Source of the DNA: Bartonella tamiae Th239
GTDB taxonomy: Bacteria > Pseudomonadota > Alphaproteobacteria > Rhizobiales > Rhizobiaceae
Length of the DNA stretch: 64,000 bases
Reading direction: 5' to 3'
NCBI RefSeq assembly: GCF_000278275.1
Contig: NZ_JH725147.1
Location: 856,849-920,848, forward strand
Of the stretch, positions 1 through 64,000 are shown one piece after another (positions within the stretch are counted from its first letter, which is position 1; each line of letters starts with the position of its first letter). Position numbers and translations under genes: made by a program. The notes under the pieces were generated by a model. It was not told the DNA's origin, ran no database searches, and was given only the letters and a program-made list of their open reading frames with translations.

Positions 1-363
1 TTTTCCGATGCGCTTTTTCGCGGTCAGGATCATTTCGGCATAGATATCGGCCAATGCATTGGTTGTTGTGCATAGATTTTCCAGAACTTCGGAGAGTTCG
101 GAATTTTCTAATCGCGCGCCACTGTTCATGACACGGGCCAATTGATTGAGATTAGTGCCAACGGCGCGCAATTGGAAGCAAAGCGCGTTGATGGATTGAG
201 AGATATGCGGGTCTACCAATGGCCCTTCACCTGCCGCCGTCAAAATCAGACGGCGGATAATGTGGGACAGATCTGCGTTGTGGGACGAGGCAAGTTCTAG
301 AAGTATATCTTTTTCATATTGGGAAAGGCGAATACGGACATTGGCATCTTTTGGTGATGCCAT
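1..363 (-). CDS. MobC-like plasmid mobilisation/relaxosome accessory protein (partial)
   Basis: This reading frame runs off the left edge of the window, so its C-terminus is not seen. Reading the minus strand from the ATG at 363, the protein begins MASPKDANVRIRLSQYEKD, a ribbon-helix-helix-like start. It continues through IIRRLIL to FQLRAVGTNLNQLARVMNSG, which matches the conserved 'LR..G.NLNQLAR' signature of MobC/relaxosome proteins. Such proteins bind oriT and help the relaxase open the DNA. A strong Shine-Dalgarno sequence (AGGAGAAAG) lies just upstream of the ATG. The relaxase would be expected further left, outside the window. The family call is made from the motif. The role in mobilising this island is inference. 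Confidence 0.8.
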   Translation of the reverse strand, partial: MASPKDANVRIRLSQYEKDILLELASSHNADLSHIIRRLILTAAGEGPLVDPHISQSINALCFQLRAVGTNLNQLARVMNSGARLENSELSEVLENLCTTTNALADIYAEMILTAKKRIGK

Positions 364-369
364 TGTTCT

Positions 370-388
370 TTCTCCTTTTGAAGGAGAA
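370..388. promoter_or_regulatory. Inverted repeat over the mobC ribosome-binding site
   Basis: The sequence TTCTCCTT - TTG - AAGGAGAA is a perfect 8-bp inverted repeat with a 3-base loop. It includes the Shine-Dalgarno sequence of the mobC-like gene that starts at 363 on the minus strand. In the mRNA it could hide the ribosome-binding site. In DNA it could be an operator for a ribbon-helix-helix protein. Both roles are inference. Confidence 0.45.
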
Positions 389-758
389 CAATATACCGGC
401 AATTTAGTTGATATCCATCATCACACCTTTTTTCGTGCGATAAAGCAATCTGAATATTGGAAGGTTATAAGCTCTTAAAAAAGCACTCGTGGAATACGAC
501 ACTATTTTTGGAATGATAGGCTCTATCAGTTGTTGTATATTTAGATGATACACGCATTTCATGCAACCCTAGTTTTGCAGAAAAGGCTTATTGGCGATTT
601 GTGTTAATTGGCTTCACTATGCTGGATGTTTTAGGTTTTGACGGGAAGCATATCCAGCGTTCATTCAGTAATTGGCGTAATGGCTAGGGGTAATCCCCCC
701 AATAAATAAAGGGATTTAGAAGTAGAATTTTCTCTTCATACTGATTGAGGAGATTTTG

Positions 759-1022
759 ATGAAGACGAGCAGATTTAGCGAAGCGCAGATCCTTTCCATT
801 ATTCGCCAGGCGGAAGGCGGTGTTCCTATATCCGAGCTTTGCCGGGAACATGGCATGAGCACAGCTTCTTTTTACAAGTGGTGGGCGAAGTATGGTGGGA
901 TGGATGCGTCGATGATCAGCCAGATGAAGGCATTTGAAGATGAGAACCGGCGGTTGAAGAAGATATATGCCGAGATGAGCACGCAGAACGAGTTGCTCAA
1001 GGAGGCGCTTGGAAAAAAGTGA
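759..1022 (+). CDS. IS3-family transposase OrfA (HTH subunit)
   Basis: The 87-residue protein starts [20 protein letters not shown] and carries the helix-turn-helix segment [20 protein letters not shown]. It ends with a leucine-zipper-like stretch (about residues 55-85) closing in ALGKK. This is the DNA-binding OrfA of IS407-type IS3 elements. The ATG at 759 is preferred over the TTG at 756 because GAGGAG lies at a suitable distance upstream. The gene ends in the motif GGA AAA AAG TGA, where the frame can slip into orfB. OrfA alone usually acts as a regulator, and the OrfAB fusion acts as the transposase. Confidence 0.92.
1013..1019 (+). promoter_or_regulatory. Programmed -1 frameshift heptamer A AAA AAG between orfA and orfB
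   Basis: Six A residues and a G lie in the orfA reading frame as A-AAA-AAG, directly before the TGA stop. Slipping back one base continues reading at GTG (1019) into orfB. This is the standard slippery heptamer of IS3 elements, which yields the OrfAB transposase. Confidence 0.8.
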
Positions 1023-1840
1023 CGCGGCCATCTCAACGCCGGGAGATGGTCGGGAAAGTTGGGACATCACGTGGGGTGAGCATTGCATTGGCTTGCCGCA
1101 CCTTTGTTGTCAGCGAGACGTGTTATCGTTACAGCCCGAAGCTGAACGAGGAGAATGAGCAGATCGCCAACTTGCTGATCAAGTTGACGCGGGCACGCAA
1201 GAGCTGGGGCTTCGGGCTATGCTTTCTCTACTTGCGCCTGGGGCATCGCTGGAACCATAAACGGGTATACCGCATCTACCGCGAGTTGAAGCTGAACTTC
1301 AGGATCAAGCCACGCAAGCGCTTGAGGCGGAACAAACCGAATGCCTTGACTGTACCGGATGGGCCGAACATGGTTTGGTCCATGGATTTCATGGCGGATC
1401 GCCTGGAATATGGCAGGCCATTCCGGCTGTTGAATGTTCTGGACGATTTCAACCGCGAGGGGCTGGGCATGGAGGTGGACTTTTCCCTTCCTGCTGAGCG
1501 CGTCATCCGCAGCCTGAACCAGATCATCGACTGGCGCGGCAGGCCATCCGTGATCAGGGTGGACAACGGTCCCGAATATATCAGTGGTAAACTGAAGAAA
1601 TGGGCCGAAACGCAAGGAATTGCCTTGAACCACATCCAGCCTGGGAAGCCGCAGCAAAATGCCTATGTCGAGCGTTTCAATCGTACCGTCCGACATGAAT
1701 GGCTCGACCAATACATCATTGAGAGCATCGAGGAGGCACAGGAATTCGCCACACAGTGGCTATGGACTTACAACAATGAACGGCCCAATATGGTCATTGG
1801 CGGCATAACACCCGCACAGAAACTGAAAATGACCGCGTGA
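1019..1840 (+). CDS. IS3-family transposase OrfB (DDE integrase domain)
   Basis: The 273-residue protein has an N-terminal HTH_21-like region (about residues 45-105, ending in [10 protein letters not shown]) and an rve integrase core. The catalytic residues are visible: D in WSMDFMAD, D in [10 protein letters not shown], and E in [12 protein letters not shown]. The C-terminus ([19 protein letters not shown]) is the usual IS3 ending. The nominal GTG start overlaps the orfA stop, and the natural product is probably made by -1 frameshifting. The gene looks intact. It is more G+C-rich than the chromosome, in keeping with recent arrival. Confidence 0.93.
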
Positions 1841-1878
1841 ATTCTAATGAAAAACTCCCAAAAAATGGGAGGATTACC

Positions 1879-2790
1879 GATGTTTCACCCGTCTGGGCGT
1901 GAGCACGTATTCTCTTTACAGCTGGATGAAGCGTTTTGGCAGTTCGGCAAAAGCAATGGCTCAGGATGATCAATCGTCAGAGATCAGGCGATTGAAGCAG
2001 GAATTGGCCCGTGTTACCGAGGAGCGTGACATCTTAAAAAAAAAGCCACCGCGTACTTCACCAAGGATGCAAAATGAAGTACGCGTTTATCAAAGCGCAT
2101 CGTATGCAATTTTCTGTGCGTGCTATGCTATGTGCCTTATGCTTTGTGTCAATCCCAGTGGATTTTACGCATGGCTGAAGCAGCCACCACCTATATCAAG
2201 ACATATAAAGGATTTTCCTATCTGGCCGTTGTAATTGACCTATTCTCCCGGCGTGTTGTCGGCTGGTCGACGCAAGCGCGTCAAACAACAGAGCTTGTTT
2301 TACAAGCGTTACTTATGGCCGTATGGCGGCGCAAACCAACGCAACTGGTCATGATACATTCAGAATAAGGTTCCCAGTTTACCAGCATGGAATGGACGTC
2401 ATTCCTTAAGTGGCAAAATCTTGAACAGAGCATGAGCAGCTGGGGCAACTGGACATCTCTAAAAACCTATTTTTTGTAACAATGTGAGTAAGATTTCTAT
2501 CTTTTTAAACTCTATTTGTTCCGGATTATGCCTATTCTGGTTGTTGTTTGTTAAATTTCGTTTTCTGGCTGTCTAGGTTTATAGAGGCGTTCAACTGCCA
2601 CGATAATGCGGTTGCGGAGAGTTTTTTCAGTCTGCTCAAACGTGAACGCATTCGTCGCAAAACATATAAAACACGATAACAGGCAAGACAGGACATATTC
2701 GACTATATCGAGATGTTTACAATCCGCAGCGCAAACACTCTAAAAATGGTATGCTGTCACCAGCAAACTTTGGACAAAAATACATATTGA
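1879..2790 (+). pseudogene. Decayed IS3-group transposase (orfA/orfB remnants)
   Basis: Fragments of a second, unrelated IS3 element can be read in several frames. From 1890 there is an orfA part, RLGVSTYSLYSWMKRFG, followed by EIRRLKQELARVTEERDILKK; in another frame it closes with the normal ATAYFTKDAK ending. From 2073 comes an orfB start (MKYAFIKAHRMQFSVRAM), a frameshift, and then VNPSGFYAWLKQPP. A large internal deletion leads to KGFSYLAVVIDLFSRRVVGWS and LVMIHSE, followed by a stop where D is expected. After a foreign stretch of about 130 bases, CHDNAVAESFFSLLKRERIRRKTYKTR resumes near 2597 and decays by 2790. The start of orfA is missing, cut off by the intact IS at its left. It is non-functional. 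Confidence 0.85.
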
Positions 2791-3366
2791 ACACGATGGG
2801 TTTCCAACCAACTCGGGGCTATTCTGATTATCAGCACCAATGCCGACAAAGCGATCAAACTGTGTCATAGTCCCTTGCCTCTTTCTTATGATCCTGGGCC
2901 ATAAACACCATGCAACTTGTACGTGATCAAGAAAAGAGAAAATGCTACAAAGCTAAAAATCGTGCTTGAGGCACAAGAGGTGTACGGTATGCATCTTCCG
3001 TCATCTCATGTTAAAATAGCAGATGACGGGATCATTATACAACAACTCCAATACATAAGATGTGTCCATCTGGCGCACACGGCGCAGCAGGTATCTGTCA
3101 AGGTCTTGAGGGACACATTGGGGGATGATTTAAAGGGTACTTTAAAGCCACATTTAGTTCGGGTTCAGAAGTATTGATTCGCATGTAATCAATAAGGCCT
3201 TCTTTATATAAGAGGCGGTTTAATGCTGCACGCGATAATCATAGAATGCCCTATTGGCATTTTAGGACAATTTTATGGCGTATTTTCGGCTATTATGAAG
3301 TTTCAATCAATAGTAATTTTGTTTGGCCATTAATAATAGTGGTTTCTTTTAGAAGGTGTGAACAAA
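2791..3366. other. Non-coding stretch upstream of the RiPP precursor
   Basis: About 580 bases between the transposase wreckage and the precursor gene. I see no convincing gene. The only open frame (2917-3177) needs a TTG start, has no ribosome-binding site and resembles nothing I know. The last 150 bases are very A+T-rich and must hold the promoter of the peptide locus. AGAAGGTG before the ATG at 3367 is a good Shine-Dalgarno sequence. Confidence 0.5.
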
Positions 3367-3519
3367 ATGTCAAAACTCAAATCAGAAATTAACACAAACA
3401 ACCATAACAATGCCGCTGATGATCTTGTTGAACTCTCTGAAGCCACAATCAAGAAACTGGATGCAGCCGGCGGCAGAGGCCAAGGTTATGTTCGCTTCAT
3501 TTTCAGACGCAGTTTCTAA
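3367..3519 (+). CDS. Putative RiPP precursor peptide with aromatic-X-X core motifs (triceptide/XYE-like)
   Basis: A 50-codon gene too short for ordinary gene finding. The acidic, Asn-rich leader includes DDLVELSEATIKKLDAAGG (residues 18-36), a helical leader ending in Gly-Gly at residues 35-36. The presumed core is RGQGYVRFIFRRSF (37-50). It holds tandem aromatic-X-X units: Y41-V-R, F44-I-F and F46-R-R. Known XyeA-type substrates have a similar layout, in which a radical SAM enzyme joins an aromatic ring to the beta-carbon of the third residue. A good ribosome-binding site (AGAAGGTG) precedes the ATG, and a radical SAM/SPASM gene follows 84 bases downstream on the same strand. The gene is seen directly. 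Modification, cleavage site and activity are inference. Confidence 0.8.
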   Translation: MSKLKSEINTNNHNNAADDLVELSEATIKKLDAAGGRGQGYVRFIFRRSF

Positions 3520-3528
3520 TACTTAATT

Positions 3529-3565
3529 CAACGAGGCAACCATCCGATGGCTGGTTGCCTCGTTG
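3529..3565 (+). terminator. Perfect 14-bp hairpin between precursor and maturase genes
   Basis: CAACGAGGCAACCA and its exact complement TGGTTGCCTCGTTG flank a 9-base loop, nine bases after the precursor stop codon. The following sequence (TGATTTATG) is only weakly T-rich. It probably acts as a partial terminator or as an mRNA-stabilising end, giving more precursor than maturase. Such hairpins are common after RiPP precursor genes. Confidence 0.7.
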
Positions 3566-3603
3566 TGATTTATGATTAGACATGATACAGGGGTGACTAA
3601 ATA

Positions 3604-4782
3604 ATGAGCAATGTAGCAAGCAAGTTGAATGTTTTGGAAATCATCCTTAAGTTGACAGAACGATGCAATTTGAATTGCACATATTGCTATGTTTTCAACA
3701 AAGGAGATTATGACGAAACAAGCAGTCAGGCATTGATAAGTGATAATTCTGTTAATGATGTCATAGATTTCGTGTTAAATGCAATCGAAAGTTATGAATT
3801 AAAATTGGTCAGAATTATATTCCATGGAGGGGAGCCTTTACTCTATCCTAAGAAAAAATTTGATAATTTATGCAATTCTTTGAAGGCATTAGAATCAGTT
3901 GACACGTCAATTACGCTTAGCCTACAAACAAACGGGGTGTTGATTGATGAAACGTGGGTAGAGATATTCTCCCGCCATGATGTAACAGTTGGCATTTCTC
4001 TAGATGGCAACAAAGAAATGAATGACCAATACCGATTAGATAAGAAAGGTCGTAGTAGTTATGAGCGGTCTATAAAAGGATTAAGATTGCTACAAGAGTC
4101 GTATAATCAAAATAAATTTTCTCATTCTCCATCAATTCTGATGGTAGCAAATTGCGAGAATGACATTGATACCCTTTATGATCATGTATTTAATAATTTA
4201 GGAGTATCAAGTTTTGATATATTATTACCAGACGATAATTATTTAGATGAAAGCCGTCCAAGCGACGACCTTATGGGTAAATACTTTACTAGGTTATTAG
4301 ATTTATATCTTAATGATGAACGTGATGTATTCATCCGTTTATTCGATGCTCCAATTTACATACTCAACTCTAATAGCATGGACTTTCTAGGGTTTAGTGC
4401 GCGAGTACACAAAATGATGGTATCTCTTACTATCAATACTGATGGTTTATTGTATGTTAATGATGTCTTGAAGCCAACTGGCGCCTATTTAGCGAGCGCA
4501 ATCGGCAATATCAAAGACTTCAAATTAGAAGATTTTATGGCTAGCCAACAATACAAAATGTATATTTCTGCCACTGAATATGTGCCAAGCGAGTGTCAAG
4601 ATTGCATCTGGAGAAATCCTTGTTCGGGCGGTGCCTTGCAAAATCGCTATTCAAAAGAGAATGGATTCAGTAATAAAACGATTTATTGCGGAACCAATCG
4701 CAGCATATTATCAAGGGTATCGGAATATTTGATTATCAAAGGTGTTGATGAGTCGAAAATAATGAGTAATATCGGTTTATGA
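3604..4782 (+). CDS. Radical SAM/SPASM peptide maturase
   Basis: The 392-residue protein carries the radical SAM cluster motif C21-N-L-N-C25-T-Y-C28 in LTERCNLNCTYCYVF. The glycine-rich SAM-binding segment FHGGEPLLY follows near residue 73. The C-terminal SPASM region (about residues 320-370) has CQDCIWRNPCSGG and a final Cys in TIYCGTN, enough to bind auxiliary iron-sulfur clusters. The length fits peptide-modifying SPASM enzymes such as XyeB. An AGGGGTG ribosome-binding site lies nine bases before the ATG. The gene directly follows a small precursor gene, so the predicted job is cross-linking aromatic residues of that peptide in the cytoplasm. It is A+T-rich compared with the island genes around it. 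The enzyme class is certain; the exact chemistry is inference. Confidence 0.92.
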   Translation: MSNVASKLNVLEIILKLTERCNLNCTYCYVFNKGDYDETSSQALISDNSVNDVIDFVLNAIESYELKLVRIIFHGGEPLLYPKKKFDNLCNSLKALESVDTSITLSLQTNGVLIDETWVEIFSRHDVTVGISLDGNKEMNDQYRLDKKGRSSYERSIKGLRLLQESYNQNKFSHSPSILMVANCENDIDTLYDHVFNNLGVSSFDILLPDDNYLDESRPSDDLMGKYFTRLLDLYLNDERDVFIRLFDAPIYILNSNSMDFLGFSARVHKMMVSLTINTDGLLYVNDVLKPTGAYLASAIGNIKDFKLEDFMASQQYKMYISATEYVPSECQDCIWRNPCSGGALQNRYSKENGFSNKTIYCGTNRSILSRVSEYLIIKGVDESKIMSNIGL

Positions 4783-4831
4783 GATATAAAATTTCCTTGA
4801 TTTTAATAGTTATTTCGGATAAACTTAAATC

Positions 4832-5722
4832 ATGTATAGAATATACGCTTTATTATTTTCTTCCTATCTAGTAGTTTTTGCCAATAGTGCAGCCGCGGAT
4901 ATGATACGATTTCCTCTATCGTATGATGAATATGGAGCTCCAGTTGTTGAGCTAGAGGTGTCCGGAGAGAGGAAAAGATTCATACTAGACACTGGATTCG
5001 AATATACTATGGCCCTTGCCCCGGCGGATATAGAGAAAATGAATAGCTCTTTATTGGCACTAAAATCAGAGAGAGCAGTAAATGTAGCTGGACAAGTGAC
5101 ATCGGACAAACGATTTCTTTTTAAAAATTTTGAATCTAATCGCTTAAAAGTGTCGAACGCAATCATCATCGAGAACGCTAATTGGGCCACAACGGTTGAT
5201 GATAATGGTACAGTCAAAAGTTCCGATTCTTCCTCAATCAATATGGAATATTCCATAGCAGGTAGAGGGTTATTCAATGACTATCTAGTAATTTTTGATT
5301 TCAAACAAAACGAAATATTACTATATTCCGGTTCTGACCGTGAAAAATACATAGCTTCAAACGTCTTGAAAGAAATCGACGGTAGTATCAACAAAAAAGG
5401 AATTGAGATCAATGCTATAGTGGATGATAAATATGTCGTTTTAGTTCTTGACACAGGCTCAACAATGTCAGTGGTAAAACTCACCGGCTCTCATAAATAT
5501 GGTGTAACCGACGAATGTCATTGGCAATATCCTAATATCGTGGATAAATTCTGTTACGTTGGTTCATTTCAGTATGATTCAAAGAGTGCTGCATATCCAA
5601 TATTAGTCTGGAATCGTATTTTAGAAAACTTTGATACTGATGGGTTGCTTGGGATGGACAACATTAAAAGCACTATATTCATAATTGACTTTATTGATAA
5701 AAAGGTATATCATAAAGGTTAA
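4832..5722 (+). CDS. Exported retropepsin-like aspartic peptidase with two DTG motifs
   Basis: The 296-residue protein begins with a signal peptide (MYRIYALLFSSYLVVFANSAAA), so it is likely periplasmic. Two aspartic-peptidase signatures are visible: RFILDTGFEYTMAL near residue 50 and VVLVLDTGSTMSVVKL near residue 205. Later hydrophobic-glycine segments (GRGLFNDYLVIFDF and DGLLGMDNIKSTIFIIDF) look like the flap and closing strands of each lobe. This suggests a single chain holding both halves of the active site, as in bacterial two-lobed relatives of retropepsins. It lies 49 bases after the radical SAM gene in the same direction. No transporter or C39 peptidase is present, so this enzyme may remove the leader of the modified peptide. 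The fold call is fairly strong; the substrate is inference. Confidence 0.8.
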   Translation: MYRIYALLFSSYLVVFANSAAADMIRFPLSYDEYGAPVVELEVSGERKRFILDTGFEYTMALAPADIEKMNSSLLALKSERAVNVAGQVTSDKRFLFKNFESNRLKVSNAIIIENANWATTVDDNGTVKSSDSSSINMEYSIAGRGLFNDYLVIFDFKQNEILLYSGSDREKYIASNVLKEIDGSINKKGIEINAIVDDKYVVLVLDTGSTMSVVKLTGSHKYGVTDECHWQYPNIVDKFCYVGSFQYDSKSAAYPILVWNRILENFDTDGLLGMDNIKSTIFIIDFIDKKVYHKG

Positions 5723-5818
5723 ATTATCTAACGTATGTTCAAAAGCACACAAGCATCAGCGATTAGTCACTGAGTTATTATGTGGTAGTTTCCATCGTTA
5801 AGTGCAATACTTGGTTGT

Positions 5819-6394
5819 TTGAAGCATAATATGATATCTGTTCCAAATTCGTTTAGGGGCTGGCATAGAGTGGTGTTTGGAATTTCAGGCATTTTCGCGG
5901 CTGCAAGAGCAGAAACTTTGAATGTGACTTGGTGTCGTGATGAAAATACAGGTTATGTGGTTGAATTTGATTCGACGGTTAAACTTATTGATCTTAAAAA
6001 ATGGTTTGAATCCCGTGGTTTTAAGCCAAAAATTTTCTTTCCTGATGTTGAAGTCCATGAATTTAAAGATCCTCACCATCCGCGTTATGCTCCAAAACTG
6101 GCTGCTGTTGTAGGTGCATGGGAAGCTATTAAAGAAGCAGATCTAAACAAGACTGTTAAACAAACACTTGTAAAGTGGCTAAATTTAAATGCGGCTAAAT
6201 ATGAGCTTTTGGGTGAAGACGGCTTACCGAGAGCGAATATAATTCAAGAATTAGCAGGGATTGCCAATTGGGAACCTAGCGGAGGTGCTCCAAAGACCCG
6301 TTCCAAAGAAATTGCAGAAGATAAAAATACAGAAATTATGAGTGAAATGGATATTAAAAATGTCTTTGACGATGATTCAGAAATACCATTTTAA
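5819..6394 (+). CDS. Hypothetical island protein near the AlpA/primase module
   Basis: A protein of about 191 residues without a function I can name. The first codon is TTG (5819); an ATG at 5831 is equally possible, and neither has a good ribosome-binding site. The middle part (residues 90-155) has HPRYAPKLAAVVGAWEAI and later NIIQELAGIANWEPSGGAPKTR. I recognise this pattern from uncharacterised proteins of integrative elements and plasmids, but it carries no known catalytic motif. The C-terminus is very acidic and ends DDDSEIPF, a tail resembling single-stranded-DNA-binding-protein tips. The first 30 residues do not look like the rest and may be non-native, perhaps joined by the rearrangement that brought in the RiPP genes. 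Confidence 0.65.
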   Translation: MKHNMISVPNSFRGWHRVVFGISGIFAAARAETLNVTWCRDENTGYVVEFDSTVKLIDLKKWFESRGFKPKIFFPDVEVHEFKDPHHPRYAPKLAAVVGAWEAIKEADLNKTVKQTLVKWLNLNAAKYELLGEDGLPRANIIQELAGIANWEPSGGAPKTRSKEIAEDKNTEIMSEMDIKNVFDDDSEIPF

Positions 6395-6563
6395 CTAGGT
6401 TTATAATAATTTACCCCATGTTTTAACGCATTGATTTAACGTAAATATTTTCATTTTAGGGGATTTTTGTTTTAAAAAGCTTTAGAAATCTAGGTGAAAA
6501 GGCGGGGTAATTGACTGTTAAGTTTTCTTAACCTGCCCTGCTATTTTTCTGGAGCAATTCAAA

Positions 6564-6599
6564 TCATCTTTCATTTGTATTCAACAGATTGAAAGATGA
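6564..6599. promoter_or_regulatory. 10-bp inverted repeat upstream of and overlapping the alpA start region
   Basis: TCATCTTTCA and TGAAAGATGA form a perfect 10-bp inverted repeat with a 16-base spacer ending just before the ATG at 6604. It could be an AlpA operator or an mRNA hairpin limiting translation. A smaller palindrome, GTTAAG-TTTT-CTTAAC, lies about 50 bases upstream, so the whole 6395-6600 gap looks like a control region. Confidence 0.45.
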
Positions 6600-6603
6600 A
6601 AAA

Positions 6604-6804
6604 ATGAATATCATTGATGCCCTTTTAAGCGCACGTGAATGCGCGAAAATTCTTCAGATCAGCATCCCAACATTTTGGCGGCGTGTTGCAGATGGTACGG
6701 TGCCGCCTGCCATTAAAATCGGAGGTCTGTCTAAATGGCAACAGTCTGACATCGTTGGAGTGATTGAGAAAGCCAAGGCGCAACGCAATGTCGATGCCCA
6801 TTAA
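6604..6804 (+). CDS. AlpA-family helix-turn-helix regulator
   Basis: A 66-residue protein with a MerR-like winged-helix core: LLSARECAKILQISIPTFWRRVADGTVPPAIKIGGLSKWQQSDI. That is the AlpA/excisionase-type pattern used by phages and integrative elements to switch on excision or replication genes. An in-frame TTG at 6589 would add five residues; I prefer the ATG at 6604 because of its position after GAAAG. It sits directly ahead of the primase genes, as in many satellite-like or mobilisable islands. Control of the downstream replication genes, and possibly of an integrase outside the window, is inference from that layout. Confidence 0.85.
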   Translation: MNIIDALLSARECAKILQISIPTFWRRVADGTVPPAIKIGGLSKWQQSDIVGVIEKAKAQRNVDAH

Positions 6805-6906
6805 AGAAAAACCCCGCCATAGAGGGACGGGGCAAAGCTTTCTCAATTCAGACCTGAAGAATAGCAGAACCCGTCACATGGCGCAATGTCATGGAGACAA
6901 GAAACA

Positions 6907-7842
6907 ATGTCATTCGCTAAAAACAAAGCACAAGAAATCACCGGCGCGCTTCATGGGCAATGGTTTGGAACCTATGGCGTGGCGTGTTGCCCAGTCCATA
7001 AGGACAGCCGCCCTAGTTTATCCCTATCAAATGGCAAGGATGACCGTTTATTGGCACGCTGTCATGCCGGATGCAGCTTTGATGATATTATTCATAAGTT
7101 GCGTTCTATAGGGCTTATAAAGAGCGCTAGTCGTTACTATGGCCAGAACCTGACAAAACCTGACATTAGTAAAGAATATAAAACCAACGTCCAGCTTCAG
7201 AATACTTCAGGTTTGGAATATAAAACCAGCGCACGAAAAGCAGATACCGCGCAAAAGCTTTGGAATGAAGCCAAGCCGATAGATGGCACACTTGGAGCCC
7301 GTTATCTTCATAGACGTGGCATTGATTGCGCCTTGCCTGATAGTCTGCGCTTTCATGGCAATTGTCGTCATCCGTCCGGTTCTTACTTTCCTGCCATGAT
7401 TGCCCGTGTTGATGGCTGTGATGCCTTTGCCGTGCATAGAACCTATCTTTCACCAGATGGCACAAAAGCCAGCATAGAGCCAGCCAAAGCCATGCTTGGT
7501 AGTGTTTTGGGTGGTGCTGTTCATTTAACGGCGTGCGCTGGTGATAGGCTGGTTATTTGTGAAGGTATTGAAACAGGCCTTTCACTTGCCTGCGGTTTAT
7601 AGCTGGAGCCTGCAAACATATGGGCGGCATTGTCCACTAGCGGCATGAAAGCCATAAGGTTACCAGAACAGGCAGGGCGGTTAACAATCGCTATTGATGG
7701 CGATAGTGCTGGCAGGAAAGCAGGGGAGGCGCTGGCAAGGGATGCCACGGCAATAGGCTGGAGCGTGAAAATGTCCGAGCCGCCGGATGGGTATGACTTC
7801 AATGACCTATTGAATGAATATCGGCAAGGCGGTGCAGCATGA
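6907..7842 (+). pseudogene. Toprim/zinc-finger primase (DUF7146-like) interrupted by an in-frame amber codon
   Basis: A single frame encodes a CHC2-like zinc segment (CCPVHKDSRPSLSL ... ARCHAGCSFDDI, about residues 25-65) and a toprim part with VICEGIETGLSLACG followed by IAIDGDSAGRKAGEAL and DGYDFNDLL. These match small island and phage primases. A TAG at 7600-7602 splits the frame after GIETGLSLACGL. The same frame continues on the other side with LEPANIWAALSTSGMKAIRL, which is normal family sequence, so a single base change explains the break. The start at 6907 is favoured by GGAGA upstream; 6886 is also possible. The end overlaps the next gene by ATGA. Translation may restart at 7630, but a split toprim domain is probably inactive unless the codon is suppressed. 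Confidence 0.85.
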
Positions 7843-9365
7843 GCGAAGCCGTGAGTTTACCGAAGATTGAAGAACTGCCCTTTAATGATAATGCAGGGCG
7901 CGGATGGGGAAAGGTGAAGCCGATTGTTTCGAGCTTGCCAGCTGTCGAGCCTTTTAAGGATATTATGTTGCCTGATGCTCTGAGTGCCTATGTCTATGAC
8001 GTGGCAGACCGGCAGCAATCGCCTGCGGATTTTGTTGCCGTATCATGTTTGTGTGGCTTGGCTGCGGTGGTTGGCAATGGTGTAAGGGTGTCACCTAAAC
8101 AGCATGATGATTGGCAGATCGTTCCGAATTTATGGGGTGCGATTATTGGCCGCCCGTCTGCTATGAAATCGCCTGCCATGCAATCGGCACTTGCCCCTAT
8201 TTACGCCATTCAGGATGATATGCGTAAGGACTGGCAGGAAAGCCAAAAGCAGGCTTCCATTGATGACGTTTTAAGCGCATTGGATGAAAAGGATAGAAAG
8301 AAGAAAGCCGCACAGGCGTTCAAGGGAGGTGATAGGGAAGCCGCCCGCGCGCTATTGGCTGATAGTGTTGTAGATGATGAGGATAAAACCCCATGCCCGC
8401 GCCTTGTGGTCAATGATGCGACAGTGGAAAAATTGGGGGAACTATTAAACCAGAACCCGCGCGGCCTTTTGCTGATACGTGATGAATTGGCAGGTTTTCT
8501 GGCCAAGATGGAAGGGGATGACTATCAGTCTGATAGGGCGTTCTATTTGGAGGCCTTCAATGGTGATGGGCAATTCACCTATGATCGAATAGGGCGCGGT
8601 ACTGTCCATATCCAGAATGCCACCCTATCCATGATCGGAGGCATACAGCCATCACGAATAGCCCCGATTGTGAGCAATGCCATGACCGGCAAAGGTGATG
8701 ATGGTTTGGTGCAGCGGTTGCAAATGGCAGTCTGGCCGGATGATGTGCATGATTGGCAATGGACTGACAGGCTACCAGACAGAGATGCTAGGCAGGCCTA
8801 TGAAGCTGTGTTTAGAACCCTTCATGATAATCCGCTGGGCAGTCCTGAAAATCCACTAGTGATGCGTTTCTCATCATCCGCGCAATTGATGTTTCGTGAA
8901 TGGATGGAAGACATACAGGCAGAAGCCAGAAGCGGCAATGTTTCCGGTGTTATGGAATCCCATATGCTGAAAATGCCTAAAACGATTGCATCACTGGCCT
9001 TGATTTTTGAACTTGTGGAGGGTGGACGCTTTGAGATTGGCGACTTGGCAACGGCCACTGCTTTGGTATGGGCTGAATATCTCATAAGCCATGCACGACG
9101 ATTATATGCGGCAGGGCAAACAATGGCCGAGGATGGCGCAAGGCTCATTATAGAGCGGCGGCACGAATTGCCTGACCTGTTCACGGTTCGGGATATTCAT
9201 CAAAAGCGATGGGCAAGGCTGGCAGATCGTGAAGCGGTGGTATCCGCAATCGAAATCCTGACAGATGGAAACTATTGCAGGGCGCTGGCCAGAGATACGA
9301 CAGAGAGCGGAGGGCGGCCAACTGTATGCTATGAATGGAACCCCGAATTGAATGGGGAGGCATGA
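7839..9365 (+). CDS. DUF3987 primase-helicase-like replication protein
   Basis: The 508-residue protein overlaps the primase by four bases (ATGA). It has an NTP-binding segment LWGAIIGRPSAMKSPAM (about residues 98-114) and an acidic Walker B-like segment LLLIRDELAGFLAKM (about 205-219). The family-typical run YLEAFNGDGQFTYDRIGRG then IQNATLSMIGGIQPSRI follows. This pattern marks DUF3987 proteins, ATPases thought to drive replication of plasmids, satellites and islands alongside a toprim primase. The length is normal for the family. With AlpA and the primase it makes up the island's replication module. The exact helicase activity is inferred from relatives. Confidence 0.88.
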   Translation: MSEAVSLPKIEELPFNDNAGRGWGKVKPIVSSLPAVEPFKDIMLPDALSAYVYDVADRQQSPADFVAVSCLCGLAAVVGNGVRVSPKQHDDWQIVPNLWGAIIGRPSAMKSPAMQSALAPIYAIQDDMRKDWQESQKQASIDDVLSALDEKDRKKKAAQAFKGGDREAARALLADSVVDDEDKTPCPRLVVNDATVEKLGELLNQNPRGLLLIRDELAGFLAKMEGDDYQSDRAFYLEAFNGDGQFTYDRIGRGTVHIQNATLSMIGGIQPSRIAPIVSNAMTGKGDDGLVQRLQMAVWPDDVHDWQWTDRLPDRDARQAYEAVFRTLHDNPLGSPENPLVMRFSSSAQLMFREWMEDIQAEARSGNVSGVMESHMLKMPKTIASLALIFELVEGGRFEIGDLATATALVWAEYLISHARRLYAAGQTMAEDGARLIIERRHELPDLFTVRDIHQKRWARLADREAVVSAIEILTDGNYCRALARDTTESGGRPTVCYEWNPELNGEA

Positions 9366-9985
9366 CCGTGGGCAAATGGTTATCAGCTTTAAAAAAAATA
9401 AAAAACGGGGAAAATCCAAACCCTCCAAACCCTCAAAACTATCAAAAAGGGGGTTTCGATGGTTTTGAGGGTTCCGAATATGAGCAAAAACAGAAAAAAA
9501 ATAATGGTGGTTACCTTTATGATGATGGTGGTGATCGCCTTCATGATGATGAACAGCGCGACCAGATAGAGGAGCAGGCGGCCATTCTGGAATATGACGG
9601 CGGCTATTCACGGGATGAAGCTGAACGCATTGCAGGGATGAAAACCAGCGCACCCATGTTGAAGAATGTTGAGACATCCAAGAGGCCAAAACACTCTTTA
9701 GCAAATGAGAATGATGATAGTTTCCCGACGCGGAAAAAAGGGGAGCCTATACCCGTAATCATTTATGACATGAAGGCAAAACCGGATGATGATGAAACCT
9801 ATTTAAAAGCTCTTCAGCTTCATGGTGCGATGTCTTATGGCATGGCCATGCGTGTGCTGGGCTGGGGCGGTACGCGTGCAGCCAATGCAGAAGACCGATT
9901 GCGAGAAACGGGACGCATTGCATACAACAAACAAGGGCGTGCTGTGGTCGTGGATAAAGACACCAGTGGCAAGGCCGTGGCATGA
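9362..9985 (+). CDS. Hypothetical protein downstream of the DUF3987 gene
   Basis: A 207-residue protein translated from an ATG overlapping the DUF3987 stop (ATGA), so the two are probably translationally coupled; an upstream in-frame start at 9335 is less likely. Residues 17-40 contain NPPNPQNYQKGGFDGFEGSE, a Pro/Asn then Gly/Phe pattern I have seen after primase genes in other mobile elements. It is encoded by an inverted repeat. A His/Asp-rich segment follows. The C-terminal half (ALQLHGAMSYGMAMRVLGWGGTRAANAEDRLRE) looks like a small helix-turn-helix region. The function is unknown. Confidence 0.7.
   Translation: MTVGKWLSALKKIKNGENPNPPNPQNYQKGGFDGFEGSEYEQKQKKNNGGYLYDDGGDRLHDDEQRDQIEEQAAILEYDGGYSRDEAERIAGMKTSAPMLKNVETSKRPKHSLANENDDSFPTRKKGEPIPVIIYDMKAKPDDDETYLKALQLHGAMSYGMAMRVLGWGGTRAANAEDRLRETGRIAYNKQGRAVVVDKDTSGKAVA
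9428..9473. repeat. Inverted repeat inside the coding region after the primase genes
   Basis: Arms 9428-9443 and 9458-9473 pair at 15 of 16 positions around a 14-base loop, with a perfect 12-bp core AACCCTCAAAAC / GTTTTGAGGGTT. A partial direct copy (AAACCCTCC) precedes the left arm. The hairpin lies within the first 40 codons of the gene and encodes its Pro/Asn-Gly/Phe segment. It may be a DNA-level element such as an origin or a strand-initiation hairpin. This is inference. Confidence 0.55.
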
Positions 9986-10013
9986 CTGGCATGGGGGGTA
10001 CTTAAAAGATTAA

Positions 10014-10611
10014 AGGCTTATGGGGAGCCAGTACCAGCATGGGGCTCATGCGCATCTTTTTTATCGGTGTTTGATTCTTTTGATTTTCATAGCCTGCAAA
10101 TGGCAGGGTAAAAGGTTGACATGCACAGCCTTTTTATAGGCAGTAAAGTTATAACGACTAGCGCGCTGGCTTTGCTGCGCTTTTCACGGATTAACCTGAC
10201 AAACAGCATGTTAGCAAATGTTAAGGTTTTTTGAAAAAAACAAGATGGGCAGGAACCTGAGAAAACCTGAAGCAAAAACCTATTAAGGCAAGCAGTCGGC
10301 AAGCCGTCACCATGTTGACAAATGTTGACCTGAAACCGCTTTGGTTTTGATGATTGTTTTTCAAAAGCCGATAATAAATAGAGGTGGTTGGAGGGGGAGG
10401 ACTGAAGTCTAAATCCGCATGGCATACAAAACCGGCATGGAGCTTTCCTTTGCATAAAGCGTAATAATTTTTATTTGCTGATAGTCCCATGACTTTCCGG
10501 ACACTAAAAAACACTATTTTAGTGGAAATGGCTTTTCATTTTTGACGTTTAAGGTATGACTTTGATACATGAATCAGTCAAAGGCTGCATAGATTAAGCG
10601 GAGGCAATAGC
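10014..10611. other. Non-coding region with iteron-like repeats before the restriction gene
   Basis: About 600 bases with no credible gene. An 18-base unit occurs twice with 15 matches: CATGTTAGCAAATGTTAA (10207-10224) and CATGTTGACAAATGTTGA (10311-10328). Between and around them ACCTGA recurs near 10195, 10255, 10265 and 10329. A similar AACCTGACAAA also occurs near 7147 within the primase gene. The spacing is irregular. This could be a replication origin, oriT or a regulatory zone of the island, but no initiator binding can be shown here. Confidence 0.45.
10502..10580 (+). promoter_or_regulatory. Palindromes in the upstream region of the type ISP restriction gene
   Basis: A perfect 8-bp inverted repeat CACTAAAA ... 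TTTTAGTG occupies 10502-10524. Further on, an imperfect dyad (TGACTTTGAT ... ATCAGTCA) spans 10557-10580, just ahead of the start codon. A possible -35 box TTGACG is at 10542-10547; the -10 box is not clear. The dyads are candidate operators for controlling restriction enzyme expression. A GCGGAGG ribosome-binding site precedes the ATG at 10612. Confidence 0.4.
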
Positions 10612-13600
10612 ATGAGCGAGAAACTGGAACAGACACCCCTTGAAAAGGTCTTGACCCGTTTTCGCAATGCTGCGGTGTCTGAGCGTGAAAAAGGCACCTA
10701 TTTTGAAGAGCTGATGATCGCCTATCTCAAGCATGAACCCTTTTATGCTGATCTTTATTCAGATGTGTGGACGTTTAAAGACTGGGCTTTGTCTCATGGC
10801 AAAGATGGCAAGGATAAGGGGATTGATCTTGTCGCTCAGACAAAAAAAGGTGAACTACACGCCATACAATGCAAATTTTACGCACCTGATCATAAAATCA
10901 GTAAAACAGACATCGACAGCTTTATGTCGGCATCCGGTCAAAGACCATTCGTCAATCGCTTTATTGTTTGCACGACCAATCACTGGGGTGATAATGCCGA
11001 GGCGATGCTGGATAACCAGCATGTTCCTGTTAGCAAGATTGATCTTGCCGCTCTTGAACAAAGTGTGATCGACTGGGAGCAATATGCACCCGATAAAGCC
11101 CTTGTCATTCATGAAAAGAAAAAACTGCGCCCGCATCAGGAAATAGCGTCTAAAAACGTATTGAAAGGTTTGGAGTTAGCCGATCGTGGCAAGCTCATTA
11201 TGGCTTGTGGTACGGGTAAAACTTTTACCAGCCTCAAGATTGCCGAGGCACAGGCAGGCAAAGGTAAACGTGTCTTGTTTTTGGTGCCAAGCCTTGCCTT
11301 GTTAAGCCAGACATTGACTGAATGGACGCAACAGAGCGAAACCAAATTACATAGCTTTGCTGTCTGTTCGGATGCTGAAGTTGGTAAAAAACGCGATAAA
11401 AAAGATGATGACAGCGTGCAGACCTTTGTGCATGAGCTGCAATATCCCGCCACGACCGATGCCGAAAAACTGGCAGAAGAGATGACTGCTTGGCATGAAG
11501 ATGATGCCATGAGCGTGATCTTCTCGACCTATCATTCTATTGATGTCATTGCAAAAGCACAAAAAGAATATGGGTTACCAGAATTTGATCTTGTTATTTG
11601 TGACGAGGCGCACCGCACCACTGGCCAGACCTATGACGGTGATGAGGAAAGCGCTTTTGTCCGTATTCATAACAATGATTTCATCAATGCTGCCAAGCGC
11701 CTTTATATGACCGCCACACCGCGCATCTATCGCGATGATGCCAAGCTGAAAGCCGAGGGTGGTGATGTTGTCCTTTATTCAATGGATGACGAGACCATCT
11801 ATGGCAAAGACCTTCATGTCTTGACCTTCTCGGAAGCGGTGCAGCGCGGCCTTTTGGTTGATTATAAGGTGATCGTGCTGACCGTTGAAGAAAGCCAGAT
11901 CAATCGCCGTCTACAAAATCTTTTGAAAGACGAGAATAACGAGGTACGGGTCGATGATGCAGCCAAGATTGTTGGCTGCTGGAAGGCGCTTTCAAAGCAG
12001 AACCTGACCGAAAGTCTTGAAGGTGATGTCAGTCCTATGCAACGCGCTGTTGCCTTTTGTCAGGTGATTGATCGCAAAAAGAGCAACAAGGTTGGCTCAC
12101 TGCAAATTGCCAATATGTTTCAAGATGTGGTGAAAGAATACCAGCGCACCGCAACCGATGAGGAAGAAACGTCGGTGAAACTGCATTGCGAGGCGCGCCA
12201 TGTTGATGGTGGGATGAATGCCAGCGAGAAGGAAGAGAAAATCCACTGGCTTAAATCTAAAACGCCGGAAGATACATGCCGTATTCTATCAAATGTGCGC
12301 TGCCTGTCTGAAGGTGTTGATGTGCCAGCCCTTGATGCTGTGTTGTTTTTAACGGCACGCAACAGTCAGGTTGATGTGGTGCAATCGGTCGGGCGTGTCA
12401 TGCGTAAGGCAGAAGGTAAAACCCGTGGCTATATTGTCTTGCCGGTGGTGATCCCTTCAGGGGTGGAACCGCATGAAGCCTTGAATGATAATAAGACTTA
12501 TAAGGTTGTCTGGCAGGTTTTACAGGCCTTGCGTTCGCATGACGATAAATTCGATGCGATGATTAACAAAATGGACTTGGTTGGTTCTGATCCGCAAAAA
12601 ATGGAAGTCATTGCTGTTACCGATATGGGCAAACGCCGCAAAAAGGTGATGAAAGAAGCAACAGGCCTTGCCAAGGGCAAAAGCAATCTAGGAAAGGCGG
12701 CCCCCGCTTCTGCTGGTGGTGTAGTAGCTGAGCAAATCGAGTTTGTTTATGAGGTTACCGAGCTTGAACGCGCCATCACCGCCAAATTGGTTGAAAAGGT
12801 TGGCAACCGCCATCATTGGGAAGAATGGGCAAATGACATTGCCAAGATTGCCCGCACCCATATTGACCGCATCAAGGCTATTTTAAAAAACCCTGAAAAC
12901 ACAAAGGCAATTAGCACATTTAAGGAATTTTCTGCCGAGTTGAAAGACGATCTGAATGATGCGCTCAGTGATGACGAGATCATCGAGATGCTGGCACAGC
13001 ACCTTATCACCAAGCCGGTATTTGATGCGTTGTTTTCTGGTTATAGCTTTGCAGACCATAACCCGATGTCGCAGGCGATCCAGAAAGTGCTGGATGCACT
13101 CAATGAGTTTAACATTGAAAAAGAATCGACAAGCCTTGATAAATTCTATCGCAGTGTTGCCATGCGTGCTGATGGCATCAATACAGCGGAAGGCCGCCAG
13201 AAGCTGGTTGTCGAGCTTTATGACAAGTTTTTCCGCAATGCTTTTCCAAAAATGACCGAGCGGCTGGGCATTGTCTATACACCGGTTGAGGTGGTGGACT
13301 TTATCCTGCACAGCGTCAATGAAGTGTTAAAAGCTGAATTTAACCAAAGCTTGGGCAGTGAAGGCGTGCATATTCTTGACCCATTCACCGGCACCGGCAC
13401 CTTTATCACAAGACTGATGCAAAGCGGCCTGATAGCGTCTGAAGACTTGCCGCGTGTCTATAAAAGCCAACTTCATGCCAATGAGCTGGTGCTGCTGGCC
13501 TATTATATTGCTGCCATCAATATTGAATCGACCTATCATGCCCTTGTCGGTGGCGATTATGCACCTTTCCCTGGTATTTTGCTCACCGATACATTCCAGA

Positions 13601-15510
13601 TGAGCGAAAAAGGTGACATGATTGACGCCATTCTGGTCGACAACAGCCAGCGCCGCAAAGACCAGATGGCCTTGGATATCAAGGTCATCGTCGGCAATCC
13701 GCCTTATTCTGTTGGTCAAGGTAGTGCCAATGATAATAATCAAAACCTTGCTTACACGAAGCTTGACCAGCGCATTGAAGATACTTATGCAAAACTTTCA
13801 AATGCGGCGCTTTCAAAAGGGCTCTATGACAGCTATATCCGCGCCATTCGCTGGGCATCAGACCGAATTGGTGAGGCAGGTGTCATCGGTTTTGTGACTA
13901 ATGCCGGTTATGTCGAATCCTCATCGGCTGATGGGTTGCGTAAATGCTTGGCGCAAGAATTTTCCAATATCTATATTTTCCATTTACGAGGTAATGCCCG
14001 CACATCAGGTGAGCAACGCCAAAAAGAAAAGGGCAATGTCTTTGGTTCCGGTTCTCGCGCGCCGATTGCCATTACCATTCTGGTGAAAAATCCTGCTGCC
14101 AAACAGCATGGCAAAATCCACTTTCATGATATTGGCGATTATCTCACCACTGAGCAGAAGCTGGAAAAAATTGCTGAGCTTACAAGCATTGTAGGCTTAA
14201 AAGACCAATGGCAGACCATCACCCCAGATGCTCACAATGATTGGCTTAACCAGCGCGACGATACCTTCAATGATTTTATCGTTATGGGTGATAAAAAAGA
14301 TAAAACTATTGTCAAAATTTTTGAAAACTTTTCTCTTGGCATTGCAACGAATAGAGATGCATGGGCTTATAATTCTTCTAAACAAAAAATGTCTAATAAT
14401 ATCTCAAATATGATTGATTTTTATAATTTTGAACTTTGCAAATTTGAAAAAGAAACAATAAATTTGACTAAGAAACAAAAAGAGGAGAAAGTTAATTTTC
14501 TTATTGATAACAATCCCGCTAAAATAAGCTGGACGGTGAATTTAAAACAATCATTGATTGGGCGAAATCGGCTAACTTTTGAAAATAGGAAAATCATAAA
14601 AAGTTTATATCGCCCATTTTGTAATCAATATTTATATTATGACCGGAATTTGAACGAACGTGTTCTTCAAATGCCGCGCATCTTTCCTGATGCACAAGCT
14701 GAAAACTGTGTGATCGCTGTATCTGGAAGCGGGGCAAAAAATGGATTTTCAGCATTTATCTCAGCAGATATACCTGACATTCAGCTCATGTTTAACGGCC
14801 AATGCTTTCCGCTTTATCTTTATGAGCAAGAGCAGGCAGGTGAAGGTTTATTTGCAAGCGAAGCAACACTGCAGTTAAAACGTCGTGATGCGATAACGGA
14901 TGCGGGGTTGAAACATTTTCATGATGCCTATCAGGATACCACCATCACCAAGGAAGATTTGTTTTATTATATCTATGGCCTTTTGCATTCTGAAAATTAT
15001 CGCGCCCGCTTTGCTGATAATCTCATGAAAGAATTGCCGCGCATTCCTGCCGTCAAAAAACTGGATGACTTTAAGGCTTTTTCAAAAGCTGGCCGCGCTT
15101 TGGCAAAATTGCACCTGAATTATGAAACGGTTGAGAAATACCCTGCCAACATCATCACCAAAAATAAAAATATGGAAGATGGCGACTTTTATGTCGAGAA
15201 GATGAAATATGGCCGCAATGGCAAGGATAAAGATCTAACGACCATCATCTATAACGACAAGATCACAATCACGGATATACCGCTTGAAGCCTATGACTAT
15301 ATCGTCAATGGCAAACCGGCGATTGATTGGGTGGTGGAGCGGCAGGGCGTGCGTACCGATAAAGCCAGCGGCATTGTCAATGATGCCAATGACTGGGCAA
15401 TTGATACCATGCACAACCCAGCCTATCCGCTGGAACTGCTTTTAAGAATCATCACTGTTTCACTGGAAACGATGACAATTGTCCGCAATTTGCCGAAACT
15501 GGATATCTAA
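10612..15510 (+). CDS. Single-chain type ISP restriction-modification enzyme
   Basis: One 1632-residue polypeptide carries all restriction-modification activities. An Mrr-like nuclease domain comes first, with DKGIDLVAQTKKGELHAIQCK (split as GIDLVAQ and AIQCK, residues 72-92). A superfamily 2 helicase/translocase follows, with ACGTGKT (about 198), DEAH (about 331), TATPRIY and QSVGRVMRKAEGK (about 590). Next come a helical coupler and an N6-adenine methyltransferase with DPFTGTGTF (about 922) and GNPPYS (about 1028), then a C-terminal target-recognition region. The order and length match LlaGI/LlaBIII-like type ISP enzymes, which cut DNA after head-on collision of translocating molecules. No separate specificity subunit is needed. 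Residues about 1225-1345 are strikingly A+T-rich relative to the rest. The gene lies alone next to the tRNA as the last cargo gene of the island. All catalytic motifs are present. Confidence 0.93.
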   Translation: MSEKLEQTPLEKVLTRFRNAAVSEREKGTYFEELMIAYLKHEPFYADLYSDVWTFKDWALSHGKDGKDKGIDLVAQTKKGELHAIQCKFYAPDHKISKTDIDSFMSASGQRPFVNRFIVCTTNHWGDNAEAMLDNQHVPVSKIDLAALEQSVIDWEQYAPDKALVIHEKKKLRPHQEIASKNVLKGLELADRGKLIMACGTGKTFTSLKIAEAQAGKGKRVLFLVPSLALLSQTLTEWTQQSETKLHSFAVCSDAEVGKKRDKKDDDSVQTFVHELQYPATTDAEKLAEEMTAWHEDDAMSVIFSTYHSIDVIAKAQKEYGLPEFDLVICDEAHRTTGQTYDGDEESAFVRIHNNDFINAAKRLYMTATPRIYRDDAKLKAEGGDVVLYSMDDETIYGKDLHVLTFSEAVQRGLLVDYKVIVLTVEESQINRRLQNLLKDENNEVRVDDAAKIVGCWKALSKQNLTESLEGDVSPMQRAVAFCQVIDRKKSNKVGSLQIANMFQDVVKEYQRTATDEEETSVKLHCEARHVDGGMNASEKEEKIHWLKSKTPEDTCRILSNVRCLSEGVDVPALDAVLFLTARNSQVDVVQSVGRVMRKAEGKTRGYIVLPVVIPSGVEPHEALNDNKTYKVVWQVLQALRSHDDKFDAMINKMDLVGSDPQKMEVIAVTDMGKRRKKVMKEATGLAKGKSNLGKAAPASAGGVVAEQIEFVYEVTELERAITAKLVEKVGNRHHWEEWANDIAKIARTHIDRIKAILKNPENTKAISTFKEFSAELKDDLNDALSDDEIIEMLAQHLITKPVFDALFSGYSFADHNPMSQAIQKVLDALNEFNIEKESTSLDKFYRSVAMRADGINTAEGRQKLVVELYDKFFRNAFPKMTERLGIVYTPVEVVDFILHSVNEVLKAEFNQSLGSEGVHILDPFTGTGTFITRLMQSGLIASEDLPRVYKSQLHANELVLLAYYIAAINIESTYHALVGGDYAPFPGILLTDTFQMSEKGDMIDAILVDNSQRRKDQMALDIKVIVGNPPYSVGQGSANDNNQNLAYTKLDQRIEDTYAKLSNAALSKGLYDSYIRAIRWASDRIGEAGVIGFVTNAGYVESSSADGLRKCLAQEFSNIYIFHLRGNARTSGEQRQKEKGNVFGSGSRAPIAITILVKNPAAKQHGKIHFHDIGDYLTTEQKLEKIAELTSIVGLKDQWQTITPDAHNDWLNQRDDTFNDFIVMGDKKDKTIVKIFENFSLGIATNRDAWAYNSSKQKMSNNISNMIDFYNFELCKFEKETINLTKKQKEEKVNFLIDNNPAKISWTVNLKQSLIGRNRLTFENRKIIKSLYRPFCNQYLYYDRNLNERVLQMPRIFPDAQAENCVIAVSGSGAKNGFSAFISADIPDIQLMFNGQCFPLYLYEQEQAGEGLFASEATLQLKRRDAITDAGLKHFHDAYQDTTITKEDLFYYIYGLLHSENYRARFADNLMKELPRIPAVKKLDDFKAFSKAGRALAKLHLNYETVEKYPANIITKNKNMEDGDFYVEKMKYGRNGKDKDLTTIIYNDKITITDIPLEAYDYIVNGKPAIDWVVERQGVRTDKASGIVNDANDWAIDTMHNPAYPLELLLRIITVSLETMTIVRNLPKLDI

Positions 15511-15609
15511 CATCACTGCAAGCACCCGCCGAAAGATGGGCTGCGGGGTGGACTGAAAGAGATTTAAGTTTTCTAACTTATTGTTTTTATTGTACTTTTA
15601 GGAGTAAAA

Positions 15610-15694
15610 TGGTGCCCAGAAGAGGACTCGAACCTCCACACCTTGCAGTACAGATACCTGAAACCTGCGCGTCTACCAATTCCGCCATCTGGGC
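15610..15694 (-). tRNA. tRNA-Leu (anticodon CAG)
   Basis: On the minus strand an 85-base tRNA folds with acceptor arms GCCCAGA and TCTGGGC, an encoded 3' ACCA, a long variable arm typical of leucine, and the T-loop GGTTCGAGTCC. The anticodon loop TTCAGGT gives CAG, reading CUG. The 3' end points toward the mobile island on the left, the usual orientation for tyrosine-integrase target sites. Confidence 0.97.
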
Positions 15695-15785
15695 ATTTCT
15701 TTCTCTTTAAGTATTGTTCAAAAAACTGTCTATTCTCATTAAAAAACCACTATAATATGATTGATAGCCTTAAGCATATAGCTTA

Positions 15786-15820
15786 ACAACACTGCTTAAT
15801 TGTGTGAGTTGCAGTGTTGT
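15786..15820. terminator. Possible terminator near the 3' end of gpmA
   Basis: ACAACACTGC and GCAGTGTTGT make a perfect 10-bp stem with a 15-base loop, followed on the plus strand by a T run. It lies between gpmA and the tRNA, both on the minus strand. It is a credible hairpin just after gpmA, but the T run favours the other strand, so the direction of action is unclear. Confidence 0.45.
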
Positions 15821-15839
15821 TTTTCAGTCTTTAACCTTT

Positions 15840-16454
15840 TTACAGAATTTTTTTTGATGAAATAGTTGAATCAGCGTTGAGTTCATAAATAATGGGTTGG
15901 CCGGTAGCAAGTTCTTGTTTTATGATTTCTTCACCACTTAAGCCTTCAAGCGCCATAATGAGTGCACGAAGAGAATTACCATGAGCCGCAACTAAAACCG
16001 TTTCATTACGTAAAACATGCGGTTGGATAATATGCATATAATATGGCCAAACACGTGCCCCTGTATCACGTAAACTTTCCCCACCAGGTGGTGGAACGTC
16101 GTAAGAACGACGCCAGATGTGAACCTGTTCTTCACCCCATTCTTTGCGGGCATCATCCTTATTTAAACCTGAGAGATCACCATAATCGCGTTCATTAAGA
16201 GCTTGATTTTTAAACGTGTCCAGTTTGCATTGCCCCATTTCTTGTAATATCAACTCACATGTCGTTTGCGCTCTTTTTAAAGCTGATGTGTAGGCAATAT
16301 CAAATTTTAATCCAGCTGCTTTTAATTTTTGTCCGGCAGTAACTGCTTCTTCATGTCCTTTTTCTGTTAAGCCGGGATCTTTCCATCCTGTAAAAAGGTT
16401 TTTTAAGTTCCATTCACTTTGTCCGTGACGAACCAAAACTAAAATACGTGTCAT
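15840..16454 (-). CDS. gpmA: 2,3-bisphosphoglycerate-dependent phosphoglycerate mutase
   Basis: A 204-residue cytoplasmic enzyme of glycolysis and gluconeogenesis interconverting 3- and 2-phosphoglycerate. It shows the phosphohistidine motif [10 protein letters not shown] (H10), the substrate segment [23 protein letters not shown], and the second catalytic histidine in [11 protein letters not shown] (H158). It is shorter than the enterobacterial enzyme (about 250 residues), as is usual in Rhizobiales. It lies 35 bases downstream of dapB on the same strand, so the two are probably co-transcribed. An AGGAGGATC ribosome-binding site precedes the ATG. Confidence 0.96.
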
Positions 16455-16489
16455 GTGATCCTCCTGATCATGTTTATGATGCCATTATA

Positions 16490-17296
16490 TTAATCGTTAA
16501 GACCTAATACGTCGAGCATAGAAAAAAGTCCTTTTTCTTGCTTATATGCCCAAAGTGCCGCTTTTACTGCACCATCGGCAAAAATTGAGCGTTCTTGCGC
16601 AAAATGTGATAAAACAAGACGCTCATTTGTCCCAGCAAAAATAACAGAATGATCGCCAATTACTGTACCACCTCGTAAAGCAGCAAATCCTATCTCACCG
16701 TCTTGGCGTGGAGACATAATACCATCGCGCCCATAAACACCGACTTTTTTTAAATCGACACCTCTGCCATTAGCGGCAGCCTTACCAAGCAACAAAGCCG
16801 TTCCCGAGGGCGCATCAATTTTACGGCGATGATGCATTTCTGAAATTTCAATATCATAATCGTTTGGACTAAGAGCTTGTGCCGCTTTATGGACAAGCCC
16901 TGCTAAAAGATTAACGCCAAGGCTCATATTGCCAGATTTTACTATTTTTGCATGAGCCGCGGCTGATTGAATTTTGTTTTCTTGATCAGGATTAAAACCT
17001 GTTGTTCCAATAATATGGACAATGCGTGCTTGAGCTGCAAAACCAGCATACATAACGCTTGCTTCAGGCTGTGTAAAATCTAAAATTCCATCTGATTGTG
17101 CAAGGGCAGGTAAGGGATCATCAGTTATTATTATTCCAGTTTTTTCGCCATCAACCAAAATATTAACATCTTGTCCCACATAGCTTGACCCTTGACGCAC
17201 AATTGCTGCACTAAGTGTAACGCCGTCAATACGTTTGACAGCACGAATGAGTTCGCCCCCCATCTTTCCATTGGCACCAACGACGGCTAAACGCAT
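16490..17296 (-). CDS. dapB: 4-hydroxy-tetrahydrodipicolinate reductase
   Basis: A 268-residue NAD(P)H-dependent enzyme of lysine and meso-diaminopimelate synthesis. The Rossmann motif [16 protein letters not shown] is at the N-terminus, and the family signature [19 protein letters not shown], with the catalytic His and Lys, lies near residues 154-172. GTTGF sits near the middle. The start has a TAGGAGAA ribosome-binding site. It is the first gene of a dapB-gpmA pair and is divergent from the sugar transporter; the 134-base gap must hold both promoters. It is complete. Confidence 0.97.
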
Positions 17297-17430
17297 TATA
17301 TTCTCCTAAAAAATTGATCACTCAATGGTATTATATGTAAATTTAAATGACACTAAAGAGATTTTTTTTTAGTATATGATTGAATCGTTTTGAGTGAATT
17401 AAAAAAAACCTTTATATATGGGAGGGAAAC

Positions 17431-18819
17431 ATGCAATCACGAACTCATTCAACAAAACGTACTATTGTCTTTATTTGCTTTCTTGCGGCATTGGCTGGCT
17501 TGCTATTTGGTTTGGATACGGGCGTTATTTCTGGGGCTTTGCCCTTTTTATCACAAGAATTTGGACTTTCAGAAGTCGTTGAGGGGCGAGTTGTAAGCTC
17601 ACTCATGTTGGGAGCGGCTTTTGGAGCTATTTTTGCCGGTTGGCTTTCTTTTTATATAGGGCGAAAATATAGCCTGATCATTGCTGCAACTTTATTTGTT
17701 TTGGGCTCGCTTGTATGTGCTTTAAGCCCTAGTGTTGAAGTGTTAATCATCGCACGTGTGGCGCTTGGCGTTGCTATTGGTATCGCTTCATATGCTGCTC
17801 CACTTTATCTTTCAGAGATTGCTCCTGAAAAAATTCGTGGAAGTATGATTTCTTTTTACCAGTTGTTGATCACTGTTGGTATTTTAGCCGCTTATCTTTC
17901 AAATACCGCTTTTAGTTATTGGGAAGCATGGCGTTGGATGTTAGGTGTCATCGCTATTCCAGCAGCATTAATGTTTTTGGGTGCTTTGGTCTTGCCGAGA
18001 AGTCCGCGTTGGTTGGCATCTAAAGGGCGCTTAAAAGAGGCAGAGCGTGTTCTTGATGGCATTCGCGAAACACAAGAAGAAGCGAAGAATGAACTTACAG
18101 AAATTGTCGATAGCTTAAAAATCAAGCAAAGTGGTTGGTTGTTATTTAAACATAATGCCAATTTTCGTCGTTCAGTAGGTCTTGGTGTTGTTTTGCAAAT
18201 TATGCAACAATTTACAGGCATTAATATTATTTTATATTTTGCACCAAGAATTATAGAAATCGCTGGTTTTACAAGTACAACACAACAAATGTGGGGAACG
18301 GTTATTGTTGGTCTTGTCAATGTGTTTGCCACGTTTATCGCAATGGGTGTTGTTGACAGTTGGGGAAGACGAAAAACACTGGTCCTTGGCTTTAGTGTTA
18401 TGGCCATTGGTATGGGCGTTTTAAGCTTGATGCTTGGAATGGGCTCAACCACGGTATGGGCACAATATTTTGCGATTTTTGTTTTATTGATATTTATTGT
18501 TGGCTTTGCAATGAGTGCTGGTCCATTGGTCTGGGTGTTATGTTCTGAAATACAACCATTAAAGGGACGTGATTTTGGTATTACTGTTTCAACAGCGACC
18601 AACTGGTTTGCTAATATGGCAATTGCCACTCCCTTCCTTTATATGATCTCCAATTGGGGCGGTTCAATAACGTTTCTTTTATTTGCTATAATGAATGCAA
18701 TTTTTATAGGAATTACATTATGGCTTGTGCCAGAGACGAAAAATATTTCCTTAGAAAATATTGAAGCCAATTTAATGTCAGGCAAAAAATTACGCCAAAT
18801 TGGTCAGCCTGTACAATAA
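17431..18819 (+). CDS. Sugar porter (MFS) transporter, GalP/XylE type
   Basis: A 462-residue inner-membrane sugar:proton symporter with twelve predicted membrane segments. Family signatures are clear: GLLFGLDTGVISGALPF in helix 1, GRKYSL in the first loop, LPRSPRWLASKGR after helix 6, QQFTGINIILYFAPRI in helix 7, and PETKNISLENIE at the end. The QQ.TGIN sugar-binding motif points to hexose or pentose uptake; galactose, glucose, xylose and arabinose carriers cannot be told apart here. GGGAGGG precedes the ATG. A glucokinase gene lies convergently just downstream, which fits uptake of glucose or a related sugar, though they are not co-transcribed. Confidence 0.93.
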   Translation: MQSRTHSTKRTIVFICFLAALAGLLFGLDTGVISGALPFLSQEFGLSEVVEGRVVSSLMLGAAFGAIFAGWLSFYIGRKYSLIIAATLFVLGSLVCALSPSVEVLIIARVALGVAIGIASYAAPLYLSEIAPEKIRGSMISFYQLLITVGILAAYLSNTAFSYWEAWRWMLGVIAIPAALMFLGALVLPRSPRWLASKGRLKEAERVLDGIRETQEEAKNELTEIVDSLKIKQSGWLLFKHNANFRRSVGLGVVLQIMQQFTGINIILYFAPRIIEIAGFTSTTQQMWGTVIVGLVNVFATFIAMGVVDSWGRRKTLVLGFSVMAIGMGVLSLMLGMGSTTVWAQYFAIFVLLIFIVGFAMSAGPLVWVLCSEIQPLKGRDFGITVSTATNWFANMAIATPFLYMISNWGGSITFLLFAIMNAIFIGITLWLVPETKNISLENIEANLMSGKKLRQIGQPVQ

Positions 18820-18829
18820 ATAAAAAAAT

Positions 18830-18857
18830 AAGACCGCAATAGTGATATTGCGGTCTT
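18830..18857. terminator. Bidirectional terminator between sugar porter and glk
   Basis: AAGACCGCAATA and TATTGCGGTCTT form a perfect 12-bp stem with the loop GTGA. An A-rich run lies on the left, giving U's for minus-strand transcripts, and T-rich sequence lies on the right. It sits between the two convergent genes, so it likely ends both transcripts. Confidence 0.85.
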
Positions 18858-18907
18858 AATGCTATATTTTACGAAAAGAAAATCTTCTTATTTAACCAAG
18901 AAATACT

Positions 18908-19945
18908 TTATAGCTTATCAGTATCAGCATACCATAAACGGTCTTTTTTATCGATGAGATAACGACGCGGATGGCGCACATAAGCATCCATACCAACAAG
19001 AGCAGCACGTGGATGTGTGAGGGTGAAAACAGGAATTTTTTCTAATAAATGACGATGGGGTGCTTTATCCTCAAAACTGTTGCGGAATTCTTGCTGATTG
19101 ATAAGTTTGAAAATTTTGGGTGTAATTCCGCCGCCAATGAAAACGCCGCCTTTTGCTTTAAAGGTGAGTGCAAAATCACCAGCAAGACGCGCCAAATAAT
19201 GAATAAAAAAGTTAATAGCTTCACGAGCTTGTATCTCATTAGTATTATGTGCTGCGACAGTGATGGCATTTGGGCTTGTTAAAATAGGTTCCACACCATC
19301 TGCTTTGCATATAGCGTGATAGATGCTTAAAATACCACTGCCACTTAAAAGAGCTTCAGCACGAATGCGACCATCTGTTTTATCTAAAAAAGGTAATAAT
19401 TCTATATCGCGCTGGCTTCTTGGTGCATAATCAACATGACCGCCTTCACCCGCAATTGGGATATAACGATTTTCCAAATGCGCCAAACCTGCAACACCAA
19501 GTCCTGTGCCAGGCCCCATAATAACGCGTGAACCGGGATTTAAATTATCCAATGGACCAATTGGTATGAGATACTCTTTTGAAAGCGCACTTGTTGCAAG
19601 TGCTTGTGCTTCGAAATCATTGATAACAAAAACCTGCTTAAAACCGAGTTTTTTAATTAAATCATGTGGTCGGATAATCCAATGTGAATTGGTTAAAGGA
19701 ATTTCTTCTCCTTCAACTGGACCTGCAATTGCTAAAAGTATTGATTTTGGTCGCATATCAGCAAGAGGAAGCACACCTTGTATGATCGCATCGTCTATAT
19801 TTGTGAAATCTGAAACTGTTTTTGTTGCAAAAATTTGCTCTTGTCTTGCTTCTTTTTGTATAAGCGCAAATCGTGCATTGGTACCACCAATATCACCAAT
19901 CAAAACGGGGAATTCAAGAACATTATCAGGCATGTTATTTTCCAT
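18908..19945 (-). CDS. glk: Glucokinase
   Basis: A 345-residue cytoplasmic enzyme phosphorylating glucose with ATP. It has the phosphate motif LIGDIGGTNARFALI near the N-terminus, INDFEAQALA with the catalytic Asp, VIMGPGTGLGVAGL, and GEGGHVDYAPRSQRD, all typical of the bacterial Glk (ROK-independent) family. GGVFIGGGITPK is the C-terminal adenosine-binding piece. The start at 19945 overlaps the mepA stop by 11 bases; an ATG at 19933 would avoid the overlap. It is the last gene of a minus-strand series that begins at 23523. Confidence 0.95.
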   Translation of the reverse strand: MENNMPDNVLEFPVLIGDIGGTNARFALIQKEARQEQIFATKTVSDFTNIDDAIIQGVLPLADMRPKSILLAIAGPVEGEEIPLTNSHWIIRPHDLIKKLGFKQVFVINDFEAQALATSALSKEYLIPIGPLDNLNPGSRVIMGPGTGLGVAGLAHLENRYIPIAGEGGHVDYAPRSQRDIELLPFLDKTDGRIRAEALLSGSGILSIYHAICKADGVEPILTSPNAITVAAHNTNEIQAREAINFFIHYLARLAGDFALTFKAKGGVFIGGGITPKIFKLINQQEFRNSFEDKAPHRHLLEKIPVFTLTHPRAALVGMDAYVRHPRRYLIDKKDRLWYADTDKL

Positions 19946-20849
19946 TTTGTAAATTTTTCATTTTAGACGTTTCTACCAATTGTTGGCAAGCTTGTGGTAA
20001 GTCTTTTACAGTCATTATATAAGGTTTAGAAGGTGTTGTCCGTTTGTTGTTTGTTTGTGGTTTCCAAGGCGCTTCACTAAACCACCATTCTAAACTTTTA
20101 TCGCATCCATCGTCTTTGGTGATAGGGGGCTGCGATTGACATTGTGGTGATCCGTTTTGACACTTCATACGGACGTGAAAATGCCAATAATGTCCATAAT
20201 AAGGGCGAATTTTACTTAACCACTTTCGATCACCTTTTACGCTTTCACATAAATGCTTTTTTATACCTGGATGAACAAATATTCGATCAACTTCGGGATC
20301 ATTTGCTGCTAAATGAAGAAGTGCTGTGCGTTCAAATGACCATTTTTTAGGATCAATATATAATGATTTTGGTTTGAGCATCGAAATGCCTTGCAGTGTT
20401 TCTCGTTCGTGAAGATTTAAGCGTTGTTGAGGCATAGGGGTAAACCAAATATCGGCGTCAAGACCGACTTGATGAGACGCATGACCATTGAGCATTGGTC
20501 CACCAAGAGGTTGGGATATATCACCAATAAGCAAACCTCTCCAACCATTTTTTGCAGCATTTTTTGATAAGTTTTCAAGAAATTTAATCATTGCTGGATG
20601 CGCCCAATTGCGATGGCGCGAAGGGCGCATAACTTGCCAATTTGGCCCTTCTAAAGGTAAAGCAACACCACCTGCCAAACACCCTTTGGAGTAAAATCCA
20701 ATAGATTGCGTTGCACCAAGAGAAGGCACAATTTGGCTTCCAAATACGTCTTTTGCGGGTTCATCTGCTTTGCTTAAGACTGGCGTAAAAACACATATTA
20801 TCAGCCCTAATAATAAAATAGAACTGGATTTATAGCCTGTTTTTTTCAT
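19935..20849 (-). CDS. mepA: Penicillin-insensitive murein endopeptidase
   Basis: A 304-residue periplasmic LAS-family metallopeptidase that cuts D-Ala-meso-DAP cross-links in peptidoglycan. I start it at 20849, where MKKTGYKSSSILLLGLIICVF gives a clean signal peptide; a longer open frame up to 21029 would bury it and overlap the upstream gene. Zinc-binding motifs are visible: HASHQVGLDADIW (about residue 121) and HYWHFHVRM (about residue 219). Several Cys residues in the C-terminal part probably form disulfides. It is 13 bases after the SDR gene and overlaps glk. Confidence 0.94.
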   Translation of the reverse strand: MKKTGYKSSSILLLGLIICVFTPVLSKADEPAKDVFGSQIVPSLGATQSIGFYSKGCLAGGVALPLEGPNWQVMRPSRHRNWAHPAMIKFLENLSKNAAKNGWRGLLIGDISQPLGGPMLNGHASHQVGLDADIWFTPMPQQRLNLHERETLQGISMLKPKSLYIDPKKWSFERTALLHLAANDPEVDRIFVHPGIKKHLCESVKGDRKWLSKIRPYYGHYWHFHVRMKCQNGSPQCQSQPPITKDDGCDKSLEWWFSEAPWKPQTNNKRTTPSKPYIMTVKDLPQACQQLVETSKMKNLQNGK

Positions 20850-20862
20850 CGCGGGTGCTTCT

Positions 20863-21717
20863 TTATTTCCAATTGCCTGAAGCCCACATGGCATCAAGTG
20901 CAAGTTGGTAATTTTGATATTTAAACAGATAGCCAATGGATCGCAATTTACGATTTGATATGCGTTTGTTATCATTATAAAAAGAGCGGGCCATTGATGA
21001 CATTGTCGCTTCTTCAAAAGATTGCTCAATTGGTGGTATCATACCCATGAGAGTGGATGCATAAGTAATAACATCTTGCGGTGGTGCAGGTTCACAGTCA
21101 ACAAGATTATAAATGCCACGCACTTTATTTTGACTAAAAAGATTCAAAATTCCGGCAATATCATCACTGTGAATACGGTTAAAAACTTGATCTTTTTTGA
21201 TAATTCGTCGCGCTTTATTTTCAGTGAGCTTGATGAAAGCGTTGCGGCCAGGACCGTAAATGCCGCCCAATCGTAAAATTGCTAGTGGAATATTTTTTAA
21301 TTTGGCAAATTCTGTCCATTCATTTTCAGCTTGAAGACGCGCTTTATTGCGTTCTAATTTTGGATAACATGGGGCGGTTTCATCAATCCATTTGCCTTGA
21401 TGGTCACCGTAAACGCCAATGGTTGAAAGATAGCCAATCCATTCAAGTTTTTTTGTATGATCTAATAGTGAAGACTGACGTAAAAGACTATCGCCTGTTT
21501 CATCTGGTGGAATGGAAATAATAAGATGTGTGATTTGGTTTAAAGTGTTTTCTAAGTTTGTTTGTGAGTTATAATTGGGAAAAATGAGTGGTTTTATATT
21601 AGCTTTTTCTAAATCAGAAAATCGATTTTCACTGCGTGTTGTTCCGTAAAAGTCGGCGTTAGACTGGCGCGCAAAAGCACATGCACTATAACCAGCACCA
21701 AAAATGAAAAAGCGCAT
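20863..21717 (-). CDS. NAD-dependent epimerase/SDR-family protein
   Basis: A 284-residue protein starting MRFFIFGAGYSACAFARQ, where FGAGYSACAFA is an atypical nucleotide-binding glycine motif of extended SDR proteins (YeeZ-like). The segment YLSTIGVYGDHQGKW carries the Tyr of the active-site region, and RLGGIYGPGRNAFI follows. The ATG at 21717 is chosen because it directly follows the queG stop; the longer version would overlap it. It is conserved beside queG and gst in this minus-strand cluster. The substrate is unknown; sugar-nucleotide activity is a guess from the family. Confidence 0.8.
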   Translation of the reverse strand: MRFFIFGAGYSACAFARQSNADFYGTTRSENRFSDLEKANIKPLIFPNYNSQTNLENTLNQITHLIISIPPDETGDSLLRQSSLLDHTKKLEWIGYLSTIGVYGDHQGKWIDETAPCYPKLERNKARLQAENEWTEFAKLKNIPLAILRLGGIYGPGRNAFIKLTENKARRIIKKDQVFNRIHSDDIAGILNLFSQNKVRGIYNLVDCEPAPPQDVITYASTLMGMIPPIEQSFEEATMSSMARSFYNDNKRISNRKLRSIGYLFKYQNYQLALDAMWASGNWK

Positions 21718-21719
21718 TG

Positions 21720-22859
21720 TTAAGACTCCCATTCCATTAACACACTCGGATCATGTTGCCGCTTTGTGTATTCTTGTCGCATTATAACGAAATATTCATG
21801 ACTAACCAATTGTTTCATAGCCCAAACGGCCATTCCTGCAACAAGAGGACTTTCATCTTCAAGCAGTTTTTCAACAGGCATGATGAGAGTGCTATCACCA
21901 CTATTACCTGCTGCAATTAAACAATTGCGGATAAAACGATGACGACCGATGCGCTTAACAGGTGAAGCGGAAAAAAAACGACGAAATTTGGGGTCATCCA
22001 ATTCAAGCAACATGGCAAGAGGTGGATTGATAAGATCGTCTCTTGCTTGTAATTTGATTTCGTGTGTTTTGCGTGCAAATTTATTCCATGGACAAACGGA
22101 CAAACAATCATCGCAGCCATAAATACGATTGCCGATGGCTTTGCGAAAATTTAATGGAATTTGTTCTTTTAATTCGATTGTAAGATAAGAAATGCACCGA
22201 CGTGCATCCAATTGATAGGGTGCAGGAAATGCATCTGTCGGACATATAGTCAAACACGCACTGCATGAGCCACAATGATCTTTTTCAAACTTATCAAGAG
22301 GTAGGGGAATATCGGTAAAAATCGATCCTAAAAACAACCATGATCCGTAATCTTTATTCACAAGATTTGTGTGTTTTCCTTGCCAGCCAAGACCTGCTGC
22401 TTGTGCTAATGGTTTTTCCATAACAGGTGCAGTATCCACAAAAATTTTAACATGAGCTCCAGAACGTGCGGCAAAACGTGAAGCAATTTGTTTAAGACGC
22501 CCTTTCATAATATCATGATAATCGCGATGTCGCGCATAAACGGAAATATTGCCACAATTTTTATTTTCATTTTTTTTAAGCGGGTTATAGTCTGGCCCAT
22601 AATTCATGGCGAGCATTATGATGGATTGTGCTTCAGGCCATAAATTTTGAGGTGATATACGTCTTTGTTGCGTTTCACGCATCCATTCCATCGTGCCGTG
22701 ATAACCTTCATCAAGTGCATGATTAAGGCGTATTCCTGCCTGATCGCTGATTTGATTGGTGATACCAAGCAAATTAAAGCCTTGATTTTCAGCTTCTTTT
22801 TGTAAAAATTTTTTTAATTTTATTTGGCGTTCAAAAGTCGAGGTCGGCATAATGAGCAC
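21720..22859 (-). CDS. queG: Epoxyqueuosine reductase (cobalamin-dependent)
   Basis: A 379-residue cytoplasmic enzyme for the last step of queuosine formation in tRNA. Two ferredoxin-like motifs are present: CGSCSACLTICPTDAFPAPY (about residue 195) and CDDCLSVCPWNKFA (about 247). The N-terminal part binds cobalamin (LAMNYGPDYNP ... YARHRDYHDIMK). The C-terminus has a HEAT-repeat-like tail (LLEDESPLVAGMAVWAMKQL). It starts inside the 3' end of the gst gene (about 29-base overlap; 22850 is an alternative start). It is the second B12-dependent enzyme in this window besides MetH. Confidence 0.95.
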   Translation of the reverse strand: MLIMPTSTFERQIKLKKFLQKEAENQGFNLLGITNQISDQAGIRLNHALDEGYHGTMEWMRETQQRRISPQNLWPEAQSIIMLAMNYGPDYNPLKKNENKNCGNISVYARHRDYHDIMKGRLKQIASRFAARSGAHVKIFVDTAPVMEKPLAQAAGLGWQGKHTNLVNKDYGSWLFLGSIFTDIPLPLDKFEKDHCGSCSACLTICPTDAFPAPYQLDARRCISYLTIELKEQIPLNFRKAIGNRIYGCDDCLSVCPWNKFARKTHEIKLQARDDLINPPLAMLLELDDPKFRRFFSASPVKRIGRHRFIRNCLIAAGNSGDSTLIMPVEKLLEDESPLVAGMAVWAMKQLVSHEYFVIMRQEYTKRQHDPSVLMEWES

Positions 22860-23523
22860 TGGGCGCTAGCCCCCTTATCCGATCATTTAATAAAGGACGA
22901 AACGCAGGGCGAGATTTCACCCGCATATACCAATCGCGGCTTGCAGGTGTTTGCGTCCAATCAATTTCACCCATAAAATCAAGAACTGAAAGTGAAGCAG
23001 CAGCTGCAAGATCAGCATAAGAAATACGGGTGCCAGCTAACCAGTCACGTGAAGCTGAAAGCCATTCGAGATACTGCATATGAGGGCGAATGTTGGCGCG
23101 TGCATTGCGCAATGTTTGAGAATCAGGCGCACCTCCGCCCATTGCCAATGGCATTTCTCTTTTATAAATACGTTCGCGCACGATATGACGCGTGACTTCA
23201 CTTTCAAATTTCCCTAGAAACCAATCGGTAAGACGACGCACTTCTGCCCGTTCTAGTGAATTTTCAGGAAAAAGTTTTAAATCGCGTTTTAAACTGCCGC
23301 GTGTTTCATCTAAATATTCATAGATAACATAAGCACCACACAGCGGTGTTTCGCTTTCTGCTAACAAAACAGGTAAGCTGCCTGCAGGGTTAAGTACTAA
23401 AAATTCCCGCCGTCTTGCCCATTCGAATTCTTCGATTAAGTTTGTGGCTATGCCATATTCATGTAAAACAAGCCGTGTAAAACGGGAGGCAGAAGACATC
23501 GGATGATGAAAAAGCGTCAGCAT
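22831..23523 (-). CDS. Glutathione S-transferase family protein
   Basis: A 230-residue cytoplasmic protein with a thioredoxin-like N-terminus: MLTLFHHPMSSASRFTRLVL (the Ser residues at 10-11 are candidates for glutathione activation) and LNPAGSLPVLLAE with the cis-Pro. A helical C-terminal domain follows, containing LAGTRISYADLAAAASLSVLD, the N-capping region typical of GSTs. It leads the gst-queG-SDR-mepA-glk minus-strand cluster and overlaps queG. The substrate is unknown; related genes are found beside queG in other Rhizobiales. Confidence 0.9.
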   Translation of the reverse strand: MLTLFHHPMSSASRFTRLVLHEYGIATNLIEEFEWARRREFLVLNPAGSLPVLLAESETPLCGAYVIYEYLDETRGSLKRDLKLFPENSLERAEVRRLTDWFLGKFESEVTRHIVRERIYKREMPLAMGGGAPDSQTLRNARANIRPHMQYLEWLSASRDWLAGTRISYADLAAAASLSVLDFMGEIDWTQTPASRDWYMRVKSRPAFRPLLNDRIRGLAPSAHYADLDF

Positions 23524-23658
23524 GGCTTACCTAGTTTAAAATTGTGCATTTAACGTCTTATAAAGCTCAAATGCGTTAAGAACAAGAAAGGTGTTTTAGG
23601 ATGCCAAACTAGCCACAACCATGCTTAATGATCGCTTAATAATAAAAGGACAAGTTTT

Positions 23659-24465
23659 ATGGACATTGCTCAATGGGTTCAATCTTTCATTTTAGGGTTG
23701 ATAGAAGGTGTCACCGAATTTATTCCTGTATCGTCAACAGGACATTTGGTATTAGCAGGACATTTTATGGGGTTTCATTCTACCAATAATACATTTGAAA
23801 TTCTCATACAGCTTGGTGCAATTTTAGCAATTTTAACGGTCTATTGCGCTAAATTGATGCGTATTATTAAAGCACTTCCTTTTGATCCTTCTGCAAGACG
23901 TTTTGTCATTGGGGTTCTACTGGCTTTTTTACCTGCTGTCATTATTGGTATTTTGGCACACGGTTTTATTAAATCTGTTTTATTGGATTCCCCTAAACTT
24001 ATTTGTATTTCTTTAATTATCGGTGGAATTATTCTTATTATCGTTGATTGTTTGCCTATAAAACCACGTTATACTGATGCAACACACTATCCACTTTCGG
24101 TGTATTTTAAAATTGGCCTTTGCCAATGTGTTGCTATGATTCCGGGTGTATCACGATCAGGCTCAACCATTGTTGGTGCATTGCTTATGGGGGCTGATAA
24201 ACGGTCTGCTGCAGAGTTTTCATTTTTTCTTGCAATGCCTACTATGGTCGGTGCTTTTGCTTATGATCTTATGAAAAATTATAAAGTTTTAACTTGGAAT
24301 GATGGTGTGTCAATATTCATAGGTTTTTTCGTTGCTTTCATTGCAGGTGTTTTTGTTGTTCGTCGTTTGCTTGATTATGTTTCAAATCATGGTTACCGCT
24401 TGTTTGGCTATTGGCGCCTTATTGTCGGAATTCTGGGTCTTTTGGCACTTACATTTTGGGGATAA
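23659..24465 (+). CDS. uppP: Undecaprenyl-diphosphatase
   Basis: A 268-residue inner-membrane phosphatase recycling the undecaprenyl carrier used for peptidoglycan and other envelope polymers. Both BacA-family motifs are present: [20 protein letters not shown] near residues 13-32 and [17 protein letters not shown] near residue 168. Several hydrophobic helices cover the rest. The gene is transcribed alone, divergent from gst across a 135-base gap. The ribosome-binding site is AAAAGGACAAG. Complete and normal in length. Confidence 0.95.
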
Positions 24466-24641
24466 AAATTCTCAAAGAGGGGTGCATGTCCACTTTCACC
24501 TTGATGATAACGTAACTTTTAATAATATAAACGTTTAGAATGTTTACTCAATTATTGTGATGACAAAACGTATTACGTTTTGAAGTTTTGCTGTGCTTAT
24601 ATTTTAATCAATAAAATTGATTTTAAATCTTTTTCAAAATT

Positions 24642-25289
24642 TTACTGTGTGATTGCTTGTATAATTGCTGCGCGCAATTGGTCTAAACCCATTTTTTTTT
24701 CTGATGATGTTGCCAAAAGCTCAGGATAGGATGCTGGTCTTTTTAAAACGCCAGAGCGTGTTGTTTCCAAAAGTTTTGATAATTGTAGCGGTTTAATTTT
24801 ATCGCCTTTGGTTAAAACGATCTGATAAGAAACCGCCGCTTTATCTAAAAGATTCAAAACGTCGGAATCATTTTTTTTAATGCCATGGCGAGAATCAATT
24901 AAGACATAAACACGCTTTAATGTGGTACGGCCTCTTAAATAATCGAAAACCAAACGAGTCCATGCATCAACTTGTGCTTTAGGCGCTTCAGCAAATCCAT
25001 ATCCCGGCATATCCACAAGTGCCATAGGCGGTAAATCACCTTCTACACCGCTATAACCATCAGGAACAAAATAATTCAATTCCTGAGTGCGCCCGGGCGT
25101 GTTTGAGGTGCGTGCCAAACCTTTATGACCAAGAATGGCATTGATTAAAGATGATTTTCCTACATTAGAGCGGCCAGCAAAAGCAATCTCAGGTGGCCCT
25201 TCAGGCGGCAAAAATTTCATCGAAGGGACGCCGCGAATGAAAATCCAATTGCGGGCAAAAAGTCCCACATTTGTAGGACTATTGCTCAC
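24642..25289 (-). CDS. engB: Ribosome biogenesis GTP-binding protein YihA/YsxC
   Basis: A 215-residue GTPase needed for large-subunit assembly. The G1 motif is [15 protein letters not shown]3 lies in [13 protein letters not shown], and G4 is [17 protein letters not shown] is the switch I region. The GTG start follows the yidC stop with no gap (TAA GTG), so the two genes are translationally linked. It closes the rpmH-rnpA-yidC-engB cluster, an order kept across Rhizobiales. Confidence 0.96.
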
Positions 25290-27137
25290 TTATTCAGCCT
25301 CTTTTTTAGATTTTTTTGTAAAAATTCCTTTAAGATTATCCCAAAGCTCAATTTTTGCTCCTTGTCTTTTCATAATTATACCTTGTTGAACAATAGAGAG
25401 CGTGTTGTTCCATGCCCAGTAAATTACCAGTCCTGCAGGGAATGATGCGAGCATAAATGTAAAGATAACAGGCATCCATGTAAAAATCATAGCTTGAGTT
25501 GGATCTGGTGGTGTCGGGTTCATCCGCATTTGCAAAAACATGGTGATGCCCATAATGATTGGCCACGCGCCAATGACCAAAAATGCTGGAACCGCGTAGG
25601 GTAACAGTCCAAAAAGATTGAAAAGAGAAGTGGGATCGGGAGCTGCCAAATCCTGAATCCAGCCAAAAAATGGTGCATGGCGCATTTCAATAGTAATATA
25701 AAGAACTTTATACAATGCAAAGAATATAGGAAATTGTACCAGTAACGGCCAACAACCAGCTAGTGGATTAATTTTTTCAGTCCGATAAAGCTCCATAATT
25801 GCTTTTTGTTGTTTTGCTTTGTCGCTACCGTATTTTTCCTTGATTTCCATCATGGCAGGTTGCACCATTTTCATGCGTGCCATCGATTTATAAGATTTAT
25901 TGGCAAGAGGAAATAAAATGGCTTTTAAAATCACCGTCACAAGGAGAATGGCTATACCAAAATTGCCCGTTAATTTGTAAAGAAGGTCAATTAGGGCAAA
26001 CATCGGCTTGGTAATCATTGAGAACCAGCCCCAATCAATCAACAATTCAAATTTTAAAATATTCAGTTTGCTTTGATATTGATTAATAGCTTCAACCCGC
26101 TTTGCACCTGCAAAAAGATGATTGGTTATCGATTGTGTTTGTCCTGGTGCAATCGTAAGTGCTTTGCCCGTAAAATCCGATTGATAATGTGTGTTTAAAC
26201 GATCAAAATAGATGAAACGGCTACTATATTCTTCGTCTTGTGGAGGAATGACTGCGACGGCCCAATACTTATCTGTAATACCAACCCAACCTCCTTTGAC
26301 ATTCGTAAAGGCGATTTTCTTTTGATTTTGTTGATCGGGCTTTAAATCTTTAAGCGCAGAATATTTTTCTGTTTGCAAACCATCATCACCCAAGACACCA
26401 ATCATACCTTCATGAAGAAGATAATTTGCACTTGCTTCAGTGGGTGGTGCTGCGCGCGCAACGCGCGCATAAGGAAGAATATCAATGGGCGTTTCACTAT
26501 TATTGGTCACACTATCAGATATGGTAAACATATAATGATCATCAATTGATATTGTGCGACGAAAAACTTGTCCTTGGCCATTATCATAGAACAATGTCAC
26601 AGGTGTTGATGGTGTAAGAGTTGAATGATCACCTTCGACTTGCCATTCTGAATCAAATTGCGGCAAGGCACCAGCAGGAAGAGCACTATTGGTAAAACCA
26701 AATTCGGCAAGATAGGTTGTCGAAAAACCATCAGGGTTGAGAAGGGCGATTTCTGGTGAGTTTTTATCAACCGTCAAATGATAGTTTTTAAGCAAAAGAT
26801 CATCAAATTGTGCACCAACAAGATTGATTGAACCTTTAAGTTCTGGCGTATCAATAATAACGCGTTGTGACTTTTCAAGCGCCGTGTTTCGAGCTTCTGG
26901 CGTCATGTCAATACTGGTACTATTTCCTGGTTGTCCAGCTTGAGGCGGTGTTGCACTTCCTGCTTGTTGTGAGGGAACAGCTTGATGTGTTGATGTTTGA
27001 TCTTGTTCAATTTGGCGCGCAATTTCTTGCGCTTTTTGCTGTTCAGCGTTTTTGGGACCAACATAAAAAAATTGCCATGCAAGAATAATAATAAAAGACA
27101 ATCCAATGGCGATGAAAAAATTACGGTTATATTCCAT
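25290..27137 (-). CDS. yidC: Membrane protein insertase YidC
   Basis: A 615-residue inner-membrane insertase acting with or without the Sec translocon. It starts with a membrane anchor (FFIAIGLSFIIILAWQFFYVG). A Gln/Ser/Pro-rich linker follows, then a large periplasmic beta domain (about residues 85-350). The conserved C-terminal helices are FGIAILLVTVILKAILFPLA, then WPLLVQFPIFFALYKVLY, and FMLASFPAGLVIYWAWNN. KSMARMKMVQPAMMEIKEKY is the coiled cytoplasmic loop. The length matches alphaproteobacterial YidC. It lies 23 bases after rnpA. Confidence 0.97.
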   Translation of the reverse strand: MEYNRNFFIAIGLSFIIILAWQFFYVGPKNAEQQKAQEIARQIEQDQTSTHQAVPSQQAGSATPPQAGQPGNSTSIDMTPEARNTALEKSQRVIIDTPELKGSINLVGAQFDDLLLKNYHLTVDKNSPEIALLNPDGFSTTYLAEFGFTNSALPAGALPQFDSEWQVEGDHSTLTPSTPVTLFYDNGQGQVFRRTISIDDHYMFTISDSVTNNSETPIDILPYARVARAAPPTEASANYLLHEGMIGVLGDDGLQTEKYSALKDLKPDQQNQKKIAFTNVKGGWVGITDKYWAVAVIPPQDEEYSSRFIYFDRLNTHYQSDFTGKALTIAPGQTQSITNHLFAGAKRVEAINQYQSKLNILKFELLIDWGWFSMITKPMFALIDLLYKLTGNFGIAILLVTVILKAILFPLANKSYKSMARMKMVQPAMMEIKEKYGSDKAKQQKAIMELYRTEKINPLAGCWPLLVQFPIFFALYKVLYITIEMRHAPFFGWIQDLAAPDPTSLFNLFGLLPYAVPAFLVIGAWPIIMGITMFLQMRMNPTPPDPTQAMIFTWMPVIFTFMLASFPAGLVIYWAWNNTLSIVQQGIIMKRQGAKIELWDNLKGIFTKKSKKEAE

Positions 27138-27160
27138 TAAGATCTGTCCTGTTATTTACG

Positions 27161-27520
27161 TCAGTTTTTCGGTTCATATTTAATCCGACGGTTTATTTCG
27201 TGGATCAATTGTTTAAAAGGTGCTTTTAAAGCATCAGGGCGTGCAACAATGACATAATCTGTTCCTGCTTCCATGTCACGTGTTAATCCAACCCGTAAGG
27301 CTTCTCTCAATCGTCGTTTAATGCGATTACGCTTTACTGCATTACCGTTTTTACGCGTAACAGTAAATCCCACTCGTGGAGAAGTTTGTTTTAAAATGTT
27401 TTCTGGAAGATCACGTTTTTTTACTTCTAGAAGAAAAAAACGACCGCGTCGCTTTTCGCCAGATCTTAAAGACAAAAACTCCGCTCTCTTGCGAAGGCGG
27501 AGTGGGGATTTTTCATACAT
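27161..27520 (-). CDS. rnpA: Ribonuclease P protein component
   Basis: A 119-residue basic protein that helps the catalytic RNA cut tRNA leaders. The start [19 protein letters not shown] and the conserved RNR motif in [16 protein letters not shown] are diagnostic. It is placed between rpmH and yidC on the same strand, as in most bacteria. The 195-base gap after rpmH is larger than in many relatives and could carry a separate signal, but I see none. Confidence 0.95.
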
Positions 27521-27715
27521 TTAAAACTCTACTTAAAAAAACCATGTCAGGGAATGATTATCTTTAAGAAAAAGATCAAAAACATTCTTATAATTATCAT
27601 ATAAAATTTATGATGATGAGCGTATGTTTAAGCTTTTCCTAAATGAAGGGGCACGTAAATTAAAACGTAGCCCTTATTTTTTGACCATTGTATTGATAGA
27701 AATCAATAATTTTCT

Positions 27716-27850
27716 TTAAGCAGAAAGATTTTTGCGTCCACGTGCGCGACGTGCAGCAATGACTTTGCGGCCACCAGGTGTTGACATGCGAGCACGGAAA
27801 CCGTGACGACGTTTGCGTACAAGTTTAGAGGGTTGGTAAGTGCGTTTCAT
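27716..27850 (-). CDS. rpmH: Large ribosomal subunit protein bL34
   Basis: A 44-residue gene too short for many gene finders. The protein starts [20 protein letters not shown] and ends [12 protein letters not shown], a full-length, highly basic bL34 sequence. It is the first gene of the rpmH-rnpA-yidC-engB run on the minus strand. Confidence 0.97.
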
Positions 27851-28017
27851 TTATTTAACATACCGCGGTGTGCGGCCCTTCTTGGTTCTTTTTGGTGTTG
27901 ATCACCTGATTGAACATTTTATTAAAAACGTCGTCTCGGCTTTCATTTAAGAGCTAAAAACGATATTTACGGCTCTTATAAAATGCGTTCAGGTTAAAGT
28001 CAATCAGTAGACGCCTT

Positions 28018-29022
28018 TCAATGCGGATTTACGGACAATGGTAAGTCACGAATGGCTCGAGAATATTGATCTCTTGGAAGTGTATTTTTCGGTGTGATGT
28101 AAGCATTGTTGACAATTTCTTTAAGAGGCTCGTTTGTTTCGATTAATTGATGATTATAAAGATAAGAGGGAAGTTGTCCTGAAAAAAGAATACGCCAATC
28201 AAGTGGAATGCCTGGATCAAGAATGCGCGCCATGTCAAAAACAACCGTTGTGCAATTGGTTGTCAGTGTATTGTAAAATTCTGCTTGTTGAGACAATTCA
28301 TTGCCCATTTTGAGATAATTTATAAAAAGCTCTTGCATTTTTTTAGGTGGAACAAGCAAAGAATAGCGATAGACATTCTCGCCACGAATATCAGTGCGTA
28401 ATTTTATAATGTCTTCTTCAGTGGCGGCTATCATAGCCAATTCAAATTGTTTAAAAAATCCTCCAACTGCTGAAAAACGTTCTTTTTTTTCACGACGAAT
28501 TTCTGCTGAAAAAACAAGATTTTGTCCATCTAAAAACGTAAAACCTACCAATGTATGAGCAATATAAGGACCCATCCAGTAAGAGAGGTAAATATCCATA
28601 CCAATAATGTCATTAATATTATAGCTTTTGTTGATCCAATTTTCTTTGGCTTTATCTCGACTGATCCAATCAAAATCACGAATATTTTTTATTATGGCAC
28701 GTTGTGGATCTTCATAATTAATCTCTGCTTGAACCGTGTGTTGAAGTTCGGGCGCCCAGTCGCGATGAAGTGATGGGGTGATGGTTGACCACCAAAGACC
28801 AAAGCATACAAACATGCTGATAAGAACAAAGCGGGCAAGCCATGTTTTTTTCCATTCATAAATAAGACCAAAAAGACCAAGTAAAGACCATAATAAAGCA
28901 ATGATAATAAAGAAAACTGTGTTGCTTGTTAACTGGAACCAGAAGCCAAAAAGACAACAAACAAGTGCAAATAAAGCGATGATGACCCAAAGGACACGTA
29001 AAAAACTTTTAAATTTTTTCAT
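28018..29022 (-). CDS. DUF4105 (Lnb-like) membrane protein
   Basis: A 334-residue protein from the preferred start at 29022 (MKKFKSFLRVLWVIIALFAL); an upstream ATG at 29100 would add a polar 26-residue tail. Three N-terminal membrane helices are followed by a periplasmic domain with HTLVGFTFLDGQNLVFSAEI and YNTLTTNCTTVVFDMARIL. The latter holds the conserved Cys (about residue 253) of this papain-like family. Members in Bacteroidetes have been linked to lipoprotein N-acylation; whether that holds here is not known. The gene stands alone. Confidence 0.75.
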   Translation of the reverse strand: MKKFKSFLRVLWVIIALFALVCCLFGFWFQLTSNTVFFIIIALLWSLLGLFGLIYEWKKTWLARFVLISMFVCFGLWWSTITPSLHRDWAPELQHTVQAEINYEDPQRAIIKNIRDFDWISRDKAKENWINKSYNINDIIGMDIYLSYWMGPYIAHTLVGFTFLDGQNLVFSAEIRREKKERFSAVGGFFKQFELAMIAATEEDIIKLRTDIRGENVYRYSLLVPPKKMQELFINYLKMGNELSQQAEFYNTLTTNCTTVVFDMARILDPGIPLDWRILFSGQLPSYLYNHQLIETNEPLKEIVNNAYITPKNTLPRDQYSRAIRDLPLSVNPH

Positions 29023-29444
29023 CAATAATTTCTTTCTCGCTTTAGGACTTTCATTTGTGTCATTGAGCTCAAACAAGTTAAGTTTTTGTTTTGATCTCAA
29101 TTTGTCGCAATTAAATTTGCTGTGCTGTATGTTGATGACTGGATCATGTTTTATGAAAACACATTTTTTAAAAAAAAGATTAAATTTTCTATAAAAGTCT
29201 CGTCTATAAAACCAGGATAGAACAAGGTTGATTAAAATTTATTGACGCTTTCGTCAAATAGTATCGATCCTTTGTTGAAAATAATGAAGTTAGAAAATAC
29301 ATCTATTTTACTAGTTTATCGGAATTTTAAAAAACATTGAACATTAAGATAGAAAATAACGTTTTGTATTTTCATTAAATTTACACATTTAAATGCGATT
29401 TGAGTTCATAAGGAAAACAATACAAACACCACAAGTTTAAGCAG
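29023..29444. other. Intergenic region between divergent DUF4105 and hydrolase genes
   Basis: About 420 A+T-rich bases. The part nearest DUF4105 could extend that gene to 29100. Beyond it I see no gene, RNA or strong repeat. Promoters for both divergent genes must lie here. Confidence 0.4.
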
Positions 29445-30329
29445 ATGAAACAATATTTCTTTTCTTATTTTTTCTTTTTTTTGGCTTCTTCATTGATGTG
29501 TTCGATGACGTATGCGTCTCATTATCAAAAACTACTTTCCCAGAAGGAACAAAAAAACAGCAATAGCCTATCTTATTTCACAGTCCAAAATTACGGACCT
29601 AATGTAGGATCTGTAGACAATTTAAAGAGTCAAAAGTCTGACACATTGAAAAATCAGAGGTCAATGAATAACAACGTCACAAAAGCTCATAGTGATAAAA
29701 TTCGTCATCATAAAAATTTTCGATACCGTGTTGATACACCAAAACATCCATCAGGCGAATTGATTGTTTTGTTACATGGATCAGGTGGTGATGACACGAC
29801 CTTATTTTCATTTGCACGACCTTTATGGCCAAATGCGACCTTGCTAGGCATTCGTGGTCGTTTTGTTCAAGATGGTGAAAATCGATGGTATCGCAAAATA
29901 ACGGCAACAAAATTTGATCAAAATCAAGTTGTTGATGAAGCTGATGCTTTTGTGGATTTTTTAATGCATTTTGTTGAGAAAGGCCATTATGATTTATCAC
30001 AGACAACATTTGTTGGATATTCTAATGGCGCCAATTTGCTGGCTGTTATTATGTTAGAAAATCCTGATCTTATTCATCGTGCAATTTTGATGCGTTCAAT
30101 GCCTGTCCTTGATGATATGCCAAGTGAAAATTTGCAAAAAACCGATGTTTTAACCATTTCGGGCAAAAATGATAAAATATATGCTCGATATGCACCCGTT
30201 CTTTCTTCACTTTTACGCGATTGTGGCGCGCGGGTTGATAGCGAAATGGTTGATGCCGATCACATGATCGGTAAGGAAGATGCTGCTATTATTCGGAAAT
30301 GGATAGAACAAAAAAATCACAATCAATAA
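29445..30329 (+). CDS. Secreted alpha/beta-hydrolase (carboxylesterase/phospholipase-like)
   Basis: A 294-residue protein with an N-terminal signal segment (YFFSYFFFFLASSLMCSMTYA), so probably exported. A polar linker of about 70 residues follows, then an alpha/beta hydrolase domain. The oxyanion region is VLLHGSGGDD (about 106-115), and the nucleophile elbow is FVGYSNGANL (Ser near 192). The acid and base are likely in SGKNDKIY (about 240) and VDADHMIG (about 272). The GYSNG motif and overall layout resemble the phospholipase/carboxylesterase family rather than lipases. The export signal is unusual, since relatives are often cytoplasmic. The substrate is unknown. Confidence 0.8.
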   Translation: MKQYFFSYFFFFLASSLMCSMTYASHYQKLLSQKEQKNSNSLSYFTVQNYGPNVGSVDNLKSQKSDTLKNQRSMNNNVTKAHSDKIRHHKNFRYRVDTPKHPSGELIVLLHGSGGDDTTLFSFARPLWPNATLLGIRGRFVQDGENRWYRKITATKFDQNQVVDEADAFVDFLMHFVEKGHYDLSQTTFVGYSNGANLLAVIMLENPDLIHRAILMRSMPVLDDMPSENLQKTDVLTISGKNDKIYARYAPVLSSLLRDCGARVDSEMVDADHMIGKEDAAIIRKWIEQKNHNQ

Positions 30330-30468
30330 TGATGACAATTCAATCTGTTTTATTGGCGTGTTGACCATTGTGTATAACTGGCAGTAAAATGAGAGTTTGT
30401 TTGATAGAAAAAATGGTTTTCACCATTATTTTCACCATTAAAAGAGCCATTTGTAAAAAGGAAAAATA

Positions 30469-31584
30469 GTGGGCACGATCACGCGCGAAGATGTTTTAGA
30501 GCAGTTAAAAAAAGTTAAAGGTCCCAATTTTGATGGTGATATTGTTTCGCTTGGTCTTTTATCAGAAATTTTTATTGCTGATGGAAAAGTTTTTTTTTCG
30601 ATCACTGTGCCTGATGAAAAGGCCCATGAACTGGAACCTTTGCGGCAAGCTGCTGAAAAAGTTGTTTTATCATTAAATGGTGTGAAGGCGGCCATTGTAA
30701 CATTGACTGCCGAAAAAAAGGCATCATCAACGTCATCTTCTGCGACAGAAAATACACAGCCTAAGAAAATCGTTGCTCAATCTGGCTCAAGTCATGGACG
30801 TAGCGCACCCTCGCAAAAAGCACCAATTGAGGGTGTTAAACATATTATTGCAGTAGCTTCCGGTAAAGGAGGGGTTGGAAAATCCACAACTGCCATTAAT
30901 CTTGCTCTTGCCCTTTCTGCTCTTGGTTTAAGAACAGGGCTTTTAGATGCCGATATTTATGGGCCGTCGCTCCCAAGATTGACGGGTCTTATTGATAAAA
31001 AACCACATGCAGTAGACGGTATAAAATTAGAACCTTTGGAAAAATACGGTCTCAAACTTATGTCGATGGGTTTTTTAGTTGAAGAGAATAAGCCAATGGT
31101 TTGGCGTGGTCCTATGGTTATGTCTGCCGTGACACAAATGTTACGCGATGTGCTTTGGGCACCGCTTGATGTTTTGGTTGTCGATATGCCGCCCGGTACA
31201 GGAGATGCGCAATTAACTCTTGCTCAACAAGTGCAACTTACAGGCGCGGTAATTGTCTCAACGCCACAAGATTTAGCGCTCATTGATGCGCGTAAGGGCA
31301 TTGAAATGTTTTTAAAAGTAGGCATTCCAGTATTGGGTGTTGTTGAAAATATGAGTTATTTTATCGCGCCTGATACGGGTAAGAGATATGATATTTTTGG
31401 TCATGGCGGTGCGCGTGATGAGGCTTTGCGGCGGCAAGTTGATTTTTTAGGCGAAGTTCCCTTGGATAGTGATGTGCGCGCTCTATCTGATGCAGGAACG
31501 CCTGTTTTTATTGCAAAACCAGAAAGCCCACATGCTCTTTTATATAAAGATATTGCTCTTAAAATTAAAAAACATTTTCGATAA
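30469..31584 (+). CDS. apbC: Iron-sulfur cluster carrier protein (Mrp/ApbC NTPase)
   Basis: A 371-residue cytoplasmic ATPase that carries or delivers iron-sulfur clusters. An N-terminal MIP18-like domain (about residues 1-85) is joined by a Ser/Ala-rich linker to the NTPase domain. There, VASGKGGVGKSTTAINLA is the deviant Walker A near 131, and VVDMPPGTGDAQLTL is the second nucleotide motif. The segment ENMSYFIAPDTGKRYDIFG lacks the CXXC pair of E. coli Mrp; the same change is usual in alphaproteobacterial members. The GTG start is preceded by AAAAGGAAAA. It is monocistronic or weakly linked to the small gene that follows. Confidence 0.93.
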   Translation: MGTITREDVLEQLKKVKGPNFDGDIVSLGLLSEIFIADGKVFFSITVPDEKAHELEPLRQAAEKVVLSLNGVKAAIVTLTAEKKASSTSSSATENTQPKKIVAQSGSSHGRSAPSQKAPIEGVKHIIAVASGKGGVGKSTTAINLALALSALGLRTGLLDADIYGPSLPRLTGLIDKKPHAVDGIKLEPLEKYGLKLMSMGFLVEENKPMVWRGPMVMSAVTQMLRDVLWAPLDVLVVDMPPGTGDAQLTLAQQVQLTGAVIVSTPQDLALIDARKGIEMFLKVGIPVLGVVENMSYFIAPDTGKRYDIFGHGGARDEALRRQVDFLGEVPLDSDVRALSDAGTPVFIAKPESPHALLYKDIALKIKKHFR

Positions 31585-31650
31585 ATGAGGCTTTGTAGCG
31601 CTTTAGTCTTTGTGATACTTTGGTACGACTTTAAAAGAAGGAATGATCTT

Positions 31651-31839
31651 ATGGCATTTGAGGCTTTGAAAGCAGAAATTGCAAAACTTTTTGAAGATAT
31701 GGTCAATCAGCCAGAAGATGCGCATGAAATTGAAATGCTTTTGCGTGAAAAGCTTAATCATTTTAAAGTACAAGGACAACCTTTGCCTGATGATCTTGTG
31801 GAATTAGAAAAAAAACTCGAAAAAGATTTTGATTCTTAA
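31651..31839 (+). CDS. Small conserved hypothetical protein
   Basis: A 62-residue protein, MAFEALKAEIAKLFEDMVNQ and onward, mostly helical and charged. The start at 31651 is fixed by the AGAAGGAATG ribosome-binding site; the longer open frame from 31585 adds an unlikely Cys/aromatic-rich tail. It follows apbC by 66 bases. I know similar small proteins in Bartonella and Brucella next to this gene but no function. Confidence 0.75.
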   Translation: MAFEALKAEIAKLFEDMVNQPEDAHEIEMLLREKLNHFKVQGQPLPDDLVELEKKLEKDFDS

Positions 31840-32171
31840 AATCTGCAAAAATATCAATGACCATAAAAGCTAACTGTCTTTTAAATATTTGTTGCATAAT
31901 GATGAAAGATCATTTTGTTTATTGAGCTATTGATCATGTTATTTTGTGTATTCTGATTTTTAAGTAATCAAACTCTCTGTTCATTTGAAATTTTTACGTT
32001 TGTTATGTCATATTATGTTTTCAACGTTTTTTGGAATCATCAAGGGTATAAATTTTAAATGAAATTGTGCTTATTAAGCTTTAATTTTATTTTCATTGGT
32101 CACGTTAAGAGGAAAGACTTTCATTGTGATTGGCTTTGTGTAAAACCGTTTTTGTAATACGGAGAATTGGA
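31840..32171. other. Intergenic region before pyrF
   Basis: About 330 A+T-rich bases without a credible gene, RNA or repeat. An in-frame upstream extension of pyrF (from 32130) lacks a ribosome-binding site and is not accepted as coding. Confidence 0.4.
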
Positions 32172-32873
32172 ATGATAAGTAAGATGCGTGACCGATTAAT
32201 TGTCGGTTTGGATGTAGCTGATATCGCTGAAGCAGAAAAAATGGTGTATCAGTTGGGTGATACCGTAAGCTTTTATAAAATTGGATATCAACTTCTTTTT
32301 GCAGGTGGATTAGATTTTGCCAGCGATCTTGTGCGTTCAGGTAAAAAAATTTTTTTGGATATGAAATTACTTGATATTGATCATACAATTGCCAGTGCTG
32401 TTGAAAATATTGTCAAACTTGGTGTGGATATGCTGACACTTCATGCCTATCCAAAAGCGATGCGCGCAGCAGTAGACGCAGCTAAAGGCAGTAATCTTTG
32501 TCTTTTAGGGGTAACAATCTTAACTTCTATGGATGAAGATGATATGAAAGAAGCAGGCTATAGTGATAGTCCTGAAGCCATGGTGGTTAAACGGGCAAAG
32601 CAAGCCCATGATGCTGGTATGGGAGGGATTGTTGCTTCTGCAGCAGAAGCTACTTTGTTACGACAGCTTATTGGTGAAGATATGGCGCTTGTGACCCCTG
32701 GGATTCGTCTAAATGGTGGAGATAAAGGCGATCAAAAACGTGTCATGACTCCAAAAGATGCGATTTTAGCAGGCGCTAGTCATCTGGTTCTCGCTCGCCC
32801 TATTATTCAAGCACATAACCCTTTACAGGCTGCACAACAGATCTTGTTAGAAATGGAACAAGCGCTCGATTAG
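32172..32873 (+). CDS. pyrF: Orotidine 5'-phosphate decarboxylase
   Basis: A 233-residue enzyme making UMP, the last step of de novo pyrimidine synthesis. The start at 32172 ([17 protein letters not shown]) is supported by ACGGAG upstream. The catalytic D-x-K-x-x-D motif is in [16 protein letters not shown] (about residue 62). The phosphate-binding end is [21 protein letters not shown], and VLARPI follows. The length is typical of the bacterial short form. It is transcribed rightward, 62 bases before the broken CoA-transferase gene. Confidence 0.96.
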
Positions 32874-32935
32874 TGATTTTTGCAAAAGATCAGTTTATAT
32901 AAGCATAGCGCGGTCCATTCTTTTGGAGAGTGATC

Positions 32936-34425
32936 ATGTATGAAGATCGAATTCGCAATCATAACTTAAAGAATAAGATCGTATCTGCCGACCAAGCAGC
33001 AGGCCTTATAAAGGATGGCATGATAATTGGTATGAGCGGATTTACACGCGCAGGTGATGTGAAAGAAGTGCCTCTTGCAATGGCAAAAAGGGCAAAGCGC
33101 GATCCATTCCAAATCACATTAATAACAGGTGCTTCTCTTGGTCACGATGTTCATAAATATTATGTGATGCGCATATTACAAAGCGTCGCATGCCCTTTCA
33201 AGTGGATACAACCTTGCGTAAGGCTATTAATTGCGGCGAGGTCATGTTTATTGATCAACATTTATCAGAAACTGTTGAGAAATTACGCGCAAATCAGATC
33301 GGCAGCATTGATTACGCCATTGTTGAAGCCTTGGCAATTACCGAAGATGGAGGCATAGTTCCTACTACATCTATTGGTAATTCAGCAAGCTTTGCAATTT
33401 TAGCTAGCAAAATAATTTTGGAAATCAATACTTCAACCAATCCAGCGCTTGAGGGGTTGCACGATATTTATATCCCCACAAAGAGACCATCACGAGACCC
33501 AATACCAGTGATATCTTGTCATAGTCGGATAGGTTTGCCTTATATTGAAGTGCCGAAAGAAGAAATAGTCGCCATCGTGATAACACATCAAGAAGACAGT
33601 CCGTCTTCCATTTTACCTGCAGATGATGAAACCAATGCGATTGCCCATCTTCTTGTCGATTTTTTTGCACATGAAGTTAAAAAAGGACGTTTGGACATGA
33701 CACTTAATCCTTTGCAAGCAGGCATTGGTACAATTGCCAATGCTGTGCTTACCGGTTTGGTGGAGAGTCATTTTGATCATTTGCGTATGTATATTGAAGT
33801 TTTACAAGATTTTACTTTTAAACTTTTTGATTCAGGAAAATTGGATTTTGCCTCTGCGTCTTCTATCACATTAAGTCAATCTTGTGCGCAGGCGGTGTTT
33901 CCAAATATCGATAAATATAAAAACCGCCTTATTTTGCGCCCACAAGAAATATCCAACCATCCTGAAGTGATTCGTAGATTGGGAATTATTGCTATCAATA
34001 CCGCGCTTGAATGTGACATTTATGGCAATATCAATTCAACGCATATCGGTGGCACGCACATGATGAATGGAATCGGCGGTTCGGTTGATTTTGCACGTAA
34101 TGCTTATCTTTCAATATTCATTACCAAATCCATTGCTAAGGAAGGAAAAATTTCTTCTATTGTACCCATGGTGAAGCATGTTGATCATACTGAACACGAT
34201 GTTGATATTATTGTAACGGAAACAGGTTTAGCTGATTTGCGTGGGCTTGCGCCGCGAGAGCGCGCATCGATAATTATAGAAAATTGTGCTCATCGCCTTT
34301 ATCGCGATCATTTAAGAGAATATTATAAAAAAGCGTGTACATTACGCGGTGGACAAACCCCTCATATCATTGAAAATGCTTTTTTATTGCATCAAAGTTT
34401 AGCAAAAACTGGATCAATGCTTTAA
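32936..34425 (+). pseudogene. Acetyl-CoA hydrolase/transferase (succinate CoA-transferase type), frameshifted
   Basis: The gene starts at 32936 (MYEDRIRNHNLKNKIV, with TTTGGAGAG upstream) and reads normally through GFTRAGDVKEVPLAMAKRAK and ITLITGASLGHDVHKYYV. At about 33164-33166 one base is missing. The other frame then continues without a gap as DAHITKRRMPFQVDTTLRKA and runs to 34425. It includes FIDQHLSETVE, TSIGNSASFAIL, and DIYGNINSTHIGGTHMMNG then GGSVDFARNAYLSIF. Apart from that one base the roughly 496-residue enzyme looks complete. The family moves CoA between acetate, succinate and other acids. Either the gene was lost very recently or the base is a sequencing error. Confidence 0.88.
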
Positions 34426-34522
34426 AAAAAGATAATGAATTCTGTAAACATTGTTGCTAGATCACAAATCATGAAGAATGCGTTTATAACATAAAATTTG
34501 GTTGAACAATATAAGGTAGAGT

Positions 34523-35407
34523 GTGAGAGAAAAAAAATATTTTATTGGCAATCAAACATATCTTGCGCCGCCTATTGAGCCCGCACTTTATTTAGTATCA
34601 ACGCCAATTGGTCATCTTTGTGATATCAGTTTGCGAGCGCTTTCAATATTGGCTGCTTGTGACGTGCTTGTATGTGAGGATAAGCGTGTCACCAAAATAT
34701 TGCTGGATCGTTATGTAATTCGTCAGCATATGCGTGCCTATCATGAACATAATGCTAAGGAAGTCGGGCCTCAACTTATTGAAGAATTGTTGAATGGAAA
34801 ATCACTGGCATTGGTGAGTGATGCAGGAACGCCGCTCATCTCTGATCCCGGTTATAAATTGGTCGATGAAGCACGCAAAAAGGGTATAAATATAATTCCC
34901 ATACCTGGCGCATCTGCACTTTTAGCGGCTTTGGTTGCGACAGGTCTTCCAACCGACAGTTTTTTCTTTGCAGGATTTTTAACGACAAAAAAACAGCAAA
35001 GAAAACAGCGTTTAGAACAATTATGCTCTATTCCAGGATCTTTAATATTTTACGAATCTCCCCATCGGGTTAAAGAAACATTGGTTGATATGGCTGCCAT
35101 ATTAGGTTTTGATCGTCGTGCGGCCCTTTGTCGAGAATTGACAAAAAAATTCGAAACAGTGGATGTTTCAACTTTGGGTGATTTGGCTAAACGCTACGGT
35201 GAGGAGGAACGTATACGCGGTGAAATCGTCCTTGTTGTGGAAGAAGCAAAAAAAGAAAAATTGGAATTGACAAAAGAAGCAGTTGATGCACTGCTTTTAG
35301 AATTATCACGAGATCTTTCGACTGCAAAGGCGGCAGCAGAGGCCATGCGAATAACGGGATTAAAAAAGCAGGATCTCTTTCAACGTCTTGTCCAGATAAA
35401 GAAGTAA
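34523..35407 (+). CDS. rsmI: 16S rRNA (cytidine-1402-2'-O)-methyltransferase
   Basis: A 294-residue SAM-dependent enzyme modifying C1402 of 16S rRNA in the decoding centre. Family marks are LYLVSTPIGHLCDISLRAL, CEDKRVTKILLDRY, LVSDAGTPLISDPGYKLV and IPGASALLAALVATGLPTD, all of the tetrapyrrole-methylase fold. It starts with GTG after GTAGAG. The gene overlaps nothing and is followed four bases later by yraN, a conserved pair in Proteobacteria. Confidence 0.95.
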   Translation: MREKKYFIGNQTYLAPPIEPALYLVSTPIGHLCDISLRALSILAACDVLVCEDKRVTKILLDRYVIRQHMRAYHEHNAKEVGPQLIEELLNGKSLALVSDAGTPLISDPGYKLVDEARKKGINIIPIPGASALLAALVATGLPTDSFFFAGFLTTKKQQRKQRLEQLCSIPGSLIFYESPHRVKETLVDMAAILGFDRRAALCRELTKKFETVDVSTLGDLAKRYGEEERIRGEIVLVVEEAKKEKLELTKEAVDALLLELSRDLSTAKAAAEAMRITGLKKQDLFQRLVQIKK

Positions 35408-35411
35408 AATC

Positions 35412-35804
35412 ATGAAAAACACTCAAGACTTCGTGAAAAACGCAAAAAGAAAAGCTTTTAAACGCGGTCTTAATGGTGAACGTAAGGCCGCTTTATGGTT
35501 GCAACTTAAAGGGTTTCATATTGCTGCAAGGCGTTTTAAAACACGTCATGGCGAGATTGATCTTATAGCACGCAGAGGACGTCTCGTTGCAATTGTTGAA
35601 GTTAAAGCTCGTCGCAGTCTTGCCGAAGCAATGGAGGCAGTCAACACTATGAGCGCACACCGCATAGAACAGGCTTGTGATATTTGGCTTGCACGTCAAG
35701 CCGATCATGACCAATTATATGTGCGCTTTGATTTGATTGCAATTATGCCTTATCGTCTACCCAAGCATATTCCGAATATTTTTCAAACCAAAATTAAAAA
35801 TTAA
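35412..35804 (+). CDS. YraN/UPF0102 family protein
   Basis: A 130-residue protein with a Holliday-junction-resolvase-like nuclease fold. The motif E-x-D-L-I-A then E-V-K-A-R is seen in HGEIDLIARRGRLVAIVEVKAR (about residues 44-65), and GERKAALWLQLKGF lies upstream. The cellular role is unproven. It lies four bases after rsmI and is surely co-transcribed with it. Confidence 0.9.
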   Translation: MKNTQDFVKNAKRKAFKRGLNGERKAALWLQLKGFHIAARRFKTRHGEIDLIARRGRLVAIVEVKARRSLAEAMEAVNTMSAHRIEQACDIWLARQADHDQLYVRFDLIAIMPYRLPKHIPNIFQTKIKN

Positions 35805-36224
35805 TCTCATAATATAATGTCTTTTTCATTTTATTGTATTTATGGATTGTATCTGTAAATATCAGCGACTTTTATGATGAAAATTATCTTATTTTCCTGA
35901 CCTCATAAAACACTCCTTTTTATATTTATAATTCTCGCACTTTCTTCATAAAGCAAATCTTATTTTAAAAAATTATTGTCTCTAAGTAATTTTTGAATGC
36001 ATAAAGGGCTCCAAACACAGTGTTTATAAAAAATTTTATGATCCCTTTTCGAAGTATCTTAAAAAGATATAAAAATGTCATTTTTTGGAAACCTTTGGCA
36101 CCAAAATAAAGTTATTAATGAATATTATTGAATAGTTTTAAAAGAAAAAACATTTCGTTTTTTATTACGATGCGTTAAAAGAGAAATGAAATACTAATAA
36201 AAATAGCGATGATGAGGATTCCCC
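35805..36224. other. Intergenic region before a small membrane protein
   Basis: About 420 very A+T-rich bases. I see no gene, RNA or clear hairpin. It must contain the promoter of the small membrane protein that starts at 36225. Confidence 0.4.
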
Positions 36225-36470
36225 ATGGACGATTATGAAAAATTCGCTGTCGGTCTTTTAATTATGTTTGGCATGCTTATCATCGGTGGCCTGATGGCGG
36301 TTCATATTGTGACGTTAAACAAGCCTGGTTTTATATTTGCACTTTCAGCCGGCGTTGTCGGTTGGTTTTCAGCCTTTGCAATTTTGTTTGATCGTCCACG
36401 CATGTATCTTGGCTTTATCGTGCTTGCAATAATATGCGTTGCTATTTCTATTGGATTATATGTGCGATAA
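36225..36470 (+). CDS. Small integral membrane protein
   Basis: An 81-residue protein with three hydrophobic stretches: AVGLLIMFGMLIIGGLMAVHI, then FIFALSAGVVGWFSAFAILF, and YLGFIVLAIICVAISIGLYV. It is almost wholly membrane-embedded. GATGAGGAT lies upstream of the ATG. No known family is recognised. It ends just before a terminator and the metH palindrome. Confidence 0.75.
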   Translation: MDDYEKFAVGLLIMFGMLIIGGLMAVHIVTLNKPGFIFALSAGVVGWFSAFAILFDRPRMYLGFIVLAIICVAISIGLYVR

Positions 36471-36488
36471 ATTTTTTTGATTCGATAA

Positions 36489-36513
36489 ACGCCCGATTTT
36501 TCGGCATTTTTTT
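36489..36513 (+). terminator. Probable rho-independent terminator after the small membrane protein
   Basis: A short hairpin (GCCCGA ... TCGGC with one bulged base) followed by a run of seven T residues lies about 20 bases after the stop codon of the 36225-36470 gene. Confidence 0.6.
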
Positions 36514-36545
36514 ATATTACATTTGAGAATGCATCACTTTTCAAA

Positions 36546-36595
36546 AAGCGACTTTTATTGACATAAAGATTTCTTTATGTCAATAAAAGTCGCTT
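36546..36595. promoter_or_regulatory. Perfect 24-bp palindrome directly upstream of metH
   Basis: The arms 36546-36569 and 36572-36595 are exact reverse complements with only two unpaired bases between them. The arm begins AAGCGACTTTTATTGACATA. It ends 15 bases before the metH ATG and includes a consensus -35 box TTGACA. It is too A+T-rich in the stem tip and lacks a T run, so it is not a normal terminator. It could be a large operator, a regulatory mRNA hairpin next to the ribosome-binding site (AAGGAAAG), or a mobile palindromic repeat. Confidence 0.7.
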
Positions 36596-36610
36596 GATAA
36601 GGAAAGTTTT

Positions 36611-39600
36611 ATGTCACATCCCGCTAGCCGTTTATTTGGAAATATTGAGCCTGCAACTGATCGTATCGCACTTTTGCAAGCCGCTGCTCAGGAGCGTATT
36701 TTGATCCTTGATGGCGCTATGGGAACGCAAATTCAAGACTTGCATTATGATGAAAAAGATTTTCGCGGTCATCGCTTTGTTTCATGTGATTGTGCTTTGC
36801 AGGGAAATAATGACCTTTTAACGCTCACTCAACCAAAAGCGATTGAAGATATTCATTTTCGTTATGCAATAGCAGGCGCGGATATTCTCGAAACCAACAC
36901 ATTTTCTTCAACCTCGATTGCGCAAGCAGATTATGGTATGGAAGATATGGTTTATGAATTAAATCGTGATGGTGCTCGTTTGGCACGACGTGCCGCAGAA
37001 CGTGCAGAAGCGCAAGATGGCAAGCCGCGTTTTGTGGCAGGAGCCATAGGTCCTACTAATCGTACAGCGTCTATTTCACCTGATGTCAATAATCCTGGTT
37101 ATCGTGCTGTCAGTTTTGATGATTTGCGCGTGGCATATGGGGAGCAGATGCGTGGCCTTATTGATGGCGGTGCGGATCTTTTATTAATTGAAACTATTTT
37201 TGATACGTTGAATGCTAAAGCGGCTATTTTTGCTGCAGAAGAAATTTTTGCTGAAAAAGAGGTGCGTTTGCCCATTATGATTTCTGGCACAATCACCGAT
37301 ATGTCAGGGCGGACACTTTCTGGGCAAACGCCTACAGCTTTTCTTTATTCTGTAGCGCATGCTGATCCGTTTTCAATTGGATTGAATTGTGCCTTAGGCG
37401 CAAATGCTATGTTACCTCTTATTAAAGAAATGTCTGAAAAAACTGAAAGTTTTATTTGCGTTTATCCCAATGCTGGTTTGCCAAATGCTTTTGGTGAATA
37501 TGATGAAAGTGCCGATTATATGGCGGCGCAGATTGAACACTATGCTCGTGATGGTCTTATTAATATTGTTGGTGGATGTTGTGGCACAACACCTGATCAT
37601 ATCCGTGCTATTGCTGCAAAAGTTAAAGATTACAAACCACGTGAAATTTCACAAATTGAAAAAAAATTGCGTCTTTCTGGATTAGAGCCGTTTACGTTGA
37701 GTGATGATATTCCTTTTGTAAATGTTGGAGAACGGACGAATGTCACAGGTTCAGCGCGTTTTCGAAAACTGATAACAAATAATGATTATACTGCAGCGCT
37801 TGATGTGGCACGGGATCAGGTTGAAAATGGTGCACAGATTATTGATATTAATATGGATGAGGGCCTGATTGATTCACAAGCCGTTATGCATGATTATCTT
37901 AATCTTTTGGCAGCAGAGCCTGATATTGCACGCGTGCCAATTATGCTTGATTCTTCAAAATGGGAGGTCATTGAAGCTGGTCTAAAATGTGTTCAAGGTA
38001 AATCGGTTGTCAATTCAATTTCGTTGAAAGAGGGTGAAGAAAATTTCATTCATCAAGCGCGTCTTGCACGGGCTTATGGTGCGGCTATTGTGGTGATGGC
38101 ATTTGATGAAAAAGGACAGGCGGATACAAAAGAACGCAAAATAGAAATATGTACGCGCGCTTATGCTATATTAACAGAGCAGGTTGGATTTCCACCACAA
38201 GATATAATTTTTGATCCTAATATTTTTGCCGTTGCAACGGGAATTGACGAGCATAATAATTATGGCGTTGATTTTATTGAGGCGACAAAAGAAATTAGAG
38301 AAACTTTGCCTTTTGCTCACATATCAGGTGGTGTTTCTAATCTTTCCTTTTCATTTCGTGGAAATGAACCTGTTCGTGAAGCCATGCATTCGGTTTTTCT
38401 TTATCGTGCAATTGCCGCTGGGATGGATATGGGCATTGTAAATGCAGGCCAATTGGCAGTATATGAATCAATAGATCCAAAACTGCGTAAAGCGTGTGAA
38501 GATGTGGTTTTAAACCATGATGAAGGCGCGACAGAACGCCTTCTTGCTTTGGCAGAAGATTATGCAGGACAAACTTCAGGTCGCCCAAAGGAGAAAGATT
38601 TAACCTGGCGAACATGGACTGTTGAAAAACGTCTGGAGCATGCACTTGTCAATGGTATTACAGAATATATTGATGAAGACACTGAAGAAGCACGTCTTCA
38701 AGCCAATCGTCCTTTAGAAGTGATTGAAGGACCCCTTATGGCAGGAATGAATGTGGTGGGTGATCTTTTTGGCGCAGGTAAAATGTTTTTGCCGCAAGTG
38801 GTGAAATCTGCACGTGTGATGAAACAAGCTGTGGCTATTTTGTTACCTTATATGGAAGAAGAAAAACGACTAAATGGTGGGCAAGGACGTCAAAGTGCAG
38901 GTAAAATTATTATGGCGACTGTCAAAGGTGACGTTCATGATATTGGTAAGAATATTGTTGGTGTTGTTCTTGCATGTAATAATTATGAAATAGTTGACCT
39001 TGGTGTGATGGTGCCTGCACAAAAAATATTAGATGTTGCTCGTGAAGAAAAAGCCGATGCGATAGGTCTATCAGGTCTCATTACTCCTTCTTTAGATGAA
39101 ATGTCCAATGTTGCAGCAGAGATGCAAAAGCAGGGTTTTGATATCCCCTTATTAATAGGTGGTGCGACGACAAGCCGTGTGCATACAGCGGTCAAAATTC
39201 ATCCACGTTATCAACGTGGACAAAGTGTTTATGTGCTTGATGCCAGCCGTGCGGTGGGGGTTGTTTCTTCCTTATTATCACCGCAGATGAAAGAAAAAAC
39301 AGTTGAAACTTTACGTGCAGAATATGCTCAAGTCGCCAAAACACATGAAAAAAATGAAGCGGCAAAAAAACGTCTTGCGCTTCAAGATGCGCGTGCAAAT
39401 GCTTTAAAATTGGACTTTAGCACATACCAACCGACAAAACCTTCATTTTTAGGGACACAAACTTTTGATCATTGGGATCTAAGTGAATTAGCAAGCTATA
39501 TTGATTGGACACCATTTTTTCAAAGCTGGGAATTACGGGGGCGTTATCCCGCAATTTTAGAAGATGAAAAGCAAGGTGAAACAGCACGTCAATTATTTCA

Positions 39601-40351
39601 CGATGCGCAAACCATGCTTAAAAAAATTATTGCTGAAAAATGGTTTGACCCAAAAGCAGTGATTGGCTTTTGGCCAGCAAATCGTGTTGGTGATGATATT
39701 GAACTTTATACAGATGATAATCGTCAACATGTTCTTGATACGTTTTATACATTGCGTCAACAATTAACGAAGCGTGATGGAAAACCAAATCTTGCACTCG
39801 CTGATTTTATAGCACCCAAAGGTGTTGCCGATTATTTGGGTGGATTTGTGGTCACAGCTGGAATGGGTGAACAAGCGATTGCTGAAGAATTTGAACGCAA
39901 CAATGACGATTACTCGGCAATTCTTGTTAAAGCCTTGTCAGATCGTTTTGCAGAAGCATTTGCGGAATGTTTGCATGAATATGTGCGCAAAATTTATTGG
40001 GGATACGCACCTGATGAGGCGGTATCAAAAGACGATCTTATTGCTGAAAAATATGCGGGCATTCGTCCGGCTCCGGGATATCCAGCGCAACCAGATCATA
40101 CGGAAAAACGTACTTTATTTCATCTACTTAACGCCCATCAAACCACAGGTGTTGCGTTAACTGAAAGTTTTGCTATGTGGCCGGGGTCCTCTGTTGCGGG
40201 GCTCTATTTTTCTCATCCTGAAAGTTATTATTTTGGTGTGGCAAAAGTAGAGCGTGATCAGGTTGAAGATTATGCTGCGCGAAAATCAATGGATATTGAA
40301 GAGGTTGAGCGCTGGCTTGGTCCAGTACTGAATTATATCAAAGAAACATGA
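36611..40351 (+). CDS. metH: Cobalamin-dependent methionine synthase
   Basis: A full-length 1246-residue enzyme transferring methyl from methyltetrahydrofolate to homocysteine. Four modules are visible. The homocysteine domain (1-340) has zinc cysteines in LNCALGANA (about 258) and [11 protein letters not shown] (about 321). The folate domain (360-630) has [18 protein letters not shown] and [13 protein letters not shown]. The B12 domain (650-900) has the base-off ligand motif [10 protein letters not shown] near 774. The reactivation domain (930-1246) has the AdoMet-binding segment [20 protein letters not shown]. All modules are intact. No B12 synthesis genes are in the window. The perfect palindrome upstream is a candidate control site. 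Confidence 0.97.
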
Positions 40352-40364
40352 CAAAGGCACGATT

Positions 40365-41129
40365 ATGAAAATTGGTTTTATTGGAACAGGAACAATAGCT
40401 TCCGCAATGATTGAAGGTTTGATGTCGACGAAATTAAACATTTCGTCTATAACAATCTCGCCCCGTAATGAAAAGATTGCGGCTGATCTTGCAGCGCGAT
40501 ATTCTCTTGTTCATATTGGTGTCAGCAATCAACATGTCATTGATCAAAGCGAGATTGTCTTTTTATGTTTACGCAGTCAAATCGCAAAAGACGTTTTAGA
40601 AGCGCTTAAGTTTAATTCATCTCATCTTGTTGTTTCGGTTCTTGCAATGGCTATGGCGCAAGAAGTTTCGCAGTGGATAGGTCAATCTGTTTACCGTGCC
40701 GTACCACTTCCCTTTGTTGGTGAAAGAAAAGGTTTAACTCCTATTTATCCTGATCAGCCTGTTTTACGTACTCTCTTTGATGCGCTAGGGGGAACTTTGA
40801 GTCTCAAAGATGAAAATCAATTTAATCTTATGATGACAGCAGGTTCGCTTATGGGTGTTTATTTTAATATCATAGAAACATCCAATCAATGGTTACAAAA
40901 AAACGGTTTGGATTCTTTTCAAGCCTCCTCGTTTTTGTCCGTTATGTTTGGTAATCTTGCTGATGAAACACGCAAAAATAGTCACCCCAATTATCAAAAC
41001 TTAGAATCAGAATTTTCAACGAAAAATGGAACCAATGAACTTGTTTCAAACTGCTTTCGTGAAAATGGTGGTAATAATGCTCTTATTCAAAGTCTAGACA
41101 CGGCTTTTGAGCGGATAAAAGGTCAATAA
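40365..41129 (+). CDS. Pyrroline-5-carboxylate reductase-like NAD(P)-binding protein
   Basis: A 254-residue protein with an N-terminal dinucleotide-binding motif, IGFIGTGTIASAMIEGL, and a ProC-like middle (EIVFLCLRSQIAKDVLEAL). YRAVPLPFVGERKGLTPIYP is in the position of the ProC proline-binding loop but differs in sequence. In canonical ProC the C-terminus has a conserved TVxGSA region; here only MTAGSLMGVYFNIIE remains. It may be a divergent paralogue rather than the main proline enzyme. It starts 13 bases after metH and is probably in the same transcript. Confidence 0.8.
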   Translation: MKIGFIGTGTIASAMIEGLMSTKLNISSITISPRNEKIAADLAARYSLVHIGVSNQHVIDQSEIVFLCLRSQIAKDVLEALKFNSSHLVVSVLAMAMAQEVSQWIGQSVYRAVPLPFVGERKGLTPIYPDQPVLRTLFDALGGTLSLKDENQFNLMMTAGSLMGVYFNIIETSNQWLQKNGLDSFQASSFLSVMFGNLADETRKNSHPNYQNLESEFSTKNGTNELVSNCFRENGGNNALIQSLDTAFERIKGQ

Positions 41130-41376
41130 TTTTTCATCATGAAAATCATTGTTGCGTGTGGAAGGGCGTTTTATTGTCACAATATATAAGAAGCACTCTT
41201 TTGTAGGCTTATTTTTAAACACGAAAAAAAATTTTTCAAACTTTGGTATTACCACCTGAAAAGCGTTTTTCTCATATGCATAAATTTATTTTCAACTTTT
41301 TAGCATTAAGATCCCAAAATAATTTCGCGAAGATGATGCGTGATATAGGGTGCCTATACTAAAATTTTGATTTCTT

Positions 41377-43638
41377 TTACTGAGATGTTTTTTTTATAAA
41401 TTCTCGATATTGTGTTAAAGCGGTAATCATATGATAAAAAATAGATGCTGGAACATCTTTTGCTATGGAACGACCGTTTTCCGAGATTTTATCAATCCAT
41501 AATCCTTTTGGTGCAGCCTCAATATGCCAACGAAAAAGACGCCCAACGCGGGCTTCTATTTCAGGCTTGAGATCAGGGCCTTGATTACCATCAAGCGCAA
41601 TTGCCGCTTTAATGGCTTCGGTTTGTGGCCAACTGCGTGAATGTGTGTCTACAGGCATGCCATGGCGAGAAATTGTATTATAAGCTAAACCTGTCGCGCG
41701 GTTTAAACCATTGGCAATGGTCGAAGCATAAAGCTTTTTGGCTAATTTTACGCTATGGGGATCATGCTTTTTATTTGAATAATCAATAAGTAATGATGAC
41801 CACTCAAAATGATGTCCTGGTTCACATAAATCGCCATCTGCATTATCAAGCCGTTGCCAATCATTGTCAAAATATTCGCCCAGAGTCCATGTGTCCTCAT
41901 CAAAAAAATGGCTCTTAAAAAGATTAACAATATGTGTTGCACGTTGCAAATAGTCAGTGTTTCCTGTGACATCATACCATGCAAGAAAACACTCAAGTAA
42001 GTGCATATGCGGATTTGAGCGGCGATAAATTTTTGTCTTCTCAGTTTTCGTGTTTTCTAAAAAACCCTGAGTACCTTTGACAGTTAAAAAATGATCAAGA
42101 AAAGAAAAAATTTCCATAGCAAGTGGTAAAGCTTTTGCATGACCAATATGATGGGCATGTGCAAGGGCTAAAAGCACACAAGATTGGTCATAACTTTCTT
42201 GTGTTGCATTTATTACCTCACCATTGCGTGATAAATGTGAGGCAAAGCCACCATTTTCAAGCTGTCCATGACGTGAGATAAAATGAATACCATGATCAAT
42301 CAGATCTTGATAAGGTCCGTCCCACCCCATTTGACCTGCCATGGCAAAAGCATAGATTTGGCGCGCCATCGTGCGCATGCGTTTTTCACGTAAAATAGGT
42401 AGACCGTCAAAACTTAAAGCTTCATGAAACCCTCCCATTTCATCAACACCACGTGTTGACCATAGAGGAAGCGTTTCTTCAAATAACCAGTGTTCAACAC
42501 GTGGAATATAGGCACCACTTTGGGGCATTTTATCAATGGCTGGGGTAAATTTTGTTTCCAATCGCCCCGCTTTTTCAAGAGCAGATACAATATCACGGAC
42601 ATTTTGACTTTGGTTGACAGGTGCGACAAAGGTTGCATCATGGGTTGCAACAACAGCCATATGATCAAGACCAACTGTTGATAAAAGTCCGGATTGGGAA
42701 CGCAAATAACTGCCTTTACAATTAATCGCAACAACATCACCAATAATAACATTGCCATTTTCATCAAGTGGCGTGGGGCTTGAGTGATGATCAAGAAGAG
42801 ATTGCCATGAGCCTAAATCATTCCATTGAAAACGAGCAGGAACTAATGCGATATCGTGGACATTTTCCATAATGGCATAATCAATGGAATCGCTTGGGAC
42901 GTGACTATACGCATCGAAATTTAACCATGTCCCTGAAATATCTGTATGAGAAGTCTTTAATGCGTTTTCTGTTTGATCCCAAATATCATTTTGATAAGTT
43001 TGAAACGCTTTTTTCATAGTCGCGGCTGAAAAGAGAAAAATCCCTGAATTCCAGAAAAAATGAGGTGATTTTAGATAATCTATTGCGGTTTTTTCATTAG
43101 GCTTTTCAACAAAACGTAAGACTTCAAAAAAATTGTTATTTTGCGCACCAATTTCGATATAACCATAGCCCGTTTCTGGTTTATTAGGGCGAATGCCAAA
43201 CAAAACGATATGACCATTTTGTGCTGCTTTAATGCCTTCTTCAATACTTTCCCAAAAAGCGTCATGAGTGGTAATTTCATGGTCAGAAGGCACGATCAGC
43301 ATTAAACTTTCATCACCATAATTTTTAAGTGTGATGTGGGTGGCAAGAGCGACAGCAGCAGCAGTATTACGACCAATGGGTTCAAAAATGGGTGATCCAC
43401 CATGAAGGTCTAATCCTGCAATATCTTCACGCAAGCGATATTCATGATTTTCTGATGCAATGAGATAAATAGGATCATTTCGTGATTTTCGCGCGTTTAA
43501 ACGCTTGATTGTACGCGAAACCATTGAACCTTTACCTGACAAGTCATGAAATTGTTTTGGAAAATCTTCTCTAGATAAAGGCCAAAGACGTGATCCAATA
43601 CCGCCACTCATAATAAAACTAATAATTTTTTTAGCCAT
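41377..43638 (-). CDS. Mannose-1-phosphate guanylyltransferase fused to an AGE-family isomerase
   Basis: A 753-residue two-domain protein for GDP-mannose supply. The N-terminal half (about 1-350) is a nucleotidyltransferase: SGGIGSRLWPLSREDFPKQF, FEPIGRNTAAAVALA, ETGYGYIEIG, and FVEKPNEKTA with the catalytic Lys. The C-terminal half (about 385-753) is an N-acylglucosamine 2-epimerase-type alpha barrel: GGFASHLSRNGEVIN, RRSNPHMHLLECFLAWYD, EPGHHFEWSSLLIDYS, and SRSWPQTEAIKAAIAL. It holds the usual His residues. The usual ManC fusion partner is a cupin isomerase; here an AGE barrel takes that place. Linked mannose-6-phosphate isomerase and guanylyltransferase activity is inferred. The gene stands alone. 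Confidence 0.9.
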   Translation of the reverse strand: MAKKIISFIMSGGIGSRLWPLSREDFPKQFHDLSGKGSMVSRTIKRLNARKSRNDPIYLIASENHEYRLREDIAGLDLHGGSPIFEPIGRNTAAAVALATHITLKNYGDESLMLIVPSDHEITTHDAFWESIEEGIKAAQNGHIVLFGIRPNKPETGYGYIEIGAQNNNFFEVLRFVEKPNEKTAIDYLKSPHFFWNSGIFLFSAATMKKAFQTYQNDIWDQTENALKTSHTDISGTWLNFDAYSHVPSDSIDYAIMENVHDIALVPARFQWNDLGSWQSLLDHHSSPTPLDENGNVIIGDVVAINCKGSYLRSQSGLLSTVGLDHMAVVATHDATFVAPVNQSQNVRDIVSALEKAGRLETKFTPAIDKMPQSGAYIPRVEHWLFEETLPLWSTRGVDEMGGFHEALSFDGLPILREKRMRTMARQIYAFAMAGQMGWDGPYQDLIDHGIHFISRHGQLENGGFASHLSRNGEVINATQESYDQSCVLLALAHAHHIGHAKALPLAMEIFSFLDHFLTVKGTQGFLENTKTEKTKIYRRSNPHMHLLECFLAWYDVTGNTDYLQRATHIVNLFKSHFFDEDTWTLGEYFDNDWQRLDNADGDLCEPGHHFEWSSLLIDYSNKKHDPHSVKLAKKLYASTIANGLNRATGLAYNTISRHGMPVDTHSRSWPQTEAIKAAIALDGNQGPDLKPEIEARVGRLFRWHIEAAPKGLWIDKISENGRSIAKDVPASIFYHMITALTQYREFIKKTSQ

Positions 43639-44181
43639 TTGATAGTCCTAAATCCTTTATAAAAAGGGATAGTTTTGTTATGTGATCTTTTCAAGGATTA
43701 TGTTTTTGTTTTAAGGTTTTATATTAAACAGTGCACATATAGTGTCTGTTTAAAATGTTGTGCATAAAACTTTATTAAAAATAGTGCATCATTAAAAAAA
43801 AACGCAATGAGTATCATTTTATTATGCTTTGCATTTAAAACAATAAAGAACTTAAAATCTTCTGACACGGAGTAAGAGATTCAAATCCACTCATAGACTC
43901 AAAATGTGTGTATCATTTTCGACCTGAAAGTCTGCTTTCATCTGTTTTAAAAAAAGACGTTTCTAAATCGTGTTTGTTTAAAAATTTTAGAATAACGCCT
44001 TTGTTAGGTTTTTTTAAACTGCCTCATGACAGTGGTATCTCATATTTTAATAATAAATTTAAATAATCTTTTTTCACACTATTGGTAATTCATAAGAAGA
44101 CTGTTACATTAAGTCTAACAACACATTAAGCATTGGATCTTTGAGATAAGGTTCTCGGTTCTGCTTGAAGGGATAAGTAAA
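43639..44181. other. Intergenic region between divergent mannose and ppx genes
   Basis: About 540 A+T-rich bases without a credible gene. A perfect 8-bp inverted repeat TTAAACAG ... CTGTTTAA (43724-43731 and 43746-43753) about 90 bases upstream of the mannose gene could be an operator. GAAGGGATAAG near 44167 is the ribosome-binding site for ppx. Confidence 0.4.
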
Positions 44182-45720
44182 ATGAACCCGTTTGAGGAAG
44201 GCCATATAATGAGGCCAAAACGGGGAGAGATCGGTGAAAATCATGCTCAATATTTGCATGATACTGTCGAAAAGCAAAGGCATGGTGATGGGGTATCATC
44301 AAATGGAAAGTCTGAAGCTGTTCTCCCTGTGAGAAAAAAAGGCGTGTTTCGACGCCGTAAGAAAAAGCGTGTTTTTTCGAGCGAAAAAACTCAGGCAAAT
44401 TTGAATGAGAATAAACATGAAGCACCTCATAATAAACGCTCATTCGACACCCATAAAGATAAAAGAACCGCTGTTAAAAAGACGGGCGATCAATCACAAT
44501 ATACTCATGATACCTTAAAGGTTGCTCACAATAAGCAAAAAAAATCAAAGATTTCCGAGACAGATTGTCCACAAGCCAAATCTTTTCATAATAGTAAAAA
44601 CAATAATAAGGCGCGTTCAGATCGTGCTTTAAGCGCTTATGCTCATTCTACAAAGGATCCACTTTATGCGGCTTTGGATTTGGGTACCAATAATTGTCGC
44701 CTTTTGATCGCCACACCAACCAAACCCGGTTATTTCCGTGTCGTTGATGCATTTTCAAAAATTGTAAGGTTGGGTGAGGGACTTTCTCATAGCGGATCCT
44801 TAAACGATAAAGCTATGGATCGCGCCGTTGAAGCTTTAAAAATCTGTCGTTCAAAATTGGAACAATGTCATATAAAACGCCATCGTTTGGTAGCAACAGA
44901 AGCTTGTAGAGTTGCCAAAAATGGCGACAAATTCATTCAACGGGTGTTGAATGAAACAGGGCTTAACTTGGAAATTGTCAATCGTGAAACAGAAGCCCGT
45001 CTCGCAGTTTCGGGATGTGGTACTTTGGTTGATCAAGGAACAGATGCAATTGTTCTTTTTGATATTGGTGGTGGATCATCAGAAATTGCACTTATTGATA
45101 TGTCACACAAGCGTTCTCCCCGTTTAGCAGATCATATAACAGCGTGGACATCGCTTCCTGTAGGTGTTGTCACTCTTGCTGAACAATTTGGTGGATGCCA
45201 TGTTTCACTGAATGATTATGAACGAATGAAAGCGTATGTGCGTGATCTTTTGCAAGATTTTCAAGAACGTCATAAGCTTGGTGCATTAGTGAAAAGCCCA
45301 CATTTTCATCTTTTGGGAACTTCAGGAACAATTACAACTTTGGCAGGTATGTATCTTGATCTTGAAAAATATGACCGTCGTCGGATTGATGGTATTTGGA
45401 TGCAGAGTGATGCTGTGACACAAATGACAGAACAATTGCTTTCTTGGAATTTAGAGGAGCGCATTGCAAATCCTTGTATTGGTCAAGATCGTGCAGATTT
45501 GGTCCTTGCTGGATGTGCTATTTTGGATGCTATTCGGGAAATTTGGCCAAGTGAGCGTTTAAGAGTTGCTGACCGTGGTCTTAGAGAAGGAATTTTAACG
45601 GAATTAATGTCTCGTGATGGCGCTTGGCGCAAGCGTCATCGTACCAATGGACGTTACGCTAAAAAATATTATGAAATGCGTTATCAAAATAGACGTAAAA
45701 ACGAAAGTAACCATGAATGA
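44182..45720 (+). CDS. Ppx/GppA-type exopolyphosphatase with a long basic N-terminal extension
   Basis: A 512-residue protein. The Ppx/GppA core begins near residue 160 with [17 protein letters not shown], and continues with [51 protein letters not shown] and [13 protein letters not shown]. Such enzymes break down polyphosphate or pppGpp. The first 155 residues are unstructured-looking, Lys/Asn/His-rich and highly basic ([16 protein letters not shown]). The start is supported by GAAGGG upstream; a second ATG at 44209 is possible. It overlaps rlmE by four bases. A similar Ppx-RlmE pair is common in Rhizobiales. Confidence 0.88.
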
Positions 45721-46445
45721 AAAAAACAAGCAAAACTCACATGGGTGGACGAGGGGGGATAGGTTCACGCGAATTGCATACGCGTGTGAAAAAAAAAGCA
45801 GGCACCATTAAAGCGTCATCGCGCCGATGGCTTGAACGGCATTTAAACGACCCATATGTACATCAGTCAAAAATTGACGGGTATCGTTCTCGTGCTGCTT
45901 ATAAATTGCTTGAAATAAATGAACGTTACAAACTTTTAAAAAAAGGACAAAATATTATTGATTTAGGGGCTGCACCTGGGGGGTGGTGTCAAGTCGCGGC
46001 GCATATTGTAGGCTCAAGCGATGAAAATCCAAAGGTTGTTGGTATAGATTATCTTCACATGGATCCACTGCCGGGTGTGATATTACTCGAAATGGATTTT
46101 CTGGATGATGAAGCCCCATATCAATTGACAAAAGCCTTAAAAGGGGAACCAGATTTGGTCCTTTCAGATATGGCGGCCCCAACCACAGGGCATCGGCAAA
46201 CAGATCATATTCGTACTATTTATTTATGTGAAGTGGCGGCTGATTTTGCTATTTCTGTTTTGAAACCGGGCGGTCATTTTTTAGCAAAGACATTTCAAGG
46301 CGGTGCTGAAAATGCCCTTTTAACAACGTTAAAACAAAACTTTAAAACTGTTCAACATGTTAAACCACCTGCAAGCAGAGCAGAGTCGGTTGAACTTTAT
46401 TTATTGGCCCGTGATTTTAAAGGCAGAAAATTGAAGTCAAAATGA
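45717..46445 (+). CDS. rlmE: 23S rRNA (uridine-2552-2'-O)-methyltransferase
   Basis: A 242-residue FtsJ-type SAM methyltransferase acting on U2552 of 23S rRNA. Clear motifs are [16 protein letters not shown] (catalytic Lys), [15 protein letters not shown] (SAM binding, about residue 80), [19 protein letters not shown] (catalytic Asp), and [12 protein letters not shown] (second catalytic Lys). The start overlaps the ppx stop as ATGA. A short basic Gly/Arg-rich N-terminal tail precedes the core, which is common in this order. Confidence 0.95.
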
Positions 46446-46797
46446 TCAATATAAAGCTCACTGTTATTGAATAGTAAGATTTTAATTTTTCCCTTTTCAA
46501 AGTTTTTAATTATCACCGTGGAGCAATATTATATAATATTTACGCTCATATTATATGAAGTGTTTTTATATTTATTTTACAAAACGTTAAAAAAGAAAAA
46601 ACACTTAAATGTCGTAAGAAAAAAGTGTCATTAAATAATTTTACTTTATGCGATAGACAAGACTTATTATCGTTTTTTAAGAGCTTTTGAATAACTTTAT
46701 AAGCTATGGTATTGATCAATGTTTTGTTTTAAGAACAGTCTTAGGTTTGTTTAAAAATAACTCAACCCAGAATAAAAATAAAAGAAGAGTGATAATT
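46446..46797. other. Intergenic region upstream of obgE
   Basis: About 350 very A+T-rich bases. An open frame extending obgE upstream to 46687 has no ribosome-binding site and no family similarity. No RNA gene or convincing hairpin is visible. Confidence 0.4.
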
Positions 46798-47805
46798 ATG
46801 AAGTTTCTTGATCAGGCAAAAGTTTATATCCGTTCGGGAAATGGTGGTGCTGGCTCTGTATCTTTTAGGCATGAAAAGTTTCTAGAATTCGGTGGTCCTG
46901 ATGGTGGCGATGGTGGACGCGGTGGTGATGTATGGGCAGAAGTTGTCGATGGTCTGAATACACTGATTGATTATCGTTATCAGCAACATTTTAAAGCAAA
47001 AACCGGCATGCATGGCATGGGGCGCAACATGACAGGCGGGAAAGGCGATGACGTTATTTTACGCGTTCCCGTTGGTACGCAAATATTTGAAGAAGATAAT
47101 GAAACGCTCATTTGTGATTTGACCGAGGTTGGGCAACGGTTTCGTTTGGGAAAAGGCGGTAATGGTGGTTTCGGAAATTTACATTTTACCACTTCAACCA
47201 ATCGTGCACCACGTCGTGCAAATCCAGGGTTGGAAGGTGAAGAACGAACGCTTTGGTTGCGTTTGAAATTAATCGCTGATGGTGGATTGGTTGGTTTGCC
47301 GAATGCAGGAAAATCAACTTTTCTTGCATCTGTTACGCGTGCAAAACCCAAAATTGCGGATTATCCCTTTACAACATTACATCCTAATTTAGGTGTCGCA
47401 AGTATTGATGCAAGAGAATTTGTGCTTGCTGATATTCCCGGTCTTATAGAAGGCGCTCACGAAGGGGTCGGTATCGGTGATCGTTTTTTAGGACATGTTG
47501 AACGGTGTCGCGTGCTCTTGCATCTTGTTTCAGCACAAGAAGAAAATGTAAGTAAAGCATATCAAGTTATTAGAGAAGAATTACGTGCTTATGGACATCA
47601 ATTGGATGAAAAGGCAGAAATTGTTGCCTTAAGCCAAATTGATACATTGGATCATGTTGCGCGAGAAGAAAAAAAACGAGAACTTGAACAGGTTGTAGGT
47701 AAAGAGATTATGCTGGTTTCCGCAGTAAGTCATGAGGGATTAGAGGCGGTTTTGCGTTCTATTGCTCATGTTATCGAAGTGGATCGCGATGGACATGCTG
47801 ACTGA
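46798..47805 (+). CDS. obgE: Obg-family GTPase
   Basis: A 335-residue GTPase linked to ribosome assembly and stress control. The start at 46798 ([20 protein letters not shown]) follows AGAAGAG, and its N-terminal glycine-rich Obg fold (1-158) is complete. G-domain motifs are [14 protein letters not shown] (about 162), [14 protein letters not shown] and LSQIDTLD (G4, slightly altered from NKxD). The C-terminal OCT domain is short or absent, as usual in Rhizobiales. It heads obgE-proB-proA-nadD. Confidence 0.95.
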
Positions 47806-47821
47806 AGAGACAAGGTGTTAT

Positions 47822-48946
47822 ATGTCAAGCGGATTAAAAAGGCTTCATTTCTATAAACGTATTGTTGTAAAAATTGGCTCCGCATTGCTTGTTGATCGCG
47901 ATTATGGGTTGAAAAGCCAATGGTTGGCAAGTCTAATCGCCGATATCGCGCAGTTACGAAAAAAAAATGTTGATGTTTTACTTGTTTCTTCTGGTGCGAT
48001 TGCGCTTGGACGTACATTACAGCAATTGCCTTGTGGACCATTAAAGCTTGAACAAGCACAAGCGTGCGCTGCTATTGGTCAGATTGAGCTTGCAAAAGCT
48101 TATGGAGAAGCTTTGGACCGTCATGATCTTAAAACAGGACAAATTCTGCTAACCCTTAATGATACAGAAGAACGTCGCCATTATTTAAATGCGCGTGCAA
48201 CAATGAATACATTGCTTGAATTTGGTGTTGTTCCACTTATCAATGAAAACGATACAGTTGCCACAAGTGAAATACGCTATGGTGACAATGATCGATTGGC
48301 CGCGCGAGTAGCAACCATGATGGGAGCTGATCTTTTAGTCTTATTATCGGATATAGATGGTCTTTATACCGCGCCACCTCATCTTGATCCAAAGGCGCAA
48401 TTTGTGCCTTATATATCTACTATTGATGATAATATTGAAGCCATGGCAGGTGTTGCTGCTTCTGAATTTTCAAAAGGTGGGATGAAGACAAAACTTGATG
48501 CAGGTGTGATTGCTACCTTGTCTGGCACAGCAATGGTGATCACGTCTGGAAAACGCATGTCACCTTTAAGTGCAATTGATAAAGGTGAAAAAGCAAGTTT
48601 TTTCGCTCCCAGCCTAAAACCAGTAAGTGCTTGGAAGACGTGGATATCAGGTCATTTAGAAGCGTCCGGGCATATTGTTATCGATCAAGGTGCGCTTATT
48701 GCCTTAAAATCTGGCAAATCATTGCTTTCAGCAGGTGTTTTGCGTGTTGAAGGAGACTTCCAACGGGGAGATACAGTTTCAATCCGTGATGAAACTGGCA
48801 ATGAAATTGCTCGTGGACTTATCAGTTATGATGCATGTGAAGCCATCAAAATTACAGGATTGAAAAGTTCCGAGATTGCTGACGTTTTAGGATATGAACC
48901 GCGTTCTGCAATGATCCATCGTAATGACATGGTTTTGCGTGATTAG
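47822..48946 (+). CDS. proB: Glutamate 5-kinase
   Basis: A 374-residue enzyme for the first step of proline synthesis. The start at 47822 ([20 protein letters not shown]) is 17 bases after obgE. The amino acid kinase domain (1-255) has [40 protein letters not shown] and [15 protein letters not shown] domain (about 275-365) ends the protein, with [15 protein letters not shown]. It is complete. Next comes proA, 87 bases downstream, giving the full route to glutamate semialdehyde. Confidence 0.96.
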
Positions 48947-49032
48947 GGTTTTGTGGCTTGACATTCTTTTGTGAGTGTTTGTTAACTAAAGCAAAGGTTG
49001 AAAGCCAAAAATGATTAATATCCTATGTTAAG

Positions 49033-50316
49033 ATGATGAATCCAGATGAATCGATACTGATCATGAATAAGAATGATTTAAATAAAATGGGTCAAAATGC
49101 CCGTCAATCAGCAGAAGCTCTTGCTTCAGCTTCAGCGCAACAAAAAACTGCGGCGCTTCATAATATGGCTGAAAAAATCCGACATGCTTTGCCACTCATT
49201 TTAAAATCCAACCAGTTGGATATTGAAGCAGCTGAAAATAAAGATTTAAGTACGGCAATGATAGAGCGTTTATGGCTGGATGAAAAACGTATTCAGGCTA
49301 TCGCTGAGAGTGTCGATATGATTGCAGAATTGGTTGATCCTATCGGGCAAGTTATCAGCGAATGGGAGCGCCCAAATGGTTTAAACATTCAACGTGTAAG
49401 AACGCCCTTGGGCGTTATTGGTGTTATTTATGAAAGCCGACCCAACGTCACAGCTGATGCGGGTGCTTTATGTTTTAAATCAGGCAACGCCGTGATATTA
49501 CGAGGTGGGTCAGATAGTTTTTATTCTTCACAAGCATTGCATAAAGCTATGGTTGAAGGTTTAGAAGAATGCGGATTTTTAAAAGAGACAATACAACTTG
49601 TTACGAGCAAAGATCATGAAAGTGTCGGGCAACTTTTAAAAGGCCTGAATGGTACCATTGATGTCATCGTGCCGCGGGGCGGTAAAAGTCTTGTGGCGCG
49701 GGTGCAAGAAGAAGCAAGAGTACCTGTTTTTGCGCATTTGGAGGGATTATGTCATATCTATATAGATGCATCTGCCAATTTAGATATGGCGCGAGAAATC
49801 ATCGTCAATGCTAAAATGCGTCGTACAGGAATTTGTGGCGCTGTTGAAACCATTTTGATTGATAAAAACGCCTTGAAAAAAATAAGTCCTATCCTCGAAA
49901 CACTTCATGAAATGGGATGTGAAGTTCGAGCAAGTGAAGATATTCAAAATTTGGTATCGGGTGCGACGAATGCTTTGGAGAGTGATTGGTCAACTGAATA
50001 TCTCGATGCGATTGTCTCAGTAAAATCAGTTGAAGGTATTGAAGGTGCAATTGAGCATATTCAACACTATTCATCACATCATACAGAAGCTATCATCGCT
50101 GAAGATCCTCATGTTGTGGCTTTATTTTTTCAAAAATTGGACTCAGCTATTCTCATGCATAATGCCTCGACACAATTCGCCGATGGTGGAGAATTTGGGT
50201 TTGGCGCAGAAATTGGTATTGCGACGGGAAAAATGCATGCAAGAGGTCCCATTGGTGTTGAACAATTAACAACGTTTCAATATTTAGTGCGCGGAAACGG
50301 ACAGACACGCCTTTGA
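49033..50316 (+). CDS. proA: Glutamate-5-semialdehyde dehydrogenase (gamma-glutamyl phosphate reductase)
   Basis: A 427-residue NADPH-dependent enzyme after ProB in proline synthesis. Key segments are [57 protein letters not shown] and [16 protein letters not shown] with the catalytic Cys (about residue 267). TEAIIAEDP and [19 protein letters not shown] close the protein. Start choice between 49033 and 49063 is open, as neither has a strong ribosome-binding site. The stop overlaps the TTG start of nadD. Confidence 0.96.
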
Positions 50317-50951
50317 AAATAAAAACAAACAACCAAAATTCTTTATCTTGCGAAAAACAAATGCCCTATGTGGAAAGTGGCAATGTCGTTGGTTTATTTG
50401 GTGGTTCGTTTAATCCTCCCCATGATGGACATGTTTTGGTGGCAAAAACGGCAATTCAGCGTTTAGGTTTGCAGCAATTATGGTGGATGGTAACACCTGG
50501 AAATCCTTTAAAAGATAATCGCGCACTTCCCTCACTTCAGAGCCGGATATGTTTAAGCACAAAAATGATTGACGATCCAAGAATAAAAATAACTGGATTT
50601 GAAGAAAAAATAGGCGCTTACACATCTATCATGACAATTCGGCATATTTTAAAACGTCATAAAGGCGTTTACTTTGTTTGGATTATGGGAGGAGATAGCT
50701 TGTCTACTTTTCATCATTGGCACTGCTGGCGTGATATTGTTCATACATTACCTATTGCAATTATTGACCGCCCTATGGCAAAAAAAGCTGTTTTATCGGC
50801 ACCTATGGCCCAAACGTATCAAAAATTTCGCATAAAAGAAGAACAAAGTACTTCTTTGCCATACATGAAGGCTCCCGCATGGGTTTATATTCATGCACAA
50901 CGATCCAACACCTCATCGACTGCTTTGCGTCAACAAAATGATGGAAAATAA
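50313..50951 (+). CDS. nadD: Nicotinate-nucleotide adenylyltransferase
   Basis: A 212-residue enzyme making NAD precursors from nicotinate mononucleotide and ATP. The nucleotide-binding motif is [38 protein letters not shown] and the C-terminal NTSSTALR (form of ISSTxIR) complete the family set. The start is either the TTG overlapping proA or ATG at 50361, 16 codons later, closer to the conserved core. The proA-nadD-rsfS-rlmH order is typical of Rhizobiales. Confidence 0.93.
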
Positions 50952-51047
50952 TCATTTTTATTCCAATATGAAGAAAGGTTCATAAAATTGTTTTAAATCA
51001 AGCTTATGCTTGAAAAAAGAACATGATCATGCAACCTTATACTGCTT

Positions 51048-51521
51048 ATGAACTTTTTAAACATATTAAAGATCTTATATCTTAGAAAGGATAAAAATCT
51101 GAACACTTTATCATCTTATAAAAGCACCACATCGGATGGTGTATCTCAAATGACCAAACTGTCTGAAAGCCGTCAATGTCTTGATATTGTGCTTAATAGT
51201 ATTGAAGGGTCGAAAGCTGAATCGATAATTTCTATAGACATTCGCCGCCGTTCTGCACTGGCGGATTACATGGTTATTGCTTCGGGGCGTTCTCAAAGGC
51301 ATGTGGCAGCGATTGCTGATTATTTGATGCGTGCACTAAAAGAAGCAGGTTATCGTGTGGCACACATAGAAGGATTAGAAAGTGGTGAATGGGTTTTGAT
51401 TGATGCAGGAGATATTATTATCCATCTTTTTCGTCCAGAAACTCGTGACTATTATAATCTTGAAAAAATGTGGCAAACGCCAGTCAGTGACGATGAGGTA
51501 GAGCAAATGAGGATATCATAG
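51048..51521 (+). CDS. rsfS: Ribosome silencing factor RsfS
   Basis: A factor that binds L14 (uL14) and blocks subunit joining when nutrients are low. The 157-residue open frame has its conserved core from about residue 40: CLDIVLNSIEGSKAESIISID, then LADYMVIASGRSQRHVAAIAD, and ESGEWVLIDAGDIIIHLF followed by YYNLEKMW. The true start is uncertain. The first 34 residues are not conserved in the family, and ATG at 51150 would give a 123-residue protein of typical size. The gene precedes rlmH by one base. Confidence 0.92.
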   Translation: MNFLNILKILYLRKDKNLNTLSSYKSTTSDGVSQMTKLSESRQCLDIVLNSIEGSKAESIISIDIRRRSALADYMVIASGRSQRHVAAIADYLMRALKEAGYRVAHIEGLESGEWVLIDAGDIIIHLFRPETRDYYNLEKMWQTPVSDDEVEQMRIS

Positions 51522-51522
51522 C

Positions 51523-52005
51523 GTGCAAATCCGTGTATTTGCGGTCGGACGTATGAAAAAAGGAGCCGAACAAGAACTCGCTCAGCGTTATTTTGATCGA
51601 TTTTCTAAAATTGCACCCCTTTCTGGTTTAACACTTTCAAAAATTGTGGAAATTGGTGAAAGTCGTGCGCAGACACATTTGCAAAGAATGGAAGAAGAGG
51701 GGATAAAACTTCTAGAAACTCTTCCTGTTAATGGACAATTGATTGTGCTTGACGAGCGTGGAATCCATTACAGTTCATCAAATTTTTCAAAAAAAATAGA
51801 AAATTATCGTGATAGTGGACATCGTCATCTTACTATTGCTCTTGGCGGACCCGATGGTCATAGTGATGATATACGTAAACGCGCTGATTTGATCTTAAGC
51901 TTTGGAGCCATGACATGGCCGCATCAAATTGCTCGTATTTTATTGGCAGAGCAGCTTTATCGTGCGGCAACCATATTAAATGGTCATCCTTACCATCGTG
52001 TATAA
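51523..52005 (+). CDS. rlmH: 23S rRNA (pseudouridine-1915-N3)-methyltransferase
   Basis: A 160-residue SPOUT-class methyltransferase acting on the 70S ribosome at position 1915. LVIVLDERG appears here as LIVLDERGIHYSS, and the knot is formed by LTIALGGPDGHSDDI. The C-terminal LLAEQLYRAATILNGHPYHR is diagnostic of the family. GTG start, one base after rsfS, with AGGAT nearby. Complete. Confidence 0.96.
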   Translation: MQIRVFAVGRMKKGAEQELAQRYFDRFSKIAPLSGLTLSKIVEIGESRAQTHLQRMEEEGIKLLETLPVNGQLIVLDERGIHYSSSNFSKKIENYRDSGHRHLTIALGGPDGHSDDIRKRADLILSFGAMTWPHQIARILLAEQLYRAATILNGHPYHRV

Positions 52006-52111
52006 AAAGAATATGCTGTATTATATGACGAATAATTAACGTGGCTTTAAAATTATTTGCCTTATAAAGGGGGCATATCTCTTCATCTTATTAAAGTGTA
52101 ATCCGTGCGCA

Positions 52112-53386
52112 ATGATAAAGTATAAACGACAAAAAGTGTATAAAAGGTACATTTTTCCACACTATGTGTGGAGTATAGTTTATGTGTTTTTTTTGGTAAA
52201 TTTATTGCCTGTTTTTGCGTTTTCTCAAGATCGTCAAAGTCATGATGCGGCCAGCAAAGCGCTTTTTGATATTCGTCAGACTATGTCCCTTTCACGCGAA
52301 AAAGTTTCAGAACTGGCAAAACAGGTCGATAGTTTGAAAAAGGATCAAAGAACTTTAACTTCTGAGCTTGTAAAGGCGGCAAAATTAGAACGCGATGCGA
52401 CAGAAAATATCGCACAAAGTGAAGAAAAATTGGAACAACTTCTCATACAGAAAAAAACAGTTGAAAAAGATTTGTTTGATCGTAAGGCTGAGTTTGCTGA
52501 GGTTTTGGCTGCTTTAGAACGTATGGGGCTTAATCCACCACCAGCAATTTTAGTGCGCCCAGATGATGCTTTGGCATCAGTGCGAAGTTCAGTACTTTTA
52601 GGTGCATTGGTTCCTGACATGCGTGAGAAAACGCGAGCACTTTCTGCAAGTTTGAAGGATCTGACACGTGTCAGTGTTTCCATTCAACAAGAGCGTGATA
52701 CCATGAAAAAAGAGGTCAATACACAGGCAGAACAACAAAAACGTTTGGCGTTACTTCTTGAACAAAAAGCAAAATTGGAAAAAACCTCAGAAGCTGAATT
52801 GATTGTACAAAGAAAAAAAAGTCGTGAATTGGCTGAAAAAGCACGCTCTTTAGAGGATCTACTGGCAGAACTGGAACGACAATCACGCAGTCCATCTTCT
52901 CCTTCGACATTATCAGAAAGTGATTTACGTCTTCATAGGGCTCAAGAATTTTCTCAACAAAAAGGACAATTGCTTTTACCCGTTTCTGGAAAACGAATAC
53001 AAAAATTTGGTGCCAATAAGGGTGCGATTGTTGGTGATACAATAGAAACCGCGCCATCAGCTATTGTGGTCGCTCCAACAGAGAGTATTGTAGCTTATGC
53101 TGGTCCTTTTCGATCTTATGGACAAATTGTTATTCTTGATGTTGGCCAAGACTATCATATATTATTAGCTGGAATGGCACGTGTGGATGTCAATCAAGGA
53201 CAATTTTTATTGTCAGGAGAACCATTGGGTGCCATGGGAACACAACTTATTGCGAGTGCTGGTGCTTTGGATATAGGCAAAAGTGCTCCAATGCTTTACA
53301 TTGAATTGAGAAAACAAGGAAAACCTGTAGATCCTGCCCCTTGGTGGGGAGCCGGTAAGTCGGGAAGGAACCAGAATGATTCGTAA
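52112..53386 (+). CDS. EnvC-like murein hydrolase activator with degenerate LytM domain
   Basis: A 424-residue protein with an N-terminal membrane or signal segment (IFPHYVWSIVYVFFLVNLLPVFAF). A long coiled coil (about residues 45-275) and a C-terminal LytM/M23-like domain (about 290-415) follow. The zinc ligands of true M23 peptidases are absent: FGANKGAIVGDTI lacks the first His, and QDYHILLAGMARV keeps only a single His. Such degenerate proteins, like EnvC, activate amidases at the division site. It overlaps ctpA by 11 bases, so the pair is co-translated and likely acts in envelope remodelling. Confidence 0.9.
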   Translation: MIKYKRQKVYKRYIFPHYVWSIVYVFFLVNLLPVFAFSQDRQSHDAASKALFDIRQTMSLSREKVSELAKQVDSLKKDQRTLTSELVKAAKLERDATENIAQSEEKLEQLLIQKKTVEKDLFDRKAEFAEVLAALERMGLNPPPAILVRPDDALASVRSSVLLGALVPDMREKTRALSASLKDLTRVSVSIQQERDTMKKEVNTQAEQQKRLALLLEQKAKLEKTSEAELIVQRKKSRELAEKARSLEDLLAELERQSRSPSSPSTLSESDLRLHRAQEFSQQKGQLLLPVSGKRIQKFGANKGAIVGDTIETAPSAIVVAPTESIVAYAGPFRSYGQIVILDVGQDYHILLAGMARVDVNQGQFLLSGEPLGAMGTQLIASAGALDIGKSAPMLYIELRKQGKPVDPAPWWGAGKSGRNQNDS

Positions 53387-54686
53387 AATAACTCTTTTGG
53401 CAGCTGGTATTTTGCTCGGTGCCACTTCTATGGTCATGGTGCAGTCTGTTGCAGCTGAAAATGACAATGATGTGTATAAACAGCTTTCAATTTTTGGTGA
53501 TGTTTTTGAACGGGTACGGGCACAATATGTGACAGTTCCTGACGACAAAAAATTGGTTAAAGATGCAATAAACGGTATGTTGACATCGCTTGATCCCCAT
53601 TCATCTTATATGGATGCGAAAGAAGCAAAAGACATGCGTGTTTCCACCAAAGGAGAATTTGGAGGTCTTGGCATTGAAGTCACTATGGAAAATGATCTTA
53701 TTAAAGTTGTTTCTCCAATGGATGATACACCTGCCTCACGTGCTGGAGTTCTTGCAGGTGACCTTATTACTAAGATTGATGATGAACAGGTTCGGGGTCA
53801 GTCGCTCAATGACGCTGTAACAAAAATGCGTGGTGAGGTTGGTCAACCCATTACACTAACAATTATTAGAGATGGGGTTAATAAACCTCTTGAAATTACT
53901 GTTGTGCGTGACATTATTAAAGTTAAAGCGGTAAAATATCGTGTTGAAAATGACATTGGTTATTTGCGGCTCATTCAATTTACTGAACAAACTTTTAGTG
54001 ACTTGCAAGCCGCTATTAAGGATATTCAAGATAAAATACCCAATGATCGCTTAAAAGGTTATGTTTTGGATCTACGACTTAATCCTGGTGGTTTGCTAGA
54101 TCAGGCAGTCAACGTATCAGATGCGTTTTTGGATAAAGGTGAGATTGTATCGACACGTGGGCGAGAAAAAAATGAAATCATGCGTTTTGATGCAAAACCC
54201 GGCGATCTTATCAATGGTAAACCGCTAATTGTGTTGATTAATGGTGGTTCAGCAAGTGCTTCTGAAATTGTTGCTGGTGCACTTCAAGATCATCGCCGCG
54301 CTACCATCTTAGGGACTCAGTCTTTTGGTAAGGGATCCGTTCAAACCATTATTCCAATGGGAGAAAACGGTGCACTTCGTTTGACAACAGCACTTTACTA
54401 CACGCCTTCTGGTACGTCTATTCAGGGCAAGGGCATCACCCCAGATATTAAAGTCGATCAACCATTGCCTGATGAATATAAAGGTTTGAACGTAAATGTT
54501 GGTGAATCTGAGCTCAAAGGTCATATTAAGGGTAATGAAGAGGATGATAAGGGCTCAGGTTCAGCAGCTTATGTTCCAAAAGATCCTAAAGATGATATCC
54601 AATTAAATGAAGCATATAAGCTATTGCGTGGTGAAATGGCGAATGCGGCGTTTCCACCTGATCCTGAAAAAGGTCTTCCCAATTAA
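53376..54686 (+). CDS. ctpA: C-terminal processing peptidase (S41)
   Basis: A 436-residue exported serine peptidase. The N-terminus has a signal segment (ITLLAAGILLGATSMVMV). A PDZ domain (about 90-170) has GEFGGLGIEVTMEND, then the S41 core has LRLNPGGLLDQAV, the catalytic Ser in INGGSASASEIVAGAL and the Lys in GTQSFGKGSVQT. The C-terminal tail is acidic and Gly/Ser-rich. In Bartonella this enzyme lies beside the invasion-associated locus, as here. It is closely coupled to the upstream EnvC-like gene and ends at a strong terminator. Confidence 0.96.
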   Translation: MIRKITLLAAGILLGATSMVMVQSVAAENDNDVYKQLSIFGDVFERVRAQYVTVPDDKKLVKDAINGMLTSLDPHSSYMDAKEAKDMRVSTKGEFGGLGIEVTMENDLIKVVSPMDDTPASRAGVLAGDLITKIDDEQVRGQSLNDAVTKMRGEVGQPITLTIIRDGVNKPLEITVVRDIIKVKAVKYRVENDIGYLRLIQFTEQTFSDLQAAIKDIQDKIPNDRLKGYVLDLRLNPGGLLDQAVNVSDAFLDKGEIVSTRGREKNEIMRFDAKPGDLINGKPLIVLINGGSASASEIVAGALQDHRRATILGTQSFGKGSVQTIIPMGENGALRLTTALYYTPSGTSIQGKGITPDIKVDQPLPDEYKGLNVNVGESELKGHIKGNEEDDKGSGSAAYVPKDPKDDIQLNEAYKLLRGEMANAAFPPDPEKGLPN

Positions 54687-54690
54687 TAAG

Positions 54691-54717
54691 AAAGGCGCAA
54701 AACCGCGCCTTTTTTTA
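54691..54717 (+). terminator. Rho-independent terminator after ctpA
   Basis: AAAGGCGC pairs perfectly with GCGCCTTT across a 6-base loop, followed by a T run. It lies five bases after the ctpA stop codon and ends the EnvC-like/ctpA transcript. Confidence 0.9.
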
Positions 54718-54813
54718 GTGTCGTAGGACTATATTCATGTGATGTTCGATGTTTATTTTTGTCAGTTTATACATATTTTATTCAAGAATATAAAGCATTG
54801 ATTGGAAAACGTT

Positions 54814-55329
54814 ATGACAAATAAAAAAACACCTTTGTCATTACCTTATCGCGATTGTGTGGGTATTGTTGTTTTTAATGAAGAGAGTAAAGTATGGGCT
54901 GGCCGACGAATTTTCAATGAGCAAAATGATTTGCATGGGGCGACCAAACTTTGGCAAATGCCACAAGGTGGTATAGACGAGGGGGAAACACCAATTGAGG
55001 CTGCACGACGTGAACTTTATGAAGAAACGGGAATATACTCAATTGAAGTTTTGGGTGAAACAGATGGATGGCTTAATTATACTTTGCCTGAGTATTTGAT
55101 TGGAATTGCTTTAAAAGGCAAGTATTGTGGTCAAAGACAAAAGTGGTTTGCTTTCCGTTTTATAGGTAAAATGACAGAAATAAAAATTAATCCTCCTCCT
55201 GATAATAATAATGCTGAATTTGATGCATGGGATTGGGTTGATCTGGAAGATTTGCCCTTGATGGTTGTACCGTTTAAACAAAGTGTTTATGAAAAAGTTG
55301 TAGCGCAATTTCGTCATTTTATTGTATGA
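54814..55329 (+). CDS. rppH: RNA pyrophosphohydrolase (IalA in Bartonella)
   Basis: A 171-residue Nudix hydrolase that removes pyrophosphate from the 5' end of mRNA and also splits dinucleoside polyphosphates. The Nudix box is [20 protein letters not shown] followed by [23 protein letters not shown] and LWQMPQ precede it, and [10 protein letters not shown] is the family-specific end. In Bartonella this protein is called IalA, for invasion-associated locus A, and lies beside IalB. The start at 54814 follows TTGGAAAA; a TTG at 54802 is a less likely option. Confidence 0.95.
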
Positions 55330-55434
55330 AGATAAAAAAAGCTTCATAAAGGATAGATTATGCTGTAGCGAACGAATATATATTGGCGAGTTTATCTTGA
55401 TAACTGAAATCTTGATCAAAGAAAGATTATTGAA

Positions 55435-55989
55435 ATGAAAAAACTTTTTAGTTGTATAGCTATATTAGCTTTACTTGCGATGTCTTCAACGTCCATGGCA
55501 CAAGATGCAAAGGGTGGACGTCCCACAGCAGCCTCATTGCCAAATGGTGCAACATCTTTGACTGAAACATATGGTTTGTGGACTGTGAATTGCGCTGTGG
55601 TAAATGGTGAAAAAGGTTGTGCGATGATTCGTCAGGAAGTGAATGCGCAAAATCAACCTGTTCTTAGCATTAATATAACAAGTGAAGAAAACGGCAATGT
55701 TACAGGTATTATGCTTGTTCCTTTTGGTATTCTTGTAACACGACCAATCCATCTTCAAGTTGATGATACAAATGTTACTTTAGATACAAATGTACGCACG
55801 TGTGTTCCTACAGGTTGCGTTGTTCCTGTAACGTTTAATACGAATGTTGTTGCTGGTCTTCGTGCGGGTAAACAACTCAAATTAGCGGCAACATCATCAG
55901 GTCCTGGTGAGCCAGCTGTTAATAACTTATTTATACAGCTTAGTGGATTTAGCGGTGCGCTTGATCGCTTAAAAGCTTTAAAAGGCTAA
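55435..55989 (+). CDS. ialB: Invasion-associated locus B family protein
   Basis: A 184-residue exported protein with a signal peptide (KKLFSCIAILALLAMSSTSMAQ, cut after MAQ or nearby). The IalB domain has the pattern TYGLWTVNCAVVNGEKGCAMI, then MLVPFGILVTRPIHLQVDD and TCVPTGCVVPVTF. Four Cys probably make two disulfides. In Bartonella bacilliformis IalB is an outer-membrane or surface-associated protein promoting red-cell entry. The family is also common in non-invasive Rhizobiales, so no invasion role is claimed here. It is next to rppH as in Bartonella. Confidence 0.94.
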   Translation: MKKLFSCIAILALLAMSSTSMAQDAKGGRPTAASLPNGATSLTETYGLWTVNCAVVNGEKGCAMIRQEVNAQNQPVLSINITSEENGNVTGIMLVPFGILVTRPIHLQVDDTNVTLDTNVRTCVPTGCVVPVTFNTNVVAGLRAGKQLKLAATSSGPGEPAVNNLFIQLSGFSGALDRLKALKG

Positions 55990-56016
55990 ACATTTTACAT
56001 ATTTATTGAGATGGTT

Positions 56017-56043
56017 AAAAAGGTGGCTTTCAGCCGCCTTTTT
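56017..56043 (+). terminator. Rho-independent terminator after ialB
   Basis: AAAAGGTGGCT - TTC - AGCCGCCTTTTT is a strong hairpin with one G-T pair and a T run, located 27 bases after the ialB stop. The convergent zntA gene ends 16 bases further right. Confidence 0.85.
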
Positions 56044-56058
56044 GTTAGAGTTCAACAT

Positions 56059-58323
56059 TTATTTCTTAAAGCTGAGAAGTCTTAAAGCATTAAGTGTGAC
56101 TAAAACAGTCGCACCTGTATCAGCCATAATAGCAATCCATAAGCCTGTCATACCGAAAATAGTGGTCAGTAAAAAAATGAATTTTAAACCAAGTGCAAGT
56201 GTCACATTTTGACGAATATTACGCATAGTTGCTCGTGAAAGCTTAATGAGCAGAGCAATATCAACAACACGGTTGCGCAATATTGCTGCATCAGCCGTTT
56301 CTAAAGCAACATCTGTTCCAGAACCCATGGCGATGCCAACATTTGCTGCGGCTAACGCTGGTGCGTCATTAATACCATCTCCTACCATGGCCACGATATT
56401 GTCTTTACTTAAATCTTTGACAGTAACTGCCTTCATTTCAGGCATAAGTTCAGCTTTTACTTTCATATTAAGTTTTTCAGCAATGATAGAACCAGTTCGT
56501 TGATTGTCACCTGTAAGCATAATGCTCTCAATGCCAATTTTTTTTAAAGTATTTATGGCTTCGATAGCGTCGTCTCGCGGTTCATCACGCAAAGCAATAA
56601 TTCCAATTGCGTTACCTTTATATAAAATGACAATAACTGTTTTACCTTCTAATTCTTTTTGCTCAATAATGTATTCAAGTTTCTCATCAATCTTTCCATA
56701 TTCAAGACAAAATCTTGGTGCACCGATAAAAATAGATTGATCCTTCCATGTGGCTTGAATTCCTTTTCCTGCTATGGCACGCACATTTGAAACAGTGAGA
56801 GGATCGATCTTGCGGTTTTTAGCCTCATTTGTAATTGCTATGGCAAGAGGATGACTGGATTCGCGTTCAAGAGCGACCGACAATCTGAGTAAGGTATTTT
56901 CGTCCATTGTCTTTGCCACAATATCCGTAACAATTGGCTGTCCTTTTGTCAGCGTTCCTGTTTTATCAAAGGTTATGCAATTGATTTTTGCTAAAGTTTC
57001 AATCACATTGCCTCCTTTGACTAAAAGGCCATTGCGTGTGCCAGCAGATAGACTAGAGGCAATGGCGGCAGGAACAGAAATGACCAAAGCGCAAGGACAA
57101 CCGATAAGAAGAAGTGTTAACGCACGATATGTCCATTGCATCCACATGCCATCAACAAGTGGCGGGATAACACCAATAAGAATGGCCATGCCTACAATAA
57201 TTGGCATATAGATTTTCGAAAATGAATCGATAAATCTTTGGGTAGGCGCTTTTGCGTCTTGAGCCTCTTCTACGAGAGCGATGATGCGTGCGATTGTATT
57301 ATCGCTTGCTTTTGTTTCCACTCGGATACGTAAGGTCGCATCACTATTGATAGAACCCGCAAAAACTGTGTCATTAATGGTTTTTATAATGGGTATTGAT
57401 TCACCTGTGACAGGCGATTCATCAACGCTTGATGTGCCATCAATAATTATACCATCACCTGCAATACGATCACCGGGACGAACCAAAATAATATCACCAA
57501 TTTTAAGATCATTGGCAGAAATTTCACTAAGCTGACCATTATTTTCGCGCCATGCTTTCTTGGGTGCCAATGCTCCTAATGCTTGAATACCCATGCGCGC
57601 CCTATTTGTAGCGACACCTTCAAGAAGTTCTCCTATACAAAAGAGAAAAACAACGACTGCTGCTTCTTGTGCAGCATTGATAAATAAAGCACCAATTGCA
57701 GCAATCGTCATCAACGTTTCAATCGTAAAGGGGCTTTTATTCCAAAGAGCTGTTAAAGCGTGATACGTTATTGGTATAAGAGAAATGATCGCTGCAAGAG
57801 TGAAAAACCAAAACGAATATGTTGGAAAGAAAAACGATGATATGTAAGCAACAATAAGGAAAAGTCCAGAAAGTATAGCATTTTTTCCTTTTCCTGTTTG
57901 ATACCATTTTTTATCAGCGACAAATCCTTCATTCTTTTGGGGATCCATTTTATGAAGTTTATAGCCTAATGAGGCAACCATTTTTTCTATCTGATGCGAA
58001 TCAAATAAAGTTTCATCTACATTCAATGTAAGTCGTGTACGCGCTAATGAAACATGAACATCTTTTACACCTTTAAGACGACGAACAGTTGATGTGATTT
58101 TCGCAGCACATGCCGCACAATCCATGCCTTCAATGTGCCAAACGCGTGTGTTCTTATCCGTGTTAATTATTTCATCATCTTGCACAATATTGTCGTGATG
58201 ATGATGGCAATGATAACCATTATCATGTTTATGACCACTATTGTGATGATCGTCTATATGCTCTTTATCAAAGGTGTTATTTTGGATTTTTTTAGCAACG
58301 TGTATCATGGACCTTATCTCCAT
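56059..58323 (-). CDS. zntA: P1B-type zinc/cadmium/lead-exporting ATPase
   Basis: A 754-residue inner-membrane metal pump. The N-terminus has a His-rich stretch (HIDDHHNSGHKHDNGYHCHH) and an HMA domain with GMDCAACAAKI (about 69-79). The membrane metal site is CPCALVIS (about 410), the phosphorylation site DKTGTLTKG (about 451), and the hinge VGDGINDAPALAAA. The last helix has DTGATVLVTLNALRLL, whose Asp marks the Zn/Cd/Pb subgroup (P1B-2). Transcription starts at a MerR-type promoter in the short gap to the divergent regulator gene, so metal-induced expression is likely. Start is 58323 or 58308. Confidence 0.94.
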   Translation of the reverse strand: MEIRSMIHVAKKIQNNTFDKEHIDDHHNSGHKHDNGYHCHHHHDNIVQDDEIINTDKNTRVWHIEGMDCAACAAKITSTVRRLKGVKDVHVSLARTRLTLNVDETLFDSHQIEKMVASLGYKLHKMDPQKNEGFVADKKWYQTGKGKNAILSGLFLIVAYISSFFFPTYSFWFFTLAAIISLIPITYHALTALWNKSPFTIETLMTIAAIGALFINAAQEAAVVVFLFCIGELLEGVATNRARMGIQALGALAPKKAWRENNGQLSEISANDLKIGDIILVRPGDRIAGDGIIIDGTSSVDESPVTGESIPIIKTINDTVFAGSINSDATLRIRVETKASDNTIARIIALVEEAQDAKAPTQRFIDSFSKIYMPIIVGMAILIGVIPPLVDGMWMQWTYRALTLLLIGCPCALVISVPAAIASSLSAGTRNGLLVKGGNVIETLAKINCITFDKTGTLTKGQPIVTDIVAKTMDENTLLRLSVALERESSHPLAIAITNEAKNRKIDPLTVSNVRAIAGKGIQATWKDQSIFIGAPRFCLEYGKIDEKLEYIIEQKELEGKTVIVILYKGNAIGIIALRDEPRDDAIEAINTLKKIGIESIMLTGDNQRTGSIIAEKLNMKVKAELMPEMKAVTVKDLSKDNIVAMVGDGINDAPALAAANVGIAMGSGTDVALETADAAILRNRVVDIALLIKLSRATMRNIRQNVTLALGLKFIFLLTTIFGMTGLWIAIMADTGATVLVTLNALRLLSFKK

Positions 58324-58385
58324 GTCTTCAAGACATGACGATGTCTTAACGACATTATTTATACTGGTATTTTCTGTCGTTTTTG

Positions 58386-58416
58386 AATATAATCCCTGTA
58401 GTGACTACAGGTTCAA
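58386..58416 (-). promoter_or_regulatory. MerR-type promoter/operator of zntA
   Basis: On the minus strand the -35 box TTGAAC (58411-58416) and the -10 box TATATT (58386-58391) are separated by exactly 19 bases. The spacer holds the dyad CCTGTAG-TCA-CTACAGG (58395-58411). The long spacer with a central dyad is the hallmark of MerR-family activators (ZntR, CueR, MerR), which untwist the DNA when bound to metal. The regulator gene lies right beside it. Confidence 0.9.
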
Positions 58417-58423
58417 GAGCAAA

Positions 58424-58864
58424 ATGAAAAAAAATTATTTTTCTATTGGCGATCTTTCTAAAATGACTCAGTGTCATATTGAAACGATACGCTATTACGG
58501 TAAAATCGGGTTACTTGATGAAAGTGAACGCACAAATGGTAATCAGCGTCGTTACGTTGAAAAGGATTATAAACGTTTATTGTTTATTCTTCATGCACGT
58601 GATCTTGGTTTTTCAATAGATGCTATAAGGCAATTATTGGATTTATCCAATGATCCAAATCGAGCATGTGGAGAAGCAGATTCAATCGCTGATCGGCAAT
58701 TATTTGAAACGCGAGAGCGCATCAAACGCTTGAAATTACTTGAAAAAGAACTGTTAAAAATGACAAGCCAATGCAAAACTGGGCATAAAATACATGAATG
58801 TAAGGTGATTGAAAGCCTTGCAGATTGTGGGTTTTGTCAAATAAAACATCAAGGTTTTCAATAA
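58424..58864 (+). CDS. MerR-family metal-responsive regulator (ZntR/CadR-like)
   Basis: A 146-residue regulator starting MKKNYFSIGDLSKMTQCHIE, with the winged-helix motif continuing TIRYYGKIGLLDESERTNGNQ. The helical dimer region follows, with RLLFILHARDLGFSIDAIRQLL and NDPNRACGEADSIA. The Cys there and the late Cys residues (SQCKTGHKIHECK, LADCGFCQ) are likely metal ligands. The start is 58424, since the longer open frame would run back through the shared promoter. The gene is divergent from zntA, and the operator dyad ends only 12 bases before its start codon. Metal specificity is inferred from its partner. Confidence 0.93.
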   Translation: MKKNYFSIGDLSKMTQCHIETIRYYGKIGLLDESERTNGNQRRYVEKDYKRLLFILHARDLGFSIDAIRQLLDLSNDPNRACGEADSIADRQLFETRERIKRLKLLEKELLKMTSQCKTGHKIHECKVIESLADCGFCQIKHQGFQ

Positions 58865-59319
58865 ATTATATTATAAAGAAATATGAATTTTATTCATATC
58901 AAAAATAATGTGTGTCAAATTGATTGAAAATATGGAGTCATCATATGACATTTATTTGTCTTTTGCCTCTATAATTTATTCAACTGAATTTATAAAGCCC
59001 ATTTTATCGGTAATTTAATGTGAATTTTTTGATTATATCAATGGAAGCATCATTATTAGGTTTTAAAAAGAAATTTAAAATAAATTTTTATTATCATATC
59101 TCTAAAATGTGTAAATTTAATCGCTGTTCAATCATTGAATTTGAGACGGTATGAAGAGTAATTTTATTTTTTTTATTAAAATGAGGCTTTTGTTTCTTTT
59201 TGTAATGTTTATCAATCATTATTGCTTTACTCATCCTTTCATAATGTCCTAAGTAGATCGCATTATAATAGATCTTAATGGTAAAAATATTCGTTTTGTC
59301 ATAGGGAGAAGTCTGAAGG
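58865..59319. other. Intergenic region between merR and an MFS gene
   Basis: About 455 extremely A+T-rich bases with no credible gene or RNA. A minus-strand open frame (59094-59360) has biased composition and overlaps the next gene start, so it is not accepted. Confidence 0.45.
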
Positions 59320-60657
59320 ATGACTGTAGAACGACGTTTGAATAAAAGTGATATGCGCACACTCGCTTTGTCCTCTTTAGGAGGCGCACTTGAATTTTAT
59401 GATTTTATAATTTTTGTGTTTTTTACCGCAGAAATTTCACGGACAGTTCTACCCGCAGAAATGTCTCCATGGCTTGCCACAACATGGACTTACGGTATTT
59501 TTGCGACAGGTTATCTCATGCGCCCTATTGGTGGGCTTTTTATGGCACACATGGGTGATCGTTTTGGTCGTAAACGTATGTTTACTTTATCTGTTTTATT
59601 GATGTCTGTAGCCACACTTGGCATGGCTTTTGTTCCCACTTATGCGGCTTTGGGCAATGTTGCTCCGTTGATCTTACTTTTATGTAGAATGATGCAAGGT
59701 TTGGCCGTTGGAGGAGAGGTTCCAGGTGCTTGGACATTTGTTGCAGAACATGTACCACAAAAATATGCAGGATTTGCTACAGGGGTTCTTACATCAGGCT
59801 TGTCACTTGGTATTTTGATCGGTTCGATCATTGCTTTTACCATCAATCATAGTATTCATCATAATCTCTTACCTTTGCCAGAACATGTTACGACATTTTG
59901 GGGATGGCGTTTTGCCTTTATACTCGGCGGTATATTTGGTCTTATTGCTGTTTGGCTTCGTCGTTTTCTTGATGAGACTCCTATTTTTAAAGAAATGAAA
60001 CAAAAAAGCACACTGTCGCATGAAGTGCCTTTGAAATTGGTTGTAACAAAACATTTTAATAGTGTTTTGATTTGTATTTTACTGACATGGACATTATCCG
60101 CAGTCATAATGATCGCGACACTTTTAACGCCAAATTATATGCAAATGGCGCCTTATGACTATTCAGCAGATACGGCTTTGGCCGCGAATGCAATCACAAG
60201 TTTATTTTTGATATTTGGAACACCTATTGCTGGATATTTATGCGATCGTCTTGGAAGTGGGAGATTTTTTAGCATTGGCGGTATATTTTTTGCTTGCATC
60301 TCTTATATTTTTTACAGTTTTGCAGGACATTCAGTTGCTACCTTATTCATTCTTTCCGCACTTCTTGGATTGAGTGCAGGTTTTGTTGGTGCGGTTGCAT
60401 ATGTTATGGTACGATCTTTTCCAGCTGCAATTCGCTTTTCTGGTGTGTCATTTTGCTATAATGTTGCTTATGCAATTTTTGGCGGCTTGACGCCTTGGAC
60501 AATCAATCTATTACAGCCGATTATACCATCAATACAAATGTGGTATCTTATTTTCATTGCTCTTCTTTCAAGTGGTATTGGAGTTTATTTATTATTGGCT
60601 AAAGAGAAAAATCAAATGACAATTGGCATTGAAGAGACAAGCCATAAGAATGTTTAA
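59320..60657 (+). CDS. MHS-family MFS transporter (metabolite:H+ symporter)
   Basis: A 445-residue inner-membrane transporter with twelve predicted helices. The first helix motif LGGALEFYDFIIFVFF and the loop motif GDRFGRKRMF are typical of the metabolite:H+ symporter group, which includes proline/betaine, citrate and shikimate carriers. GWRFAFILGGIFGLIAVWLRR and ETPIF continue the pattern. The substrate is not evident. GAAGG just before the ATG is the ribosome-binding site. A second member of the family lies 1.2 kb away on the opposite strand. Confidence 0.9.
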   Translation: MTVERRLNKSDMRTLALSSLGGALEFYDFIIFVFFTAEISRTVLPAEMSPWLATTWTYGIFATGYLMRPIGGLFMAHMGDRFGRKRMFTLSVLLMSVATLGMAFVPTYAALGNVAPLILLLCRMMQGLAVGGEVPGAWTFVAEHVPQKYAGFATGVLTSGLSLGILIGSIIAFTINHSIHHNLLPLPEHVTTFWGWRFAFILGGIFGLIAVWLRRFLDETPIFKEMKQKSTLSHEVPLKLVVTKHFNSVLICILLTWTLSAVIMIATLLTPNYMQMAPYDYSADTALAANAITSLFLIFGTPIAGYLCDRLGSGRFFSIGGIFFACISYIFYSFAGHSVATLFILSALLGLSAGFVGAVAYVMVRSFPAAIRFSGVSFCYNVAYAIFGGLTPWTINLLQPIIPSIQMWYLIFIALLSSGIGVYLLLAKEKNQMTIGIEETSHKNV

Positions 60658-60795
60658 AACGTAGAAGAATATTGATGAAAAACAAGACTGTTCTTGTACT
60701 CAGTCATTTGTCAGTTTAAACACGTATTTGCACAAATCAATGTAGTTAAATCGTTTGATTGTGAAGTTTGCTTTAAAAAACAAGAAGGATACAAA

Positions 60796-61089
60796 ATGGT
60801 TTATTCATTACTTCAAGTCATTGATATGATTTTTAATCTTTATATCATTATATTGATAGCCAGTGCTATCTTTTCTTGGCTTTATGCATTTAATATCATT
60901 AATACACGCAGTCCTGTTGTCGCCGCAATTGGGCAATTTCTTTACCGTGTAACGGAACCAGTCTTAGCGCCTATTCGTCGTTTTTTGCCTAATTTAGGAA
61001 CCGTTGATATTTCTCCAATTATTGTTTTTTTTATTATCTATTTCATTCGTATTTTTATGTGGCGCGCTTATTACGGAATGTTTTTTTGA
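60796..61089 (+). CDS. YggT-family membrane protein
   Basis: A 97-residue inner-membrane protein. The start at 60796 ([20 protein letters not shown]) is fixed by AGAAGGAT. It has a hydrophobic helix, then the family pattern [34 protein letters not shown], and a final helix [18 protein letters not shown]. The role is unproven; relatives have been linked to turgor or septum functions. It is transcribed rightward between two MFS genes. Confidence 0.93.
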
Positions 61090-61204
61090 TCAATGTTTTA
61101 CGGGTGCATGAGTATTTCAGTTAAGATTGGTTCATGAGGTTTATAATTAAATCTGAAAACGCAGAAACCTGCAACTTTAATTCAGAATATTTATTCTATT
61201 GCTA

Positions 61205-62515
61205 TTAATCGTAACTTTTAAAGTAGTTTTTCTTAATTGCGCAAAATATTGCACATAATGTCATAACATTACCAATTATCAGATAAAAAGCAGGGGAAAG
61301 CGGATTTTCAGTCACTTTTAACAGCCATGATATAATTATTTGTGCTGTACCACCAAATATCGTAATGCCAAATGTATAAGAAAGCGAAAATCCTGTTGAG
61401 CGGATTGTTTTAGGAAAGCTTTCACATAAAAGAACAACAATTCCTGCTCCACTAATGTTTTGTAAAGCAGTAAAAATACCAATAACAGTAAAAAAAACCA
61501 AAATATTTTCGCTTGTATTGATTAAATACAATCCAGGCCAAAGGAGAATAAGCAGAAATAATCTTGGTATAATGATGGTCTTGGCACGGCCATAATAATC
61601 AGCACAAAGGCCACCTATTAAAGCAAATGTAATCATCACAAAACCTACAAAAACAGTAGTTACCATTGCGAGACTTTCACCAAAATGCAATTCAGTAAGG
61701 GCATAAGTTGTTAAATAATTGAGAAAATATTGCGTTATCGTGCTGCCTGATAAAATAAAAATTCCTGCAATAATAAGCATTGGATAGTTTTTAAAAACAT
61801 AATTTAAAATAGTTTTTGCTGAAAATGACTGTGTTTTATCACTTTGACGATGTGTCTCGTGTAAATGACGACGCATATAAAAGGCAATAGGTAAAATCGT
61901 AAGACCAGCGGCTATTGCTATTCTCCATCCCCAATTTTGAAACTGCTCGGGCTGTAGAATGAGTGACAGTATCGTTCCAATAAGCCCTGCGGCAATTGCG
62001 GCACCTCCTTGAGCAACCATTTGCCAACTGGTGTAAAAAGCGCGTCTATTTTTAGGAGCTGATTCAAGAATAAAAGTAGTTGCAGGTCCTGCCTCACCAC
62101 CCCATGCCAAGCCTTGAGCAAAACGCATGACTAACAGCATTATGGGGGCAAATATGCCAATAGTTTCATAGCCAGGCAATATAACAAGTCCTCCCGTTCC
62201 TGCTGCCATGAGAAACATGGTGAGCAACATAGCAGGTTTGCGGCCTGATTTATCTGCATAGGCACCGATAAATATGGCGCCTAAAGGGCGCGCTACGAAA
62301 CCAACACCAAAAGCTGTAACAGAAAATAATAAGCTAGATAAAGGGTTTTCAGAGGGAAAGAATGTTTGACCGATCATAACTGCAAATGTCGTATAAACGA
62401 TAAAATCATAAAATTCGACAGCGTTTCCTATCGCAACAGCTATAACATCTCGTTGGGAAACATTTTCTGATGGCTTAATTGGCTTATTATACTTATTTTG
62501 CAAATTATGTACCAC
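61205..62515 (-). CDS. Second MHS-family MFS transporter
   Basis: A 436-residue transporter with the MHS start AVAIGNAVEFYDFIVYTTFAV, the loop motif GAYADKSGRKPAM, MRFAQGLAWGGEAGPA and a middle portion WGWRIAIAAGLTILPIAFYMRRHLHET. It is a distant paralogue of the gene at 59320. Substrate unknown. It is convergent with yggT, and its promoter lies in the long A+T-rich gap before ppa. Confidence 0.9.
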   Translation of the reverse strand: MVHNLQNKYNKPIKPSENVSQRDVIAVAIGNAVEFYDFIVYTTFAVMIGQTFFPSENPLSSLLFSVTAFGVGFVARPLGAIFIGAYADKSGRKPAMLLTMFLMAAGTGGLVILPGYETIGIFAPIMLLVMRFAQGLAWGGEAGPATTFILESAPKNRRAFYTSWQMVAQGGAAIAAGLIGTILSLILQPEQFQNWGWRIAIAAGLTILPIAFYMRRHLHETHRQSDKTQSFSAKTILNYVFKNYPMLIIAGIFILSGSTITQYFLNYLTTYALTELHFGESLAMVTTVFVGFVMITFALIGGLCADYYGRAKTIIIPRLFLLILLWPGLYLINTSENILVFFTVIGIFTALQNISGAGIVVLLCESFPKTIRSTGFSLSYTFGITIFGGTAQIIISWLLKVTENPLSPAFYLIIGNVMTLCAIFCAIKKNYFKSYD

Positions 62516-62874
62516 TTCATTTGATTATATATTTTGAATAATGCTTATAGTTATATATATTGTCTTATATAATGTTCATACTATAAAGATTTGTTCTATA
62601 AAATATTAATGGTCATATTACAACATAAATTACTTACATAAATAAGTAAAAAAAAATCTGTGTTATGGTTACTACTCTAACTTAAAAAATTATGATCATA
62701 GATGTCATTTCATATATGGTTTGAATATATTTTATAAAAAACTAGAAACAGTCCGATGTTCATTTAATTATTATTGAAAATGATAATAACGCTATTAAAA
62801 AAACACTCTATGTTTTTCAAAGAGCGTTTTTTAATAGTATTATGAAATTAAGTAATGATCGTTCAGCTTATCAA
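62516..62874. other. Intergenic region with the ppa terminator
   Basis: About 360 very A+T-rich bases with no gene. Besides the ppa terminator at its right end, the left part must contain the promoter of the minus-strand MFS gene. Confidence 0.45.
62792..62839 (-). terminator. Terminator downstream of ppa
   Basis: A long imperfect hairpin (TATTAAAAAAACACTCT with AGAGCGTTTTTTAATA, 11-base loop) lies 35 bases after the ppa stop. A- and T-runs on both sides allow action on either strand; its place suits ppa on the minus strand. Confidence 0.75.
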
Positions 62875-63408
62875 TTATTGAGCGGAGCTGGCTCTTTCAA
62901 TTGCTTGCTTGACCAATTCACGGGCAAAATCTTCATCACGCCAGCCTCCGATTTTAACCCATTTACCAGGTTCTAAATCCTTGTAATGCTCAAAGAAATG
63001 CTCGATCTGTTTTAAAGTGATTTCAGGCATATCTGCATAATCATGAATATCAACATAACGTTGTGTTAATTTTGGTGTTGGAACAGCAATAATTTTTTCA
63101 TCTTTACCGCCATCATCTTCCATGATTAAAGCGCCGATTGGGCGTACATTGATAACACAACCAGGAACTAGCTGGCGGGTATTACAAACCAAAACGTCAA
63201 TTGGGTCACCGTCTTCTGACAATGTATGGGGAACAAAACCGTAATTACCAGGATAAAACATAGGTGTGTAAAGAAAACGGTCAACAAAGAGTGCGCCTGA
63301 TTCCTTATCCATTTCATATTTTATCGGTTGTCCACCGACAGGCACTTCGATAATAACATTGACATCTTCTGGAGGATGTTTGCCAATCGGAATTGCATTA
63401 ATATTCAT
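62875..63408 (-). CDS. ppa: Inorganic pyrophosphatase
   Basis: A 177-residue soluble enzyme splitting pyrophosphate. The start at 63408 ([20 protein letters not shown]) is chosen from the AAAGGATAT ribosome-binding site; the longer open frame to 63444 is not needed. Metal and substrate residues are seen in [40 protein letters not shown] and [20 protein letters not shown]. The length is right for family I. It follows typA on the minus strand after a 63-base gap. Confidence 0.97.
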
Positions 63409-63471
63409 AAAGATATCCTTTCCAATATAGAGATCATACATCATAAATGAGAATTTTGTGATGTTATAAAA

Positions 63472-64000
63472 TTAGGATTGATTTGAAAGACGTGATTTTT
63501 CAAAACGTTTGCGCTCATTAGGATCAAGGTATAGCTTACGAAGGCGAATATTTTTAGGTGTTACTTCAACAAGTTCATCATTTTGAATCCAGGATAATGC
63601 GCGTTCTAAAGTCATCCTAATAGGTGGAGTTAATTTTACAGCTTCATCTTTGCCTGCAGCGCGAACATTAGTAAGTTTTTTACCTTTTAAAACATTCACT
63701 TCCAAATCATTATCACGTGAATGGATGCCAATAATCATACCTTGATAAACCTTAACTCCAGCATCAATGATCATAGGTCCACGGTCTTCCAAATTAAAAA
63801 GAGCGTAAGCTACGGCTTCACCATTATCATTAGATGTTAAAACGCCGTTGATACGACCGCCGATTTCACCTTTATATGGCTCATAAGCGTGAAATAAACG
63901 ATTCATAATAGCCGTCCCACGTGTATCAGTCAAAAGCTCTGATTGATAGCCAATAAGACCACGTGTAGGGGCATGAAACACCATACGGACACGATTACCA
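63472..64000 (-). CDS. typA: Ribosome-binding GTPase TypA/BipA (C-terminal part)
   Basis: The gene enters from the right edge; only the last 176 residues are visible. They hold VRMVFHAPTRGLIGYQSELL, DTRGTAIMNRLFHAYEPYKG, RINGVLTSNDNGEAVAYALF, and the C-terminal TPPIRMTLERALSWIQNDEL, all typical of the TypA tail that binds the ribosome. No stop lies upstream in frame before 64000, so the GTPase domain is outside the window. It is on the same strand as ppa. Confidence 0.96.
   Translation of the reverse strand, partial: GNRVRMVFHAPTRGLIGYQSELLTDTRGTAIMNRLFHAYEPYKGEIGGRINGVLTSNDNGEAVAYALFNLEDRGPMIIDAGVKVYQGMIIGIHSRDNDLEVNVLKGKKLTNVRAAGKDEAVKLTPPIRMTLERALSWIQNDELVEVTPKNIRLRKLYLDPNERKRFEKSRLSNQS

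What the first reader, a model, noticed from the sequence alone, without database searches (positions are those of the whole stretch)
3367..5722. Compact RiPP locus: cyclophane-type precursor, radical SAM/SPASM maturase and exported aspartic peptidase
Three consecutive same-strand genes form a peptide natural-product locus inside a mobile island. The precursor has a Gly-Gly leader end and an aromatic-X-X core. The maturase has CX3CX2C and SPASM cysteines. The third gene is a signal-peptide-bearing two-lobed aspartic peptidase. Known XYE/triceptide loci usually use a C39 peptidase-transporter; none is seen here. The combination suggests that the leader is removed outside the cytoplasm, by a peptidase class rarely tied to RiPPs. 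This is my main candidate for an undescribed system.
Basis: partly seen in the sequence, partly recalled or inferred. Interest (0 to 1): 0.82.

Follow-up and report, generated by a model that had tools for sequence, protein, structure and literature searches.

The report
Stripped-down xenorceptide-type peptide gene locus
A Bartonella-like bacterium carries, on a mobile island, three genes related to those that make xenorceptide antibiotics in insect-associated bacteria (a precursor peptide, the enzyme expected to ring-close it, and an exported pepsin-like protease) but not the usual exporter, which makes it a natural test of what that protease does.

Summary
The three genes exist at the stated coordinates. 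They form a divergent xye (xenorceptide-type triceptide) locus. The maturase falls in a 99/98-supported clade with XyeB of Xenorhabdus, Photorhabdus, Yersinia and others but scores 393 bits against the 450-bit NCBIfam XyeB cut-off. The precursor shares the xye leader start (MSKLKSEI), a Gly-Gly and a following hairpin; its core YVRFIFRRSF fits short xye cores (WVRASWTKSF, WVKFGWKKKF) and the darobactin tail (WNWSKSF).

What is unusual here is the missing exporter: no HlyD or C39 gene in the locus, no C39 domain in the genome. The locus sits in an 18-kb tRNA-Leu island, where congeners carry an integrase. No XyeB-clade maturase was found in 36 congeners, no peptidase in 70. Verdict: new variant of a known kind, either stripped but working or recently crippled.

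The parts
3367..3519 (+). XyeA-like precursor: leader 3367-3474 ending in Gly-Gly, core 3475-3516 (RGQGYVRFIFRRSF)
   Evidence: the reading from the upstream start at 3358 adds 3 residues
3525..3570 (+). hairpin between precursor and maturase genes (attenuator-like)
   Evidence: fold of 3510-3605: -32.9 kcal/mol, z -4.6; stable folds at the same place in 18 of 22 loci, window included
3604..4782 (+). XyeB-clade radical SAM/SPASM maturase
   Evidence: TIGR04496 393.2 bits, E 9.5e-118, cut-off 450; tree
4832..5722 (+). two-lobed pepsin-like aspartic peptidase with an apparent signal peptide; Asp53 codon 4988-4990, Asp207 codon 5450-5452
5819..6394 (+). truncated island gene; homology to the 237-aa congener protein begins at 5867, its first 76 residues not matched (right-hand scar of the xye segment)
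756..1840 (+). IS3-type transposase pair on the left flank
   Evidence: PF01527, PF00665/PF13683
1899..2679 (+). broken second insertion-sequence transposase
   Evidence: rve domain in one fragment only; frames in pieces
15610..15625 (-). attachment repeat: 3' end of tRNA-Leu(cag) (15610-15694); the other copy is L130:16480-16495, 2,370 bases left of the window

Best explanation
This is a horizontally acquired, exporter-less xye-type triceptide locus. Inferred working: the maturase binds the MSKLKSEI... leader and closes three-residue cyclophanes at Tyr-Val-Arg and Phe-Arg-Arg in the core (predicted loss of 2 Da each); the leader is cut off at or near Gly-Gly; the product, ending in FRRSF, is a rigid beta-strand mimic of outer-membrane-protein C-termini that acts on BamA of other Gram-negative bacteria, as xenorceptides and darobactins do. 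The exported pepsin-like peptidase is a standard xye component that works on the peptide outside the cytoplasm (trimming or leader removal). Since this genome has no C39 exporter, the peptide must leave by a general host route with the peptidase as the only dedicated protease, unless it is not made in finished form at all. Shown: gene content, kinship, conserved catalytic motifs, core resemblance, missing C39, island setting. Inferred: cross-links, target, peptidase substrate, export route.
For: Maturase in the XyeB clade, 99/98 support; TIGR04496 is its best family. Peptidase homologues in 16 of 18 other clade loci. Precursor profile rank 1 of 783. Fold downstream of the precursor with z of -2.0 or lower in 18 of 22 loci, window included. 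Core YVR-FI-FRR-SF lines up with Providencia WVR-AS-WTK-SF, Sodalis WVK-FG-WKK-KF and X. griffiniae WFK-LD-WKK-SF and with darobactin A WNWSKSF / B WNWTKRF (PMC13067283, passages). XncB makes Trp-Arg/Asn and Phe-Asn links and YhhB makes Tyr-Arg links (PMC11002830, passages). Xenorceptides act on BamA (PMC12971899, passages). No C39 in the genome.
Against: The curated cut-offs for XyeB (393 of 450 bits) and XyeA (no match) are not met. The XyeA profile E-value of 0.026 is modest and rests on the leader start only. The core has no Trp, while all 17 kin cores used for the profile have at least one. No exporter and no immunity gene were seen in the locus; the genome has one BamA and one weaker match below the cut-off, taken for TamA-like. 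No transcription or product data.
Confidence: 0.55

Rival explanations
1. Crippled remnant: a full xye locus reached the island and then lost HlyD and the C39 exporter in an IS-driven or deletion event; precursor, maturase and peptidase are still intact because the loss is recent, but no active peptide leaves the cell.
For: An exporter gene is present in 16 and HlyD in 17 of 18 other clade loci (C39 domain in 15) and both are absent here. The segment ends in a scar: the next gene has lost its start, and the integrase seen in congeners is gone. IS debris on the left flank. Gly-Gly is kept although no C39 enzyme is there to read it. Such decay happens in the clade: in Providencia L037 a deletion fuses a shortened HlyD to an exporter without its C39 part while the peptidase stays whole.
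Against: All three genes here are full length with the catalytic motifs kept, whereas L037's maturase end is frameshifted too. The maturase end branch is long (1.64), so the lineage has diverged far without losing the frame, though when the exporter was lost is not known.
Confidence: 0.33
2. The peptidase is mainly a self-protection factor in the periplasm (degrades or clips peptide that comes back), and leader removal is done by general host proteases, as assumed for darobactin (recalled).
For: In relatives with a C39 exporter the leader can be cut during export (recalled logic of C39 exporters), which leaves a periplasmic peptidase free for another job; no other immunity candidate was seen in the locus and no second BamA above the cut-off.
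Against: Cyclophane peptides resist proteolysis (recalled); 2 of 18 clade loci have no detected peptidase (L026, L027), and L026 keeps its precursor and exporter.
Confidence: 0.2
3. A triceptide with a non-antibiotic role (signal, metal or redox peptide); the darobactin-like tail is coincidental.
For: Target not tested; XyeB-like maturases elsewhere go with quite different repeat-type cores (L033-L035, L038, L040), and one further precursor-like ORF in the clade (L032 5925-6122) does not fit the tail pattern.
Against: Of 17 kin precursors, 13 end in Phe and the other four in Ile or Leu, after aromatic-x-basic-x (Asn in place of the basic residue in L020); xenorceptides, the product class of this clade by name (recalled link), act on BamA.
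Confidence: 0.15

Closest known systems
xye / xenorceptide loci (X. bovienii NZ_FO818638, annotated xyeA, xyeB)
   Same: precursor with MxxLxxEI leader start, Gly-Gly and aromatic core; XyeB-clade maturase (37% identity); aspartic peptidase with an apparent signal peptide (26% identity); hairpin after the precursor
   Different: no HlyD and no C39 exporter; Tyr/Phe in place of Trp; below the XyeA and XyeB cut-offs; alphaproteobacterial host
short-core xye loci (Sodalis L031, X. griffiniae L032, Providencia L037)
   Same: few residues between Gly-Gly and the first aromatic; two aromatic-x-basic triads two residues apart; C-terminal Phe
   Different: they have Trp; L031 and L032 keep HlyD and a C39 exporter, L037 keeps a truncated pair
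Darobactin A/B (WNWSKSF / WNWTKRF)
   Same: aromatic-x-basic-[SR]-Phe end, predicted ring at the same place, beta-signal-like strand
   Different: different maturase family (DarE model gives only 99.6 bits here), Trp-Trp ether bridge, no dedicated peptidase (recalled)
YhhB triceptides
   Same: Tyr-Arg and other cyclophanes by a related maturase (second family for this protein, 260 bits)
   Different: 260 bits against a 445-bit cut-off; the maturase scores higher to XyeB and branches with xye loci (no YhhB was in the tree)

Membership tests
XyeB maturase (NCBIfam TIGR04496) | score of at least 450 bits | tested here: not met
   393.2 bits. Six clade mates scanned: five score 459.8 to 722.5; L037, whose frame is cut short, 442.6
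XyeA precursor (NCBIfam TIGR04495) | score of at least 33 bits | tested here: not met
   no match at E up to 10; short-core L037 scores 16.4 and L031 none; L014 69.3, L045 72.9
XyeB clade in the wider, phylogenetic sense | maturase branches with xye maturases | tested here: met
   19-row clade, 99/98; inner position unresolved, long branch
xye-type locus | adjacent precursor with Gly-Gly leader and aromatic-x-x core | tested here: met
xye-type locus | C39 exporter and HlyD adaptor | tested here: not met
   none in the first 12 kb of the window or by tblastn in its first 16 kb; no C39 in the genome
xye-type locus | two-lobed aspartic peptidase gene | tested here: met
triceptide (three-residue cyclophane RiPP) | C-C link between an aromatic residue i and residue i+2 | not testable with these tools
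   needs mass spectrometry and NMR
BamA inhibitor of the darobactin/xenorceptide kind | binds the BamA lateral gate | not testable with these tools
   only the C-terminal pattern was compared
pepsin-like aspartic peptidase | two lobes, each with a catalytic Asp-Thr-Gly/Ser | tested here: met
   Asp53-Thr-Gly, Asp207-Thr-Gly; fold Z 15-19 against two-lobed aspartic peptidases; activity not tested

The most novel reading that the evidence does not exclude
A self-sufficient minimal triceptide pathway in which an exported pepsin-like peptidase, not a C39 exporter, removes the leader of a BamA-directed peptide in the periplasm. As far as the searches here show, this would be the first aspartic peptidase with a maturation role in a RiPP, here without any dedicated transporter, in a Bartonella-like host.
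Probability: 0.25. Interest if true: 0.72.

Novelty: new variant of a known kind. Interest (0 to 1): 0.5.

Why it matters
Xenorceptide-type peptides are BamA-directed antibiotics, a sought-after class. A pepsin-like peptidase is conserved in 16 of 18 other loci of this clade, yet a term search of a 2023 review of RiPP leader proteases (PMC10885120) finds no aspartic peptidase. This locus keeps the peptidase and lacks the exporter, so it separates the two functions and makes the role of the peptidase directly testable. It also gives a Trp-free core and an alphaproteobacterial host for a clade whose other 18 rows are Gammaproteobacteria.

Tried and rejected
A single-sequence scan of genome contigs found no relative; the two-row alignment scan worked. 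Viral contigs gave nothing; the 20 phage rows listed (of 78) are 20-27% identical, and those that carry a name are sulfatase-maturase-like or a generic radical SAM protein. A new peptidase class unique to this locus was rejected. The peptidase as an ordinary congener gene was rejected: 1 of 71 genus genomes, the window's own. The one same-genus maturase hit (G017, 24% over residues 14-371) is an HxsB, 637.8 bits, beside an HxsC. A second BamA above the cut-off as immunity was not found. No homologue of the congeners' integrase was found in the window or in the 19.9 kb to the left. Extra copies of 2400-6000 in the genome: none apart from the hairpin matching itself. Literature: of the founding triceptide papers (Nguyen 2020, Sugiyama 2022) I saw only the references, so whether they describe the aspartic peptidase could not be checked; the listings showed nothing on it. 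PMC10300848 (listed with all three terms, a review of cyanobacterial antifungals) was not opened. Papers opened, passages only: PMC10885120, PMC12971899, PMC11002830, PMC13067283, PMC12281569.

Rows dropped: of the 80 loci only L020-L055 (36) were examined for neighbours; L056-L099 (44) were left out as more distant maturases (identity 22-31%, except an 82-residue match in L072). The alphaproteobacterial loci have about 1.4 kb of flank, so the lack of a peptidase or exporter there is not informative. The tree took 36 of the 46 sources examined; my list left out L034, L035, L038, L040, L050, L053, L055, L104, L106 and L107 (L050 and L055 have broken maturase frames). No precursor was picked out for clade loci L023 and L027.
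Full report
What is there. The maturase's best curated family is XyeB (TIGR04496, 393.2 bits, E 9.5e-118), below that model's 450-bit cut-off; YhhB and FxsB follow at 260 and 219 bits. The peptidase hits Pfam Asp_protease_2 above its cut-off. The precursor hits no model.

Kin. A plasmid of Xenorhabdus bovienii carries annotated xyeA and xyeB, then a 'hypothetical protein' that is a homologue of our peptidase (25% in tblastn; 26% in the alignment), then HlyD and a C39 exporter. Among 72,556 plasmid records only three hold a homologue of the peptidase at E 0.001. A genome scan gave 80 maturase loci; I examined the 36 best (L020-L055) with L014, L017 and seven alphaproteobacterial loci. In a maximum-likelihood tree of 36 maturases the window protein falls in a 19-row clade (99/98) whose other 18 rows are loci of Xenorhabdus, Photorhabdus, Yersinia, Serratia, Sodalis, Providencia, Vibrio and Biostraticola; its place inside is unresolved and its branch is long, 1.64. 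Of those 18 loci, 16 have a peptidase homologue, 17 an HlyD gene and 16 an exporter gene in the fetched flank; Pfam finds the C39 domain in 15 of the 16 exporters. The exceptions: L023's contig ends after HlyD; L026 has no detected peptidase; L027 lacks all three; in L037 a deletion fuses a shortened HlyD to an exporter without its C39 part, and the end of the maturase is frameshifted. Outside the clade, Duganella L043 also has peptidase, HlyD and exporter, and L042, L051 and L053 have weaker peptidase homologues. So the aspartic peptidase is a regular part of xye loci, and the lack of the exporter is what sets the window apart. The whole genome has no C39 domain at E 0.001, while 8 of 14 control genomes ring. 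HlyD-type proteins exist elsewhere in the genome (6 matches) but none in the locus.

Among 385 alphaproteobacterial genomes 47 match the XyeB model at E 0.001 and none passes its cut-off; the best after the window's own is G331 at 343.6 bits. G331, G135, G349 and G321 fall outside the xye clade in the tree.

The peptidase. Both lobes keep a catalytic Asp-Thr: the first motif is DTG in all 20 seed homologues, window included; the second is DTG in 16 and DTA in four (L014, L025, L045, L055). Of the three more distant extras of that call, L042 has DLG in the first lobe, and L051 and L053 have DSG in the second. All 18 members of alignment A4 match Asp_protease_2. AlphaFold2 on 18 sequences gives mean pLDDT 80.9, pTM 0.79; the model matches two-lobed aspartic peptidases, first a Bacteroides fragilis putative endopeptidase (9iy9, Z 18.8, rmsd 3.3, 241 aligned), then endothiapepsin and pepsin (Z about 15-16) (Foldseek). 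A shared fold does not show the substrate.

The precursor. Leader starts of most kin read M[SR]xLxxEI; the window reads MSKLKSEI. A profile of 17 kin precursors (window excluded; 16 of the 18 clade loci plus L055) ranks it first of 783 window ORFs, E 0.026, next 0.85; the aligned part is the leader start only. The core ending is more telling. Long-type cores read WVNAFARWSKSF and the like; short-type cores read WVRASWTKSF (Providencia), WVKFGWKKKF (Sodalis), WFKLDWKKSF (X. griffiniae). The window reads YVRFIFRRSF: the same spacing with Tyr and Phe for Trp. Of the 17, 13 end in Phe, two in Ile and two in Leu. The window precursor is the only one of 783 window ORFs ending in [WFY]x[KR][SR]F. Darobactin A is WNWSKSF and B WNWTKRF, and OMP beta-signals are GxxPhixPhi (PMC13067283, passages). 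Xenorceptides are described as BamA inhibitors; xenorceptide A2 adds a strand to the barrel (PMC12971899, passages). XncB forms Trp-Arg/Asn and Phe-Asn links, YhhB Tyr-Arg (PMC11002830, passages). From these I infer, and have not shown, Tyr-Arg and Phe-Arg cyclophanes and a BamA-directed product. No mature xenorceptide sequence was available to compare.

Shared regulation. A strong hairpin lies between precursor and maturase genes (3525-3570; -32.9 kcal/mol for 3510-3605, z -4.6 against dinucleotide shuffles). Of 22 loci folded over the 80 bases there, 18 have z of -2.0 or lower against 100 mononucleotide shuffles; L029, L032, L037 and L043 do not. This fits an attenuator that keeps precursor in excess (inference).

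Setting. The host belongs to a genus of small genomes (1.4-2.9 Mb among the 71); its DapB is far closer to PDB 3ijp than to any other (3.7e-103 against 9.6e-64), which I recall as Bartonella henselae, so the host is probably a Bartonella relative. Of 36 congeners one gave a maturase hit at E 0.001, G017, and that is an HxsB; the peptidase is in 0 of 70 other genus genomes. The locus lies in an island bounded by a 16-base repeat of the tRNA-Leu 3' end, 17,979 bases apart (chance expectation about 9e-6). It holds mobilisation genes, IS3-type elements, replication-type genes and a type ISP restriction-modification enzyme. Four stretches from congeners G005 (two), G446 and G007 share the right half from base 5990 or 6606 on at about 80%. 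Three of them have a tyrosine integrase confirmed by Pfam just before it (L149, L150, L151), the fourth (L148) one by look, where the window has the xye genes and a neighbour gene whose first 76 residues are not matched. The same 16-base repeat stands just before the integrase in L150, and also occurs in L148. So the xye segment arrived by, or was followed by, a rearrangement that removed the integrase.

Reading. Kinship to xye loci is firm (about 0.9). Whether the locus works is open: full-length genes with their motifs argue for function; the missing exporter, the scar, the IS debris and the decayed Providencia locus argue for recent crippling. If it works, export must use a general route and the peptidase is the only dedicated protease. 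In one neighbouring maturase branch a Rickettsiaceae MAG (L039) has an M61-family peptidase with an apparent signal peptide next to its maturase, which hints that exported peptidases beside such maturases recur in another catalytic class; this was not followed.

Limits. The founding triceptide papers were not seen, so I cannot say whether the peptidase in xye loci has been described; the listings showed nothing on it.

Noticed in passing
window 10612-15510: 1632-aa type ISP (single-polypeptide) restriction-modification enzyme at the tRNA-Leu end of the island; congener G446 (L150) appears to hold a second, about 67-71% identical partial copy on the other side of its integrase.
   Followed up: partly
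L037 7004-11458: Providencia alcalifaciens BIGb0506 xye locus in decay: maturase end frameshifted, HlyD and exporter fused by a deletion that removed the C39 part, peptidase still whole.
   Followed up: partly
L039 74-1750 (-) and L017 6169-7743 (+): XyeB-like maturases next to apparently exported proteins: an M61-family peptidase by Pfam in L039; in L017 a 524-aa protein with a HExxH motif by eye but no Pfam match.
   Followed up: partly
L033, L034, L035, L038, L040, L102: XyeB-like maturases of Proteobacteria MAGs and one unnamed alphaproteobacterial genome with repeat-type precursors (repeated GGNFVSAP units) upstream.
   Followed up: no
L050 7067-10458; L055 6977-8169: xye loci with maturase frames in pieces (a record named Martelella alba, and Serratia rubidaea); the L050 name sits oddly with genes close to those of Enterobacterales.
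   Followed up: no
window 2917-3177: 86-aa ORF between the broken IS and the precursor gene with no Pfam or NCBIfam match.
   Followed up: no
L015 5941-6828; L016 4989-5858: Aspartic peptidase homologues in Paracoccus aminophilus (pAMI4) and Vibrio campbellii with no maturase seen nearby, so this peptidase family may also serve other systems.
   Followed up: no
L004 278-2916 (-): Another congener (G017) carries an HxsB/HxsC pair of the His-Xaa-Ser system.
   Followed up: no
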